From contig NC_087391.1 in NCBI RefSeq assembly GCF_963675165.1, positions 5,612,126-5,676,125 of the forward strand: DNA of 64,000 nucleotides, written 5' to 3'. Position numbers and translations under genes: made by a program. The notes below the pieces were generated by a model. The model saw only the letters and a program-made list of their open reading frames with translations. It made no database searches and had not been told where the DNA came from. This stretch comes from Halichondria panicea. Its lineage: Eukaryota; Porifera; Demospongiae; Suberitida; Halichondriidae. This document shows, in pieces, positions 1 to 64,000 of the stretch (positions are counted from its first letter, which is position 1; each line of letters begins with the position of its first letter).

Positions 1-468
1 TAGTTGAGCTAATGAATTGAATGCCCCTGGCTGTATCTCGGTCAACCTAGAGAACTGAATGGTCCTATCAAAACAGTAAACAGTTCAGTAAACACACACT
101 CCAACCTTTAGCACAAGATACTTACAGTATCCTCAGCGCAGACAGTCCTTGAAAGACGTTGGCTACCAGCACTGTTTCACTGGCTCCCAGGAAAGTTCTG
201 CATAATAGTGTGTGTATGTGTGTATATGAGTGGTGATGGTACTGGCTCACAGTTCCAAGATGGAGCCTGCCATGTTGGTGGTACGGAATCCGTTCATCAC
301 TTCTCCAATGGAAACGGTCAAACCATTTACTCTGCCATTACAGTCGACAATGAGACCATTATCTGAGTCTCGGCGGTTACAGATGCATAACGAGCAAGGG
401 TCTGGAGTCTGCCCCTGCAGCAATACAACCAGACTGAAGAGAAGAGCGACTCTACTGTAAAGAAGCAT
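1..468 (-). CDS. Secreted leucine-rich-repeat protein, 5' part
   Basis: Partial gene running off the left edge. Exons read on the minus strand: 251-468, 126-179 and <1-64, all joined in the same phase. The start ATG (466-468) opens a hydrophobic signal peptide (residues 1-20). A cysteine cluster of the LRRNT type follows (CSLCIC, then VDC). The next exons each encode about one leucine-rich repeat: one contains VFQGLSALRIL, the next LTEIQPGAFNSLAQL, which has the typical pGAFnsL core. One-repeat-per-exon layout is common in extracellular LRR proteins. The protein is probably secreted or the ectodomain of a membrane protein; the C-terminus lies outside the window, so function cannot be given. 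Confidence 0.75.
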
Positions 469-744
469 CTTGAGAGCTAGAGCTAGACGGCTGTTATTAA
501 AATTAATGTTGAAGCTAGCTTTGGAAATAGGGGGAGGGGCTGATTTGTGCAGCGTCAGTAGTTACATTGTAGGTTTAGGTAAAGATCGTCTTTAGAAATT
601 CCATTCAGGTAAAGATCGTGTTTCCATTAAAACTAATAAGTAATAAATAATAATCACAGAACAAAATTTATATAAAATTGCACACACACACACACCCCCA
701 AAGGTTAAAAAACAAAAGTTTCAGAATTGACAAAATCTTCCCTA

Positions 745-3720
<2,976 letters not shown>

Positions 3721-3993
3721 CTTTTAAATATATCCAATCGTCTTTCTTCTAATCTTACACAAGATTGCCAAATCAGCAATTTTTAATCGGCTCACGGGAG
3801 TGAGGTGTTTGTTGTGCACACGCCCTATCTTTCAGGAAGTGACTTCACCTTCTAACATAATTTATTAACACAAAACCTTAGCTAGCGCTAGCTAGCAAAC
3901 TGTACGAGTCAAGCTATAAGATTAGTTGCAATTAAGGACGCAAAGAGACAAGCCCAAGCATCAGTGCAGTATCGTGTATAAAGTCCAAGGCAG
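3721..3993. promoter_or_regulatory. Bidirectional promoter region SIRT2 / ITPK
   Basis: Only 273 bp separate the start codons of two divergent genes, so both promoters must lie here or in their 5' UTRs. No TATA box is evident on either side. The intergenic part is AT-rich, with several gctagc/agctag motifs around 3880-3900. Confidence 0.6.
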
Positions 3994-5047
3994 TTGACTT
4001 ATGGAAAGAACCCTTCGTTGTACAAATTATCGACATCTCGCACTATGATGGCAGCTCAGAACCCTCCCAATTCCTTCATGCACTTTAAGCGAAAAACACA
4101 CACTACAGACCCCCTTGTTCTCAACTCTCTATCAACTACTGTGACGTTTGCAATGCCTGCAGCTGCTGAGGCATTGGAGTTATCATCAAGAAGTGCTCCC
4201 TCCAGCCCTGTCAAGAATGAAAAGAAAAGAAAAGGTTTTCTGAAACATCTCACTAGGCCCAAAAGTCCCACTTCTCCAAGATCCCATCCTAACTCTGACC
4301 CAGAGAGATCTCCCAGTCCAAACCCACGCCCAAAATGGCTTGTTTTCAAGAACCACAAAAGAAAGAAGTCCAAGGACTCCAAGGATGCCAATGGTGGACG
4401 GGCGACTCCTGTTGGAGATGGAAGTCACGACGACTTGTCTAGAACTCTTGAACCTGTAGCCACACCAGTGTACGACCTACCCGGGCAAACACCGCCTCTT
4501 CTCAAGTCTGCTTCCGGTTCCAATATCCCAGTTATCACAGTCTCCCATTCTGGTTCAGGGGAGGTCAACCTATCTGGCTCACTGGACGATGTGAGTAAGC
4601 AACGGAAACTATCCCAAACCTCCCACTGCTCCTCTAACTTTCCATCTACCGGCACCTCGGGCGTGGGCAGTCTTCTCTCCCCTTCTGGTGATGAGGGGTA
4701 CGATCTTGAGTCTCCTATTTCCCCGCTTTCCTCAAGAACCTCAAGTTTTACCGAGCACACACTGGGCGATTTATCAGACATGGAGTTAATATCTCCTGTG
4801 GGCAGTGATCCGGAAACGATAACGTCCCTTCAAGGCAGTAGCCCACCCCCCCAAGACGAGGGGTCATCTCCCACTGACTCTAACCATCGAGCTATGTCAC
4901 CTGGCAAAGGAGCGCTAGGGAAGTTTAAGAGGGACAAGAAATCTTCAGAGTTTGTGAGTAGTAATTGTATTCATAGGCCCTGAGTGCAATTACAAGTGGG
5001 AATTGAAGGGTGTGATGGTCTATTAGTCTGCTTCAGCTAAACAAATA

Positions 5048-5135
<88 letters not shown>

Positions 5136-7004
5136 GGTTCAACCTCAAGAAAGCTGTTAAAGCATGGTCGCCGTTTGCTGTCCAATTCAAGAAAAAATGC
5201 TACCCTTGGGTGCAGCTAGCTGGTCATAAAGGTACACCCAATACTATAAACTAACACACAGCTCCCTTCACTTCCCTTCTGTTTTGGTAGTGCTATGTAA
5301 GAAGCAGCCATACTGTGTTTCCTCTATCAAAGAAATGACCTTAAATTACTGTTTCCCTCTTTCCCTAATGTTCTATGGCTAGCCACATGTACCTGATTAG
5401 GCCTCGCTCAGATATCCTCATTCTTGACTGTGTATTGTGTGTCATCTCTTTCTTTCCTTGAAACTGATCTAAGGTTTTACCTGGCCTTATATTTGAATGG
5501 GGTTACACAATTATGTAATGAACCGTGAAATTGCATGCCAGTCCAGTAAATTATCATTGTACTTGCAACTTAATCATGCGTGATGTAGCACGACCTCAAC
5601 TAATCCCCTCCGTCCTCTGCAGGTAACTTCATGCCTGGTGATGAAGCAGGCACCATCATGAAGAAATCTGATCCCAACGAACGAAAGGCCCTGCAAGAGT
5701 TAATGAACGATACCCTCAAACCGTTTGTACCAGAGTTCAAGAAGGTCATTGAGAAAGATGGCCACAGTGAGTGTTGTACAGTACTACAGTAGCGGGACTA
5801 GTAGCTATAGGTGGTCATGGCTACTGAAGCTGTGGGTGGGGCAGCCTCACCTCAACCACGTGGGGGACCAGTTATTGGAAGCCAGGGATTTTATGACATG
5901 AATTGTGGAACCAATGTTGTCTATTAGACGTATTGTATATGTCTGTCTCGACTATGCTGATAGATTCCTGTGTCAGATTATTGCCATGATTGGCAAGTGT
6001 GTACTATATCCTCCTGGTCTAGGATTACTGGCTGCATGGGACTATTATAATAGTTTATTTAGCATTTGGAACTATCCTTCTCATAGCTTCCTCTATAATA
6101 GGTCTTCTCCACTCTGACTAGTGTGTGTGTGTGTGTGTGTCGGGGGGGGGGGGGGGGGGGGGGGGGGTTGACTTAAAAGAGTGGGACATTCATTTACACC
6201 TCTGGGGGGGTTGTGTGTGTGTGTGTTGACTTAAAAGAGTGGGACATTCATTTACACCTCTCTCCCAATCAACACCTATCAATTCCTGTTAGTCTCACCT
6301 CAGGCAGTGTGTGACAACCCTAGCTACAATGTCCAATCTCAATGACTTTCCAATCATTCTCCTCTAAACATAGGGTGCAAAGTATGTACTGTGTACTTCC
6401 TGATACCTCACACAAGTGATGGTACTAGTGATGCATTGCTTGTCATAATGATGGGATACATGCGATGTCAACACAGTGTAGAAATCATGTACCATGTCTT
6501 TGTTTGGTGTTAACTTATAGGTTTGTTCATATATAGCCACTTGTGCTTTGTCCTACTGATTGCTTGTGAATTAGCTGCTCTGACTAGAACACCTTGTGTG
6601 TGTGTGTGGTGCTGGCCTGGCAGAACCACCCTCTTTGCACTCCTAATGACTCTGCTATGTTCTCATATCACACTATGAATGCTAATAGCATTGTTATCTA
6701 TACACATGAATAGCAGGTTCTCAATTAAAGCAATAACAAAACCACTTATTGGACTGTGTATTACAAAACAAACTGGACTTTATATATTAAAAGGATGTTG
6801 TTACAGTAACTATATGTATATATGTATATATATATATGTATCTGTACTTTACCCCCCCCCCCTCCCTCCATTAACCCCTGCAGTGTACGTGGAGATGACC
6901 GACCTCCTACGTGAGTTTGAGGAGCCAGCTGTAATGGACATCAAGGTGGGTCTACGTACCTACCTGGAGGAGGAGCTGAGGAAGAAAGCCCTTCGAGCCG
7001 TGAG

Positions 7005-7040
<36 letters not shown>

Positions 7041-9972
7041 GCGTGTGCGTGTGTGTGTGTGTGTGTGCGGGGGAGCATTCTGAGTGTTTATATAGTCTAG
7101 TCAGGAGCACTAAAACAGGCCGTGTGTCTATTGCATATCCTATCCTCATACCTGGCACTGGATGTTTAGGCTTGTGTGTAAATAGCTGGTCTCTGAGGGC
7201 CATTGAATTTGTAGAGGAAATTATACAACGCTCTAGTGAAGTGAGAACTTCCCCACTCTTGTTGTTACACAAGCAATCAGTCAATGTCCAGTGGTCACAG
7301 TGTCCGTGCTCTGTGTGTGTATAAACTAACTATATGTTTGGGAACATTTTGAGCATTTTCTCATTATAATCATTAACCTGAAGCCTAGTTGAAGAATGTG
7401 CTAATGTAGCGCTGGAATTGACACTAGCTGTTGTCATATAAGGAAAGGGAAAGGGTTAAAGTGACATTGTAGGAAGCATATACTGTTAGCGCTAGTGGGG
7501 TCACTGTTAGTGTGTGGTCACACCTTTTGTGTAGGTTCTCTTCTGGTTGGTAAGGTTACCCTCTGATATAGAATGTACTGCTTGTACTGTACTGTGCACT
7601 AGAGTGCTCTAATGAGGTCAGAAATTTTGTTGATTTGCTGAGGCATCCTCTAGTTGGTATTGTAGTAGATCACATCCTGTCTAGGGTTTCTGTGTGTGTA
7701 CAGCCAGTCGAACGTCTCTACTGCTATATGTTATACTACAGGGTCAGTCATGTGCTATAGCTATACGTTGCGAAACCTCTGCTGTCCTTGTACACATTCA
7801 GGAAGCTTGTACCCACTGAATAGTGATTGTGTGTGTTAATAACATTGAACTTCCTTAGCTGTTTGTCATTGAGAGCTGCTAAAAGCAACAACTTTAGTAA
7901 ATAACTCTGTTCTGTTTTTGAGCAGCCCATAAGTGTTGTACAAAGTGGGCAACAAGGGTTGGTTGCCTTGCCACTCAATAACTAGCATGTACATATATAT
8001 TCATGGGGTGTTTGTCGGATGTATTTGATGTAATGTGATTATGGCAGGTCGGGTAAACACATTGCAAATATGAATATGGTGTTATCATTATGTAACTATG
8101 TGTAACTGTGCCTAGTGAACCCTGACCTTTGTGTTGGCTACTATAATGTGCGTGAAATTCTATCTTTGCTATCGATGGCCGAGTTTTTTTATTAGTCTCA
8201 CAAGTTCAAAACATTACTGGCTGTAAAAATTGACCTCTCCACTTTATATGGTTGTGGACATGCCTTCTCTATTACCTGTGTTGCCATGGCCACCACCTAT
8301 TAGTATAGCTCTAGCATTTGATTGGCTAATTATAGGCCGACTCCAAACAAGGATTTGTTTACGTCCTATTTTTCGTATGTAATTCACACTATCAGGATGT
8401 TCTGTATAAATATAGTAATATGATATATCCCCACCCCCACCTCCTCAGGACATGTACAACAAGATGGTGAAGGTAGACCCTCATGAGCCTACCGAGTCTG
8501 AGCATGCCCAGAAGGCCATCACTAAGCCACGCTACATGCAATGGCGGGAGTCCCTCTCTTCATCCTCAACACTCGGCTTCAGGATTGAAGGCATTAAGGT
8601 GAGACCAGCTCAGTGGCAGTTTCTATATGATGTATTGATAGTAGTACGTGTTTCCTAGCTTGTCGTAGTCGTCCTGTTGTTGTTGCGTGTCTCTTATGCA
8701 CTTTCACTGTTTGTGTAGCACTGGAAGTTGTTTGTGTAAATCTTGACATTTCCGGCATTAATTCCCCAGCCAATGATAGCTTTGATACATTTCATGTGTT
8801 TGTATCTTAGAAACTTATCTGCTTATAGTCTCCTCACACTAGATGCATTGTATGCACATGTGTGTGCCGGGGTATTGTGCAATTACTGAGGATAACTGCA
8901 TTTACCCATTTTAGGGGTTCTGGAGAATACCTTCACCTTTATATTTGCCTAGTGGTTAATGAGCTGTAGTGTGTGTGGGTGATCATGTGTGTGGGGGAGT
9001 GTGTATTGGGTGGTTAAACACACACACAGTGGGTTGGTGGGTTGGCCAGTGGGTGAGCCTGCCCACTGGTAACCTATAGTCATGTGTACCCACATCCTAC
9101 TGTGTGTTGTTGTGTTGGCACTTCCTGAGAGGATGTGTATACATGGGATACCATGCACACACACGGCAGGCACACTCTTCATGTTTACCCTCCATTACAC
9201 ACACGCATGCTTCTAGACTAGTGATGGTACTGCTCTGACAGAGTTTAAAGAGACCAAAGCAGAGGAAGATGTTGTGAAGGCATTGAGACTGTTTCTGGAG
9301 GAGAACCCAGCTGTCAAGGTATAGTGCTGTGTGGTATAGCCTCTAGTGCTGTGTGTTGTTGTGTCTGGGGCAGTATCAGTGTATGAATCTAGTGACAATG
9401 TACTTAGTGGGCATGTGGTCTCCTGTCCCAGGCGTTTGTGGTCACTGCTATTGTTTGCCAGTTTATTGTGTTGACCTACTAATCACCTCCAGCTGTCTGC
9501 TCCCACTATTGACCAATACCATGGCTACCTATGTGTTTGATTGTTCCCTCCTTTGTCTCCTGCAGGGTCCTTTTCTGAGAAGACTGCTGGAGATCAGAGC
9601 AGGCCTGGAAAGATCAGAATACTTCAGATCTCATGAGGTATGTCACGCATCTAGTTGAAAGGTGTTCTCACTTAAAGCAAATTACCCTAGGGAGATTGGA
9701 TTACATTATACATACTATAGTGCTGATACACAATGTCCGATTGTACCATAGACCACCCTCTCTTACCACACACACAGCTGATTGGCAGCTCACTCCTCTT
9801 TGTCTACGACAGTACGAGTATGTGTAGTGTGCATATGATCGATTTTGGCAAGACAGTGGGCCTCCCTGACGGTGTGTCAGTGTCCCATCGCGAACCCTGG
9901 GTGGACGGTAACCACGAGGATGGTTATCTACTGGGACTGGACAACCTTATCAGATGTTGGGAACACCTTTAG
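3994..9972 (+). CDS. ITPK: Inositol-trisphosphate 3-kinase
   Basis: Eight exons: 3994-4953, 5135-5231, 5623-5766, 6884-6999, 8449-8598, 9217-9318, 9566-9637, 9778-9972; 611 aa. It phosphorylates Ins(1,4,5)P3 to Ins(1,3,4,5)P4, ending the IP3 calcium signal. The C-terminal catalytic part (about 330-611) carries the IPK-family hallmarks: [17 protein letters not shown] (the PxxxDxKxG signature), [41 protein letters not shown] and MIDFGKT, whose Asp binds the metal. It ends [14 protein letters not shown] as in vertebrate ITPKA/B/C. The first exon encodes about 320 residues rich in Ser, Pro and Lys with no recognised domain, probably a regulatory or targeting tail. In-frame ATGs at 4045 and 4048 are alternative starts. 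Which vertebrate paralogue it matches cannot be said; it is probably ancestral to all three. Confidence 0.93.
5051..5133. repeat. (CA)n microsatellite forming an ITPK acceptor tract
   Basis: A nearly pure CA tract runs into the AG acceptor of ITPK exon 2, whose first coding base is 5135. Length changes here would alter the spacing between branch point and acceptor. Confidence 0.9.
6121..6261. repeat. GT tract, 26-G run and 35-bp direct duplication
   Basis: In an ITPK intron, a GT tract leads into a run of about 26 G (6142-6167). A 35-bp segment starting tgacttaaaagagtgggaca then occurs twice (about 6169-6203 and 6227-6261). The G run could form a G-quadruplex or be a sequencing artefact. Confidence 0.8.
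7000..8448 (+). other. ITPK intron 4, no other gene seen
   Basis: A 1.45-kb intron that opens with a GT microsatellite (7008-7070). The rest is AT-rich unique sequence. I see no exon, inverted repeat or transposon in it. Confidence 0.6.
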
Positions 9973-10527
9973 CTCTGTACTGTGTGTGTTTGTGATGTGT
10001 TTGTGACTATTCGACAGATTGTTGTGTTGTGTATTGTACCTGGTTGTTGTGTATCTACCCAGTCTATGGTTGTGATTGTCCAATCAGTGTGTTCATTTTA
10101 GTAGTAGTTTGTGTTCCTATGACTACCACTTTTTTATGTTGTGCAAGCCTTTGCAATTCATTGAAGCACTTTACTTGACTGATAATTTTATGTAATTACA
10201 AGATGAAGGGCTCCAGGGTTATGCACTAATTAATGAGCCTGCAACCCACCATACAATCTATGAACCCACAAATCCCCTTGTGTATTTATAGGGGGAGCAG
10301 TGAGCAAGAACTCTGCTGTCATGCGTGTTCATTTTTTTGCAAATCGTAGTTTTGTTCTTTTGTGTATAATTATTTAGTAGCTAGCTTACCAGTACAGTAA
10401 ACAATAGATCTCTACACCAGCCCCACCTCTTGTCCCAAGGAGGGGAAAACCCTGAGACTTATCCTTTATCTATGTATGACACTTGGGGGACACACATAAA
10501 ATGAATACACAGTTCAAACACACTCTA
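9973..10527. other. Convergent 3' intergenic region ITPK / COQ8A
   Basis: The 555 bp between two stop codons of convergent genes. It is AT-rich and should hold both 3' UTRs and polyadenylation sites. No further gene was recognised. Confidence 0.6.
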
Positions 10528-13500
10528 CTAGGCTAAGAGAGTTGATTGTTGGTAATTGTCCACAGCTTTCTGGAAGACATTATAGCAGTTGAACTTTGCT
10601 TGCAGCCGAGCGCAGAGCAGGAAGGAGCCGGCCATCTTTCTATGGAGAGAGTAGCATTCCTCAGGAGGTGGAGTCAGTCGATCGTAGAGGAGGGAGGGTA
10701 GTAGTCGTTGGACACGCGCTGTTGTATCCTGGCTACCAAAGTCAAACACTGTGTCACTACGAAAGGGCTCTCCAAGGATCAGCAAAGAGTCGAGATAGGC
10801 AGCAATGTGGGCCTGTATGCGTGTGTGGAAGGGGGGAAGTATCACATGGGCAGCAATGTGGGCGTGTGTGTGGGAGGGGGGAAGTATCACATGCTTGTGT
10901 GTGTGTGGGGGGAGGGAGTGTTATCAACTTCCACTAGTACAGGATACACTGCTTTCCAAACAAGACCTGTTCCTGTGGTGTACAATGTAACTGACTCTAC
11001 TCCCAAGGAAGGCCTTCCTGACACAACAGCAGGGAGGATATGTGAGCTATGGTGCTCAATGGTGGCTCATTAGTGACTTAAGGATTACGGAAACTAAAAT
11101 TTAATACTTCCAGAAAAGGATTATTAAGGATGCAACATCAATATAGAGAGGGCATAAATACACTAACTTCCTGAGGAATGTACATATGTCTCAATACAGG
11201 TACACCTCATGTGTGCATGTCTCGATACAGGTACACCTAATGTATGCATGTACAGGGCAATACCGTATAAAGGGAATTGTTCATGCAATGCACATTTTGT
11301 TTTTCGAGGGCAGAGTGGTTAGTACGCAAATTAAAACTGGGAGAAACTCCCATGCAACGGTGTTTCATACGTGTTTTTGAACATGAGGGAACATTTCCCA
11401 GTACAGAGTACACCAGCATACACTACTGTACCTTGCTTTCGTAGCCAGTGATAAAATTGATATTCTTAGAGAGTTCAATAACACGCTCGTTATCCCCCAT
11501 GACTGCCGCATGGATCACCTGATAAGGAGGCCAGTCACATGACTATCAGAGATGCACTAACACATTACCTTGACGTATTTGTCTGTGAACTGGTTCGAAT
11601 ACTCCCTACTTGCACCAAAGTCCAGCAGGAAGATCTGAGAGAGTGATAACACAGTCAGCAGAGATATCACAACCACTGTACATAGTCAGCAGAGATATCA
11701 CAACCACTGTACATGTATGCACCTTATTGTTAGTCTCATTGAAGTAAAAATTGGACCAGTTTGGGTCTGTCTGCATGAACCGGAATTCAAATAGTTCTCT
11801 TAGACACAGGCTAATAATGCGCTCAGATATCTAGGAAGGAGGAGGATGCAGACAGCATTACACTGACAGAGAAAAGACAACAGGTTCTTCTAAGCTTCCA
11901 GGAAATCACAATAATTATCACTGAAAATGGACAACTAGAACTACTAAAGTTATGGCTCTCAGTGTTCTATGGCTACCATCTCCCGTACTACATAATGGAG
12001 TGGACGGAAACGTTTACAGCAACTAGCTCACATCGTTCTTGAGTGTCTGAGGGAGATGGTGGCACTGGTCCAATGGAAGACCATGAATCAGCTCTGCAGT
12101 CAGCACACGTTTGGTAGACAGTTCAGGCACTATAGTAGGCACACCAAACCGAGGGTCATCTGCTAACAGCTCCCTGAGTGGAAGAAATCATTATATAAAA
12201 TGCATGATCTTTACCTATAATAAATACACTTATTCAACTACACTTATTCAACTACACACATGCGCAGTGTACCTGAACCGCTCCCCACACTCTGCCCACA
12301 CGCGCAGTGTACCTGAACCGCTCCCCACACTCTGCCCACACGCGCAGTGTACCTGAACCGCTCCCCACACTCTGCCCACACGCGCAGTGTACCTGAACCG
12401 CTCCCCACACTCTGCCCACACGCGCAGTGTACCTGAACCGCTCCCCACACTCTGCCCACACACGCAGTGTACCTGAACCGCTCCCCACACTCTGCCCACA
12501 CACGCAGTGTACCTGAACCGCTCCCCACACTCCGCCTCTCTCTCATAGTCAACCTCCCAGGCCAACTCTCTCCTAGCCACTGCTATGACATCATCCACAA
12601 ACAGGCCCTCAGGCAGTATATTCCACACCTTGAGCACACCCATCAGATTATCAATGTCACTGTCAATGCTCTGAGCCACTCCAGGATACTGGGAAGAAGA
12701 ATCAAGGAATCATTTCGGACAAATTAAGGAGGCTAGGGAATTCACTCTGGGACTCGTATATTGGACCTACCTGTATCTTCATGGCCACCTCTCTCCCGTC
12801 CTTCAAGACTGCACGATGCACTTGTCCTATGGAGGCAGCTGCTAGTGGGTGTGGTTCAAACACCTCCACCTTGCTACGCCAGTCTTTACCCAACTCATTC
12901 ACAAGAACACTCTGTGTGTGTGTGTGTGTGTGTGTGGGCGTGTGTGTGTGTGTGTGTGTGGATAGTGTGAGGATTGAAGCACATTACCTCAAGTTGCCAA
13001 GTCGGCATAAAGTCAGCGTTATTTCTCACTCTCTCAAACACTTCCTGCATCGGCTCTGGTACTAGCGACCCATCTGAGGGGGCAGGGGTTACCATAGCAA
13101 CACACATACACAACACCCTGCTTACCTTGCAAACTAATTATCTGACCAATCTTGAGAGCAGCTCCACGCACACGACATAAAGTGCTGACGATACGTTCCA
13201 TGTTCCCCTCGCTAAGGAAGGCACTGGAAATGTTAGCCCCGCCCACTTCCTGTGAGAGACCCACCGCTCTCTTAGCCACCTCTGTTGCTGTACCCAGTCC
13301 TAGTCCCGCGGCCAGACCTCCAAAACTGACTAATCTACTGAGCCTAGACGCAGGCACCGCCCTCTCACGAGCTCTGTGATGGATCTGAGCGGTGATATAT
13401 CAATGGAGGGAGATACGATTATCAACGACATAAACTACCTTTTGTTTTTTGTTCCTCCGTTTACTCCTCCCAGCGTCTATAGTATCACTAGTCACACCAC

Positions 13501-13873
13501 CTCTCATTACTGCTGACGTGTGGAGACTACGGCGACTACCCACTCTCCAACATGCTGACCATGTGTGATAGCGTTTAGAGTTGGTGGGGGGTCCGTTGGT
13601 AGGGGGTCTGTTAGTGGGGGGTCCGCTCGTGGACTGCTGATATTTTGTGAGCTCCTCGAACTCTTTAGCAAGCTGGCTCTTTTCAACAACTTCATCTTCA
13701 GATATTACTTCATTTGTTGTTTTGGCATCTTGTTGTTTAAGGGATCGGGACTGGGGCACAAGGATGGCACTGGCTTTCCTGGATATAGCTTGCAACTCTG
13801 AGCCTATCTCACTCGAGAAGGCGACGGCTACTTTCCTCAGCCCATTCAATAGTCCAAACAGATCTTTAGCCAT
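10528..13873 (-). CDS. COQ8A: COQ8A/ADCK3, UbiB-type atypical kinase of coenzyme Q synthesis
   Basis: Ten exons (minus): 13439-13873, 13126-13384, 12988-13073, 12771-12911, 12513-12688, 12032-12173, 11723-11830, 11569-11634, 11432-11518, 10528-10812; 594 aa. COQ8 is a mitochondrial ATPase/atypical kinase that supports the ubiquinone synthesis complex. Seen: KIGQ (223-226), the COQ8-specific KxGQ motif; the alanine-rich nucleotide loop AAAS (284-287) in [11 protein letters not shown]; Lys305 in [30 protein letters not shown] (exon from 11830); DFG (454-456); and the family end [17 protein letters not shown]. The first 145 residues are a poorly conserved N-terminal region. An upstream in-frame ATG at 13897 is an alternative start. 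The exon ending at 12513 has a 5' splice site repeated seven times (see repeat at 12255-12535). The protein lacks nothing needed for function as far as visible. Confidence 0.93.
10799..10899. repeat. ~50-bp tandem duplication across a COQ8A acceptor
   Basis: Two diverged copies of a unit containing gcagcaatgtgggc and ggggggaagtatcacatg span the 5' end of the last COQ8A exon (10812) and the adjoining intron. The intronic copy repeats the first coding bases but has no cag before them, so only the exon-adjacent copy is a usable acceptor. Confidence 0.8.
12255..12535. repeat. 40-bp minisatellite repeating a COQ8A exon/intron junction, 7 copies
   Basis: Seven head-to-tail 40-bp units, each containing cctgaaccgctccccacac. 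On the minus strand each unit holds the last coding bases (GAGCGGTTCAG) and a complete donor (GTACAC). The junctions fall at 12513, 12473, 12433, 12393, 12353, 12313 and 12273. The donor at 12513 gives the family-length protein; those at 12393 and 12273 would add exactly 120 or 240 nt and keep the downstream frame. Confidence 0.9.
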
Positions 13874-14244
13874 TATAGAATAGCTAGTTATTATCAATAG
13901 CTGAGACAGTTACTAGACTTAACAGTATGGTGCGCATCATTTAGAGCTAAAAGCACTAAATGGGCTCTATTTCGAGACGATTAGAGTGTATTTTGTTAGT
14001 GCGCATGCGCAAGCCTCCACGAGGCCGCCTGGAGGGATATCTCACCCATTTCTAAAGACACTGCATAATTAGTGAGTATACTTCACATGCACAGGGTCAA
14101 TTATTCATTTCTGAGCCCTTAATCGTATTATCCAATATTTAGAACCACTCACATGCACGTTGTTATTTTAGTTTGCAGTTACGAGTGAACATGTTCTTCG
14201 ATTGTTCGTAGTAATGGTACGTGTACTTTGACCTTCCGTGCAGA
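13874..14244. promoter_or_regulatory. Bidirectional promoter COQ8A / CSE1L with NRF1-like palindrome
   Basis: This 371-bp spacer between two divergent housekeeping genes contains the perfect 12-bp palindrome TGCGCATGCGCA at 14000-14011. That is the consensus binding site of NRF1, a transcription factor conserved in animals that often controls mitochondrial and bidirectional promoters. The assignment rests on the match alone. Confidence 0.65.
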
Positions 14245-17200
14245 ATGGCAGTCACTCAGGACAGCCTCACGGCACTGGCCGGCTACCTCACACAAACACT
14301 GTCTGAGAAGTATGATGTCCGCAAGCCTGCAGAAGATTACCTCATCTCAGTAGAGGGGAGCCCCAACTTCACCATGCTGCTATTGCAACTGATCGAGGCT
14401 GAGCAGGTGGACATCACCATTCGACTGGCAGCTGCCATTAACTTCAAGAATGTGATTAAACGAAACTGGAGAATTGTGGAGGATCAGGAGAACAAGGTAT
14501 ACATGTGATGAATTGATCGATCTATTGCCATTCAACCATTTTAGGCAATCATTGAGTATAATGCAATGTTATGTGTAGACATTAGTCATTGTGAAGAGTC
14601 TATATTCATGTAACTTGGTGTCTAAGCCTGCTTGCCTAATCCCCTCCCCTCCAGATATCTGCTGTGGACAGAGAGTTGGTGAAGAAGCACATTGTGGGCC
14701 TCATGTTGAAGACCCCTGAGGCCATACAGAGACAGCTCAGTGATGCCATCACCATCATTGGTGAGAATGCATTATCTTCTTTATTGTAATTACAATTCAG
14801 TGGACGTGTACTTGTGGGTGACAATCCGATTAGTGTGTGCGCTTGTATAGCTTGGTTTTGGTTTAATGTGGTAAGTGGTTGCACTAGTGCAGGCCTAGGG
14901 AAATTACTGTTGACAAGGGTTATGACATGTATGGATTAAGATATGAGCTGTATACTGCTTCCTCACCAAGCTTTACCTTCCCTGCAGGTCGTGAGGACTT
15001 CCCGACAAAATGGGAGGGGCTGCTACAGGAAATGGTGAACCATTTTAAAAGCGGAGACTTCCACAAGATCAATGGCATCCTCCGCACCGCCCACTCGCTC
15101 ACTAAACGCTATCGCCACGAGTTCAAGTCGCAGGATCTGTGGACAGAGATCAAGTTTGTGTTGGAGCTGTTTGCTGAACCGTTCTCAGAGCTCTTCCAGT
15201 CCACCATTACTCTAGTGGGACAACACAGCGGCAACAAGCAAGCTCTGCAGGTGAGGAGATAGCTAGGGAAGGAATGAGGCTACAAGCACTTGATAATAGT
15301 GTGTGCGTGTAATTATAACTAGATTACGTTATAGTTATAACACGGGCACAAGGGATGTATGGAATATATTGCACTGAAGCACGAGGGCGCCAGCCCCGAG
15401 GGCTGAGTGCAATATATGCCAATGCAGCCCGAGTGCACGTGTTATAACTAGTTTATATCCCTAGGGCATAGCAACATACACTGTCCTAGTAACACAATAT
15501 AAACTGCACAAAAAAGACAGAGACAACTCTAGACACAGCTCCATCTCTTCTCTCTTCTAGACGCCAGTATCTGCATGCAGCGTGTAAGATTGGCATGACC
15601 GACGAATGGCTTGACCCAAAATTGTTGGAGTTCCAACGCTGAAATCTGCAAAACAGCCTCACCCCACTTCTGGTGCTGCAAAACAGCCCCGCCCCACTTA
15701 CTGCTGCAAAGAAACAACCCCACCCCACTACTCAGTGAATACATGTGTATTTACGGCCTCATAACCAAGCCAAGAAAGCTGCTTCTACACTGCTGCAAAA
15801 CAGCTCATGCCCCCAGCAAAAAGAGCCACTTCTAGTGCTACGGTGAAGCAGAATTGACATGCATCACGAGGACTAGGTCGATCTAGGAACACAGAATCTT
15901 CCACAAAATGAATCTTGGACAATTTTAAAACCTGCATGGTTGCAAGAAGAAACTCCAGCAGTGCTGAACAGACATTCCTGCATGGCTGGACATACTTTGA
16001 TACTTGTTATTTCTCATGCGTATTAATTTAATTTTAATTTAATTGTCTGTCTAATTGCCAGAGGGGCGTTTTGCGGTCAGTGCAATATGATTTTCAGCAG
16101 TGCAATATGACTTTCAGCAGTGCAATATGCTTCATATTGCACTTGGCAACAACGTAGCAACGGGATATAAATAACATAATATAATTTATGTAAGTGTGCA
16201 TTAAACAGGGAGGGGGGGGCATGAGTTGAACATCTTTCAACAGCCATAACTTCAGTACTACTGATCAAATGTCAAAAATTTTATGATTTTCTGAAAGCTT
16301 AGAAAGAGACCTTTCAAATGATGTGTTCGAATCCCAAATTTTGTTCGGACCATAATTTGTCATTTTTCGCCTTTGGACCATGGTATTGGGCCGAAATTGG
16401 CAAATTCTGTCATCTCTCAAATATGAACTTTGATGGTACCATTTTAAAGGTCTCTTTTTATGCTTTCAGAAAATCAGAAAATCTTTGAAATTGAAGCGAC
16501 GGAACTCAAGTTATGGCGACGGAAAGAGTTGTCAATTTAGATACTGTTTTCAAAATTACAATTACATCGTAAATACATACTCGACACACCATGTCTATCC
16601 TCTGTAGGTTCTGTTCAATTCTCTGCTGTTGATATGCAAAGTGTTCTTCAGTCTAACGTCTCAGGACCTTCCCGACGAATTCGCTGACGAGAAACTCGTG
16701 CCATGGATGAACCATTTCCACTCTCTCCTCACGACCACCGACAAACTGTTGGAGACTGACGATGACGAAGAAGCCGGTCCACTAGAGCTTGTCAAATCAC
16801 AAATCTGCGAGATAGCTGCTATGTTTGCACAGAAATACGATGAAGATTTCTCGACCTATCTCCCACAATTTGTGCAGTCCATTTGGAATCTACTAGTATC
16901 CACGGATATCAAGCCCAAACACGATCATCTTGTGTCCAATTCTCTCGAGTTTTTAGCGTCCGTTTCCGAGCGACCTACCTACAAAGATTTGTTTGCTGAC
17001 CCCACCACATTGCGTAGCATCTGCGAGAAAGTGATTATTCCAAACATCCAGTTTAGAGAAGCCGACGAAGAATTATTCGAGGACAACCCTGAGGAATATC
17101 TACGACGCGATCTAGAAGGATCAGATATTGGCACAAGACGCCACTCCGCGTGCAATCTCGTCCGTAGCCTTTGTCGTTTTTTCGAAGCTCCTGTGACTGA

Positions 17201-18905
17201 GATTTTCACTGCCCACATAATGACAATGCTGCAACAGTATGCTACCGACCCTGCTGGCCATTGGAAGGCTAAGGACTCTGCACTTTATCTCATCACGGCC
17301 ATTGCTGCTCGCTCCAAAACAAGCAAACACGGCATCACAAAGACGAGCGATTTAGTGAATATCACAGACATCTTTGCCTCCCAGTGCCTTCCTGAACTAC
17401 AGAAGCCTAATCTAGCCGAGCAACCTGTTCTGCGAGCCGATTCCATTCGTTATTTGACCATATTCCGGTCTCTACTACCTAAAGAGGTCTTACTGAGTGC
17501 TCTGCCCCTCCTCTGCCATCACCTCACCTCACCTCAGCACGTTGTACACACCTATGCCGCTCACTGTCTGGAGAAGCTATGTATAATACGAGGACCCGAT
17601 GGCAACGCTATATTGCAAGCTGCCGACATACAACCACACTTTGACGCACTGGTGGGGAACCTGTTCGGAATATTCAAGATACAAGGCTCAGAGCAAAACG
17701 AATACGCCATGAAGGCCATTCTTCGTGCCATGTCTACCATGCAGGACAAAGTGGCCCCATACTCCGACACTCTCCTCAAGGAGCTCTCTAAGAAGCTCGC
17801 AGAAGTGAGCCAAAACCCCAGCAAACCCCACTTCAACCACTACCTGTTTGAATCAATTTGTTGCATCATTCGCCATTCTTGTCGTGTGAACATCTCTCTG
17901 GTTGAACAGTTTGAATCATCGTTGTTTCCACTTATTGAGAGTATTTTGGTGAGAGATGTGAGTGAGTTCCTTCCGTACGTGTTCCAAATCCTCTCTCTGC
18001 TCTTGGAGCTCCGCCCACTTCCCATTCCACAGCCTTATATGGTCATCTACCCTCTGTTACTTACGCCGGGTCTATGGGAACGCACTGGCAACGTGCCTGC
18101 TCTGGTTAGACTGCTCCAAGCATTTATTGTGAAGGCCCCTTCTGATGTCGTGACCGAGGATAAACTGTCCGCTTTGTTGGGAGTCTTTCAGAAACTAATT
18201 GCGTCAAAAACCAACGATCACGAAGGATTTTACCTCATCAGCAGTTTGGTGGAAAGTCTGGAGCCTTCTGTACTAGCATCACAACTCAAAGGCATTTTCA
18301 CACTGTTATTTCAACGCCTTACGAGCAGTAAGACCACCAAATACATCAAGGGTCTGTTGGTTTTTTTCTCACTCTTTGCCGGCAAGTACGGAGGCTCGCA
18401 ACTCATTCTGACTATCGACTCGATTCAGCCCAAGCTGTTCCAAATGGTTGTACAGAGATTGTTTCTCCTCGACGTACAGAAAGTGAGCGGAACAACAGAG
18501 AGGAAGATTTGTGCCGTTGGAATCACCAAACTGCTCACTGAAACCCCGGAGATGTTATCACCTCCGTACGTTGACCTTTGGACCTCCCTCCTCCAAGCTC
18601 TCATCAGTTTATTCGAGCTCCCCCAAGACGACACGCTACCAGACGATGAACATTTTATTGAAATCGAGGACACCCCTGGTTATCAGACGGCCTTCTCTCA
18701 GCTGATATTTGCCGGGATCAAAGAGCATGACCCGTTTGGAGGTGTGGTCCCGAATGTCAAGGCCCATCTCGCTACCAGTCTACACAAACTGTCCACACAG
18801 TACCCGGGAAAGTTACAGGGAATGATTCAAGCTGGGTTAACGGCCGAGGCCACGCGCTACTTACAGCAGTATCTGCAGTTAGCTAACGTTTCAACTCTTA
18901 TGTAG
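14245..18905 (+). CDS. CSE1L: Exportin-2 (CSE1L/CAS), importin-alpha re-exporter
   Basis: Four exons: 14245-14496, 14655-14760, 14988-15250, 16608-18905; 972 aa, against 971 in human. Exportin-2 is a HEAT-repeat karyopherin that carries importin-alpha back to the cytoplasm with RanGTP. Similarity runs the whole length: the importin-beta N-terminal region (RRPAE-like RKPAEDYL, FKNVIKRNWRIVEDQENK), REDFPTKWEGLLQEMVNHF, FKSGDFHKINGILRTAHSL, ICEKVIIPN, YLRRDLEGSDIGTRR, WERTGNVPALVRLLQAF and the C-terminal IEDTPGYQTAFSQLIFAG. The last exon is a single 2.3-kb block. ATG 14245 matches the family N-terminus; the upstream sequence cgtgcag just before it may be the acceptor of a 5' UTR intron. Intron 3 is large (1.36 kb) and filled with repeats. 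Confidence 0.97.
15310..16180. mobile_element. Non-autonomous inverted-repeat element(s) in CSE1L intron 3
   Basis: The left part is strongly palindromic: agttataacacg (15333 on) pairs with cgtgttataact near 15438, enclosing atatattgcact / agtgcaatatat. The right part (16080-16160) repeats cagtgcaatatga three times and ends in its own hairpin of gtgcaatatg / catattgcac. Outer segments tttatatccc...gcaac (left) and gcaac gggatataaa (right) are inverted relative to each other. This suggests one composite or two nested MITE-like elements. No transposase is seen; the exact ends are uncertain. Confidence 0.5.
16233..16528. mobile_element. Foldback MITE, copy A
   Basis: About 296 bp made of two long inverted arms of about 90 bp. 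The left arm starts tctttcaacagccataactt; the reverse complement of the right end starts ctctttccgtcgccataact. Each arm contains ttttctgaaagc...aaagagacctttcaaa. The centre contains ccatggtattgggccgaaat. It has no coding capacity. Copies at 25990, 40895 and (partial) 49103 share arms and centre. Confidence 0.85.
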
Positions 18906-19230
18906 TTAAAGAGTGTTTTAGTGACTGTGTATCTGCTACTCTATAATAATGTGTTTAATACGGCAATGATTATTATTGATTTGTGAAATAATTATTGTTG
19001 ACGGTAATTTGTGTGTATAAAATTGTCACTAAAATTAACCCACACCCATTCGATCATGCATAGAGTTGCTTATAAACACACACGGACATCGACATGCAGA
19101 GCTCAAAATTGATACATTGTATATAGACTTGTATAATTATATCATAAGCACAGTTCCTGAGTCCATTATACATAATTAATTAATTACTACAGGACATGTA
19201 TTTAAGGTAGTTTCTCTGTTAGTGCGGCCT
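18906..19230. other. Convergent 3' intergenic region CSE1L / EPDR-A
   Basis: The 325 bp between convergent stop codons. It is AT-rich with several ataatt runs, and no gene or repeat is recognised. It presumably holds the two polyadenylation regions. Confidence 0.6.
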
Positions 19231-20144
19231 CTACTGGCAGTTGGAGGGTGGGATGAACCGCTCGGGGACATCTCCAAGAGCAACGTCATAGAAACTGCAC
19301 GTTAGAGGGGCATTAATCAACACTTGATCGTCCACATACACACCATGCAGCATGAGTGTATAATTATATGAAATTACAGAGAAGACAAACCTCTGCCTGA
19401 GAATATCCCCTGACTCAAGGCGGTGCAACTCTGAAACAGGAATGCAGCCTACGCTAGTCCAGACACCCATATAGCGACCACCTAAAGAAACACAAACCAT
19501 CAATGACACATACTCACTAGCTACCAGTATGCCATTACCTCTTGGGGAGGTACCACTCCACAGGTCTACTGTAACACCAATCTTTATTCCTGCATTGCTC
19601 CCAATGACGGCCTCTCCAAGTGGCCTTGCATCTGGGGGAATTCCCACTGGATGGAACACGATATCATCTGGTAGATCTCTTTTTTTACACTCTTTGCTCG
19701 TCAGGTTCACAATGTACATCATTTTCTGTATAATCCGGCAAACACAGCATGCAGTGGTAGTAATCAATGATTAATAAAGCTCACCTCTTTGAAGAAAAAG
19801 AAGGTGTCAAAGTAATCACGAGTGGGATTTGTGAAGTTGTCAATGGACTCATCAATTCTAATCCTCTGATTTGTAGCATCGTAGGTAATGTTGGCAAAGA
19901 CATCGAAGGTTCTCCTGGAGTCAATCTAAATAGAGTTTGAGCAAACATTTAGTCAGTACTGCACAAGTAACTCATAGCTAGCTTTTACCTCAAACAACTT
20001 TGCAGTCCATACTGGTGGAGAAACTGCACAAGGACAATGGCTGGATATTAAATACTAATAGGGACATGACTTACCACAGCGCTGTGGCTCCTGTGCACTC
20101 ACACCCAATAGGCATACTGCTGCGAATACTAGATAAGCATACAT
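19231..20144 (-). CDS. Ependymin-related secreted protein A
   Basis: Five exons (minus): 20075-20144, 19989-20023, 19785-19925, 19539-19725, 19231-19481; 227 aa. Start ATG at 20144 gives a signal peptide (about 1-17) ending VSA-QEP. The body shows the ependymin-related pattern: PPVWTAKLFE, ITYDATNQRIRI, a DYFDTFFFFKE strand, YIVNLTSKECKKRDLP, the IPPDARPLGEAVIGSNAG block, W-x-G, and a C-terminal SFYDV...IPPSNC. Members are secreted, calcium- or lipid-binding fold proteins; sponges and other invertebrates often have many copies. It lies in tandem with paralogue B (20835-21747), with matching exon borders for the first four exons. The last exon of A is undivided where B has two. The biological role is unknown. 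Confidence 0.8.
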
Positions 20145-20834
20145 CTTTAGAAGTCTTGGATCAAGAGAATCTTCAACTTAGCTAGCTAGCCGTCTCTCTG
20201 TACTACTGCACTGATTGCAGAGTAGCCACACCCCCTTTTAGGCCGTTGTCGTACTATCCAGCCAATCAGATTACCTCGTATCGTTACCACTGTGAATGTG
20301 TGCAGTGCTACATGCAGCACTTTTTACAGCACACTCCCCTAAAAACATGTTATGACATTGTTGTCATTGGCTGCTACCCAGTAGATGATTTTGATTAGCA
20401 ATCTTGTATAATTTATACATGCAGCACTTTGCATAACACGTTATGAATGTTTTCTTTGGCTGCCAACCCAAACAGGTGTGCTTTGATTACATGCAGCACT
20501 TTGGCTTCCCACACACACCCCTATAAACACATTAATGTTTTTTTTGCACACACACTAAGCAATCAAGATCCAATAAACCACCATCTGTTACAACTTAGCG
20601 CTGTTTTTTCTGGCCTAATCAAATAGTCAATGTCACTAGTATAGTTTACAGTCGTATGTAGTTAGCGTGAAATTCATATTTATGTATTATTATAGTTTAT
20701 ATATAGTTAGTTGGAGATATCATAAATTATGCATCCACAATGTCATGTATATAACGGTACACTATTCACGCTCATATACATGTACGGCATTATAGTACAA
20801 GTAATGTTTTTAGTCAGTGCACTTTTGCAGTAGT
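20145..20834. repeat. EPDR-A/EPDR-B intergenic region with diverged 100-bp repeats
   Basis: The 690-bp spacer holds three diverged direct copies (about 20305-20560) of a unit that starts acatgcagcactttt and continues with gttatga and attg-ttggctgc. The region holds the promoter of EPDR-A and the 3' end of EPDR-B. No coding potential is seen. Confidence 0.55.
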
Positions 20835-21747
20835 TCACATGCAATCCGGAGGTATATCAAACACATTGGGGTCTTTGATACCCAAAGTCAGGTCAAAGAA
20901 ACTGTAACGAAGAGAAAGAGAGGGAGGGAATAATGGCATAGCCAGTTAGAAACACGTGTTACGTACCTCCAATGGGAGATACTTCTGTCTCTTTGACTGA
21001 TAAAGGTATCACTGACAGGCACGCAAAGATGATCCACTGGAATCCACTCTCCAGCATAACGACCTAAAACAAGGGAGTATTAATTATCATACATTGAATC
21101 ACATGAGTTCTCACCTCGAGGAGTTTCAGCCTCATACACTTGCACCCTCACACCAGCACCAGGAAACGCTGCGGTACCTATCTCCAGCTCCCCCTCCAAG
21201 CGAGCACCCAAGGGCACACCAACTTCACGGAACGGCTCATTCAGAGTGAACTTCTCACACTCCTTAGTCTTCAAATTGAGTTTATACCCCATTTTCTGCA
21301 ATGGAATGGAGGATCCGACTTAATTGATATACTCAACAACAAACAAATTAAAACTTACTTCCTGGTGCAGGAAGAGCTCATCATAGTAGTCTTTCTCCTG
21401 GTCGCTCTCTATGAAGACCTCCTCAATAATCCTAGTCCTCATGTTCTCAGCATCATACGAGATCTTGGCAAGTCTGTCAAACTTTGGGTTTGACTACAAG
21501 AGAAGAGGGCAAGGGGACTATCAAGTGCACGGAACTACACACAATATAGTGCTCTTACCTCAAACAGCCTTGCCTCCCAAACTGGTGGTGTGTCTAAATG
21601 GTGCATGCAAATCGAAAAATAAACGTGCATGCTAAACTTGGACTATAATAAATTATACAGTGTACTGTAACTGCACTCACCACATTTCAATTGAGCTGCA
21701 GAAATGCTCACTAGAGCGGCGAAGAACAGAAGACAAAGCTTATCCAT
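20835..21747 (-). CDS. Ependymin-related secreted protein B
   Basis: Six exons (minus): 21681-21747, 21559-21593, 21359-21493, 21115-21295, 20967-21063, 20835-20901; 193 aa. The signal peptide (about 1-18, MDKLCLLFFAALVSISAA) is followed by PPVWEARLFE, ISYDAENMRTRIIEE, DYYDELFLHQE, YKLNLKTKECEKFTL, a VPLGARLEGELEIGTAAFPG block, and the C-terminal FFDLTLGIKDPNVFDIPPDC that is characteristic of the family. It is a tandem duplicate of EPDR-A and the better match to the family at its C-terminus. It begins only 128 bp from the divergent CCDC85-like gene. Function within the sponge is unknown; an extracellular role is inferred from the signal peptide. Confidence 0.82.
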
Positions 21748-21875
21748 TTTAGCTGACTAGCTACTTGTTCAAGTTTGCTATAGTCTGCAGTTAATTTTGT
21801 GGGTGAATTTGCTGTGATACTTCTAGCACATGACAAGCATTCCTCTGCAAACCAGCCCCTCCCCCCTTTTCAGCA
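21748..21875. promoter_or_regulatory. Compact bidirectional promoter EPDR-B / CCDC85
   Basis: Only 128 bp lie between the two divergent start codons. A C-rich stretch (cagcccctccccccttttca) sits just upstream of the CCDC85 ATG. No TATA box is seen. Confidence 0.6.
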
Positions 21876-23145
21876 ATGGCTACTGATACACAGCAAAGAA
21901 CTGAGGTAATCCAGATTCTGTTAGCTACTTGTCATCTATTGTATTGAATGAATTGTGTTTGTCTAGATGAGCACACAAGAGCATCTTGCTCGTGAGAACA
22001 AGGAGCTGAGAAGTCGATGCCATTTCCTTGAGAACGATCAACAGAGAAGTAAATATCTGGCCCTAGAGTGGCAGAACTTTGGCAAGTACACTGCACAAGT
22101 ACTCAAGAATGAGGCGGAGACAGCGGACAAGAAATTAAAGTATTTGGAAACACGAGTGGAGGACTTGAGGATGGAAAACAAAGAACTAAAAGATGTTTGC
22201 TTGTATCTTGACCAGACGCAAGCTGGAGACTCGAAACTCACTCCTCCAGAACTTTCAGAACTATTAGCTCAAACTAAGTTCCTATCAAAACTGAACCTGC
22301 AGGGTCTAGTCCCACACCTGTCTGATTCAGTAGGGGCTCTTAAGAGCAGTACAGCCACCACCGGGCCGTCACTACCCCCAGACACTGAACTGGGACAGGC
22401 AATTGCTGAACTGGGAAAGAGAGTGAAGAGGCTGGAGACAGAGAAACTAGAACTGGTTAAGGTATAGCCGTTCATAGTTAGTGTTATGTATCACTGCATG
22501 CATGGTGACCTAACTGTCTACTATAGGGTAATGATGTTTTGTCCACCAATATGGCGGTTTTAAATTTGGCAATCTTCAGTAAAATTCGCCGAATTGCCAA
22601 ATTTTACCGCTATACGGCATAATTTATGTCATGCTACATTATTTTTTAGTCCCTTTCAGCTGCTCATATGCTAGTGGCCAACACTCACAGTCCAGCCAGT
22701 GGTTCCTTTCAGGGCAGTGCTGCTCCTCGGGTGATTGAGCATCCTCCAAAGATGAAGCCACTGTTAATGAGAGGTGGACAAGAAGAGGTGGATGGAGGGA
22801 GAACTACAAGAGACGTATCCCCGGAGACCATTGCCAACGCAGTAATGGTACTATTAAAACGAACGCAATTAAAGCTAGGCCTATATATACCTGCAATTAT
22901 TTTCATTGCTGCAGCTCTATAGACAATATTTATGACCATGCACATGCACATGCAGCTGCTGGACATGATACAGAGGGTGGATGCGGCAGAGGTCAATGGG
23001 TACACTGATTGCATGGAGGAGGCAGAGGTGGAGACACTCAAGATCCTGATAGCTGTAAGCCATTATCCGACTCAACACATGCTCCCATTAATATCATTAC
23101 GTGCAGATTGCTTGGCAGAGAATTCAAGAGCAAACTTCCATATAG
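21876..23145 (+). CDS. CCDC85: CCDC85-family coiled-coil protein
   Basis: Five exons: 21876-21905, 21967-22461, 22650-22841, 22956-23054, 23107-23145; 284 aa. CCDC85A/B/C proteins are adaptor proteins of cell junctions, binding p120-type catenins, and of transcriptional regulation. The N-terminal block is the family hallmark: ENKELRSRCHFLENDQQRSK, EWQNFGKYTAQVLKNE, LKYLETRVEDLRMENKELK and VCLYLDQTQ, an extended coiled coil. The middle is a Ser/Pro/Gly-rich linker. The end, VETLKILIAIAWQRIQ, aligns with the conserved C-terminal helix EKAIVREMCNVVWRKL of vertebrate members. The first exon supplies only MATDTQQRTE. The last two exons were joined because they restore that C-terminal helix. The tail is short (12 residues after the last splice). 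Confidence 0.85.
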
Positions 23146-23773
23146 ACTAGACATCTAGACATCTAGTACAAGTTGTGTAAAGTTGTTTGTTCCATGTCGG
23201 AAATTGAAAGAGTGCACAATGTTAATGAATGTAAAATTATGACAAACATTAAATAGCTAAGCAAAAAGTCGATTGGACAGTACAATTCTACTGACTTGTT
23301 TGGCGTCCTAAGGCAGCTATAAATTCATTGTTTTTGTGAACACTCAACTAAACCTACAGCTAAGATCAAGAGGTATAGCTACCAGAGGAAGACTTCTCAG
23401 CAATCGATAGGAACAAGATTATATGAGCTAGCTATGGGGTAAGTGTATTGCCCAGACCACCCTATAATTAATAATTATCATGACTTGCATCCTATATACT
23501 TTATTATTTAATTTTGCATAATTATTGCAGAAAGATATTTCTTCACCAGTATGTATATCATTTTGGCTTTATGTTTTGTACATGTATTGATATTCATGTT
23601 GAATTTATTATAAAAATATATATTGAAAAATTGCAAAAACAGTGAAAGGACAAGTACCAACACTCGTATATACTGAAGTGCTAATCCCTTGTATTAGCTA
23701 AGCTACAGAACGTGTGATTAATAAAAACATTTGGCGTTATAAGCACAAGTTACAAGCAGCTATAAAGTCATGT
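23146..23773. other. Convergent 3' intergenic region CCDC85 / cpRAS
   Basis: A 628-bp AT-rich spacer between two stop codons, with no gene, inverted repeat or tandem repeat recognised. It presumably contains both 3' UTRs. Confidence 0.55.
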
Positions 23774-26700
23774 TCATGTGAACTTGTAGTCATAGTATTG
23801 CTGTTGCTCTGCCTCTCCTGTCTTGCGCTGAGACACGAGCTCCCTCTTGGCTGCTCCTGACAGGAACTGATTCACGTTTGCGTTACGGTTAGTATGGAGC
23901 ATCTTGGCAGCTGAGTCGGACACCCCGCGTCCCGAGTGCCTCTCCTCTGCCATGAGGGTGGAGTCCATTGTGTTAACTGCCTCGTGGAAGATGGCATGCT
24001 CCTCTTGTTGTCTGTCAGACTGGGCACCACGGCGTAGGAGACAGTTCACAGAGTGTCTGGAGGGGGGGGGGGGTAAATAAATACAACCCACCAAGCGAGC
24101 ACCTAATGTGTCATGTGATTAAGAACGGAGTATAAGGCTAGCATTAGCAATGAATGTACTGCAAGTGAAATACACAACACACACGATAAGATAGTACTTA
24201 CAGTGTTTGTCTGGCCTCCTGTATCTTCCCCTCTTGAGCAAGCTGTGCTGACCTTTGCACTGCAGCCACACCCACTACAGCGACGTTAGCCTTGCTCTCC
24301 ATCACCTCTCTGTCTCTGGTGACCTCCCGAGACTGAGTGATGACACGCAACCACTTGGAGCCATCCTTGCGACGATAACGGATCTGAACCTGCAACCAGG
24401 GCAGGGAAACAAAAGCATCAAATGTTGTAATTTCAAGTATAATTATGTGTCTGTTAGGATCCAATAAGCTTTGGCTTAATAGCAAGCAAGCTCTTTCAAA
24501 AAACACGTAAGTAATATTGTCCGTTACCACTACATGTAACTGCTGATAAGCTACAAACGTTATCCTAATCACATAATTCTACAGACCAGAGCTTTGCTAT
24601 ACGTTACTAACGCTAACCTGAAAAGGCAGTGCAGAAATGTTCTTGAGTTTGGTAGCATCCACCACAAAGCTGAGACTAACATCAGACTGCTTGAGGGCGT
24701 TACCCACGGTCTCCTTCACCACCGGACACAGTTTAGACTCCGAGGGACGGTCCACTCTCACAGTAGGGTGGAGGTAATACATTAGCTCCACTTCAGTGGC
24801 CACAGTCGGATTCTGTGAGATGAGTCTTATCTGTCGTACCATCTCGAGAGGGTGGAGGATGTTGACAGTGCCATTAGTGATGGTGGCACACGCAGAGAGG
24901 GCCTCCATTGCACAGGTGGCCCCTTCAATACCCAGTACAGATACAGAGGTGTGGGAGGCAGCCGCATGCTCGCCCATCTAGTGAGAAGAGGGTTAAAACA
25001 GTTAGAGTAAAATGAGCTGGGTATTAAAATAGTAACTGATTTTAGATCCCACTTTTTGCTAACTAGAACTATATAGCAACATCACATAATTTGTATGCTC
25101 ACAAGCAATCTATGCATATACATGGCTACAAGCAATTTATACACCCACTGGGAACTGCAGCTCATACTTCAACAGAGCTATCTCTATACACGTGGCATAG
25201 TGGTGCATGGGAGGTATAGTATTCATACACTCCTGGTAGTACATACATCAACAAGAACTTACGGTGGTATAAAACGAGGCATCATTCTGCTGCCCTCCCC
25301 CTAAGTTGCCCACGCCCACATTGCTCACACCGTCAGTACACAGAATGATTTCGGCCGAGGGGAAGTTTGAAGCCATTCCCACACAGAGTGCTAGTGCTGG
25401 ACCCAGCGCTGTGGTACCTCCAGTGGACAGTCCACCCACGCATGCCTTGACATCACTAGGCAAGGAATAAACACGTGCACTAGCTGTATGTGTGTGTGCT
25501 AGCTGTGTGCTGTATACATGTAACTGTGTTTGTAGATTAATTGTTTGAGGATACAAATTATGTAATTTTGCTAGCTCAAGTTACAATCTAGATCATGGGC
25601 ATTAGTGTATCTATGTGTGTTATAGTGTCCCAAAGCCCGAGGGCATAGCAGTCACATACTACACAGTGGCTGTACATACTGCTTACCCGAGTGAGTCTTG
25701 TATTTCCCTGAGAGACAGATCACTACCAAATGTCTGACCAGTCTTCATAAGAGCATGATAGTCGGTAAGGCTACCACTGTCTAGTTTACTCTTCCCACTT
25801 CCACCGTCCCCAAGATACTCAACATTGTTGTCAAATGCTATCAGAGCAACCTGCAGCAAAGGAAGTCACACTGAGGGAGGCTCACACATACATGTAAATG
25901 TAATTTTTGTTATGAAACTTCAATGGTAACTTCATCAGCTACCATTGCTTCTCCATGCAATTCAATACTGGTGAATATGGCTCGGGGGACTCTTTCAGTC
26001 GCCATAACTTGAGTTCCGTCGGTTCAATTTCAACGATTTTATGATTTTATGAAAGCTTAGAAAGATACCTTTCAAATGGTACCATCAATGTTCATATTTA
26101 GGAAATCAAAGAATTTGCTAATTTCAGCCCAATACCATGGATTATATAGCCCATGGTCCAAAGGCAAAAAATGCCAAATTAGGGCCTCAACCAAATTTTG
26201 GATTTGAACACATCATTTGAAAAGTCTCTTTCTAAGCTTTCAGAAAATCAGAAAATTTTTGAAATTGGATCATCAGAACTAAAGTTAATGGCTGTTGAAA
26301 GAGATTCAACTTATTTCATCCCTACTTCGACTGACCTTGTTCTGAGGATCTGTGAGAGCCATTCTCTCGATATGCCTGCTAACAGCCTCCTTTATAGCCT
26401 CCAGACGTGAGATATGACGAGTGCCTCCTCCCCCTCCCCTCCCAGTGACTGAAGTCCACTCTGCTTGTAGGGCTGGCACCTCGGTAGTGGTACACATAGA
26501 CCCACTCACGTCCACGGCAAATATCACCATGGTACTGCGATTAGAAGGCTTTTTAGTGCTGTCGGCAGTAGCAGAGTCGTTATCAGGCTTTTCCTTGTCA
26601 TTTGGTACCTCCACTGGCTCCAGGATGTAGTCTGTAAAGGATGATGTTGGGACAGCCTCAGGGGAAATATCGACATCGTGATTATCCTCCGAGCAGAATT

Positions 26701-28953
26701 CACTGTGTGTGTGTGTGTGTGGAGAGTGAGTGGGTGGTAGTCTACACATACTTTTCTTTAATCTCAGTCCAGGGGTTGGCAGGTGATTTTTTACCTAATG
26801 TTCTATCGCACGCTAACTTTTGCTAGTAAATTTCACTTGTCGATCACCCCCTTAATATTTGCAGCGCACATTTTCTAAAAGTCTCACCATTTCCAGGAGG
26901 TGGTTTGCCCGGAGGTTGCTAGCTGTGATAGAGTGGACACTGCCGCCCCACACCCTCGGCAGAACCATGGATCTCCAGTCGCCGCGGTAACCTCTCCTCC
27001 CAGTCCACCCAATCGAATCACCAGAGCGTTACTATTGTCTTTCTTCACTCGTACCATCTTCTCGTTCTTTGGTTTAGTGGCTGGTTTAGTGGGTGTGGCC
27101 TCAGCTTCGGCTTGGGGGGTGGGCGTAGCAGCTGAGGATGATGACTTGCTGAACAGGCTCTTGAAGAATCCCTTGCTTTTAGATTTCTCTGTAGAATTGG
27201 AGTAATTAAAATAATTTTCTATTTTTGTGTGACTTACTTGAGCTGCCGGAGGCTCCGCCCCCTCTGGTCTGGGGAATCCCCTTCACAACACACTGCTTCC
27301 GATACGAATCCTCAATCGTTGGATCGTAGCAGTCCACAAAATGTCCACAGGTGAACATGATGCAAATAGCCGACTTGCCGACGCCCCCGGCTCCTTGTAT
27401 TACCACCTTGTACTCCTTACCCCTGGAGCGCGGAGTACGACGAATCAACTCATGCATAGCCTCGGACACGTTGATGTTTTGTTTGGCGGAGGTTTCAAAG
27501 AATGGCCATCCCAAACGTTGAGCGAATGCCTCCCCCTCCTCAATGGATACCTCACGTTGGGCATCAAGGTCGCACTTGTTGCCACAGATCACCTGAAGGA
27601 GCACACAGTACAACTTGCTATTAGCATTAATTGGTAATGATCATGTGCACAGGAAGCTGGAAGAAGAGGGGAGGGGCTGCTCTATGCAATGCTGCAAGAG
27701 CAATAGTTTACTTCACAACACACACACACACATATGCACACTGCTTGGCCTTCCCGTATCAGTATAGCACTTACCACTGGCATCTCTTGGTCTCGTATCC
27801 TAGTGATCCAGTCGTGCATGACTCCTGCCTCTTCAAAGGAGGACCTACTGGTGATGGAGTAGACCAGCATGAAGCAGTCTCCAGTGCGCACATACTACAG
27901 GGGGGGATCACATGACACAATACTTAATTAGGACCCACTGAGACAATTGCGAGCTCATTAGGATATACTGATGACATTATATGCTCCAAAACAGGTCATG
28001 TTTACATAACGGTAGCCATACAAAGATGTCTCAAATAACCAAACTCTCAGTGGAATACTCTCTAGCCAGCCTCGATTCCAGGCCGATTAAAATACGGCCT
28101 GGTACCTATTGCATGGTGATAGTGCACATGCGTTAGTTTATTCTCCAGAATCTGGGGAATCCCCTTTTTTCTTTCTCTCATCTATTTTCTATCTTTGTAC
28201 ATCAGCTTAGCTCTCTACTGCGTTGTTCCAGAAGGCTTTCACACTCGTCTGAAGCCAGAAGAGGCTCTCATCTACCTCTATGACGGTTGTATGGTCAGAA
28301 TGTCTTACCTTGGATCTGTACAGGCTATGGGAAGTGTATGGTGCCTCAAACTGCTACCATGCGAAGACAACCTGGCTACAGGACCATCCTAGACGTAGAT
28401 AAGAGCCTCTTCTGTCTTAAAACTAGTGTTCAAGCCTTCTAGACCAACGCAATAGACGGCATAAGCACAGCTTCACAGTACTCAGTCATAGAGATAACTA
28501 TTACGGAGCATATTCTTAGTAAACGAACTAATTTCCGGTATAATTTACTAAGGTTTTACGTTCATAGTACGATTACCCATATTCTGGGTAATTTGAAGCG
28601 CATGCGCACTATCACCCCTGCAATAGGTACCAGGCCGTATTTTAATCGGCCTTGAATTGAGGCTACTCTCTAGCCAACTGCTCATGCCTTCACTTACCGC
28701 ATCCCTCATCGCAGAGTACTCCTCCTGTCCTGCTGTGTCCAAAATATCAAGCAGACATGTCTGCAGAAATAAATTGTCATCAAAATAAGCAATGCATGCT
28801 GCATATTAAACTGACCTCTCCATCATCGTGGTAGTCTGTTGCACCTCCTGAGGCATAGCCCTTCACGACGTGGTTGTACTTGCTCTCTGGCACCTCTTCA
28901 TATTCCACTGTGCTTTCCTTGGCTGCATACACAACTGAGCTCCCAAAATCCAT
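23774..28953 (-). CDS. Circularly permuted Ras protein with Sec23/24-like zinc ribbon and VWA domain (cpRAS)
   Basis: Eleven exons (minus): 28816-28953, 28698-28760, 27775-27894, 27238-27592, 26888-27188, 26336-26702, 25687-25850, 25263-25455, 24618-24977, 24202-24389, 23774-24056; 843 aa. The Ras motifs come in permuted order: G3 DTAGQE (54-59), G4 NKCD (112-115), G5 ETSAK (140-144), then the P-loop GAGGVGKS (174-181) and switch I DPTIEDSY (from 197). Every nucleotide-binding motif is intact. Next come a lysine-rich linker, a zinc ribbon (C302, C305, C326, C329, in FCRGCGA and WKCEFC) and a VWA/Sec23-trunk-like domain with a complete MIDAS DVSGS (390-394), GGTTALG and CTDGVSN. cpRAS proteins are known from sponges, Dictyostelium and a few other protists; the cellular role is not established. 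The zinc ribbon is complete only if exon 26888-27188 is spliced straight to 26702, which supports this model. Confidence 0.9.
25990..26303. mobile_element. Foldback MITE, copy B
   Basis: This copy lies in a cpRAS intron, ending about 33 bp from the donor at 26336. Left arm tctttcagtcgccataactt and right arm (reverse complement) ctctttcaacagccattaac are inverted. The centre contains caataccatgg, and agcccatggtccaaaggcaa is shared with copies A and C. Confidence 0.85.
28057..28675. mobile_element. 597-bp non-autonomous DNA transposon with 11-bp target duplication
   Basis: The element occupies 28068-28664 in a cpRAS intron. Terminal inverted repeats of about 60 bp begin agcctcgattcc at the left and, read from the right end, agcctcaattca. 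Both continue ggccgattaaaatacggcct. Both ends are flanked by the same 11 bp, actctctagcc (28057-28067 and 28665-28675). Long inverted repeats with a 9-11 bp duplication suit the Mutator (MULE) superfamily, but without a transposase this is inference. The internal 65-codon open frame (28195-28392) resembles no transposase I know. Confidence 0.85.
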
Positions 28954-29182
28954 AATTATTGTTGTAGACTGCTAGCTTGCGTAGGTTGTATGCGTCGTGT
29001 GGATCTTATCGCATTTATATAGGTAGAAATTTTGTTACTATTTTTAGGTACTTGTCATGCATCGTCATAAAAGGTCCCTCCTAAAAATAGATTTACACCC
29101 ACGCAACACATCAAAATAGTTGTATTGTACTTTAAATTACATACTGTACACACAGATAAAATTACAAACTACAAAATACTGT

Positions 29183-32100
29183 TCAGTCCATTTTCTGAAT
29201 GTCCTTGTGTCGATGCGTCACCAACCGAAACTGGTCCATCGTCAGCGCTTGCCACGAAATGATGACTCCATTTTGCTCGCTGCTTAAATTAGACGAGTGA
29301 AGAATCTCGCCAAATCCTCCGCTAAGCACCACATGAGTGTCACGTGATCCCTCCTGTTTAGGTATATCCAACAAACATTTCGGAGAGCTCCTATGTGCTC
29401 TGAACCTCGTCACAACCTTTGGTTGTTCGTCCGCCGATAAGATAACGATCACGCCACAAGTGAGTCCCATCCATAGCGTGTCACCGACACATTCGAGAGA
29501 GACCAACCGCAAGTAGGTAGGGTCATAGTTGATCTCACAACACACCCAATTCAGCTCTTCCGTCAGATCCACGCGATGCTTCATCTTGCCGGTGTGAACG
29601 TCCCAACTAGTAATGGCCAGTTCTCCACGAAACAGACTCCATATCAAAGTAGCGTCCTTGGAGAGAACCAGAGAGTACACCTGATCACTGGGTCCACACG
29701 CATTCCATCTTGCTTCTATCGTTATCTCGTCCTCAGTGCTCAGAATGACCAACTCGTTACCACAACTCAGCCAGACAATGTCTCCCACTGTTTCCATAGC
29801 GATGATTGCTTTGTTTCCGACCTCAATATCAATAGTGCCGCTGTCCTTGGGCAGCACTAGCTTGGGATAGCACTTCAGATGCCCATTGGCTTGAGCTACA
29901 AACATGAAAGTGTCGTTGCTTGCAATACAGGTGACAGAATCGGCTAGGTGAAGACGATCAGTGAACTGAAACGTGGTTGTATCATACGCATGCACACAGG
30001 CTTCAGTCATACCAATCCACACTTTATTATCAACAGCCAGAATGGAAGATACTCTTTCCTTCAGCTCCAAACTTCCCTGTACAGTCAGGCTATCGGCGTT
30101 CAGGATAAACACTTGAGTGCCCTCTGCTATCGAACCATCTCCGCCGAGAGCAGCTTGATCGTATTCACCGTACACCCAGATCTGACGAACAGACGGCACA
30201 AAACAGCAGCCCCTCACGGCTACACAGTCCCTCAACACCTGTGATGCAATATGACACTGGAAAGACGGCTGTGAGAGCCTTTTCAAGAGTGAGAAGGCAC
30301 TTGGTCTCAGAGAGGGGTCTTCTTGCCAACACTCTTCCATGAGTCGTACCAGCGTTGCGTAACCATTGGTAGCAGCACTGGTGATCTTGGGTCGTTGGTT
30401 TGAGGGCAGCCTGTCAGTATTGTAGACGCCAGTGAACGGCTGCCATCGTGTAACCAGCTCGTAGAGGAGGATACCAAACGAATAAATGTCAACTTTTTCC
30501 GAGTACTCTTCTTTGAATGAATATTTGAGCATCTCGGGAGCAGGGTAAGAGGAGAAGGCAGGTCTGCCCAACAAACCGCTCGGGGATTGGAAAGAAGCTC
30601 TTTCCAGGTTAGCAAGTTTCACGTTTACTTCATCCTGAAACTGCAGAGACCAGACGAGAATGGAGCTTGCCTTGAGGGTACGGTAGATGATGTTCTGGCT
30701 GTGGAGAAAGGTTATACCTGACATGACTTGACAGCAGATATGGAATCGTATCAATCTACTGATCTTCTGTTCCGTGTCCATGAGTTTTTCGTAGAGGTTA
30801 CCGAGGGGTGCTTTCTCGATTATAACACACGGCGGATTCAGGCAAAAACCAAACGATCTCACAATGTTTGGATGAGTGATGGTGCTCAACATTTCCATGT
30901 CTTGTCGAACAAATGACAACGGTAGAGTGATGGACTTCCCATGAGCGTGCTGATACACTTTGATGGCCACACTCTCTCCCTTGAAATAGCCGTGGTGTAA
31001 ATGCGCCCCTCTGCCTTTGTGTAGCAACTTGCCCTCGTCAATTTTAAACATTGAAGGCTCCACTCTCAACTCTGAGGGTAGATCGAGCATCAGGTAGTCG
31101 GGTACCATGTCATATATGGGGATGGTCTCAGGATGATAGCGGCAGTTGTGCTGTACATTGTCCCCCAGGGCATGAACACAAGCCTCGACTAGGAAGCTCT
31201 GAGGACTCCTTTCCTTCTGCTCCAAACACACGGGGCAAATCGCAAGTTGAGTGAGTTCGTGTTTCTGTAGAATCAACTCGACGGAAAACAATTCTGGGTA
31301 CCTCTCTTCGAGTAGCTTTTGGACAAGACGGCATAATCTTGCAAGTACGATCCTTCCGACTTCGTTCTTTGTGGAGCAGACTTCAATGCCTCGTTCGTCC
31401 ACACTGGACACGTCACATAGACAGGGATAAATGGAGAACTCCACTGTATCATCTCTGTACACAATGCCAGAGTCCCACATGGCAGTGTGCTTCTGGTATC
31501 TCATCGGGTCCACTTGAGATCTGGACCTAGTCCCGCGTTTCTGTGGAGGTGTTGTAATCGATCTGCTTTGTCTCAATCGGTTGGGAAAGGTAGTATGTCG
31601 TTCAACTGTGACCTCCTGTGGCTTGTAGCGATACGGACTGCCCACTGTCACCTGCTTACGGAACTTTGCACGGTGTGTACTGTCATCTGGATGATTAAAA
31701 TCATCAGCTAGTGACTGCATTTCGGAAGTGTAGGTAGTCTCCTCAGACTTGGACAAGGATGGTTTACCATCCACAGTTTCTGTTTGTTCACTTTTAGGAA
31801 GAATGTTTTGTCCAGCGGAAAGTTCTTCTTGAATGGACAGTTGAGAGTCTTCAGCGAGTGTGTTAGTGCCTTCGGGCGTTTGTGGTTGACTGTTAGATAG
31901 ATCCTTTGTGCCTCTCGTTACATCGGTTACTGTTTCCATAGAAGGACTGCATAAGTCGTCATCAGATTCTTCAATGGTGCTACGAGTTGCTAGATGCAAT
32001 CGAGCATAGCTGGTCGCTACATTAGTTGATGATGAGGGTGAGGTTACCACGGGGACGGGTGAGATTACCATGGGAACGGGTGATTTAACACTTTCCGTGT

Positions 32101-35100
32101 TGTTACTATCAGTCTCTTCATCTGTGTCCCTCTCCTGGACAGAGTTACTGTCTAAACGAGGAGGGGTAACCCCTGTCCCGGCCATGTTAACGAGGCGAGG
32201 TAGATCGGAGAGAATACGTCCAACTAGACGACTCCAAAGATCACTGGGAAGTGGCTTGACTTTGGGGGCAAACTGACGTCGAAGGTTACCACAGAAGAGG
32301 CTGGCTGTGCTGGGACTGCAATGGGGTAGGAGGCTGGGCACGAGGAACTGGTTCGGCTTGGTCGGTATGATGATTGCAAATCTTATCATAAGACGTATGA
32401 GCGGAGCCGTGGCACTGAGGTTCCATTTGATGCTTGTGAGGGAGACTAGGTCGCCGGTGGTAACAATAACTCGTGAGGGGTGATCCAGACAGTGGCGGAG
32501 TATCTTGAGGAGGGCTTGGTATAGCCACATCGGTTGGATAAAGTAGTACTGATCCAAATGGTCGTTGGGGTCTTCAAAGTGGAGCAAAAATCCTGTCTCT
32601 TGGAGGAAGTCAACAATGACTGGAAGTTCCATGTAGTCAGGGGAATCAGCTGATAGAGCTTGCTGAAACATGTTCCATAACGCCACCTCCTCCAAAATAC
32701 CAGGTTGCCCTCGAGTGGCAAACGCTTTCTGTTCCTTTTCGAGGATGGGGATAATAGAGAAGTAATTCTCAGGGCACAGTCTTGAGACCAGAGGCTGGTT
32801 GTTGACTGTCATTAACATGGCAGTATCGTAGAGGCATTGTTTCATGTCCGAATTACCATCTTTGATGTTTGGGTTGGCAGCAAGTAGAAACATTCCGAGG
32901 AAACGGAGACTTTTGTAACAAGACGCTGCAAAAAATGTTTTGAGACGCTTCGCTAGTGTGTCTGCGTTTGAATCGGAAACGTGTTCTGGAATATCGGGCA
33001 GAATTGTAATCACGAAGATATTGGCATGAGGAATATAGCGTACTAGGAGGTCCACGTATACTTTGATCTGTTCTCTCATGTCAGCTGTTTTGGTGAGGTC
33101 CCAAACGATGACGTTGAGAGCTGCAGCTGTGAAGAGGCAAGGATAGAGGGCAGAGACTTCCAACGCGCTGCCGACAACCCAGGTGTTGAAATGCAACTTG
33201 GGTGTTCGAAATGTGAACAGCGGACGGTAGGACCATTGAAATACTTCCATTTCCGGGAGGTCCCCTTGGGGCAAGAAGTGAGGCTTAAGTCGTGCGAGCA
33301 TCACTCTTTTCACTTTAGTGGAGTGGCAGAGTAGAATCAGCTTGATGTAGTTACACGGCTTGCTCGATCGGCCCTTGGCTTTGAACACACCTTTAAGACC
33401 GCCCCTTAAAATGCCACCGCGTCCGGCTAGGTCGGAAATATTTGTGCTGGTTACGTTCAGGTTGACTAGTTTGTCCAAATTCTCCATTTCTTTTGGCCAC
33501 GAGGATACGGGCATGTGACTGAGGTCCAGTGACGTGAGCGTCTTGATTCGGCAGAGGCATTTGGGTAGCATTGTGAACTGGTTTTTGCTGAGATTCAAAA
33601 TCTCGACAGCAGAGTGCTGTATTCCAGTGGGAAGGGTTGTCAGGCGATTATCAGACAGATCTAATGTGAGCAGGGAAGACGACCAATTGGAGGTCTCGGG
33701 GAGATCAAGTAGCTGATTATGCGCTAAACAAAGGTACTCCAAATTCGGGAGTCCGAATATTTCACCAGGAACAGTTTCCAGTAGGTTATGGGATAGATCC
33801 AGTCGTCGCAGCTGCATGGCTTGGAACAGTTCTTTCGGCAGTTTACGGAGGTGGTTGTTGACTAGCTTGAGGCTGACTACCCACGGGGCTATAGAGTACA
33901 CCCAGGACGAATGCAACAAGGTGAGCTTTAGCTTGCTCCAGTCAACGCGTTTCTGACCCATGTCCAAATCTGTTTTGAGGAGAAGCTCTTTCGTTGACTC
34001 GTAATTCTTTTCCATGATGGATACAGCAATAGGATAGCTCATTTTGATGGCTCCGTTGGCTAGCACTCGATGTACCTCGGGCATGTACCACGGCACGTTG
34101 TCACTCTCTGGTGGCTCAGACAGGAGAGAGCGGATGGCCATGTAATCGCCCACAATGGTGGACTTGCACAGCAGTAGGATCGCAATGGCTTCGATCTGTT
34201 CCAGTTGAATAGCCAGATACAGGGCACAGTCCAAACCTCGTGCTCCGGCGACCACTAGAATCGGAATACAGTTGTTGTGTCCATTTTTAACGGCTACTAG
34301 AAGAGCTTCGTCGATATCGCGAATCTCTGGTTTCGGTTGACTGGACAGTTTCTTTTCGAGAAATCGGATTTCGCCTCTTGAGGCATGCAGGATAATTTCT
34401 GTAGGGAATAGAAAAAACTAAAACACTTACTATACAATATACTTAATACAAGCTCGCTACAAGCCTTAACAATTAACTCCACGAGTGCAACTAATTGTGA
34501 AATCCTTTCAAGTGGAGGCAATAATGGCGTACGAATGTAGAACATAATAATAATGCTGTGGTTACATTAGAGACAGGACAGGTTGATACTAGAGCAACTC
34601 ACTAAGCATACAGTTAGAGACAGAGCACTAGAGCAACTCACTAAGCATACAGTTAGAGACAGAGCACTAGAGCAACTCACTAAGCATACAGTTAGAGACA
34701 GAGCACTAGAGCAACTCACTAAGCATACAGTTAGAGACAGAGCACTAGAGCAACTCACTAAGCATACAGTTAGAGACAGAGCACTAGAGCAACTCACTAA
34801 GCATACAGTTAGAGACAGAGCACTAGAGCAACTCACTAAGCATACAGTTAGAGACAGAGCACTAGAGCAACTCACTAAGCATACAGTTAGAGACAGAGCA
34901 CTAGAGCAACTCACTAAGCATACAGTTAGAGACAGAGCACTAGAGCAACTCACTAAGCATACATTAGAGACAGGACTGGTTGGTACTAGAGCAACTAACT
35001 AAGCATATAGCAAGTATACATGCCAGTATTAATATTGCAGGTATTTACATATACAGTGTACGAGGTATATAATTACGCTACAGGCAACTATCCACACTAT

Positions 35101-36061
35101 CTGCTATACCCTGTACTACCACTGTTACAGGCAACTATCCACACTATCTGCTATACCCTGTACTACCACTGTTACAGGCAACTATCCACACTATCTGCTA
35201 TACCCTGTACTACCACTGTTACAGGCAACTATCCACACTATCTGCTATACCCTGTACTATCACTGTTACAGGCAACTATCTGCTATACCCTGTACTACCA
35301 CTGTTACAGGCAACTATATACACAGTGTACATTTATACAATAAACTGTTCGAGCATCAACAGTAAATACAGGGCTCCCCCCTAGCTTGTCACGCGGTGTT
35401 GTGTTTAGAACACTAGCAAAGAAAACTGAAAACAGAACAGCAAGCATGTTAAGTAAAGCTTTTGAACGAAACTGCAAACCAGTAAAGGCATACAAGAGAG
35501 TTTAGTGCGAGCAATTAGCACAATGGAAATGGACACACGCACACACAATGGTATACAACGCACTTGTCACATTGTAACCAATCATAATATAGATATATTA
35601 TAATCAAACCCCACCTATAACTCACCTTTGCTTCGAAGCAACTTAACAACATTTTCTCGTTTCCTGCTGCTCTTCTGCTCAGCTTTTTGCATCGCTTCAT
35701 GTCCAAGATCGTCTTTAAGAGTGATATCAGCACCGTTATCGACCAAGGCTCGCACGCAACCCTCAGATGCCCTGGACGCTGCCAGGTGGAGTGGAGTGAG
35801 GCCACCGCGTGCTCGGATGTTGGGGGAGACTCCGTACAGAAGAAGCGTCTGCACAATGTCCGGCTGCTCTGCATCTACAGCTTCATGAATTGCAGTGTAC
35901 CCTTTTGGAGTTCTGATCATAAAGTACTTGAGCACATTCTTCTCATAGTTGAGGATGTTACGGAGCTGATCGCGCTGTCCCTCACGGCAAATGCGCAGGA
36001 TTTCAGTCAGCAGCCTGTTGTCGATGTCGGGATGTTCCAATGCAGCGATTTGCGCAGCCAT
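29183..36061 (-). CDS. LRRK-type ROCO protein (ANK-LRR-Roc-COR-kinase-propeller), apparently a double pseudoenzyme
   Basis: Two exons (minus): 35626-36061 and 29183-34398; 1883 aa. Order: ankyrin repeats (about 50-230; GYTAIHEAVD, GLTPLHLAASRAS), leucine-rich repeats (about 321-469), a Roc-like region (from about 495), COR, a long Ser/Thr-rich insert, a protein kinase-like domain (about 1270-1510) and a C-terminal beta-propeller. This is the LRRK1/LRRK2 plan; ankyrin plus LRR is closest to LRRK1. Normal members are GTP-regulated kinases. Here the P-loop position reads LCHSTKVKRVM with no GK[S/T], and the DxxG site reads TWVVG. In the kinase the VAIK lysine (about 1292) and APE are kept. The HRD motif is YRTLKASS (catalytic Asp to Thr, Asn to Ser, about 1382), and the DFG position is NLE. 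It is therefore probably a scaffold. The 5.2-kb exon has an intact frame, so the losses are not decay. The in-frame join at G|AA restores an ankyrin helix. Confidence 0.85.
34590..34975. repeat. 39-bp minisatellite, about 10 copies, LRRK-like intron 1
   Basis: Unit starts agagcaactcactaagcata and contains cagttagagacagagcac; copies are almost identical. The unit length is a multiple of three, so long open frames appear on both strands by chance. It lies inside an intron and has no family match as protein. Confidence 0.92.
35070..35325. repeat. 47-bp minisatellite, about 5 copies, LRRK-like intron 1
   Basis: Unit starts caggcaactatccacactat and continues ctgctataccctgtacta; the fourth copy onward is shortened. 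It is a second, unrelated tandem array in the same intron. Confidence 0.9.
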
Positions 36062-36196
36062 TGTGAGCTTGTAGATGGCTTGTAGTTTTTACAAGACTTT
36101 TACAAGCTAGCTGAAAGTTTAATTAAAACACGTGAGAAGGGGGAGGGGCTCGTGTACAAAATTATAAGGCAAAATGTGGTCAATTTACAGCAAAAT
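36062..36196. promoter_or_regulatory. 135-bp bidirectional promoter LRRK-like / hnRNP L
   Basis: The two divergent start codons are 135 bp apart. An E-box cacgtg lies near 36129 and a gggggaggggc motif near 36140. A TTTTACAAG-like element occurs twice around 36087-36106. Confidence 0.6.
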
Positions 36197-38313
36197 ATGG
36201 CCGACAAGCACATGTTGGATGTACCAGGGCTAGAGAGATACAGCAGCGACCCGAAGAGAATCAGACTGGAGGACCAAGTAGCAACCATTCCCCAGCCGTC
36301 CACGGCTCTGGCGATCCCCATGAAGACTGGGGACCCGCACAATACGGCTCCGTCACGTGTTGTACACGCTCGGGCCGTCCCTGACGGCTGTACTCACCAG
36401 CAAATGGTAGCTATTCTCCAAGCCTATGGAAGGATATCGTGAGTCTGTGTGTTTGTGTTAGGGAAAGTATAATACTGTGTGGGGTGTTCCGAAAAAAATT
36501 ACACTTTCATGCGGTGCAGCTATCTGGTTCGCAAGCATTACAATGGACATTATCTGTTTGTTCCTGCAGCTACATTACGATGATGCCTCGTATGCGACAG
36601 GCCTTGGTTGAGTTTGAGAAGGTTGAGGAAGCCCTGGCGTGTGTGCAGTCTTGTCAGGTGTGGCGTCTACCATTCATTGTGTTGTCACGGTCTCTATAGC
36701 CCTAGGCCCTGATAACAGCATCTCTTTTGTCTGGCCTGGGTAGATTGTACATGTACATGTAACGTACGTAGGTGTGTCTAACATTTGTCTTGAGGTTAAG
36801 TGTATTGAGGTTTGGGCATGCAGAGTCAGCAAATGACTCAATGGCTTGGTGGTTAGGCAACTGATTTCTTGGTAGATATTCTCAGATGAGGATGTGTTTC
36901 TCCTAACACTTTGCGTGTTCCATCCACTCCATTAGCGTGCCCTCATGTAATACTGCACACACTCCATTGCAGTCCCAGCAAATCTACATCATGGATCGAC
37001 CCGTGTTCTTCAACTTCTCTACTAGCCAGGAGATCACAAGGTTTGTCTACAGCTACAACCGCTTACCTGGTACCGGTATGCGTCTATGCGTCTCTGTGTA
37101 GGTCTCCGTATGGGATTGTGCCCAACGCCCAGTCATCCGCACTAGTGGATCCCGCCGCAGCAGCCGCAGTCGTTGCTATGCCAATGGTTGCCGAGGGAGC
37201 TAATCACATTCTCCTCTTCACTGTATTCAACCCAATGTACCCTATCACTGTGGTGAGTTGGATGGGTGGATGGTGGGGGTAACGTAATGTTCACCCTCCA
37301 CTGCTAACAACACATGTTACCCTACAGGAGGTGATGAGGACAATTTGCTCTCCCTATGGTTTTGTGCAACGTATTGTCGTTTTCAGAAAAAACGGTCTTC
37401 AAGTACTTGTAGAGTATCCTGTCTCTCTGTTCAATAACTGAGCATGCCCAGTAGTGATAAAATGGCTGTCTTTCTTAACCCTCTTCCCACCAGATTTGAC
37501 AGCCCTGCCTCTTCAGCTAGAGCCAGGACCCAGCTGGACGGGGCGGACATCTACGCTGGCTGCTGCACACTCAAGATTGAGTTTGCCAGAGTAAGCTACT
37601 CGCCTCTAACTGTTAGTCTAGTTGCTTGTATACAATCATATCGTCCTTAATGAGTTACAATATAAATGGAGCTATTTTGTACAAGTTCCCGAATTGTCCA
37701 GTTTCTGTGGGCTATAATATAAGCTGATCCTATTATTGAAACTAACTTCGATGGTTTTAATCTTTTGTTTTTTATTTTTCCAGACACGGAAACTGAATGT
37801 TTATAAGAACGATGATATGACGTGGGATTTCACTACTCAAGGAACAGTCAAAGGTATACAGAATGTGTGTGTACTTAAGGGTATGTAGGATCATTGTAGG
37901 TATATACTGTCAGAGTAGTTATTGGCACTACCATCACATGACATGTCACATGACATCCCCATCCACATGTCACATGACATGCCACCATCCCACCCACATG
38001 TCACATGACATGCCACCATCCCACCCACATGTCACATGACATGCCACTATCCCACCCACATGTCACATGACATGCACAAATTAAAACCAACGCCCCTATA
38101 CATTCATACAATTGTCGAGCAGGCTTGGTTTCCTGACCAATCAGAATGCTGGTACGTATGTGGACTTTCACCTGCGGCTAATGAGTGGGTGTGTGCTATG
38201 CACCTGACACCTTTGACCTTTGCCATCAATGTAGTTACTGTCATGTTTTGAAATAATATTGTGCGTGATTATGTTTATAAACGCGTTTAGCATAATATTG
38301 TGTTTTGACTAGT

Positions 38314-38351
<38 letters not shown>

Positions 38352-39219
38352 CGTGTGTGTGTGTGCATTGCTAACTCACTCCCCTTCCCACACAGGACGG
38401 TTGCTTCAGCAACAGGGGGCGCGACCTGCTGCCACGGTAACCCCAGCGCCCGGTAACGGAGCTGTCACTCCACAACAAGTGAGGCCTCCTCCAGCAGCAG
38501 CCGGGACCTACCAGCAAACCCCAAACTATGGGGCAGGTAGGTTCTCGACAATAATAAGTTATTGATGAAAGCAATAGCTATTATAATAATTATAGCCTTG
38601 CAGTTTCCTCCAAAATACCAGTAGAGAGTCAGTAAACATTTTCGTTTAGATTGTCCAATTACGAATTAAATTAGTATATTCTGATTACCTTTCCACAAAA
38701 TCAAACGTATAATTACCTCTGCTAATTGCAGGGACTGCCCCCCAGGCTCAGACCCCCTACAATGTGGTGGGGACCCCCAACATGTCTGGCACAGGATCGG
38801 TGATCATGATCTACGGACTCACTCCAGGGAAACACAACTGTGACTCTGTGTTCAACCTACTCTGTTCCTATGGCAATGTTCTTAAGGTACAGTTACAGTG
38901 GATTGCAGTGCACTTGCGTCAAACAGCAAAACCACGATTAGATTAGATAATAATTTCTTAGCGCCTAAAGAGTACTCTAGCAAGATGTTCTGGTGTCAAG
39001 TTAAAGTGTAGCTCTTGGTTCAGTTATTGATCTCCACCCACCACACACCCACACACACCACCCACACCACACACACACACACTACAGGTGAAGATCCTAC
39101 CTAATAAGCAAGGCACAGCAATGGCACACATTGACAACCAAGATAGTGCTAAGAACGCCATCCAGCATCTCCATGGCCGCAAGCTGATGGGATCTAACCT
39201 AGAACTAAAGTGAGACCTA

Positions 39220-39257
<38 letters not shown>

Positions 39258-40081
39258 CAGTGTGGTGTAAAACAGACGTTACATTTACTGCATATTGTTA
39301 GCTTTTACAAGTTAGCTGTTTATTGGTGCTACATACATGTGTGTACAATAGCTAGGTCGTTCTCTAAAAGTTCATGTTCTTGTGTTTGGTTGCAGCTACT
39401 CACGGCACAGCTACATAGCCGACTACAGTCAAGTGGGGACTCTTCAAGATGGCTCCCCTTGTTGGAAGGACTTCTCTCAGTCTAGGAACAACCGCTTCAT
39501 GACGGCCGAGGGGAGCAGCAAGAATCGCATCTTACCACCGGGAAAACTGCTCCATTTCTACAATGCTCCTCCTGACAGCACAGCAGAATCACTAGCGGAG
39601 GTAGGTCATGTGACAGTGTTGTCTAGTCATGTGATATCATCGTATAATAGGTGATTGCTAAAACAGGAGTCAGTGCTCCCATTGGAACCAAGTTCTTCTC
39701 TCAAGGTAATATATTTATGATGCTGATCATGTGATTGACGTGCTGGTCATGTCACCTGCAGGTGCGGGTAGTAAGAGTGCTACAGGGCTAATGGAGTTCA
39801 TGGACCCTGACTCAGCACTGGATTCCTTCGTACTAGTCAACCACCAGACTGTGTTCTCACAGAGTAAGCAATGGTTTCCCATTCAGCGCATGAAACAGCA
39901 TTTTCTTCCCTCGGTATTATTGCATTGTACTGTAGCGACGTTGTGTGCCCTCCCTATTACCCCCCTCATTATACCACACCCCCCCATTACCCCCCTCCTA
40001 TTACCCCCTGCAGCTGGTCAGGCATACACATTCAAGATGGCCTTCTCCAGCAACCTGTCTCTGGACGGAGGAGAGAACTGA
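36197..40081 (+). CDS. HNRNPL: hnRNP L-type RNA-binding protein
   Basis: Fourteen exons: 36197-36438, 36570-36657, 36973-37040, 37102-37252, 37328-37413, 37494-37590, 37784-37853, 38396-38536, 38732-38886, 39088-39209, 39396-39600, 39651-39705, 39762-39863, 40014-40081; 549 aa. hnRNP L and its paralogues bind CA-rich RNA and regulate splicing. Four RRMs can be placed: RRM1 (SRVVHARAVP...RQALVEFE), RRM2 (ILLFTVFNPMYPITVEVMRTICSPYG...QRIVVFRKNG), a Gln/Pro linker, RRM3 (VIMIYGLTPGKHNCDSVFNLLCSYG...AMAHIDN) and RRM4 (LLHFYNAPPDS...TFKMAFSS). GADIYAGCCTLKIEFA and SRNNRF are family signatures. It is more like hnRNP L than PTBP because of these. The abundance of CA tracts in introns of this window, as potential targets, is suggestive only. 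Confidence 0.93.
37930..38075. repeat. ~31-bp minisatellite in hnRNP L intron 7
   Basis: About five copies built on cacatgacatgccaccatcc plus cacccacatgt. Followed by unique sequence and a GT microsatellite (38318-38366) before exon 8. Confidence 0.85.
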
Positions 40082-40390
40082 AACACTCAACACTATAATT
40101 ATTAATAACTAACTCTCCGTGTAGTTATTACTTGCTCTCGCTATTTGAGATTTCTACGGCTTCTTTGCCACTCGTGTACAGTGAGGTTCGGTTACTCTTA
40201 ATCATTGTTTGATATTAAAATTCAAATGATTCTTGTTCAAAAATTCAGTGCTCACATAGAAATATTGAAAAATAATTTACAAGAATGAAAATAATAATTA
40301 TTGAGAATGACTTTCGCTGAAATAAACACAACTACACAGGGAAATTGATTGGAGCATGAATTAAAAACATCACACAAACACTATTATTCA
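40082..40390. other. Convergent 3' intergenic region hnRNP L / FHA gene
   Basis: A 309-bp AT-rich spacer between two stop codons. It contains aataaa-like motifs on the plus strand (cgctgaaataaacac near 40316). No gene seen. Confidence 0.55.
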
Positions 40391-43300
40391 CTAGTCGCTG
40401 TAGTTTGACTCGGAGCAGCTGGCAAAGTTATCCTCGATACTGTCATGGTAACACTCCACCTCGCTATCGTTGGTCTCATAGTCCACCCCCTCGCTAGCCA
40501 CACCCACTCCATAAGCTGCCATTCCTGCTTCATCATTAGCCACACCCCCTTCTTGTGGTAGTAGCTGTATAGAGGCCAGAGTGGAGTCAATATCTGCACG
40601 AGGAAACAAACATTAAAATTACACGATTGCAGTGGAGGAAGAACGTTTACCATTGAGCCATTTTTCGACAGACTTGACACTTCTGAAGATGCTGTGGACC
40701 TCCTACAGTGTGTGTGGGCGTGTGTGTGTGTGGGGGGGGGAGAGGTATAATTATTGTCATATGAGAACATTCGAAAACCACTAAATTGTTGCCCTTCAAA
40801 CGGTATCATCATCGTTAGGTCTAATTTCGGCCAAATAATTATAGCATGGAATCATGTACTGTATTAATGTATATACTTAAACAGCAAATCAATTCTCTCA
40901 GTTGCCATAACTTGAGTTCTGTCGCTTCAATTTTTCTGAAAACTTAGAAAGAGATCTTTAAAATGGTACCATCAAAGTCATATTTGAGAGATGACAGAAT
41001 TTGCCAATTTCGGCCCAATACCATGGTCCAAAGGCAAAAAATGACAAATTATGGCCCCAATCAAATTTTTGATTTAAACATATCATTTGAAAGGTCTCTT
41101 TCTAAGCTTTCAGAAAATCATAAAATTTTTGACATTTGATCAGCAGTACTGAAGTTATGGCTGTTAAACTAGACCCCTGTTAATCAATGGCCCCGAACTC
41201 TTTCAGCTAATGTCACTGCTCTTGTGATTGTCAAACTAGCGATTTGGTACATGCACTGAATAAACGCTCACTTTTGTCTGTGAGAACTTCCACTGTGGCA
41301 CTCTCTGATCTCCCGCAAGGCTAAACGGGACTATGTGGGGGGTATCATCACGACTGACCACACCCATTTCCTGTAGATCCCGTTTCGTGGCTGTCAGTTT
41401 GACAGCTGAGCCCTGCGCTAATCGACTGAGCTGCCGCATCCGTGCCTCAATGTTGGCAAGCATCAAGCTGATGTCAGGTGTCTGGGGTTGGGCAAGGGAA
41501 TATTGGCAGACAAACATAGTACGTACTATATATATGAACAGTGCACATGCAGCGTCATCTTGTAGCTCTCTATCAAAGAAATATTTATACTAAATACAAT
41601 GGACAATTCTTACTCCAGTTATGGGCAACCAAAATTACCTCTAAAAACAGGCTAATTTCGGAGAAAACACAAGGTGTATAATATAAAATTTTGGCTCGAA
41701 ATTAATCATTGATCTAAACAAAAACACACTATCTTGTAGCTCTATGAATTAATTGACATTTTAGTTGTGACATTGGGCATCCTCAATATAATATATTAGC
41801 TATCAAATTTTGCAGAAATCAACGTTATGGCAACGCCTCAGACAGGAAGGCTTAAGGCCAGAGAAGGTTTCCATTCCCATTCTGGACATGTGATGGTTGT
41901 TATGGCATTATGACTGACTTGTAAGCATTCTCTAGAGCATGTGATGGTTGGTATTTAATAACAACATGTGACACGCTGTGTATTTGTTTAGCAAGCACTA
42001 AGTGGTGTGTGGGAGGTTTATTCATGGCTTCTCAGTCAGCACTAAATATGCCTGCTGTATGCATAGCCCACCAACATGCACAATGATACAGCACACCACC
42101 TGACCACGGCAGGCACACAGCTGGGCAAACACAGAGTGTGTGCTATATGTGTCTGTCACAAGACTGATGCTACAATATGCTATTGTACTTTAATGAGACA
42201 ATTAAATCACATTAAATCACATTTTAACAGGCTACTGCACTACCACATAATTATACTAAAAAAATTTGTTGGAAAATGCATAATATTATTTTGCAGCAAA
42301 TTTTCAGCCATGCACACAATCCACATTCTACAAGGCTAACAGTAGCCACTAATAGAGCATCAGATATTTAACTCCCACCTGTCCCTCACCTGCTCCTGTT
42401 GTTCCTTGGTCCATTTCTTGCGTGCAGAGCCCTCTCCACACCCCTCACTACTGGCACTCTTTAACCCCTCCCCCACTATGACAGGCTCTGCGGACGACGC
42501 CAGGCTGAGATCAGATATAGATGTCTGCAGCTCATCACTACTTCCCTGGCCACCAATCTTTGTGTACGTTTTGTCTACCATCGAATGTTTTCCAGTAATA
42601 TCAGAAGTGGAACCAGACTTCTTACGTGCCTTGGAATCAATCCCCTTAGAACTACTGCCATGACCTCCATTCTTGGTACCGCTTGGTTTGTCAGTAGCTT
42701 TCCTCGCTGTGATATTGGAAAGAGAACCTGATTTTTTGCGTGTCTTGGAATCAAGAGTTGATTGTTTCACGTCGCTCTTGCTCTCAGCAGTTTTGCTCGT
42801 GATGTCCGAAAGAGAACCAGATTTTCGACGAGACTTTGCATCAAGTGCTGATGTTCGCACAGTTTGGGGGTTGCTCCTTTTAGTCGTGGCTGAGCGGGTA
42901 AGAGAAGAGGTACTTCGAGGTTTCTTAGTAACCTCTTTATTGGCCACTTCTTTCGTACTAACGGGGGACCTGTGTTTCACAAATGTCGACTGTTTTTTAC
43001 GGCTGAGTGAAGTGGCAGAGGCACTATTATTGACGACAGGGGGCGCTCTAACGGGGGAGTGGTCGGCAGATCGTGGGCGGGGCTTAGAATGTGGGTGTGG
43101 CTTGGAGCTCGGAGTGAAATCCACCACCCATGCGGAATTTGGAGACTGTTGCTCGTGAGACTTTGAGATGGCCTTCAAACGCAATTCATCTTTGACTGAT
43201 AGTTTTGCAGACCGGCCAGAGGAAACACTGCTAGCATCATCGGAATCAAAATCCCTCAATATTTGGGACCCATGTTGAGCGTGCCTGTACTCATTATCGG

Positions 43301-44829
43301 CAGGTGGGTGTGGTCTTCCATCCTCCCCCCACCAGGCTGGTTGTCCATACAGTCTACTGGTGGTGGACAGACTCGGCGTGTTGGAGAGCTCTGTTTGTCG
43401 CCGGCCATCTGTTCGTTTTGGAGATGTTGGTATGTCATCAAGAGGGCTCTCTATTTCAATGTCCTGTACAGAGAGATGGTTGGTCTCGTGTGATTGGGCG
43501 GAGCTAGAGGGGGGTGGTCTTGAGAGAGGTGGGGTTGACGCTTGAACGAGAGGAGAGTTCATTGTTTGAATATAACCAGGACCCTGTAGAGAAATGAAAT
43601 AGTAAATAATCGTTTGAAACAGCAGGTTTATGTCATTATGGCCATTATGTCTACCTCGCCATTAGAGGTAATAGGTAATGAATAAAGATACTTAATACAT
43701 TAACCTAATTATAAGTCACATGGTGAAGCCGCCTGTCTACCACCAACCCACACTGTTGGAGATCAAAAGCAAAATTGGCAGTTGTAAGGTACCCACAGGA
43801 TGCGTGAGACATGCACTAGTTACCTGTGGTAGTAGGTATGGCATGGGGCCTCCAGGGGTCATGATGGTGCCCCCTTGCTGCCCCCCAGCGGACAAGAAAT
43901 AGCCCCCTGGAAATATGATCCCCTGGGGCAGTAAAGTGGTCAACCCTGGAGCCAATGGTGATGATGATGAAGTTGGGGTATCCATGGCAAAACATTGGGT
44001 GGGGTCTACTACAGCCTGTGTGGGGGGTATCAAGAAAGATAGTTAGGATATTGAAAGCCATTGCACACACACACACAGTGGTACATGTTTTGGAAAGAAA
44101 TAACTGAGTTTTGAGGTGGTTGCAGGTGTTTGAGGTGAGCAGGGAAAGTTGAGAAATGAAAGTTGTTTCTTCAGGCAAACACTAAATAAACCACACAACT
44201 CTAATCACACACAACATGAGGTGATCACCTGACGCTGAGGTGAGGTCTGGGTGGCAGCTGTGGTGGGCACTGGGTGTACCGTGGTCCTCGTAGTAACCCC
44301 GGCTGAGGGCTTGACTGGATGGAAGTTCTCCTCCACACGAAACACATGAGACTTCTCTGTACACAACCAATACAGTGTGTCAATGGTTAGTTAGCCTAGC
44401 TAATGGTATTATTATCACCATGTCCAAATCTGAGCGAGTCTCCATGGCGAAGCTCATCTGTATCTCTTGTGAGGGGAGCGTTGTTAATGAATGTCTGTAT
44501 ATAGAATGGTGGGAGATTAGATGAGGACAGAAGTGTATTCACGGCCTACCCCACTCGGCGTTCCTAGGTCTCTGACTATGTACGTGTGTTTCCTATCACT
44601 CCACTCGACAATGGCATGCCTTCGCTCAATACTTCTCAACTGTTGACAATAGAGACACACACTCATAAAGCACTCTATAGTAATGGCTTTTTGTTTGTGT
44701 TACCTTGAGTTGTAGCCCTGAGTCATCAGCTTGTCCTACAGTGAGAGGCCTCTCTTTACTCAGTGTCAACAGCCTGCCTTCCTTCCCAGTCCCCACTTCA
44801 CGCACCTCACGTATCTGCCAACAGCTCAT
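40391..44829 (-). CDS. FHA-domain protein, CEP170-like
   Basis: Nine exons (minus): 44704-44829, 44550-44639, 44419-44494, 44229-44356, 43824-44015, 42390-43583, 41272-41481, 40651-40702, 40391-40593; 756 aa. The N-terminal FHA domain (about 1-110) shows ERPLTVGQADDSGLQLK, RSIERRHAIVEW, VRDLGTPSGTFIN and DSLRFGHG, the phosphothreonine-binding fold. It resembles the CEP170 FHA domain, including the order R-S-x-[DE]-[RK]-x-HA and LRFG. The middle is a disordered Ser/Pro/Lys-rich region with repeated KARKKSGSxSDITxK motifs (five or six copies), probably basic microtubule- or kinase-binding sites. A C-terminal helical part follows (ISLMLANIEARMRQLSRLAQ, then an acidic tail). CEP170 is a centrosomal and microtubule protein; assignment beyond FHA is moderate. 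An in-frame ATG at 44838 is an alternative start. Confidence 0.75.
40895..41170. mobile_element. Foldback MITE, copy C
   Basis: In an intron of the FHA gene. The left arm contains gttgccataacttgagttct; the right arm ends gaagttatggctgtta. The centre ggcccaataccatggtccaa is as in the other copies. About 276 bp, slightly shortened in the left arm. Confidence 0.8.
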
Positions 44830-44838
44830 TGTCTCCAC

Positions 44839-45088
44839 CTACCGCACCTAGATATATCTAGGCTAGAACCTAAATAGCTAAACCCTATAAGGCCTCCTAG
44901 TTGGTTGACACATTTACTCCTCATGCATGCTCAAAGGCTTTAGTTCCTCCCAGCTATATAAATATTGCTCATAGAGATCATTGTTCAATGTTTTCTCATG
45001 TGGTACATACATTCATAATAATTATACACACACACACAAGCAGTACACACTCAAAAATCACTAAAATGTCCACTAGTAGTCTAGCAAG
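44839..45088. other. Spacer between FHA gene and cathepsin L-like 1
   Basis: A 250-bp promoter-containing spacer for the FHA gene. Includes the 3' end of the cathepsin gene and a short CA tract (45026-45038). Confidence 0.5.
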
Positions 45089-46181
45089 TTAGACGACGGG
45101 GTAGCTGGCCTGTGTAGCGATACCGCAGTTGTTGTCCCTGTTCCTGGCCATGTGGATGTATCCTTCCATTCCCCAGCTCGTGCCCCAGCTGTTCTTCACG
45201 ATCCAGTAGTCTGAACCACCATCGGTTCCGTAGCCGACAACCAGAACTCCATGGTCCAATTTGGTCGAAGAGCACTCTCGCTCATAGTAGACTCCACTGT
45301 GGTAGAGCTGGTAGCTCTGGTGGCTGGCATCAATAGCAACCGAGATCGGGCCAATGTCTGTAGAGGCCTTCATCAGAGCATCCTCGTCCTTGTGTGCAAC
45401 ATCAACGTAACTAGAGAGAGTTGCGCCAACATTGCTAGATTTGAACGTGCACCTCTCATCGTGAGCTCTGTAGGGGTAGCTCTCTTCCGTATCGATTCCG
45501 CCATTTGCCTTGATGTACCTGAAGGCATTGTCCATGAGGCCACCTTTGCAGCCGTTGTCGCCATAACTGCCCGAGCAATCGACAAGGTTTTGCTCGCTGA
45601 GGGAGACCAATGTGCCACTCTTGTGGAAGTGTTGTCCCTCCAGAGATCCGGTGGTGCTAAAGGCCCAGCAAGATCCGCACTGGCCTTGGTTCTTGATTCC
45701 TGTCACATAGCCCTTTGCCCTCCAGTCAACAGTGTCAGCCTCGGGCTTGAAGTTGGGATCAGACTTGAAGATCTTTGTGCTGTTAGAGCGGGGGCCGGAT
45801 TTGTACCCGTTCATCATTGACACAAACTCCTCGTTCTTGAGATCAGCGAATTGGTTCATACCGAGAGTGAAGCTGTGCTTGCCAGCGGCGTTGTGCTCCT
45901 CGACTATCTTCTTGTTGTCCTGCCAGATGTTGTATCTGTTGAGCTCCTCAACATCATCTTTGTAGTCTCTTTGGAAGGTCTGCAAATAAAATCAATTGAT
46001 CTAATATTTTTTGCATTGGAAAACTTTGCATGCACCACATAAATACAGCCATTGCAAAGCAGCCTCTCACATATATACAAGGTGACAATCAGGTAACAAA
46101 TGTTCTCACCTGTTTCCAGGAGTCCCACTCCACATCAGCAACTGCAAAAGCAACCAAAGCAAGAAGTATAAGTGTCTTCAT
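45089..46181 (-). CDS. Cathepsin L-like cysteine protease 1
   Basis: Two exons (minus): 46110-46181 and 45089-45979; 320 aa, typical for a pre-pro-cathepsin [16 protein letters not shown] is a signal peptide. The propeptide has the ERFNIN-type helix ([20 protein letters not shown]) and GMNQFADL (GNFD-type) motif. The mature protease has the catalytic Cys in [10 protein letters not shown], His in [11 protein letters not shown], Asn in KNSWGTSWG, and the oxyanion Gln in [28 protein letters not shown] is a cathepsin L signature. It acts in lysosomes or is secreted; in sponges such enzymes digest bacterial food. A paralogue lies directly upstream on the same strand. Confidence 0.95.
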
Positions 46182-46527
46182 TGTTGAACGAGCTCACACA
46201 CAATCAGTCAGAGATAAGACAAGAGAAAAATGTGCAATAAGCAAGCTCCCAGTTGGTGTCTGGTTATGTAGGATAGATTTTTAATAATCATGTGATTTTA
46301 AGCTTTCTGATTCCATTCCATAAGATTTGAGATTCATGTGTGCGCATGCACACACATGCACACACGAAGAAGAGCTGGAGAGTGAAAGCCCAACACCTCT
46401 GGCCTAAGGATTAGAGAGATTCTTAGTTTTTAATTCCGTGCGAATGGGATAGCCAACAAACTCCCACAAAATATATAGCACAAACATAGTTAAACTATTA
46501 GTTCACTAAGTGTGATCTGTAGGGTAG
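46182..46527. other. Spacer between the two cathepsin genes
   Basis: The 346 bp between the start of cathepsin 1 and the stop of cathepsin 2, so it holds the promoter of cathepsin 1. A short TG/CA-rich stretch (46337-46365) is the only repeat seen. Confidence 0.5.
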
Positions 46528-47567
46528 CTATACTGTAGGGTAGCTAGCAAGGGTAGCAATGCCACAGTTATTGTTCCTGTTCCTAGCCAGCATCATGTAT
46601 CCATTCATTCCCCAGCTTGTGCCCCAGCTGTTCTTCAGTAGCCAGTAGTTCTTGCCATCCAAAGTTCCAAAGCCTACGACCAGCGGGGAATGGTTTACAT
46701 TAGTCTCAGAACATGCAGGCTCATAGTAGATTCCACTCTTGTACATGCTAAAGCTTGAATGTTGTCCATCCATGGCAGCAGACACTGGACCAATAGACTG
46801 TACAGCTTGCATCAGAGCTTGCTCATCCTTGGAAGGGACACTCTTGTAGCCAGTACAAGTAGCTCCGATATTTGAGATATTATAACGGCATTTATTGTCA
46901 TTAGCTGTGTAGGGATAGCTAGCCTCTGTATCAATGCCACCATTGTCCTTAGTGTACTGGAAACTGGATTTCATAAGGCCACCGTTGCATCCGTAATTGT
47001 TGTACTTGGAGTTGTACGTACAATCCATCAGATTTTGCTCACTGAGAGAAACAAGTTTTCCTGTTTTAATGAAGTGCTGTCCTTCTAGTGCCCCGGTTGC
47101 ACTAAAAGCCCAGCAAGACCCACACTGTAGTTGGTTTCCTACTGAAGTGACTGCACCTTTGGCTGTCCAGTTAACATTCATATCAGCCTGGAAAAAGGGA
47201 TCTGGTATAAACATTTGACTGTTGTCAAAATGCTCGATTTTTGGAGCTTTGAAGCCATGTGCTATTTCATGGCTTTCCAGGTCAGCGAATTGGTTCATGC
47301 CGAGAGTGAAGCCGAGCTCCTTCGTGTTGTGCTCCTCGACTAGCTTCTTATTGACCTGCCAGATGTTGTATCTGTTGAGCTCCTCAATATCATTGGAATA
47401 GTGCTTGCTGTAACCCTGGGAGAGTTTTAATAGTAACAATGAACAGTATGGATACACAGCCTAGTAGACTACATTCTGTTTACCAATTTCCATGCCTCCC
47501 ACTCAGGATGAAACTCCAAGGCACTTGTCAAAGCCACAACAGTAAAAATTAAAACCACAACTCTCAT
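46528..47567 (-). CDS. Cathepsin L-like cysteine protease 2
   Basis: Two exons (minus): 47484-47567 and 46528-47415; 323 aa. It begins with a signal peptide ([16 protein letters not shown]). The propeptide has [20 protein letters not shown] and GMNQFADL. The active-site Cys is in [13 protein letters not shown], Asn in KNSWGTSWG and Gln in GNQLQCGS. The His neighbourhood is [11 protein letters not shown] instead of the usual [11 protein letters not shown], so the residues flanking the catalytic His differ from paralogue 1 although the His stays. The intron position (after WK-x) is the same as in paralogue 1, so the pair arose by tandem duplication. The propeptide and N-linked sites are more diverged. 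Likely a digestive or secreted protease with altered substrate preference, by inference. Confidence 0.93.
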
Positions 47568-47839
47568 CTTGATCTCATTGATGAATGGCTGCAATAATTA
47601 TTGCACTGTGCACCGTAAATGTGATCCGGGTGTTGGCGCATGCGCCAAAAGGTGGAGTCCCAAAATCGCTAAAAGAGGGGGAGGAGTCGAGGTTGATGAC
47701 AGTCACGCCCATCTGGACCAGAGGGGCGGGCAGAGGAGACCGCATGGGACAATGTGGATGTGGGCGCGCATGGGGGCCGGGGATGGGGAGGAATAATAAC
47801 AACACACTTGAACTCATGGTTACATGTACATGTTCTACA
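47568..47839. promoter_or_regulatory. Bidirectional promoter cathepsin 2 / HAUS5 with NRF1-like palindrome
   Basis: A 272-bp spacer between divergent start codons. It contains the 16-bp perfect palindrome TTGGCGCATGCGCCAA (47633-47648), whose GCGCATGCGC core is the same as the site in the COQ8A/CSE1L promoter. Confidence 0.65.
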
Positions 47840-50800
47840 ATGAGCAAGCAACATTCCAAACATGGCAGGAGGAAGGGTGGTGTGTCTAGAAGTGAAGACC
47901 AAGCTCAAGCAATGTTGAAATGGGCTGTGGATGATATGAGGCTCAGTACTGACACTCTACCTAGCTTAGAGGACCTGAACACGTGAGGCCATTAAATATC
48001 ATAAGAATCAAAGCATAAACGAACGAAAGCATTAATAATAAAAATATCAGAGCATAAACGAACATTTTCCATTCAACCATTAGGTTGCTAAGAGGTAGTA
48101 CGGGTAACACCTGGGACTACATCTGTGAACATGTTCACTCGTCTACCATTGTGAATACTGCTCGTCAAAACCTACGCCTGTAAGTCCAACTGAACCCCCT
48201 CTCCCTCTTGACTTACTCAATGTATTCAACCCTCCTCTTACAGTCACTCTGGAGGTGTGTCTACTGAGCATGCCCAGTTACTAGCTGAGCAGAATGAACT
48301 ACAACGAGAGTTAGCCTCACTTCAAGTGGCAGTCTCACAGACACTACAGGATGCTAACAGACTGGAGGCCGATATCGTTGCCGTGGAGACAACCAATCAG
48401 TGTACTCGAGCAGAGATGGATGAGCTGTGTAACAAGAGCACCCTCCTCTCCGCCCACTCAGTCAGATGTGAAGAGGTGGTGCATGTTTTGATGGAGTACT
48501 GCAAGAGAATGAGGCACAGAGAGGAATTGTGCAGGTGCAATAATTATACAATTTGTGGTCTGTGAAAAAATGTATGTTGCTAAATCGTTAGTAAACTACT
48601 GATCAACAGGCTATCTTCAATTTATGGTGTTACGTATGCAATCTGCCACAGTAGATGCATGCACAGACTTATGTTTGTTCAAGTTGCCCAATGTGTACAG
48701 TTTTTGTAATTCACATACAAAGCTCTGTTGTTAATAGTGATTGTGTGTGTTCAGGTATCCAGACAAGGAGCAGTCTTACTTCACTAGAGAGCCCTCCTCA
48801 ATATCCACGACACCTGTTACCTTGGAGACTGCCTGCATGGTGAGTATGCATGGATACAGAGTGTATGCTACATTAGGTAGTTAGTAGGAGGACATTGCCT
48901 CCACTGGACTGTGTGTAATATGGAGTACAGTATTATCTGAGGACATTGCCTCCACTGGACTGTGTGTAATATGGATAATATGGAGTACAGTATTATCTGA
49001 GGACATTGCCTCCACTGGACTGTGTGTAATATGGAGTACAGTATTATCTGAGGACATTGCCTCCACTGGACTGTGTGTAATATAGAGTACAATGGCCATA
49101 TATTAGAAAGATACCTTTCAAATACTGTTAAAACTTCTTCGATTGGGACCATTATTTGTCATTTTTCGATCATGGTATTATGGCCGGAATTGGCGAATTT
49201 TTTCATCCTCCAAATATGAACATTGATGGTACCATTTGAATTCTTCACTGAAATAGGACCAACAGAACTAACCATAATATCTACACGGTTTGATTCCCAT
49301 TCTCTGTGTTGCTGTTCCCATTCTTCACATGATTTAGATTGGCTGTACTTCGAGTTGTTTGTGGGTTGCTGGGTCAGTCATGCGTCATTTGTACGTAGCC
49401 ACAAACTTGTGTTTTGTTATACGGTACATGTCTACCTTCTCTAAAACAATGTTACCCCCCCCCCCCGTAGCGTGATGTGCGGAGTGTGTGTGGAGTGGTG
49501 GAGGAGGTGGTACTATATGGAGGAGAGTCTGATGGTGGGGGGGAGAGACTGAGGGAGCAGGCTTGGAGCAGGGTAGAGGTGAGCGGCCTAAGGGCTTTAA
49601 CACTCTAGGACTCTACTGTACATGTAGTGATTGTTCTGTCCATGATCGATCTACAATAGATGTGCTTTTTGATAGTATGGTCTAATGCACAGAATATTAT
49701 TATCTACCATGTACATGTACTAGGATACACACCTTCCACAATCCTAACCCGCCCCCTCACACCCACAACACAGGCACTCCTCGCAGCCCACCCCCCTCAC
49801 GAGATCCTCGGAGCACTGACTAGACTAACTGCTGAGCTGGCAGATAAGATCCACTCCCACACTGAAAGCATTGATCTGACTAGGGACGCTCAGGAACTCA
49901 GGTGACCTCTCATTGATGAAATTCATACTCTAAACAGATTCATACATTTTGCTGGGTTTGCATATGCAAACAGATTCATAAGATGTATTTGGGAACAAAT
50001 TCACTCCCTTTTACAGAGAGTGACATGGGTATTTCCCTGAGAAAACCCCTCTGTAGAGCAAGGTGGTATTTTTTGTAGAGCACTAGTATATAAAGAGGGT
50101 GATAGATTGACTAGATTGAGTATGTTATACTGATTATCTGGGAACATGGCTGATCGAACAGAAAAAACGGGACTCCTTGATAAAAAGTCACCGTCAACGA
50201 CGTACGCAAGACAACTGTTTGCCCTTGTCGTCGTCGTGTTTGCGATAGAGTTTGGATTGGGAGTCAAGTTGTGTCTTGTCAACATGAAATACTGGCTGTT
50301 TATGGATGCCTCATGTGATCACCTCAACGCAACCGCCAACGCCACTGTAGAGCCCCCAACCGAGGATCCTGGTTATCTGGTTGCTGGTAAACACATTCGG
50401 ACTGGAAGCACTGTGCATGTACTGCTCTTCCTGTTTACGTTTCTCATCTCTGCCCTCAACATGCTCGAGTACGTTCAACTTGCCTACGGGACATACAAGT
50501 ATCTCTCTGACTCGCAAAAACCACTCCCTACAAAAGTGACGCCGGAAGATCCGAAGCCTCTACGGAAGCCGTGGTGTAGCTGGTTGGCTATCTTTGTGAT
50601 CTTTTTCTTCTTGTGCTTAGTTCCTCTCCTCAAGTTCTCTGTGGGTGTTATTATGGAGGTGCAGAAATCGGGATGCATTTGGGAGGCCTCTTCTGGCGGT
50701 AATTTGTCGAGGATTTATGTGGCCTACTGTTGTTTGGAGCTGTTGAACGCTGTCTTGCTTGCCTGCACTGTTCGAGTATTAATGGTGTGGCAAACAATCA

Positions 50801-53800
50801 AGATTAGGAGTGTTTGGTTCACCGATACGAGAAAAGCTCCTAAAAAGCATACCGAAAACGAATCGTTTAAGAAGGAAGCGGAAAAAGCCTGGCTAGCTGA
50901 GAGGCAAGACTATGAAAGAAGGGGAAAAGAAGTCAAACGAATGATGACTCCATTCAAATGGTGGTTCCTAACACCTTGGATCATGTTTTTGGTCATGACT
51001 CTCATTAACCCACACACTCTGCTAACACCTTGGACTAGGTACGAGGATTCAAAGCTCCTGAGCATGTCTCAAGTATACTACCTTCTGTTGGTTGTGTTGA
51101 AGGCATTCCAAGTGTTCACACAGAACGCTTGTGTCATGGCTATGAACAACTACCACCGAGAGTACTATCGAAAGATGACCAGACGATTTATGAAAGGGTT
51201 TACGCAGGATGTAGATTCCACTCCGAAATATCAAGAAGAAGCGAAAGAGTTTTTTTTTGTTTTCAATGAGAAGTTCAGTTTCCACCCGAACTTTCTGTGT
51301 ATTAATGCGAGGATCGAGGTGGACACTCCATACTTTGTTTTGTGTCTTATACTAGGTATCTTTGTGACCTCCTCTGATATTCTTTTTAGGTAAATAGAAA
51401 GCGGTTGTTTAGACCGCAGCTAGGGGTTTTATATGATATGTTCTTTTTAGGTAGATACAATCTTTTTAGGTAGATACAAAGTTATAATGTACGTAGTACA
51501 AAAATTATTCTGAAGCTCAACGTGAATGTACAAATGCATGACACACATGTAGTGTAATAAGCTAGTGTAATAGTGTTACAGTTACAGTTGATTTGGGACA
51601 GTACCAAAGATTATTTGCCACTCACGATGATGGATAGTAACCGTTGCTAACATTTTTTTAACCACACCCCGTGCATAACCTCTATTGTGTATAACACGTG
51701 TGGGATTCAACCACTTAGTGACTCTCCATATATGGAAATGCGGTCATAGCCACTTAAGTACGAAACGCGATCGCCATAGTCAACCATATTTATGAGCTCC
51801 TGATTATACTACTACTATGGTACATTATACATTTGTTTTGTCAAGTATTATGCCAAATTAATGACCACTACTAAGTGTTATAGTGCTGTCAAGGTGTATT
51901 GTCTCCGTTCCCTGGGGCTATCCCTGGGAAGCCCCCTCTAGCTAGCATATGCTGACACATGTGTTGCAGTTTCAGCAGCTAGTAGCTTCAGTACTTCTCT
52001 GAAATGACAACTACGCAACAGCTCTATCCAAGACCACATTAATACTGCTAGTGAAATGGCAACTGCACCACCACAACAGCCTGAGACTGAATCTACTCCA
52101 CTAACGACACCAAAAGGAATAGGTACATGGAGCTATTTTTCTGTTGGTTTTGCAGCTACTGATCATAATTCATCGAAAAAGAAAGAACCTCCTACCTCAA
52201 AGATCATCTGTCTTGGGTTAGTGTTGGTAGTGATTGTACTGCTTCTAATTGTTGGGCTGGCTCTGATGGTTGTCAAGTATACGCTCTTTGTTGATGCAGT
52301 GTGTCACCACCCCAATAGCTCCAGTGCAGGTGATCGCTTGTTCTATGTCAACGGTAATAAGATTGAGAATGGCGGCTACATGCATGTCGTGTTGATCATC
52401 TTCTCAGCCTTTATCTCATTTATCAAGATCCCGGAATATATTGCGCTTGCTTGCGGGACCCATAATTGGCTCTTACATAAACGCCGCTCTGGCATATCAG
52501 CCCCTCCCACTACCCGCTCTTGTGGCTGTGTGTGTGTCACTGCTCGCTCTTGTAGCTGTGTCACCACCCGCTGTTGTGGCTGTGTAATGACTTCAGTGGG
52601 TGTGTTCCTGTTTTTGCTTGCAGCAGGAATGGGTATGCTTTTCTTCGCTATAAAGATGGAGTTGGAGGAGGAGCGTTGCAAGTATGACAATAACTATGGA
52701 AACATGTTGAGTGTGGTGTATATAATACATTGTGGACTGGACTTCTGTTGCGCTTTGTTGGCTTGTTTTGTTAGAGTCTGGATGATAATCCATACGTACA
52801 AGGTTAAGGAGATATGGTCCCCATCAGCTAAGGTAAATTGTGTTGATCGACTTCGTAGCTATTGTCTCAAGCTATTCGGAGCTAAGGAGGAAGTGGCTAC
52901 CTATGAGCAACTCACAGATGAATCAAGCAAAAAAACTGCACAGCAACTAGCTGAAGAGGCTTATTTACACGAGTACGAGGTTGAGTATGAGAAGAGAGGG
53001 GAACAAGCGAAGGAACAGATGCTGCCCTTTGTACCTTGGTTCCTGTTTCCCTGGCTACACTTTGCTCTCCTCACTGTTATCAATCCTCATCTTCTGCTAA
53101 CACCCTGGACATATGATCACAATGGTCGCAAGTCGAAAATCATTGCAAAGAGCCGATACTTTTATTTATTGGGGGTGATAGTGTATTTTGTTCAGATCCT
53201 GGTACAGAATGCGTGTGCCATGCGAATGAACCAGTACCACAAAGACTATCACAGAGATATGGAGAAGAGAGTAGTGCACAAGTACGGACGCTATACAGAG
53301 AACCCTCAGACTACTACCATTGTACCCTCGGTTCCGGACGATAGCGTGGTTGAGAAAAAGAAGAATTACATTTTCATAGCAAGTCAGATCTCAATGAAAT
53401 TCAAGGATGAATATAACTTTGAACCAACTTTTTTCTCCTTTTTCATTAACATTATAGAGAATCCGTATTATATGATCATTCTTGTCATTGGTATTGCCGT
53501 CAGTGCATCGGACTTTTTATACAAATAAACGGTAGATCATAATTGTGTGACAATTGTAGCATTAATTTTTTAGAAAGTATTTTCTTGCTTATTTTTAACG
53601 ATACATGTATTCCTGTCATTATTGATATAATAATTATAAGTTTTGTCATCCAAAATATTTAACCACCCTTTTGAAAAAAAACCAGAGTTTTTTGTGTTGT
53701 GGTTTTTAGCTACCACTGTTGTGTGAATCTTACAATTCTCACTATTTCGATATTAGTCTCCCCACACTCTAAAGCCCCGCCCCCTAGCCCTCTCATTAGC

Positions 53801-56800
53801 TCCTCCCTCCACACTCTAATTATTGTAGCACTATAGCTACTGAAATACAATAATTTTGGGGAAAATTTAAATAATGGCCATGCACATGACTCTTATCATT
53901 AAACTTATACATGTAACCTAGAGTGATGCAATGCTAAGGAGATAATTATTCACCAATTTGTGTGTAAGAACTACCCAGTACTCGCAACTCCCGCCACCCA
54001 GTGCTCGCAACTCCCACCACCCAGTGCTCGCAACTCCCGCCACCCAGTACTCGCAACTCCCACTACCCAGTGCTCGCAACTCCCGCCACCCAGTGCTCGC
54101 AACTCCCGCCACCCAGTACTCGCAACTCCCGCCACCCAGTACTCGCAACTCCCGCCACCCAGTACTCGCAACTCCCGCCACCCAGTACTCGCAACTCCCG
54201 CCACCCAGTACTCGCAACTCCCGCTACCCAGTACTCGCAACTCCCGCCACCCAGTACTCGCAACTCCCGCCACCCAGTACTCGCAACTCCCACTACCCAG
54301 TACTCGCAACTCCCGCCACCCAGTGCTCGCAACTCCCGCCACCCAGCAACTAAGTTAACAGTGTGTACATGTACACTATATAAGGAACGGTCAACGCTCT
54401 ACGCTTAGTGTTGCAAAGATTCTGTAAAGTCTGTTATAGCAATACTTCCCTGAAAAATGTCAGATAATGAAGAAGAGTTTCTGACAGCGTCCTTGCTCCA
54501 TAATGCGTACTCATCAACAGATTCCCAGCCGGCATTATCACCTGATACGGGTACGCCTGAGGAGATAGTAGCCTCAAATGTAAGAAACTCTCCTCCGGAG
54601 GTAAGGTGTAGCTAGCTTTCTGCCTGTTTCTGTTTGTTTATACCTACTGGTCACAATCCTTTATCATAATATACTACAATGTATACAGGTGACAAAAAAA
54701 CCTACCACCTCAAATATCATCTGTCTCTGTTTTGTGGTGGGAGTGATCGAACTGCTTCTAATGTTTGGGCTGGTTCTGATGGTTACCAAGTACGTGCTCT
54801 TTGTCGATGCAGGGTGTCACCACCTCAATAGCGCTAATAGCTCCAATGGCAGCAGCACAGGTTATCACTGGTTCCATGTCAACGGTAACAAGATTGAGAC
54901 GGGCGGCTACATGCATATCTCGTTGATCCTCTTCTCAGCCTTTATCTCGTTTCTCCAGATCCCGGAATACATTTCGCTTGCTTGTGGGACCTATGAATGG
55001 CTTAAACCCCGCCCTCCAACTTCCCGCTCTTGTAACTCTGTCACTACCCGCTCTTGTTGCTATGTAGTGTCTTCTTCAGTGGGTGTGGTACTTTGTTTGG
55101 TTGGACTAGGAGGGGTTGTGCTTTACTTCGCTATAAACATGGAATTAGAGGAGGAGAGTTGTAAGGAGGACAATAGCTATAGACACACATTGGTTGTGTT
55201 GCATATGATACATAGTGTGATAGACTTCTTGAGTACTGTGTTGGCTTTTGTGGTTCGCCTCTGGATGATATACCATACGTACAAGGTTATGAAGATATGG
55301 TCCATACCTGAGGCTATCAATGAGGAGAAACGAGCAGATGAATTATCAAGCAGTAAAACTGCACAGCAACTAGCTGAAGATAATTTTTACAACGAGTACG
55401 AGGTTGAGTATGAGAAGAGAGGAAAGGAAGCGAAAGAACAAATGCTGCCCTTTGTCCCGTGGTTCCTGTTTCCCTGGCTGCACTTCTTTGTCCTCACTCT
55501 TATCAACCCTCATCTTCTGCTAACACCGTGGACACATGACCACAATGAACATAGGTCGGAAGTCATTGCTAGAAGCCAGCTATTATATTTTGGAATTGTG
55601 ATAGTGTATTTTGTTCAGATCGCGGTACAACATGCGTGTGCCATGCGAATGAACCAATACCACAAAGACTATCACGCAGATATGGAGAATAGAGTCGTGC
55701 ACAAGTACGAACGCTATACAGAGAACCCTCAGACTACTACCATTGTACCCTCAGTTCCGAACGATAACCCTCAGACTACTACCGATGTACCATTAGTTCC
55801 GAACGATAACCCTCAGATTACTACCATTGTACCCTCAGTTCCGAACGATAACCCTCAGACTACTACCATTGTACCATCAGTTCCGAACGATAACCCTCAG
55901 ACTACTACCGATGTACCATTAGTTCCGAACGATAACCCTCAGACTACTACCATTGTACCATTAGTTCCGAACGATAACCCTCAGACTACTACCATTGTAC
56001 CATTAGTTCCGAACGATAACCCTCAGACTACTACCATTGTACCATCAGTTCCAGACGATAGCGTGGTTGAGAAAGAGAAGAAGTACATTTTCATAGCAAG
56101 TCAGATCTCAATGAAATTCAAGGATGAGTACAAATTTGACCCGACCTTTCTCTCCTTTTTCCCAAACGTGAATGTAGAGAATCCGTATTATTTGTTGGTT
56201 TTTATAGTTGGTATTGCCGTCAGTACATAGAATTTTATACCAATGAACGATTATAAAATTGTGGCATTTTTAGTTTGCTTTTTAGGCAAATGAACTGTAG
56301 ATGTAATATTTATCATGACTTAGCATTTTTCAGTAGATCTCTTGTTGATAATTATATACTACGTGTCTGTGAAAGACTAGTACCTTTCTGTTGTTTGTGC
56401 GTAGTATTATTTGTTATTGTATAGGTTATGTTCAGGCAAGGATTCTTGCCTTAGCTTGATTATAGAATTTATAGTGTTAAATAGACTACATTTACTTATT
56501 TGGTATGTTGTGCAATAGTAGATGACTGTACACCCAACTGTTAATCCCTCTCTCCTGCTGTGTAAGATCCCGTCTAGAACCTGACAAACAAGAAGTGTTC
56601 AGGAGTGTATAAAAGGACAGTGTGTTAGATTTTGAGTAGAGAGAGTTGTTTTTGTGATGTTAAAGTTTATGCGATGTTGTGGAATTGATGTTGTTGAAGA
56701 TTGTTGAATGAATGAAGATTGTTGAATTGAATTGTGAGAACTAGAGATGGATCTTTTACAGTGTCATAATAATTGTGTCGTCAAAATAATTATGTAACAT

Positions 56801-59800
56801 AAAGCCCCTTGCTCTGAATATTGTTTTCTAGTGAGATTTTAGCACTGCATGTAGGACAAGGAAAGTTAATATCTTTGCTCTCACTGTTAGGTACCAGGAG
56901 CAACCTGATGGTGAGGGGAGTGTCCTCCTATCAGTAGAGGATCATCTCATGTCCGCCCGGCTAGATCATGTGACCAATGCTCTGACAGCCGAGGGTGTGG
57001 ATGAGGGGGCGGCACAAGCACAGGGTCATCTGGAGGAGGTTAAAGGTCAACTAGAGGAGTGTGTGGCGTCTGTGTACAGTGGAGAAGTTAGAGATCTTGT
57101 GAGGTAATTAAATAGTGTGTTGTGTGTGTGTAGAGATTGCATGGCTGGAGAGCATAACTAACAGTGGATTGCTTCCACACAGGTGCACTTTAATTTGGTC
57201 TGATTCTGTAGTTTATAAGACGTCAGCAATCTTGTAATTGTATAGTATATTGATCATGTCACCCCATACCCCATACCCCATACCCCACACCCCATACCCC
57301 CACACCCCACACCCCACACCCCACTCCCCACACCCCACACCCCACACCCCACTCCCCACACCCCATACCCCACACCCCACACCCCACACCCCACTCCCCA
57401 CACCCCACACCCCATACCCCACACCCCATACCCCACACCCCACACCCCACACCCCACACTCCACTCCCCACACCCCATACCCCACACCCCACACCCCACA
57501 CCCCACTCCCCACACCCCACACCCCACACCCCACTCCCCACACCCCATACCCCACACCCCACACCCCACTCCCCACACCCCACACCCCACACCCCATACC
57601 CCACACTCCACACCCCACACCCCACACCCCACTCCCCACACCCCACACCCCACACCCCACTCCCCACACCCCATACCCCACACCCCACACTCCACACCCC
57701 ACACCCCATACCCCACATTCCACACTCCACACCCCACACCCCATACCCCACACCCCACACTCCACACCCCACACCCCACACCCCACACCCCACACCCCAC
57801 ACTCCACACCCCACACCCCACACCCCACACTCCACACCCCACACCCCACTCCCCACTCCCCACACTCCACTCTTACTGTCCCTCCCCCTCCTAACGCTTG
57901 CATCATGCACAGGACGAAGGTATTGCTGGAGCTAGAGGTGGCTGGTCTTGAGGGAGGATGGGCAGTCATCTCTCAGTTAGTATCACAGCTCCAGTCCTCC
58001 CTGGTAGACAAGAGGCAAGGTCTGGACACACTGGCCAGTAAGAAGAAGAGAGTCGGGCTACTAGCTAACAATGCTGTGAGTGTATGGATGTAGCTTTTGA
58101 ATGTAACACTCTTTACCCATTGCTTTGAACGTCAATCTTGTATAATTATAATTATGATCTTTACCCAATGTGTTGTGTTGCTAGGCCGCATATAGTGTGC
58201 CTTTTTTTAATTAGTACTTGACCCCATAAAAATTAATTCATTATTGTGTACTCAGATTGCATTAGCTCACTTCCTCAGGAAATTGGTGCTCTGGGTTCTT
58301 AGATCACATCACCCTCAAGTGCTAGGTGGACTTGATATCTAAATATTTAGTTTTTTATATGAATGGCTAAATGTAAACAGGTTTTACATTCTTCTCATAG
58401 TTCTCGATGTCTATTAAAACACTTTGAGCTTTTATTTAGGCAACAATTTTGAACACCTCATCATTTGAGATTGTGTAGCTCTGTTTTTGCAGGCAATGAT
58501 CTTATGGCTAGTGTGTCAACGTTCCCAGGCTATGGCTTTGTGCATATATTCCTTACAAATCAACTTCCTTGGATCAAAGTGTTTATAATAGGCAACATGT
58601 GCTTTGATCTGCATGGCTACATTGGCTAATTGATTCTCCCCATCACTGGCTAATTCTTCCCACCATAATTAATATTAAATCATTGTACTAGACAATTGAG
58701 ATTAAAGTCTGGACACAATTTACTATTCTAGCAGCTAGTATATGATTGGACGGTGTGTTCTACTATATTTATATAGGAGAGCAACCAGGCGAGTATTCAG
58801 GGGCTGGTGAAACATAACTCTCGGCTCCACGGGCGACTCACACATCTGGCCACTGAGGTAATTGTAGAGGGAATGGGTAGCGGAGGGAAATGGGTAATGT
58901 TTACGTTTATAGGGACATTGTTGTGGCATGGCCTAGGTATGTATGGCATGAAGTGAGTCAGTAGGAGAAGTTCTTCATTGGCTTTAGACCACAGAATGCA
59001 GGAACAAAGTGCAGCCTAATAGACTATTGTACAGAAACCACCCTCAGTCCTTCTGTGTGTGCGGCTTATAGGGCATCTGCTGGTCCCAGCTGCTGTGCGG
59101 CTTGGGAAAGTATGCAATGATGTTATAGTAAATGTGTGTATGAGGAGGCAGGCTAGCTCACAGACTTTTGTCGGTGTTGTGGAATGTGCTTGCATGACCT
59201 TGCTACAATGGTGACCTCAAACCAGTGCGGTGTTGTTGTGTGCATATCAAAATTTTTGTCCAATTATTTATGATCTTGGATATGATCTGGAGCACATGCG
59301 GTTGTCTGTATAGTAGGGTTGATGATTAGATTAACCACCTGTTCCATTCTCTCTCTCACCGCACACACGTACACACACGCACACAGTTGAACCTGTACTT
59401 GCGTGACAGTGTGTGTGGTGTGGAGAGTGTGCTAGTGGGAGGGGCCAGGGATCTGATGAACAGTATTGCCACGGAAACCCGTCTCTTCTCGACCGTGTGT
59501 CTGACTAGAGCAATGAAGGCTCCAGGAATAAGGTAAATCAATCCTCCAGATCACCTAGTACATGTAACTACTCAGATCACCTTTTAAGAAAAAATGCCAG
59601 GTGAATTGTGCATGGTCAATTCTAGAGCCTCCTAATGATAATTAAGAGCATTCTGTCTCCTAGCAAAGGCAGGCATTTGAATATCAATGTAGCAGGATGT
59701 AGCCTTACAATACTGTGGTTTCAAGCAAGAAAATCCTCCAAGAGTGAGTCAGTGTTGAGAAACAATAGGTTCAGTGCTGGCAATATCCTGTGAGTGTGAG

Positions 59801-62800
59801 TTAGATCATGTGAGGTGGTCTAGAGGGGTTGCTCTAATGCATGGAGAGGAGTGTTGTGCCCTTACTAGGTAAAGCTGGTCCAATGGTGGCCGGGAGAGGT
59901 GGTGGGTGGGTTAGTGTACCTCCTTACTAGGTAAAGCTGGTCCAATGGTGGCCGGGAGAGGTGGTGGGTTAGTGTACCTCCTTACTAGGTAAAGCTGGTC
60001 CAATGGTGGCCGGGAGAGGTGGGTGGGTGGGTTAGTGTACCTCCTTACTAGGTAAAGCTGGTCCAATGGTGGCCGGGAGAGGTGGTGGGTTAGTGTACCT
60101 CCTTACTAGGTAAAGCTGGTCCAATGGTGGCCGGGAGAGGTGGTGGGTGGGTTAGTGTACCTCCTTACTAGGTAAAGCTGGTCCAATGGTGGCCGGGAGA
60201 GGTGGTGGGTGGGTTAGTGTACCTCCTTACTAGGTAAAGCTGGTCCAATGGTGGCCGGGAGAGGTGGTGGGTGGGTTAGTGTACCTCCTTACTAGGTGTT
60301 GAAGCAAGTAATGGTGGGAGGCCTTTCAATCTAGATGTCGGTTGCATATAATGCAAACATGGAATTGTACATTCATTAGCTATAATTATACGTACATTAA
60401 TTAATTAGCGGATATTATGAGTCACTGTTCAGTTATTGTTATCTCGGGTTTTCAGAGGATGAAGGTCTCCAGTCACTACCCTCTATATATTATATAATGG
60501 AGAGTGGTTTGACCCATTCTTGAACCATGACTCTTAACCTTTGCAGGCAGTGTACCACTAATTGGGAGGGTGAATGGTGAATATTGGCTCAGCATTCCTA
60601 AGATAATTATAATGTTTTCAAATGTCATTCTTAGTCACTATGACAGGTGAACTAATCTGTGTACTAGTTAATGATATTCATGACCTCATTATGCGGTTAT
60701 TGTGGTCTCTTAAAATGATAATCAGTTCCTAATCTCATAGTTGAGTGATCACACATGTGTCATCCAATAGAGCCCTGTCAGTGCACTCCATATATGGTCA
60801 ACACAATATCACATGTAGGCAGCTCTCATGTTAGCTCATTGGTTGTATCACAGCTTGTCAAGGTGCCCATTCTTGCTTGTTTGTGTGTGTGTCATCTATT
60901 GTCTCCCGGCTTGCATCAGTGTGAACACAGCTTGTGTGTGGGTTTGTGTGTGCATGTGCTTGCATCAGTGTGAACACAGCTTGTGTGTGGGTTTGTGTGT
61001 GCGTGTGCTTGCATCAGTGTGAACACAGCTTGCAATTGTGTGGGTGTGTGGGTTTGTGTGTGCGTGTGCTTGCATCAGTGTGAACACAGCTTGTGTGTGT
61101 GCACGTAGGATGTGTTTTGCAAGTGAAATTAGCGTACGTGTGCTCTTTCATTTATTTGGGGGGCATGCTCCTAATGATAAAGTTTGCAGTATTTTGCAAT
61201 TAATATTGAGCAACAATTCTTCATCACTGTCATAGTTTAAAACTGTGTCAAAGGAATTTGGAGAATGCCATGCAACAGTTTCCCATCCATTAATTTATGT
61301 TGCTTAATGTTTCCTTAGCTAAAGTAACATGTGTTATTTCCCTACGTATATATATATAGCACCATATGGGTGGCGGCTGTTGCTAGGAGAGGCTGGAGTG
61401 GTTTTGTCACCTGCTGTATACGTAGCTAGATTCAGGAAACAAGGACTGTACAATTAGGGTGTGTGAATATGAGCTTAGCAACCAGTGGTTGCTATGGTTG
61501 CTATATAATTATCATAGTTGCAATATGGGTTGCTCTGTGGTGGCAACATCTGTCTGTTGCTAGGTGATTTCAACACAATGCCCTGGAATGTTAATCATAT
61601 ACAATGGCCTTTGGTCAACAGCTAGCCTCCTATTATTGTGCGCTATAAATTTTTTTTATGGCTCATAGATTACGTAGGCACTCATGTGATACGCACAAGG
61701 CTTTACTGAACTGCTTCTAACATCGTACTGTTTACACTTGTATGGGGCTTGTTTAGCAACATAGACTGATGGCCATTACAGAATCAAAGTGCAAGTCATA
61801 TCAATGTCAGAGGATATAGCTACTAAACTAAGAGTCAAATTATAGCCAAAGATGGTGATACACCCACCAGTTGAAACCTTCAGTTCATATTGTATGGGTT
61901 TTGATTACAATTTTCAAATTGTGTATTCAGCAAAATGATCTATAATTAGACTGACCAACCAGAACCCCCACTCACCCTTGTAAATGTGTTTAATGGGCTA
62001 GCTAAGTTTATGTCATAATTAATTAAAGCTTTGGCGCCTCCACCGAGGCATCATGTGCTTTCTTTAAACAAGTTAACATAACAATCTACACGCACACATA
62101 CAGCGTCCCTTGGTGTCATCTGTCCATCCGATGTTTCCACCCTCATCAGCCGTCTGGCCACGCCTCTTGGAAGCCCCTCCTCCCTCTACTGGGACTGTCC
62201 CCAACCACATCTCCTGAGAATGCTCTATCAGAGTTAGTAGCCTGCCTGAGAAGAGGTAAGCTTGCCTCAGCACAGCATAGCTAGGGGGTGTTTGATCACT
62301 GGCCATGCTGTCTCCTCATTGTTCCATGGCACTTCCTGTTGTACTTAACGGAGTCTCCCTACTCTAAAAATTCATATTTTATCTGCAAATTTTTCCAAGT
62401 ATTTTAACACTTCCTGCCTTTATTGCCTTTATTTCTGAGCCACATTGCCTCTGAGCCTAATTGAGGGATCATACTTGCTTCCAATGTTGTCTGAGGAATC
62501 GTTGCCAGACTCCCGTGCACCTGCGTGGGGAGTTTCCTGAAGCTTCTGTTTACTTCCACTTATATTATTGTTTCTCCCCTCCACCCAAACATAATCTCGG
62601 CGGCTGGGTCTGTACAGTGGCGCTACTAGCCAGTGAGACAGACCAACTGAGAGGGGTCGTGTTTGGAATGAAGGCTGTCAAGGAAAGCACCACCCAAGGT
62701 GTATATAATATACTCTGCACTTCATTAAGCATGCACTTCATAAGCATGCTGCTGTGGACTTTTTATTATCCTGTTGACCTATTCAATTCAATGTGGATGT

Positions 62801-63647
62801 CCTGGGTTCAGGGGTCGTACAGTTTCTTATCCCCAACACTTGTCTGTTATGAATACATCACCTGTAATGATTAACCAGGTGCTATATTTCTATAATGATT
62901 AACCAGGTGCTATATTTCTATAATGATTAACCAGGTGCTATATTTCTATAATGATTAACCAGGTGCTATATTTATTCCATACTATAATGATTAACCAGGT
63001 GCTATATTTATTCCATACTATAATGGTTAACCAGGTGTTGTATATTCCATGAGAGGGTCTTAGGCTCTCAAAGTAGCCACCAAAATATGAGCCTTATTAA
63101 TTTGCATTTTGTTAAAATTGCTGGATTTCCTAGGATGCTATTATTCAGTGTGTGTAGGTGTGCTGGAGTCATGTGAGCGTTATGACGAGCAGTTACGTGG
63201 CGAGGGGTTGTGTGCAGTGAGGCAGTGCTTGTCTCATGCCTCCCACGGCCTCTCCCGATGCTCTCATGTGGAACAGACCATGAAGGAATGGTGAGTGGTT
63301 GTATACTTATATATAGTTATATAGTTACCTTCAAATACCAATTCTTGACTGCATATATAATTATGTCTATTATGTAGCTCTTGGGGAGCTTTATTAAATG
63401 GTGTCATAGCTTACAGACTTTTGATGTACCCAAAATTAATATTTTAGCGAGTCCTTTGTTGGCTCTACTGGTAATGAGGTTCACGCTTATGTGTTTGTTT
63501 ATCCATGACTCCAGGTGGGAGCAGCCTGCCCAGTATTGTGTTCCCTGGGTTACCTGTGACGGAATGTCATGTGATAAGTGGATTGACCAATGGAGGGTCC
63601 TCACAACCAAACTAAGACAACTGACATCATCGCAAACTATGTCCTAA
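47840..63647 (+). CDS. HAUS5: HAUS augmin-like complex subunit 5
   Basis: Fourteen exons: 47840-47982, 48084-48179, 48244-48534, 48755-48839, 49471-49578, 49774-49901, 56891-57103, 57913-58075, 58777-58857, 59387-59532, 62104-62255, 62618-62698, 63158-63290, 63515-63647; 650 aa against 633 in human. Augmin binds spindle microtubules and recruits gamma-tubulin for branching nucleation. Diagnostic matches to HAUS5: the start MLKWAVDDM...STGNTWDYICEHVHSSTIVNTARQNL, the RDVRSVC block, AAHPPHEILGALTRLTAE, a middle FHPHQPSGHASWKPLLPLLGL, and the end KEWWEQPAQY...KWIDQWRVLTTKLRQL. In between are coiled coils. The gene is spread over 16 kb, much larger than its neighbours, because intron 6 (49902-56890) holds three other genes and introns 7 and 10 hold satellites. 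The exon at 62104 was placed by homology and phase. Confidence 0.9.
48890..49085. repeat. ~51-bp minisatellite, 4 copies, HAUS5 intron 4
   Basis: Unit starts gaggacattgcctccactgg and continues actgtgtgtaatatgg; the second copy is slightly longer. It is directly followed by a MITE fragment. Confidence 0.9.
49103..49275. mobile_element. Foldback MITE, partial copy D
   Basis: Shares ttagaaagatacctttcaaa, catttttcg, catggtatta and tgatggtaccatttgaa with copies A-C. The outer left arm is missing and the right arm is diverged. Confidence 0.7.
50087..50094 (+). promoter_or_regulatory. TATA box of the first nested membrane-protein gene
   Basis: TATATAAA lies 52 bp upstream of the ATG at 50146. This suggests an independent promoter inside the HAUS5 intron. 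Confidence 0.55.
50146..51393 (+). CDS. Seven-membrane-segment protein 1, unrecognised family
   Basis: Single exon, 415 aa, nested in HAUS5 intron 6. Seven hydrophobic segments are visible, at about 22-45, 86-110, 144-168, 187-211, 266-286, 305-328 and 394-413. The loop after segment 1 has N-glycosylation sites (NAT twice) and a Cys (DASCDHLN). The loop after segment 3 has another Cys (SGCIWE) and NLS. The loops after segments 2, 4 and 6 are rich in Lys/Arg. By the positive-inside rule the N-terminus is cytoplasmic and the C-terminus outside. That is opposite to GPCRs and like insect-type chemoreceptors, but I see no sequence motif of that family. Shared with paralogues 2 and 3: PW-x(4)-F-x(3)-T-x-INPHxLLTPWT, and QNACxMxMNxYHxxY. 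Function unknown. Confidence 0.8.
   Translation: MADRTEKTGLLDKKSPSTTYARQLFALVVVVFAIEFGLGVKLCLVNMKYWLFMDASCDHLNATANATVEPPTEDPGYLVAGKHIRTGSTVHVLLFLFTFLISALNMLEYVQLAYGTYKYLSDSQKPLPTKVTPEDPKPLRKPWCSWLAIFVIFFFLCLVPLLKFSVGVIMEVQKSGCIWEASSGGNLSRIYVAYCCLELLNAVLLACTVRVLMVWQTIKIRSVWFTDTRKAPKKHTENESFKKEAEKAWLAERQDYERRGKEVKRMMTPFKWWFLTPWIMFLVMTLINPHTLLTPWTRYEDSKLLSMSQVYYLLLVVLKAFQVFTQNACVMAMNNYHREYYRKMTRRFMKGFTQDVDSTPKYQEEAKEFFFVFNEKFSFHPNFLCINARIEVDTPYFVLCLILGIFVTSSDILFR
51394..52055. other. Spacer between nested genes 1 and 2
   Basis: A 662-bp spacer. A short direct repeat ctttttaggtagatac occurs just after gene 1 (near 51441-51480). A short upstream reading frame (ATG at 52003) precedes gene 2. Confidence 0.5.
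52056..53528 (+). CDS. Seven-membrane-segment protein 2, unrecognised family
   Basis: Single exon, 490 aa. Paralogue of genes 1 and 3; closest to 3. The same seven hydrophobic segments, conserved loop Cys residues (DAVCHHPNSS after segment 1, EEERCKYD after segment 3) and the motif FPWLHFALLTVINPHLLLTPWT are present. So is QNACAMRMNQYHKDYHRDM. A cytoplasmic loop before segment 3 is unusually cysteine-rich, with a repeated [TR]-R-[SC]-C-x-C-V pattern (about residues 150-175), which might be palmitoylated or bind metal. It has one copy of NPQTTTIVPSVPDD in the loop before the last segment, where paralogue 3 has eight. C-terminus ASDFLYK. Function unknown; position inside HAUS5 intron 6. Confidence 0.8.
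   Translation: MATAPPQQPETESTPLTTPKGIGTWSYFSVGFAATDHNSSKKKEPPTSKIICLGLVLVVIVLLLIVGLALMVVKYTLFVDAVCHHPNSSSAGDRLFYVNGNKIENGGYMHVVLIIFSAFISFIKIPEYIALACGTHNWLLHKRRSGISAPPTTRSCGCVCVTARSCSCVTTRCCGCVMTSVGVFLFLLAAGMGMLFFAIKMELEEERCKYDNNYGNMLSVVYIIHCGLDFCCALLACFVRVWMIIHTYKVKEIWSPSAKVNCVDRLRSYCLKLFGAKEEVATYEQLTDESSKKTAQQLAEEAYLHEYEVEYEKRGEQAKEQMLPFVPWFLFPWLHFALLTVINPHLLLTPWTYDHNGRKSKIIAKSRYFYLLGVIVYFVQILVQNACAMRMNQYHKDYHRDMEKRVVHKYGRYTENPQTTTIVPSVPDDSVVEKKKNYIFIASQISMKFKDEYNFEPTFFSFFINIIENPYYMIILVIGIAVSASDFLYK
53529..54456. repeat. Spacer with 24-bp minisatellite (53970-54350, about 16 copies)
   Basis: Unit cccagtactcgcaactcccg plus ccac, with A/G variants at tactcg/tgctcg and at cccgcc/cccacc. It ends about 25 bp before the TATA box of gene 3 (TATATAAG at 54377-54384). 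Its multiple-of-three length leaves several frames open on both strands; these are not genes. Confidence 0.9.
54377..54384 (+). promoter_or_regulatory. TATA box of the third nested membrane-protein gene
   Basis: TATATAAG, 73 bp upstream of the ATG at 54457 and directly downstream of a 24-bp minisatellite. Confidence 0.5.
54457..56230 (+). CDS. Seven-membrane-segment protein 3 with expanded 14-residue repeats
   Basis: Two exons: 54457-54600 and 54689-56230; 561 aa. The first exon encodes an acidic 48-residue N-terminus not found in paralogues 1 and 2. The rest is close to paralogue 2: KPTTSNIICLCFVVGVIELL, DAGCHHLNSANSSNGSS (glycosylation sites), EEESCKED, FPWLHFFVLTLINPHLLLTPWT, and QHACAMRMNQYHKDYHADM. 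In the loop before the last hydrophobic segment, eight tandem 14-residue units of the type NPQTTTIVPSVPND (55724-56059) replace the single unit of paralogue 2. The frame closes at IAVST, six codons before the end of paralogue 2, where a TAG stands in otherwise similar sequence. The last hydrophobic segment is nearly complete, so the protein may still be functional. Family and function unknown. Confidence 0.78.
56231..56890. other. Spacer between nested gene 3 and HAUS5 exon 7
   Basis: A 660-bp AT-rich remainder of HAUS5 intron 6. A run of gttgttgaa/attgttgaatgaatg direct repeats lies near 56688-56727. No gene seen. Confidence 0.5.
57258..57880. repeat. C-rich satellite (cacaccc-type) in HAUS5 intron 7
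   Basis: About 620 bp composed of 7-9 bp units ccccacac, ccccatac and ccccactc in mixed order, with a higher-order period. The strand is almost free of G. All frames stay open on both strands over more than 200 codons, which is an effect of composition. It ends about 30 bp before the acceptor of HAUS5 exon 8. Confidence 0.95.
59865..60300. repeat. ~60-bp minisatellite, 7 copies, HAUS5 intron 10
   Basis: Unit contains tggtccaatggtggccggga and gttagtgtacctccttacta; copies differ mainly in the number of ggtgggt units. This intron (59533-62103) is 2.6 kb. Confidence 0.92.
60905..61105. repeat. ~54-bp minisatellite, 4 copies, HAUS5 intron 10
   Basis: Unit starts gcttgcatcagtgtgaacac and continues agcttgtgtgtgggtttgtg. 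It is a second array in the same intron. The remainder up to 62103 is AT-rich sequence in which I recognise nothing. Confidence 0.88.
62868..63035. repeat. 28-35-bp minisatellite, 6 copies, HAUS5 intron 12
   Basis: Unit taatgattaaccaggtgcta plus tatttcta in the first copies, extended by ttccatac in the later ones. Confidence 0.9.
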
Positions 63648-64000
63648 TAATAATAATATTACTAATCTTGTGATCTTAGAAACTTCCTCATCCTGTGTGT
63701 AAATATTTTATTATTGTCAGAGTACAGTTTATTGGCAATTATTACCACAGCTTGCATCATTTAATTTTAATCTTTAAAATTTCACTATAATCAACATGTT
63801 ATTGTCAGCCTATGATTATGCTGTACGTACGTACCAATAGCTGCACCGGTATTTGTCATGGTGATATACATGTATGCCTCTGGAATTTTCCAGCTGATAT
63901 GTTTATCACTGATCTCTGACAAAGTTGTCCTAGTAACTGGCAATGAATGGTTGCATACGTGTTATGACGTTTAGGTCCGATTGCGTAGGCATTACAACCA
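63648..64000. other. Region downstream of HAUS5
   Basis: 353 bp of AT-rich sequence with the HAUS5 3' UTR. No gene or repeat is recognised before the window ends. Confidence 0.5.

Follow-up and report, generated by a model that had tools for sequence, protein, structure and literature searches.

Three related genes, referred to here as g1, g2 and g3, were delineated from open frames and splice consensus on the plus strand of a 64 000-nucleotide stretch of the Halichondria panicea genome (the window; positions are those of the window unless a contig or locus is given). The genes lie within a single 6989 bp intron of HAUS5 (49902-56890), on the same strand as their host. A HAUS5 profile searched against the sponge's own genome gave three matches, all in the window: two of these (48260-48520 and 49771-49905) precede the nested genes and one (63516-63584, below the family cut-off) follows them. 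When exon translations from both flanks were joined, the profile matched at E 3.7e-19, and the GT..AG junction across the intron preserves the frame. A 7 bp CACCCCA repeat of 87 copies (57260-57870) adjoins the HAUS5 exons. Two cathepsin-L-like genes in tandem, each with its catalytic Cys intact, occupy the minus strand of the window (45089-45859 and 46528-47298). Silicatein is a mark of siliceous sponges, and the silicatein-like genes proper were located elsewhere in the genome (C2 and C13). Among 30 loci fetched from the 131 Mb genome, three cathepsin-like genes have Ser replacing the catalytic Cys (CGASYAF or CGSSYAF); one such fragment had silicatein alpha as its best PDB match (E 6.3e-12), followed by cathepsin S (E 2.7e-10). 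These silicatein signatures mark the genome as that of a siliceous demosponge.

Both g1 (50146-51393, 415 aa, seven membrane helices) and g2 (52056-53528, 490 aa, with a Cys-rich loop 2) are single-exon ORFs. The initial annotation had listed three same-strand ORFs, all of which are present, but had overlooked an upstream exon of g3. As first listed, g3 was an ORF of 489 aa (54761-56230), the ATG at 54761 falling within its first hydrophobic segment. In the manual gene model, exon 1 (54457-54600; 48 residues; ATG..GAG, then GTAAGG, phase 0) is followed by an 88 bp GT..AG intron of phase 0 directly before TM1 (54601-54688) and by exon 2 from TM1 to the stop (54689-56230), giving a predicted product of 561 aa. 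Loop 6 of g3 is lengthened by eight copies of a 42 bp (14 aa) repeat of the NPQTTTIVPSVPND type (55724-56060), compared with one copy in g2. The TAG of g3 (56228-56230) comes six residues short of the aligned end of g2, with the next in-frame stop at 56291, so g3 would be missing the outermost part of the putative pore helix described below. A pseudogene cluster was rejected on the basis of long open frames and intact alignment; the early stop of g3 was noted, and the remainder of the gene is open. TATA-like boxes, possible promoter elements, begin 59 bp upstream of the g1 ATG (TATATAAA, 50087-50094, plus strand) and 80 bp before the ATG of g3 exon 1 (TATATAAG, 54377-54384, plus strand), among 12 such matches on both strands of the window against 4.3 expected. 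A 23 bp minisatellite of 16.3 copies (53973-54346) lies just upstream of g3.

Searches of the sponge's own genome with g1, g2 and the newly found members identified two more genes, C1a and C1b, which are divergently arranged on contig C1 and encode 432 aa and, in the main exon, 385 aa. The family therefore comprises at least five distinct genes, three in the window and two on C1. With g2 as query, g3 was matched at E 8.8e-134 and g1 at E 4.2e-48, while g1 as query matched a C1 member at E 2.1e-21; judged by sequence, the relatedness of the members is far beyond chance. g2 was 38 % identical to g1 and 69 % identical to g3 over the part of g3 that aligned. Differences between g2 and g3 numbered 113, 74 and 120 at first, second and third codon positions, with a dN/dS of 0.66 (NG86) or 0.87 (YN00). 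This pattern suggests coding sequence under weak constraint or partial diversification. The C1a/C1b pair is present twice, about 37 kb apart (L027, C1:6652000-6660000; L028, C1:6689000-6696500), and the copies are 99.8 % identical over 7502 aligned columns; at the protein level the C1b copies are identical and the C1a copies differ at one residue. This may be either a recent real duplication or an assembly duplicate. In C1a (about 1348-2649 of L005 and L006, minus strand; about 3287-3432 of L027) the first hydrophobic segment is duplicated in tandem and in frame, as two 77 bp cross-matches showed, which gives the protein eight hydrophobic stretches. A likely first exon of C1b (L027 3744-3776) has its phase-0 end immediately upstream of TM1. 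The g3 intron sits at the corresponding position, and this agreement strengthens the argument that the genes are kin. A match on C9 (E 0.036) was dropped, as the stretch by eye resembles a dynein heavy chain. None of 61 pattern stretches in viral contigs, and none of 45 in GTDB genome contigs, was confirmed as a family member.

A seven-segment fit placed equivalent segments in g1, g2 and g3. Hydropathy alone was ambiguous for g2, where an eighth stretch would also score (more weakly in g3), but the alignment and two predicted models each gave seven membrane helices, in agreement with the initial annotation. Lys and Arg residues were concentrated in the N-terminus and loops 2, 4 and 6 relative to loops 1, 3 and 5 and the C-terminus (36 v 9 in g1, 36 v 12 in g2, 28 v 6 in g3 and 29 v 6 in C1b; 29 v 11 in C1a if the earlier copy of its duplicated first segment is disregarded); the inside loops also contain many acidic residues. 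These positive-inside counts predict an intracellular N-terminus. The N-in/C-out topology with basic loops 2, 4 and 6 proposed earlier agrees with these counts and with comparison to insect-receptor structures. Loops 2, 4 and 6 are together longer than loops 1, 3 and 5 in all five proteins, at 153 v 91 residues (g1), 201 v 78 (g2), 267 v 83 (g3), 143 v 85 (C1b) and 159 v 83 (C1a), making the predicted intracellular side the longer.

The Cys residues reported for loops 1 and 3 were found in all five proteins: loop 1 always has a single Cys, and loop 3 has one or more (C1a has two within its loop-3 range). Glycosylation had been proposed for both loops; this holds for loop 1, because sequons occur there in five of five proteins, but in loop 3 in only one of five. 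The block INPHxLLTPWT at the end of TM5 is shared by all three window genes (INPHTLLTPWT at 51004-51036 in g1; INPHLLLTPWT at 53079-53111 in g2 and 55502-55534 in g3; all plus strand) but by neither C1 member. The second proposed block, QNACxMxMNxYH, is exact in two of the three window genes, whereas g3 reads QHAC... and both C1 members lack it. Residues invariant over six alignment rows include (g1 numbering) W273, F274, P277, W278, W296, N334, H337, P395, G404 and I405. A C-terminal helix with invariant P, G and I is present in all five members, and the proteins end within a few residues of TM7. The TPW of the TM5 block was compared with the TPY motif of the Gr43a subfamily, as given in the part of PMC11100771 available, and was set aside as a look-alike only.

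The initial annotation stated that the shared blocks match no known family; for the proteins, this stands at the level of sequence profiles but not of fold. In Pfam, all matches of the five proteins were below the cut-off (best YniB, E 0.054; KMP11, 0.22; Jagunal, 0.44; TMEM_230_134, 0.46), and no match to 7tm_7 or 7tm_6 was listed for them at E up to 10 or 5, where HMMER filters drop most weak matches. NCBIfam searches with six proteins gave Cgr1 (E 0.0034) and asparagine permease (E 0.0078), each in one of the six and for that reason not taken as kinship. Against PDB sequences, the best matches were cofilin (E 0.14) and FceRI-beta (E 0.57). The Pfam profiles 7tm_7, DUF3537, PHTF and 7tm_6 had no match in the sponge's own genome; they were silent in the control genomes too, so these nulls show no absence.

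Structure comparison gave a different result. The AF2 model of g1 (shallow alignment; pLDDT 60.0, pTM 0.61) had only insect gustatory (GR) and odorant (OR) receptors at VIA ranks 1-20. The two modelled targets, about 20 % identical to one another, had an identical set of 20 receptor entries filling ranks 1-20, out of 977 and 994 chains aligned, with nearly full-length matches and a clear gap to other folds. Foldseek matches had E above 1e-3, and sequence identity in the structural alignments to GRs was 5-11 %. The best matches of both models were the GRs with solved structures (BmGr9, Gr43a and Gr64a). Insect ORs and Orco (6C70, MhOr5, AgamOR28 and AaegOR10) took up all remaining places among ranks 1-20 in both lists, the Z against Orco (14.7 and 14.3) being slightly lower; they have no sequence match to the family, which belongs to an animal without olfactory neurons. 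Helix lengths and breaks in both models would fit long TM4-TM6 that project below the membrane and a split TM7, at a local pLDDT of about 40-60 in TM7. In g1, DSSP assigned a helix at residues 356-376 (51211-51273, plus strand; local pLDDT about 52-58) as the candidate cytosolic TM7a, and residues 394-415 (51325-51390, plus strand; local pLDDT about 47-59), without TYhhhhhQF, form the candidate pore helix TM7b. The likeness to insect receptors suggested earlier was thus borne out by the predicted models, while the proposal of an undescribed, unrelated family gave way to a clear structural match with a known one, and an unrelated new fold was rejected on that match. The family very probably has the 7TMIC fold and is re-read here as a divergent branch of that superfamily.

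The sponge proteins share with insect GRs seven helices, a predicted N-in/C-out topology and almost no C-terminal tail, and may also have the long TM4-TM6 and the split TM7. In contrast to insect GRs, all five members retain the Cys residues of loops 1 and 3 and the loop-1 sequons, and none of the five has the TM7 motif TYhhhhhQF or the GR-type phase-0 intron just before TM7. From TM1 to the stop codon each gene is a single open exon, and the only introns proposed in the family lie before TM1. Outside insects, TYhhhhhQF is described in the available part of PMC9998090 as only partly or not conserved. Non-insect animal GRLs, such as Nematostella GRL1, presumably have the fold and topology in common, going by the literature; they were found by sequence, whereas the sponge family was found by no profile used, and the likeness is by description only. 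GrlHolozoa (GrlHz) and PHTF likewise combine the 7TMIC fold with scant sequence signal, according to PMC9998090, and were compared by description only. The first intracellular loop of PHTF exceeds 300 residues, compared with 33-50 residues for loop 2 of the sponge family.

The genes are likely to represent a divergent demosponge branch of the 7TMIC superfamily, probably encoding chemosensory or ligand-gated channel subunits. Ligand-gated channel function, taken by itself, is favoured with less assurance. By analogy with the insect receptors, each protein would probably be one subunit of a tetrameric channel with a cytosolic N-terminus; TM4-TM6 would continue below the membrane as an 'anchor' joining the subunits, TM7a would be cytosolic and the C-terminal TM7b would line the pore. 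A pocket among TM2-TM5, facing outward, would hold the ligand, whose binding would shift TM5 and TM7b and open a path for cations. The likeliest role would be to sense chemicals, or to pass on some other ligand-gated signal, in an animal that has no nerves. BmGr9, as described in the part of PMC11100771 available, is a tetramer whose pore helix S7b has T436 and Y437 shaping the pore and Q443 and F444 acting as the gate, with S5 linking the pocket to S7b. Alignment end-points would place g1 F414 and C1b I380 close to BmGr9 F444, and the leucine just before them close to Q443; g1 D411 (E or N in relatives) stands two residues before that leucine. If this register is right, and it is weak because it was guessed from structural-alignment end-points, the plug would be kept and the glutamine lost, with an acidic residue or Asn nearby in g1, g2, C1a and C1b. 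The g3 product ends short of this position. A bolder reading, which we consider rather unlikely, is that sponge GR-like channels form a lineage with a gate of their own, with leucine in place of the conserved pore glutamine, an acidic residue or Asn nearby in four of five, and g3 as a pore-altered heteromer partner.

A possible though not a probable alternative is that the proteins have the same fold and form no channel, serving as scaffold, secretory-pathway or signalling membrane proteins whose altered C-terminal helix no longer gates. The absence of the GR gate motif throughout and the truncated end of g3 are consistent with this, and whether all 7TMICs conduct ions is left open in the available part of PMC9998090. 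However, the C-terminal helix is retained in all five with its invariant residues, and a hydrophobic residue would lie near the BmGr9 plug position in four of five, going by alignment end-points. A further alternative, which appears decidedly unlikely, is that these are sponge orthologues of GrlHz rather than a new branch, with a function that is perhaps non-sensory. The part of PMC9998090 available reports GrlHz from animals as well as unicellular holozoans, notes the lack of the GR motif and describes expression in non-neuronal tissue. Against this, the window family is duplicated and fast-evolving, as the g2/g3 dN/dS indicates, unlike a conserved single gene; it also lacks a WD40 domain, a feature of only some GrlHz proteins. 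That shallow models of an unrelated seven-helix family resemble GR/OR by chance or convergence is improbable: model confidence is low, sequence support is missing and Foldseek E values exceed 1e-3, but chance would have to account for the concordant, nearly full-length receptor matches of two divergent targets, as well as for the predicted topology, the length of TM4 and TM6, an apparently split TM7 and the minimal C-terminus. A GPCR or a PAQR (adiponectin-receptor-like) protein is barely credible despite the seven helices, the former rejected because the charge bias predicts N-in and not an extracellular N-terminus, and the latter, PAQR proteins being also N-in, because no match to the PAQR (HlyIII-related) Pfam profile was listed for the five proteins.

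The favoured interpretation, a demosponge branch of the 7TMIC superfamily, describes a family that is unnamed by sequence and is, by predicted fold, part of a known superfamily. GR-like genes are named in bilaterians, cnidarians and placozoans, and sponges are not named, in the available parts of PMC7746228 and PMC11526382; 'sponge', 'Porifera' and 'Amphimedon' have zero occurrences in the main text of PMC9998090 and PMC7746228, and no report of a sponge GR-like gene was found among the openly licensed PMC papers listed. Since GrlHz has been reported throughout Holozoa, finding a 7TMIC in a sponge is not a complete surprise. A demosponge 7TMIC family would fill the sponge gap and widen the known sequence range of the fold. 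If the fold prediction is right, channels shaped like insect taste and smell receptors would be present in an animal without neurons. Which sponge cells express the family, and what opens it, would offer a direct route to chemical sensing without neurons, and if a sponge lineage with its own gate were confirmed, ligand-gated 7TMIC chemoreception would have diversified in animals before neurons.
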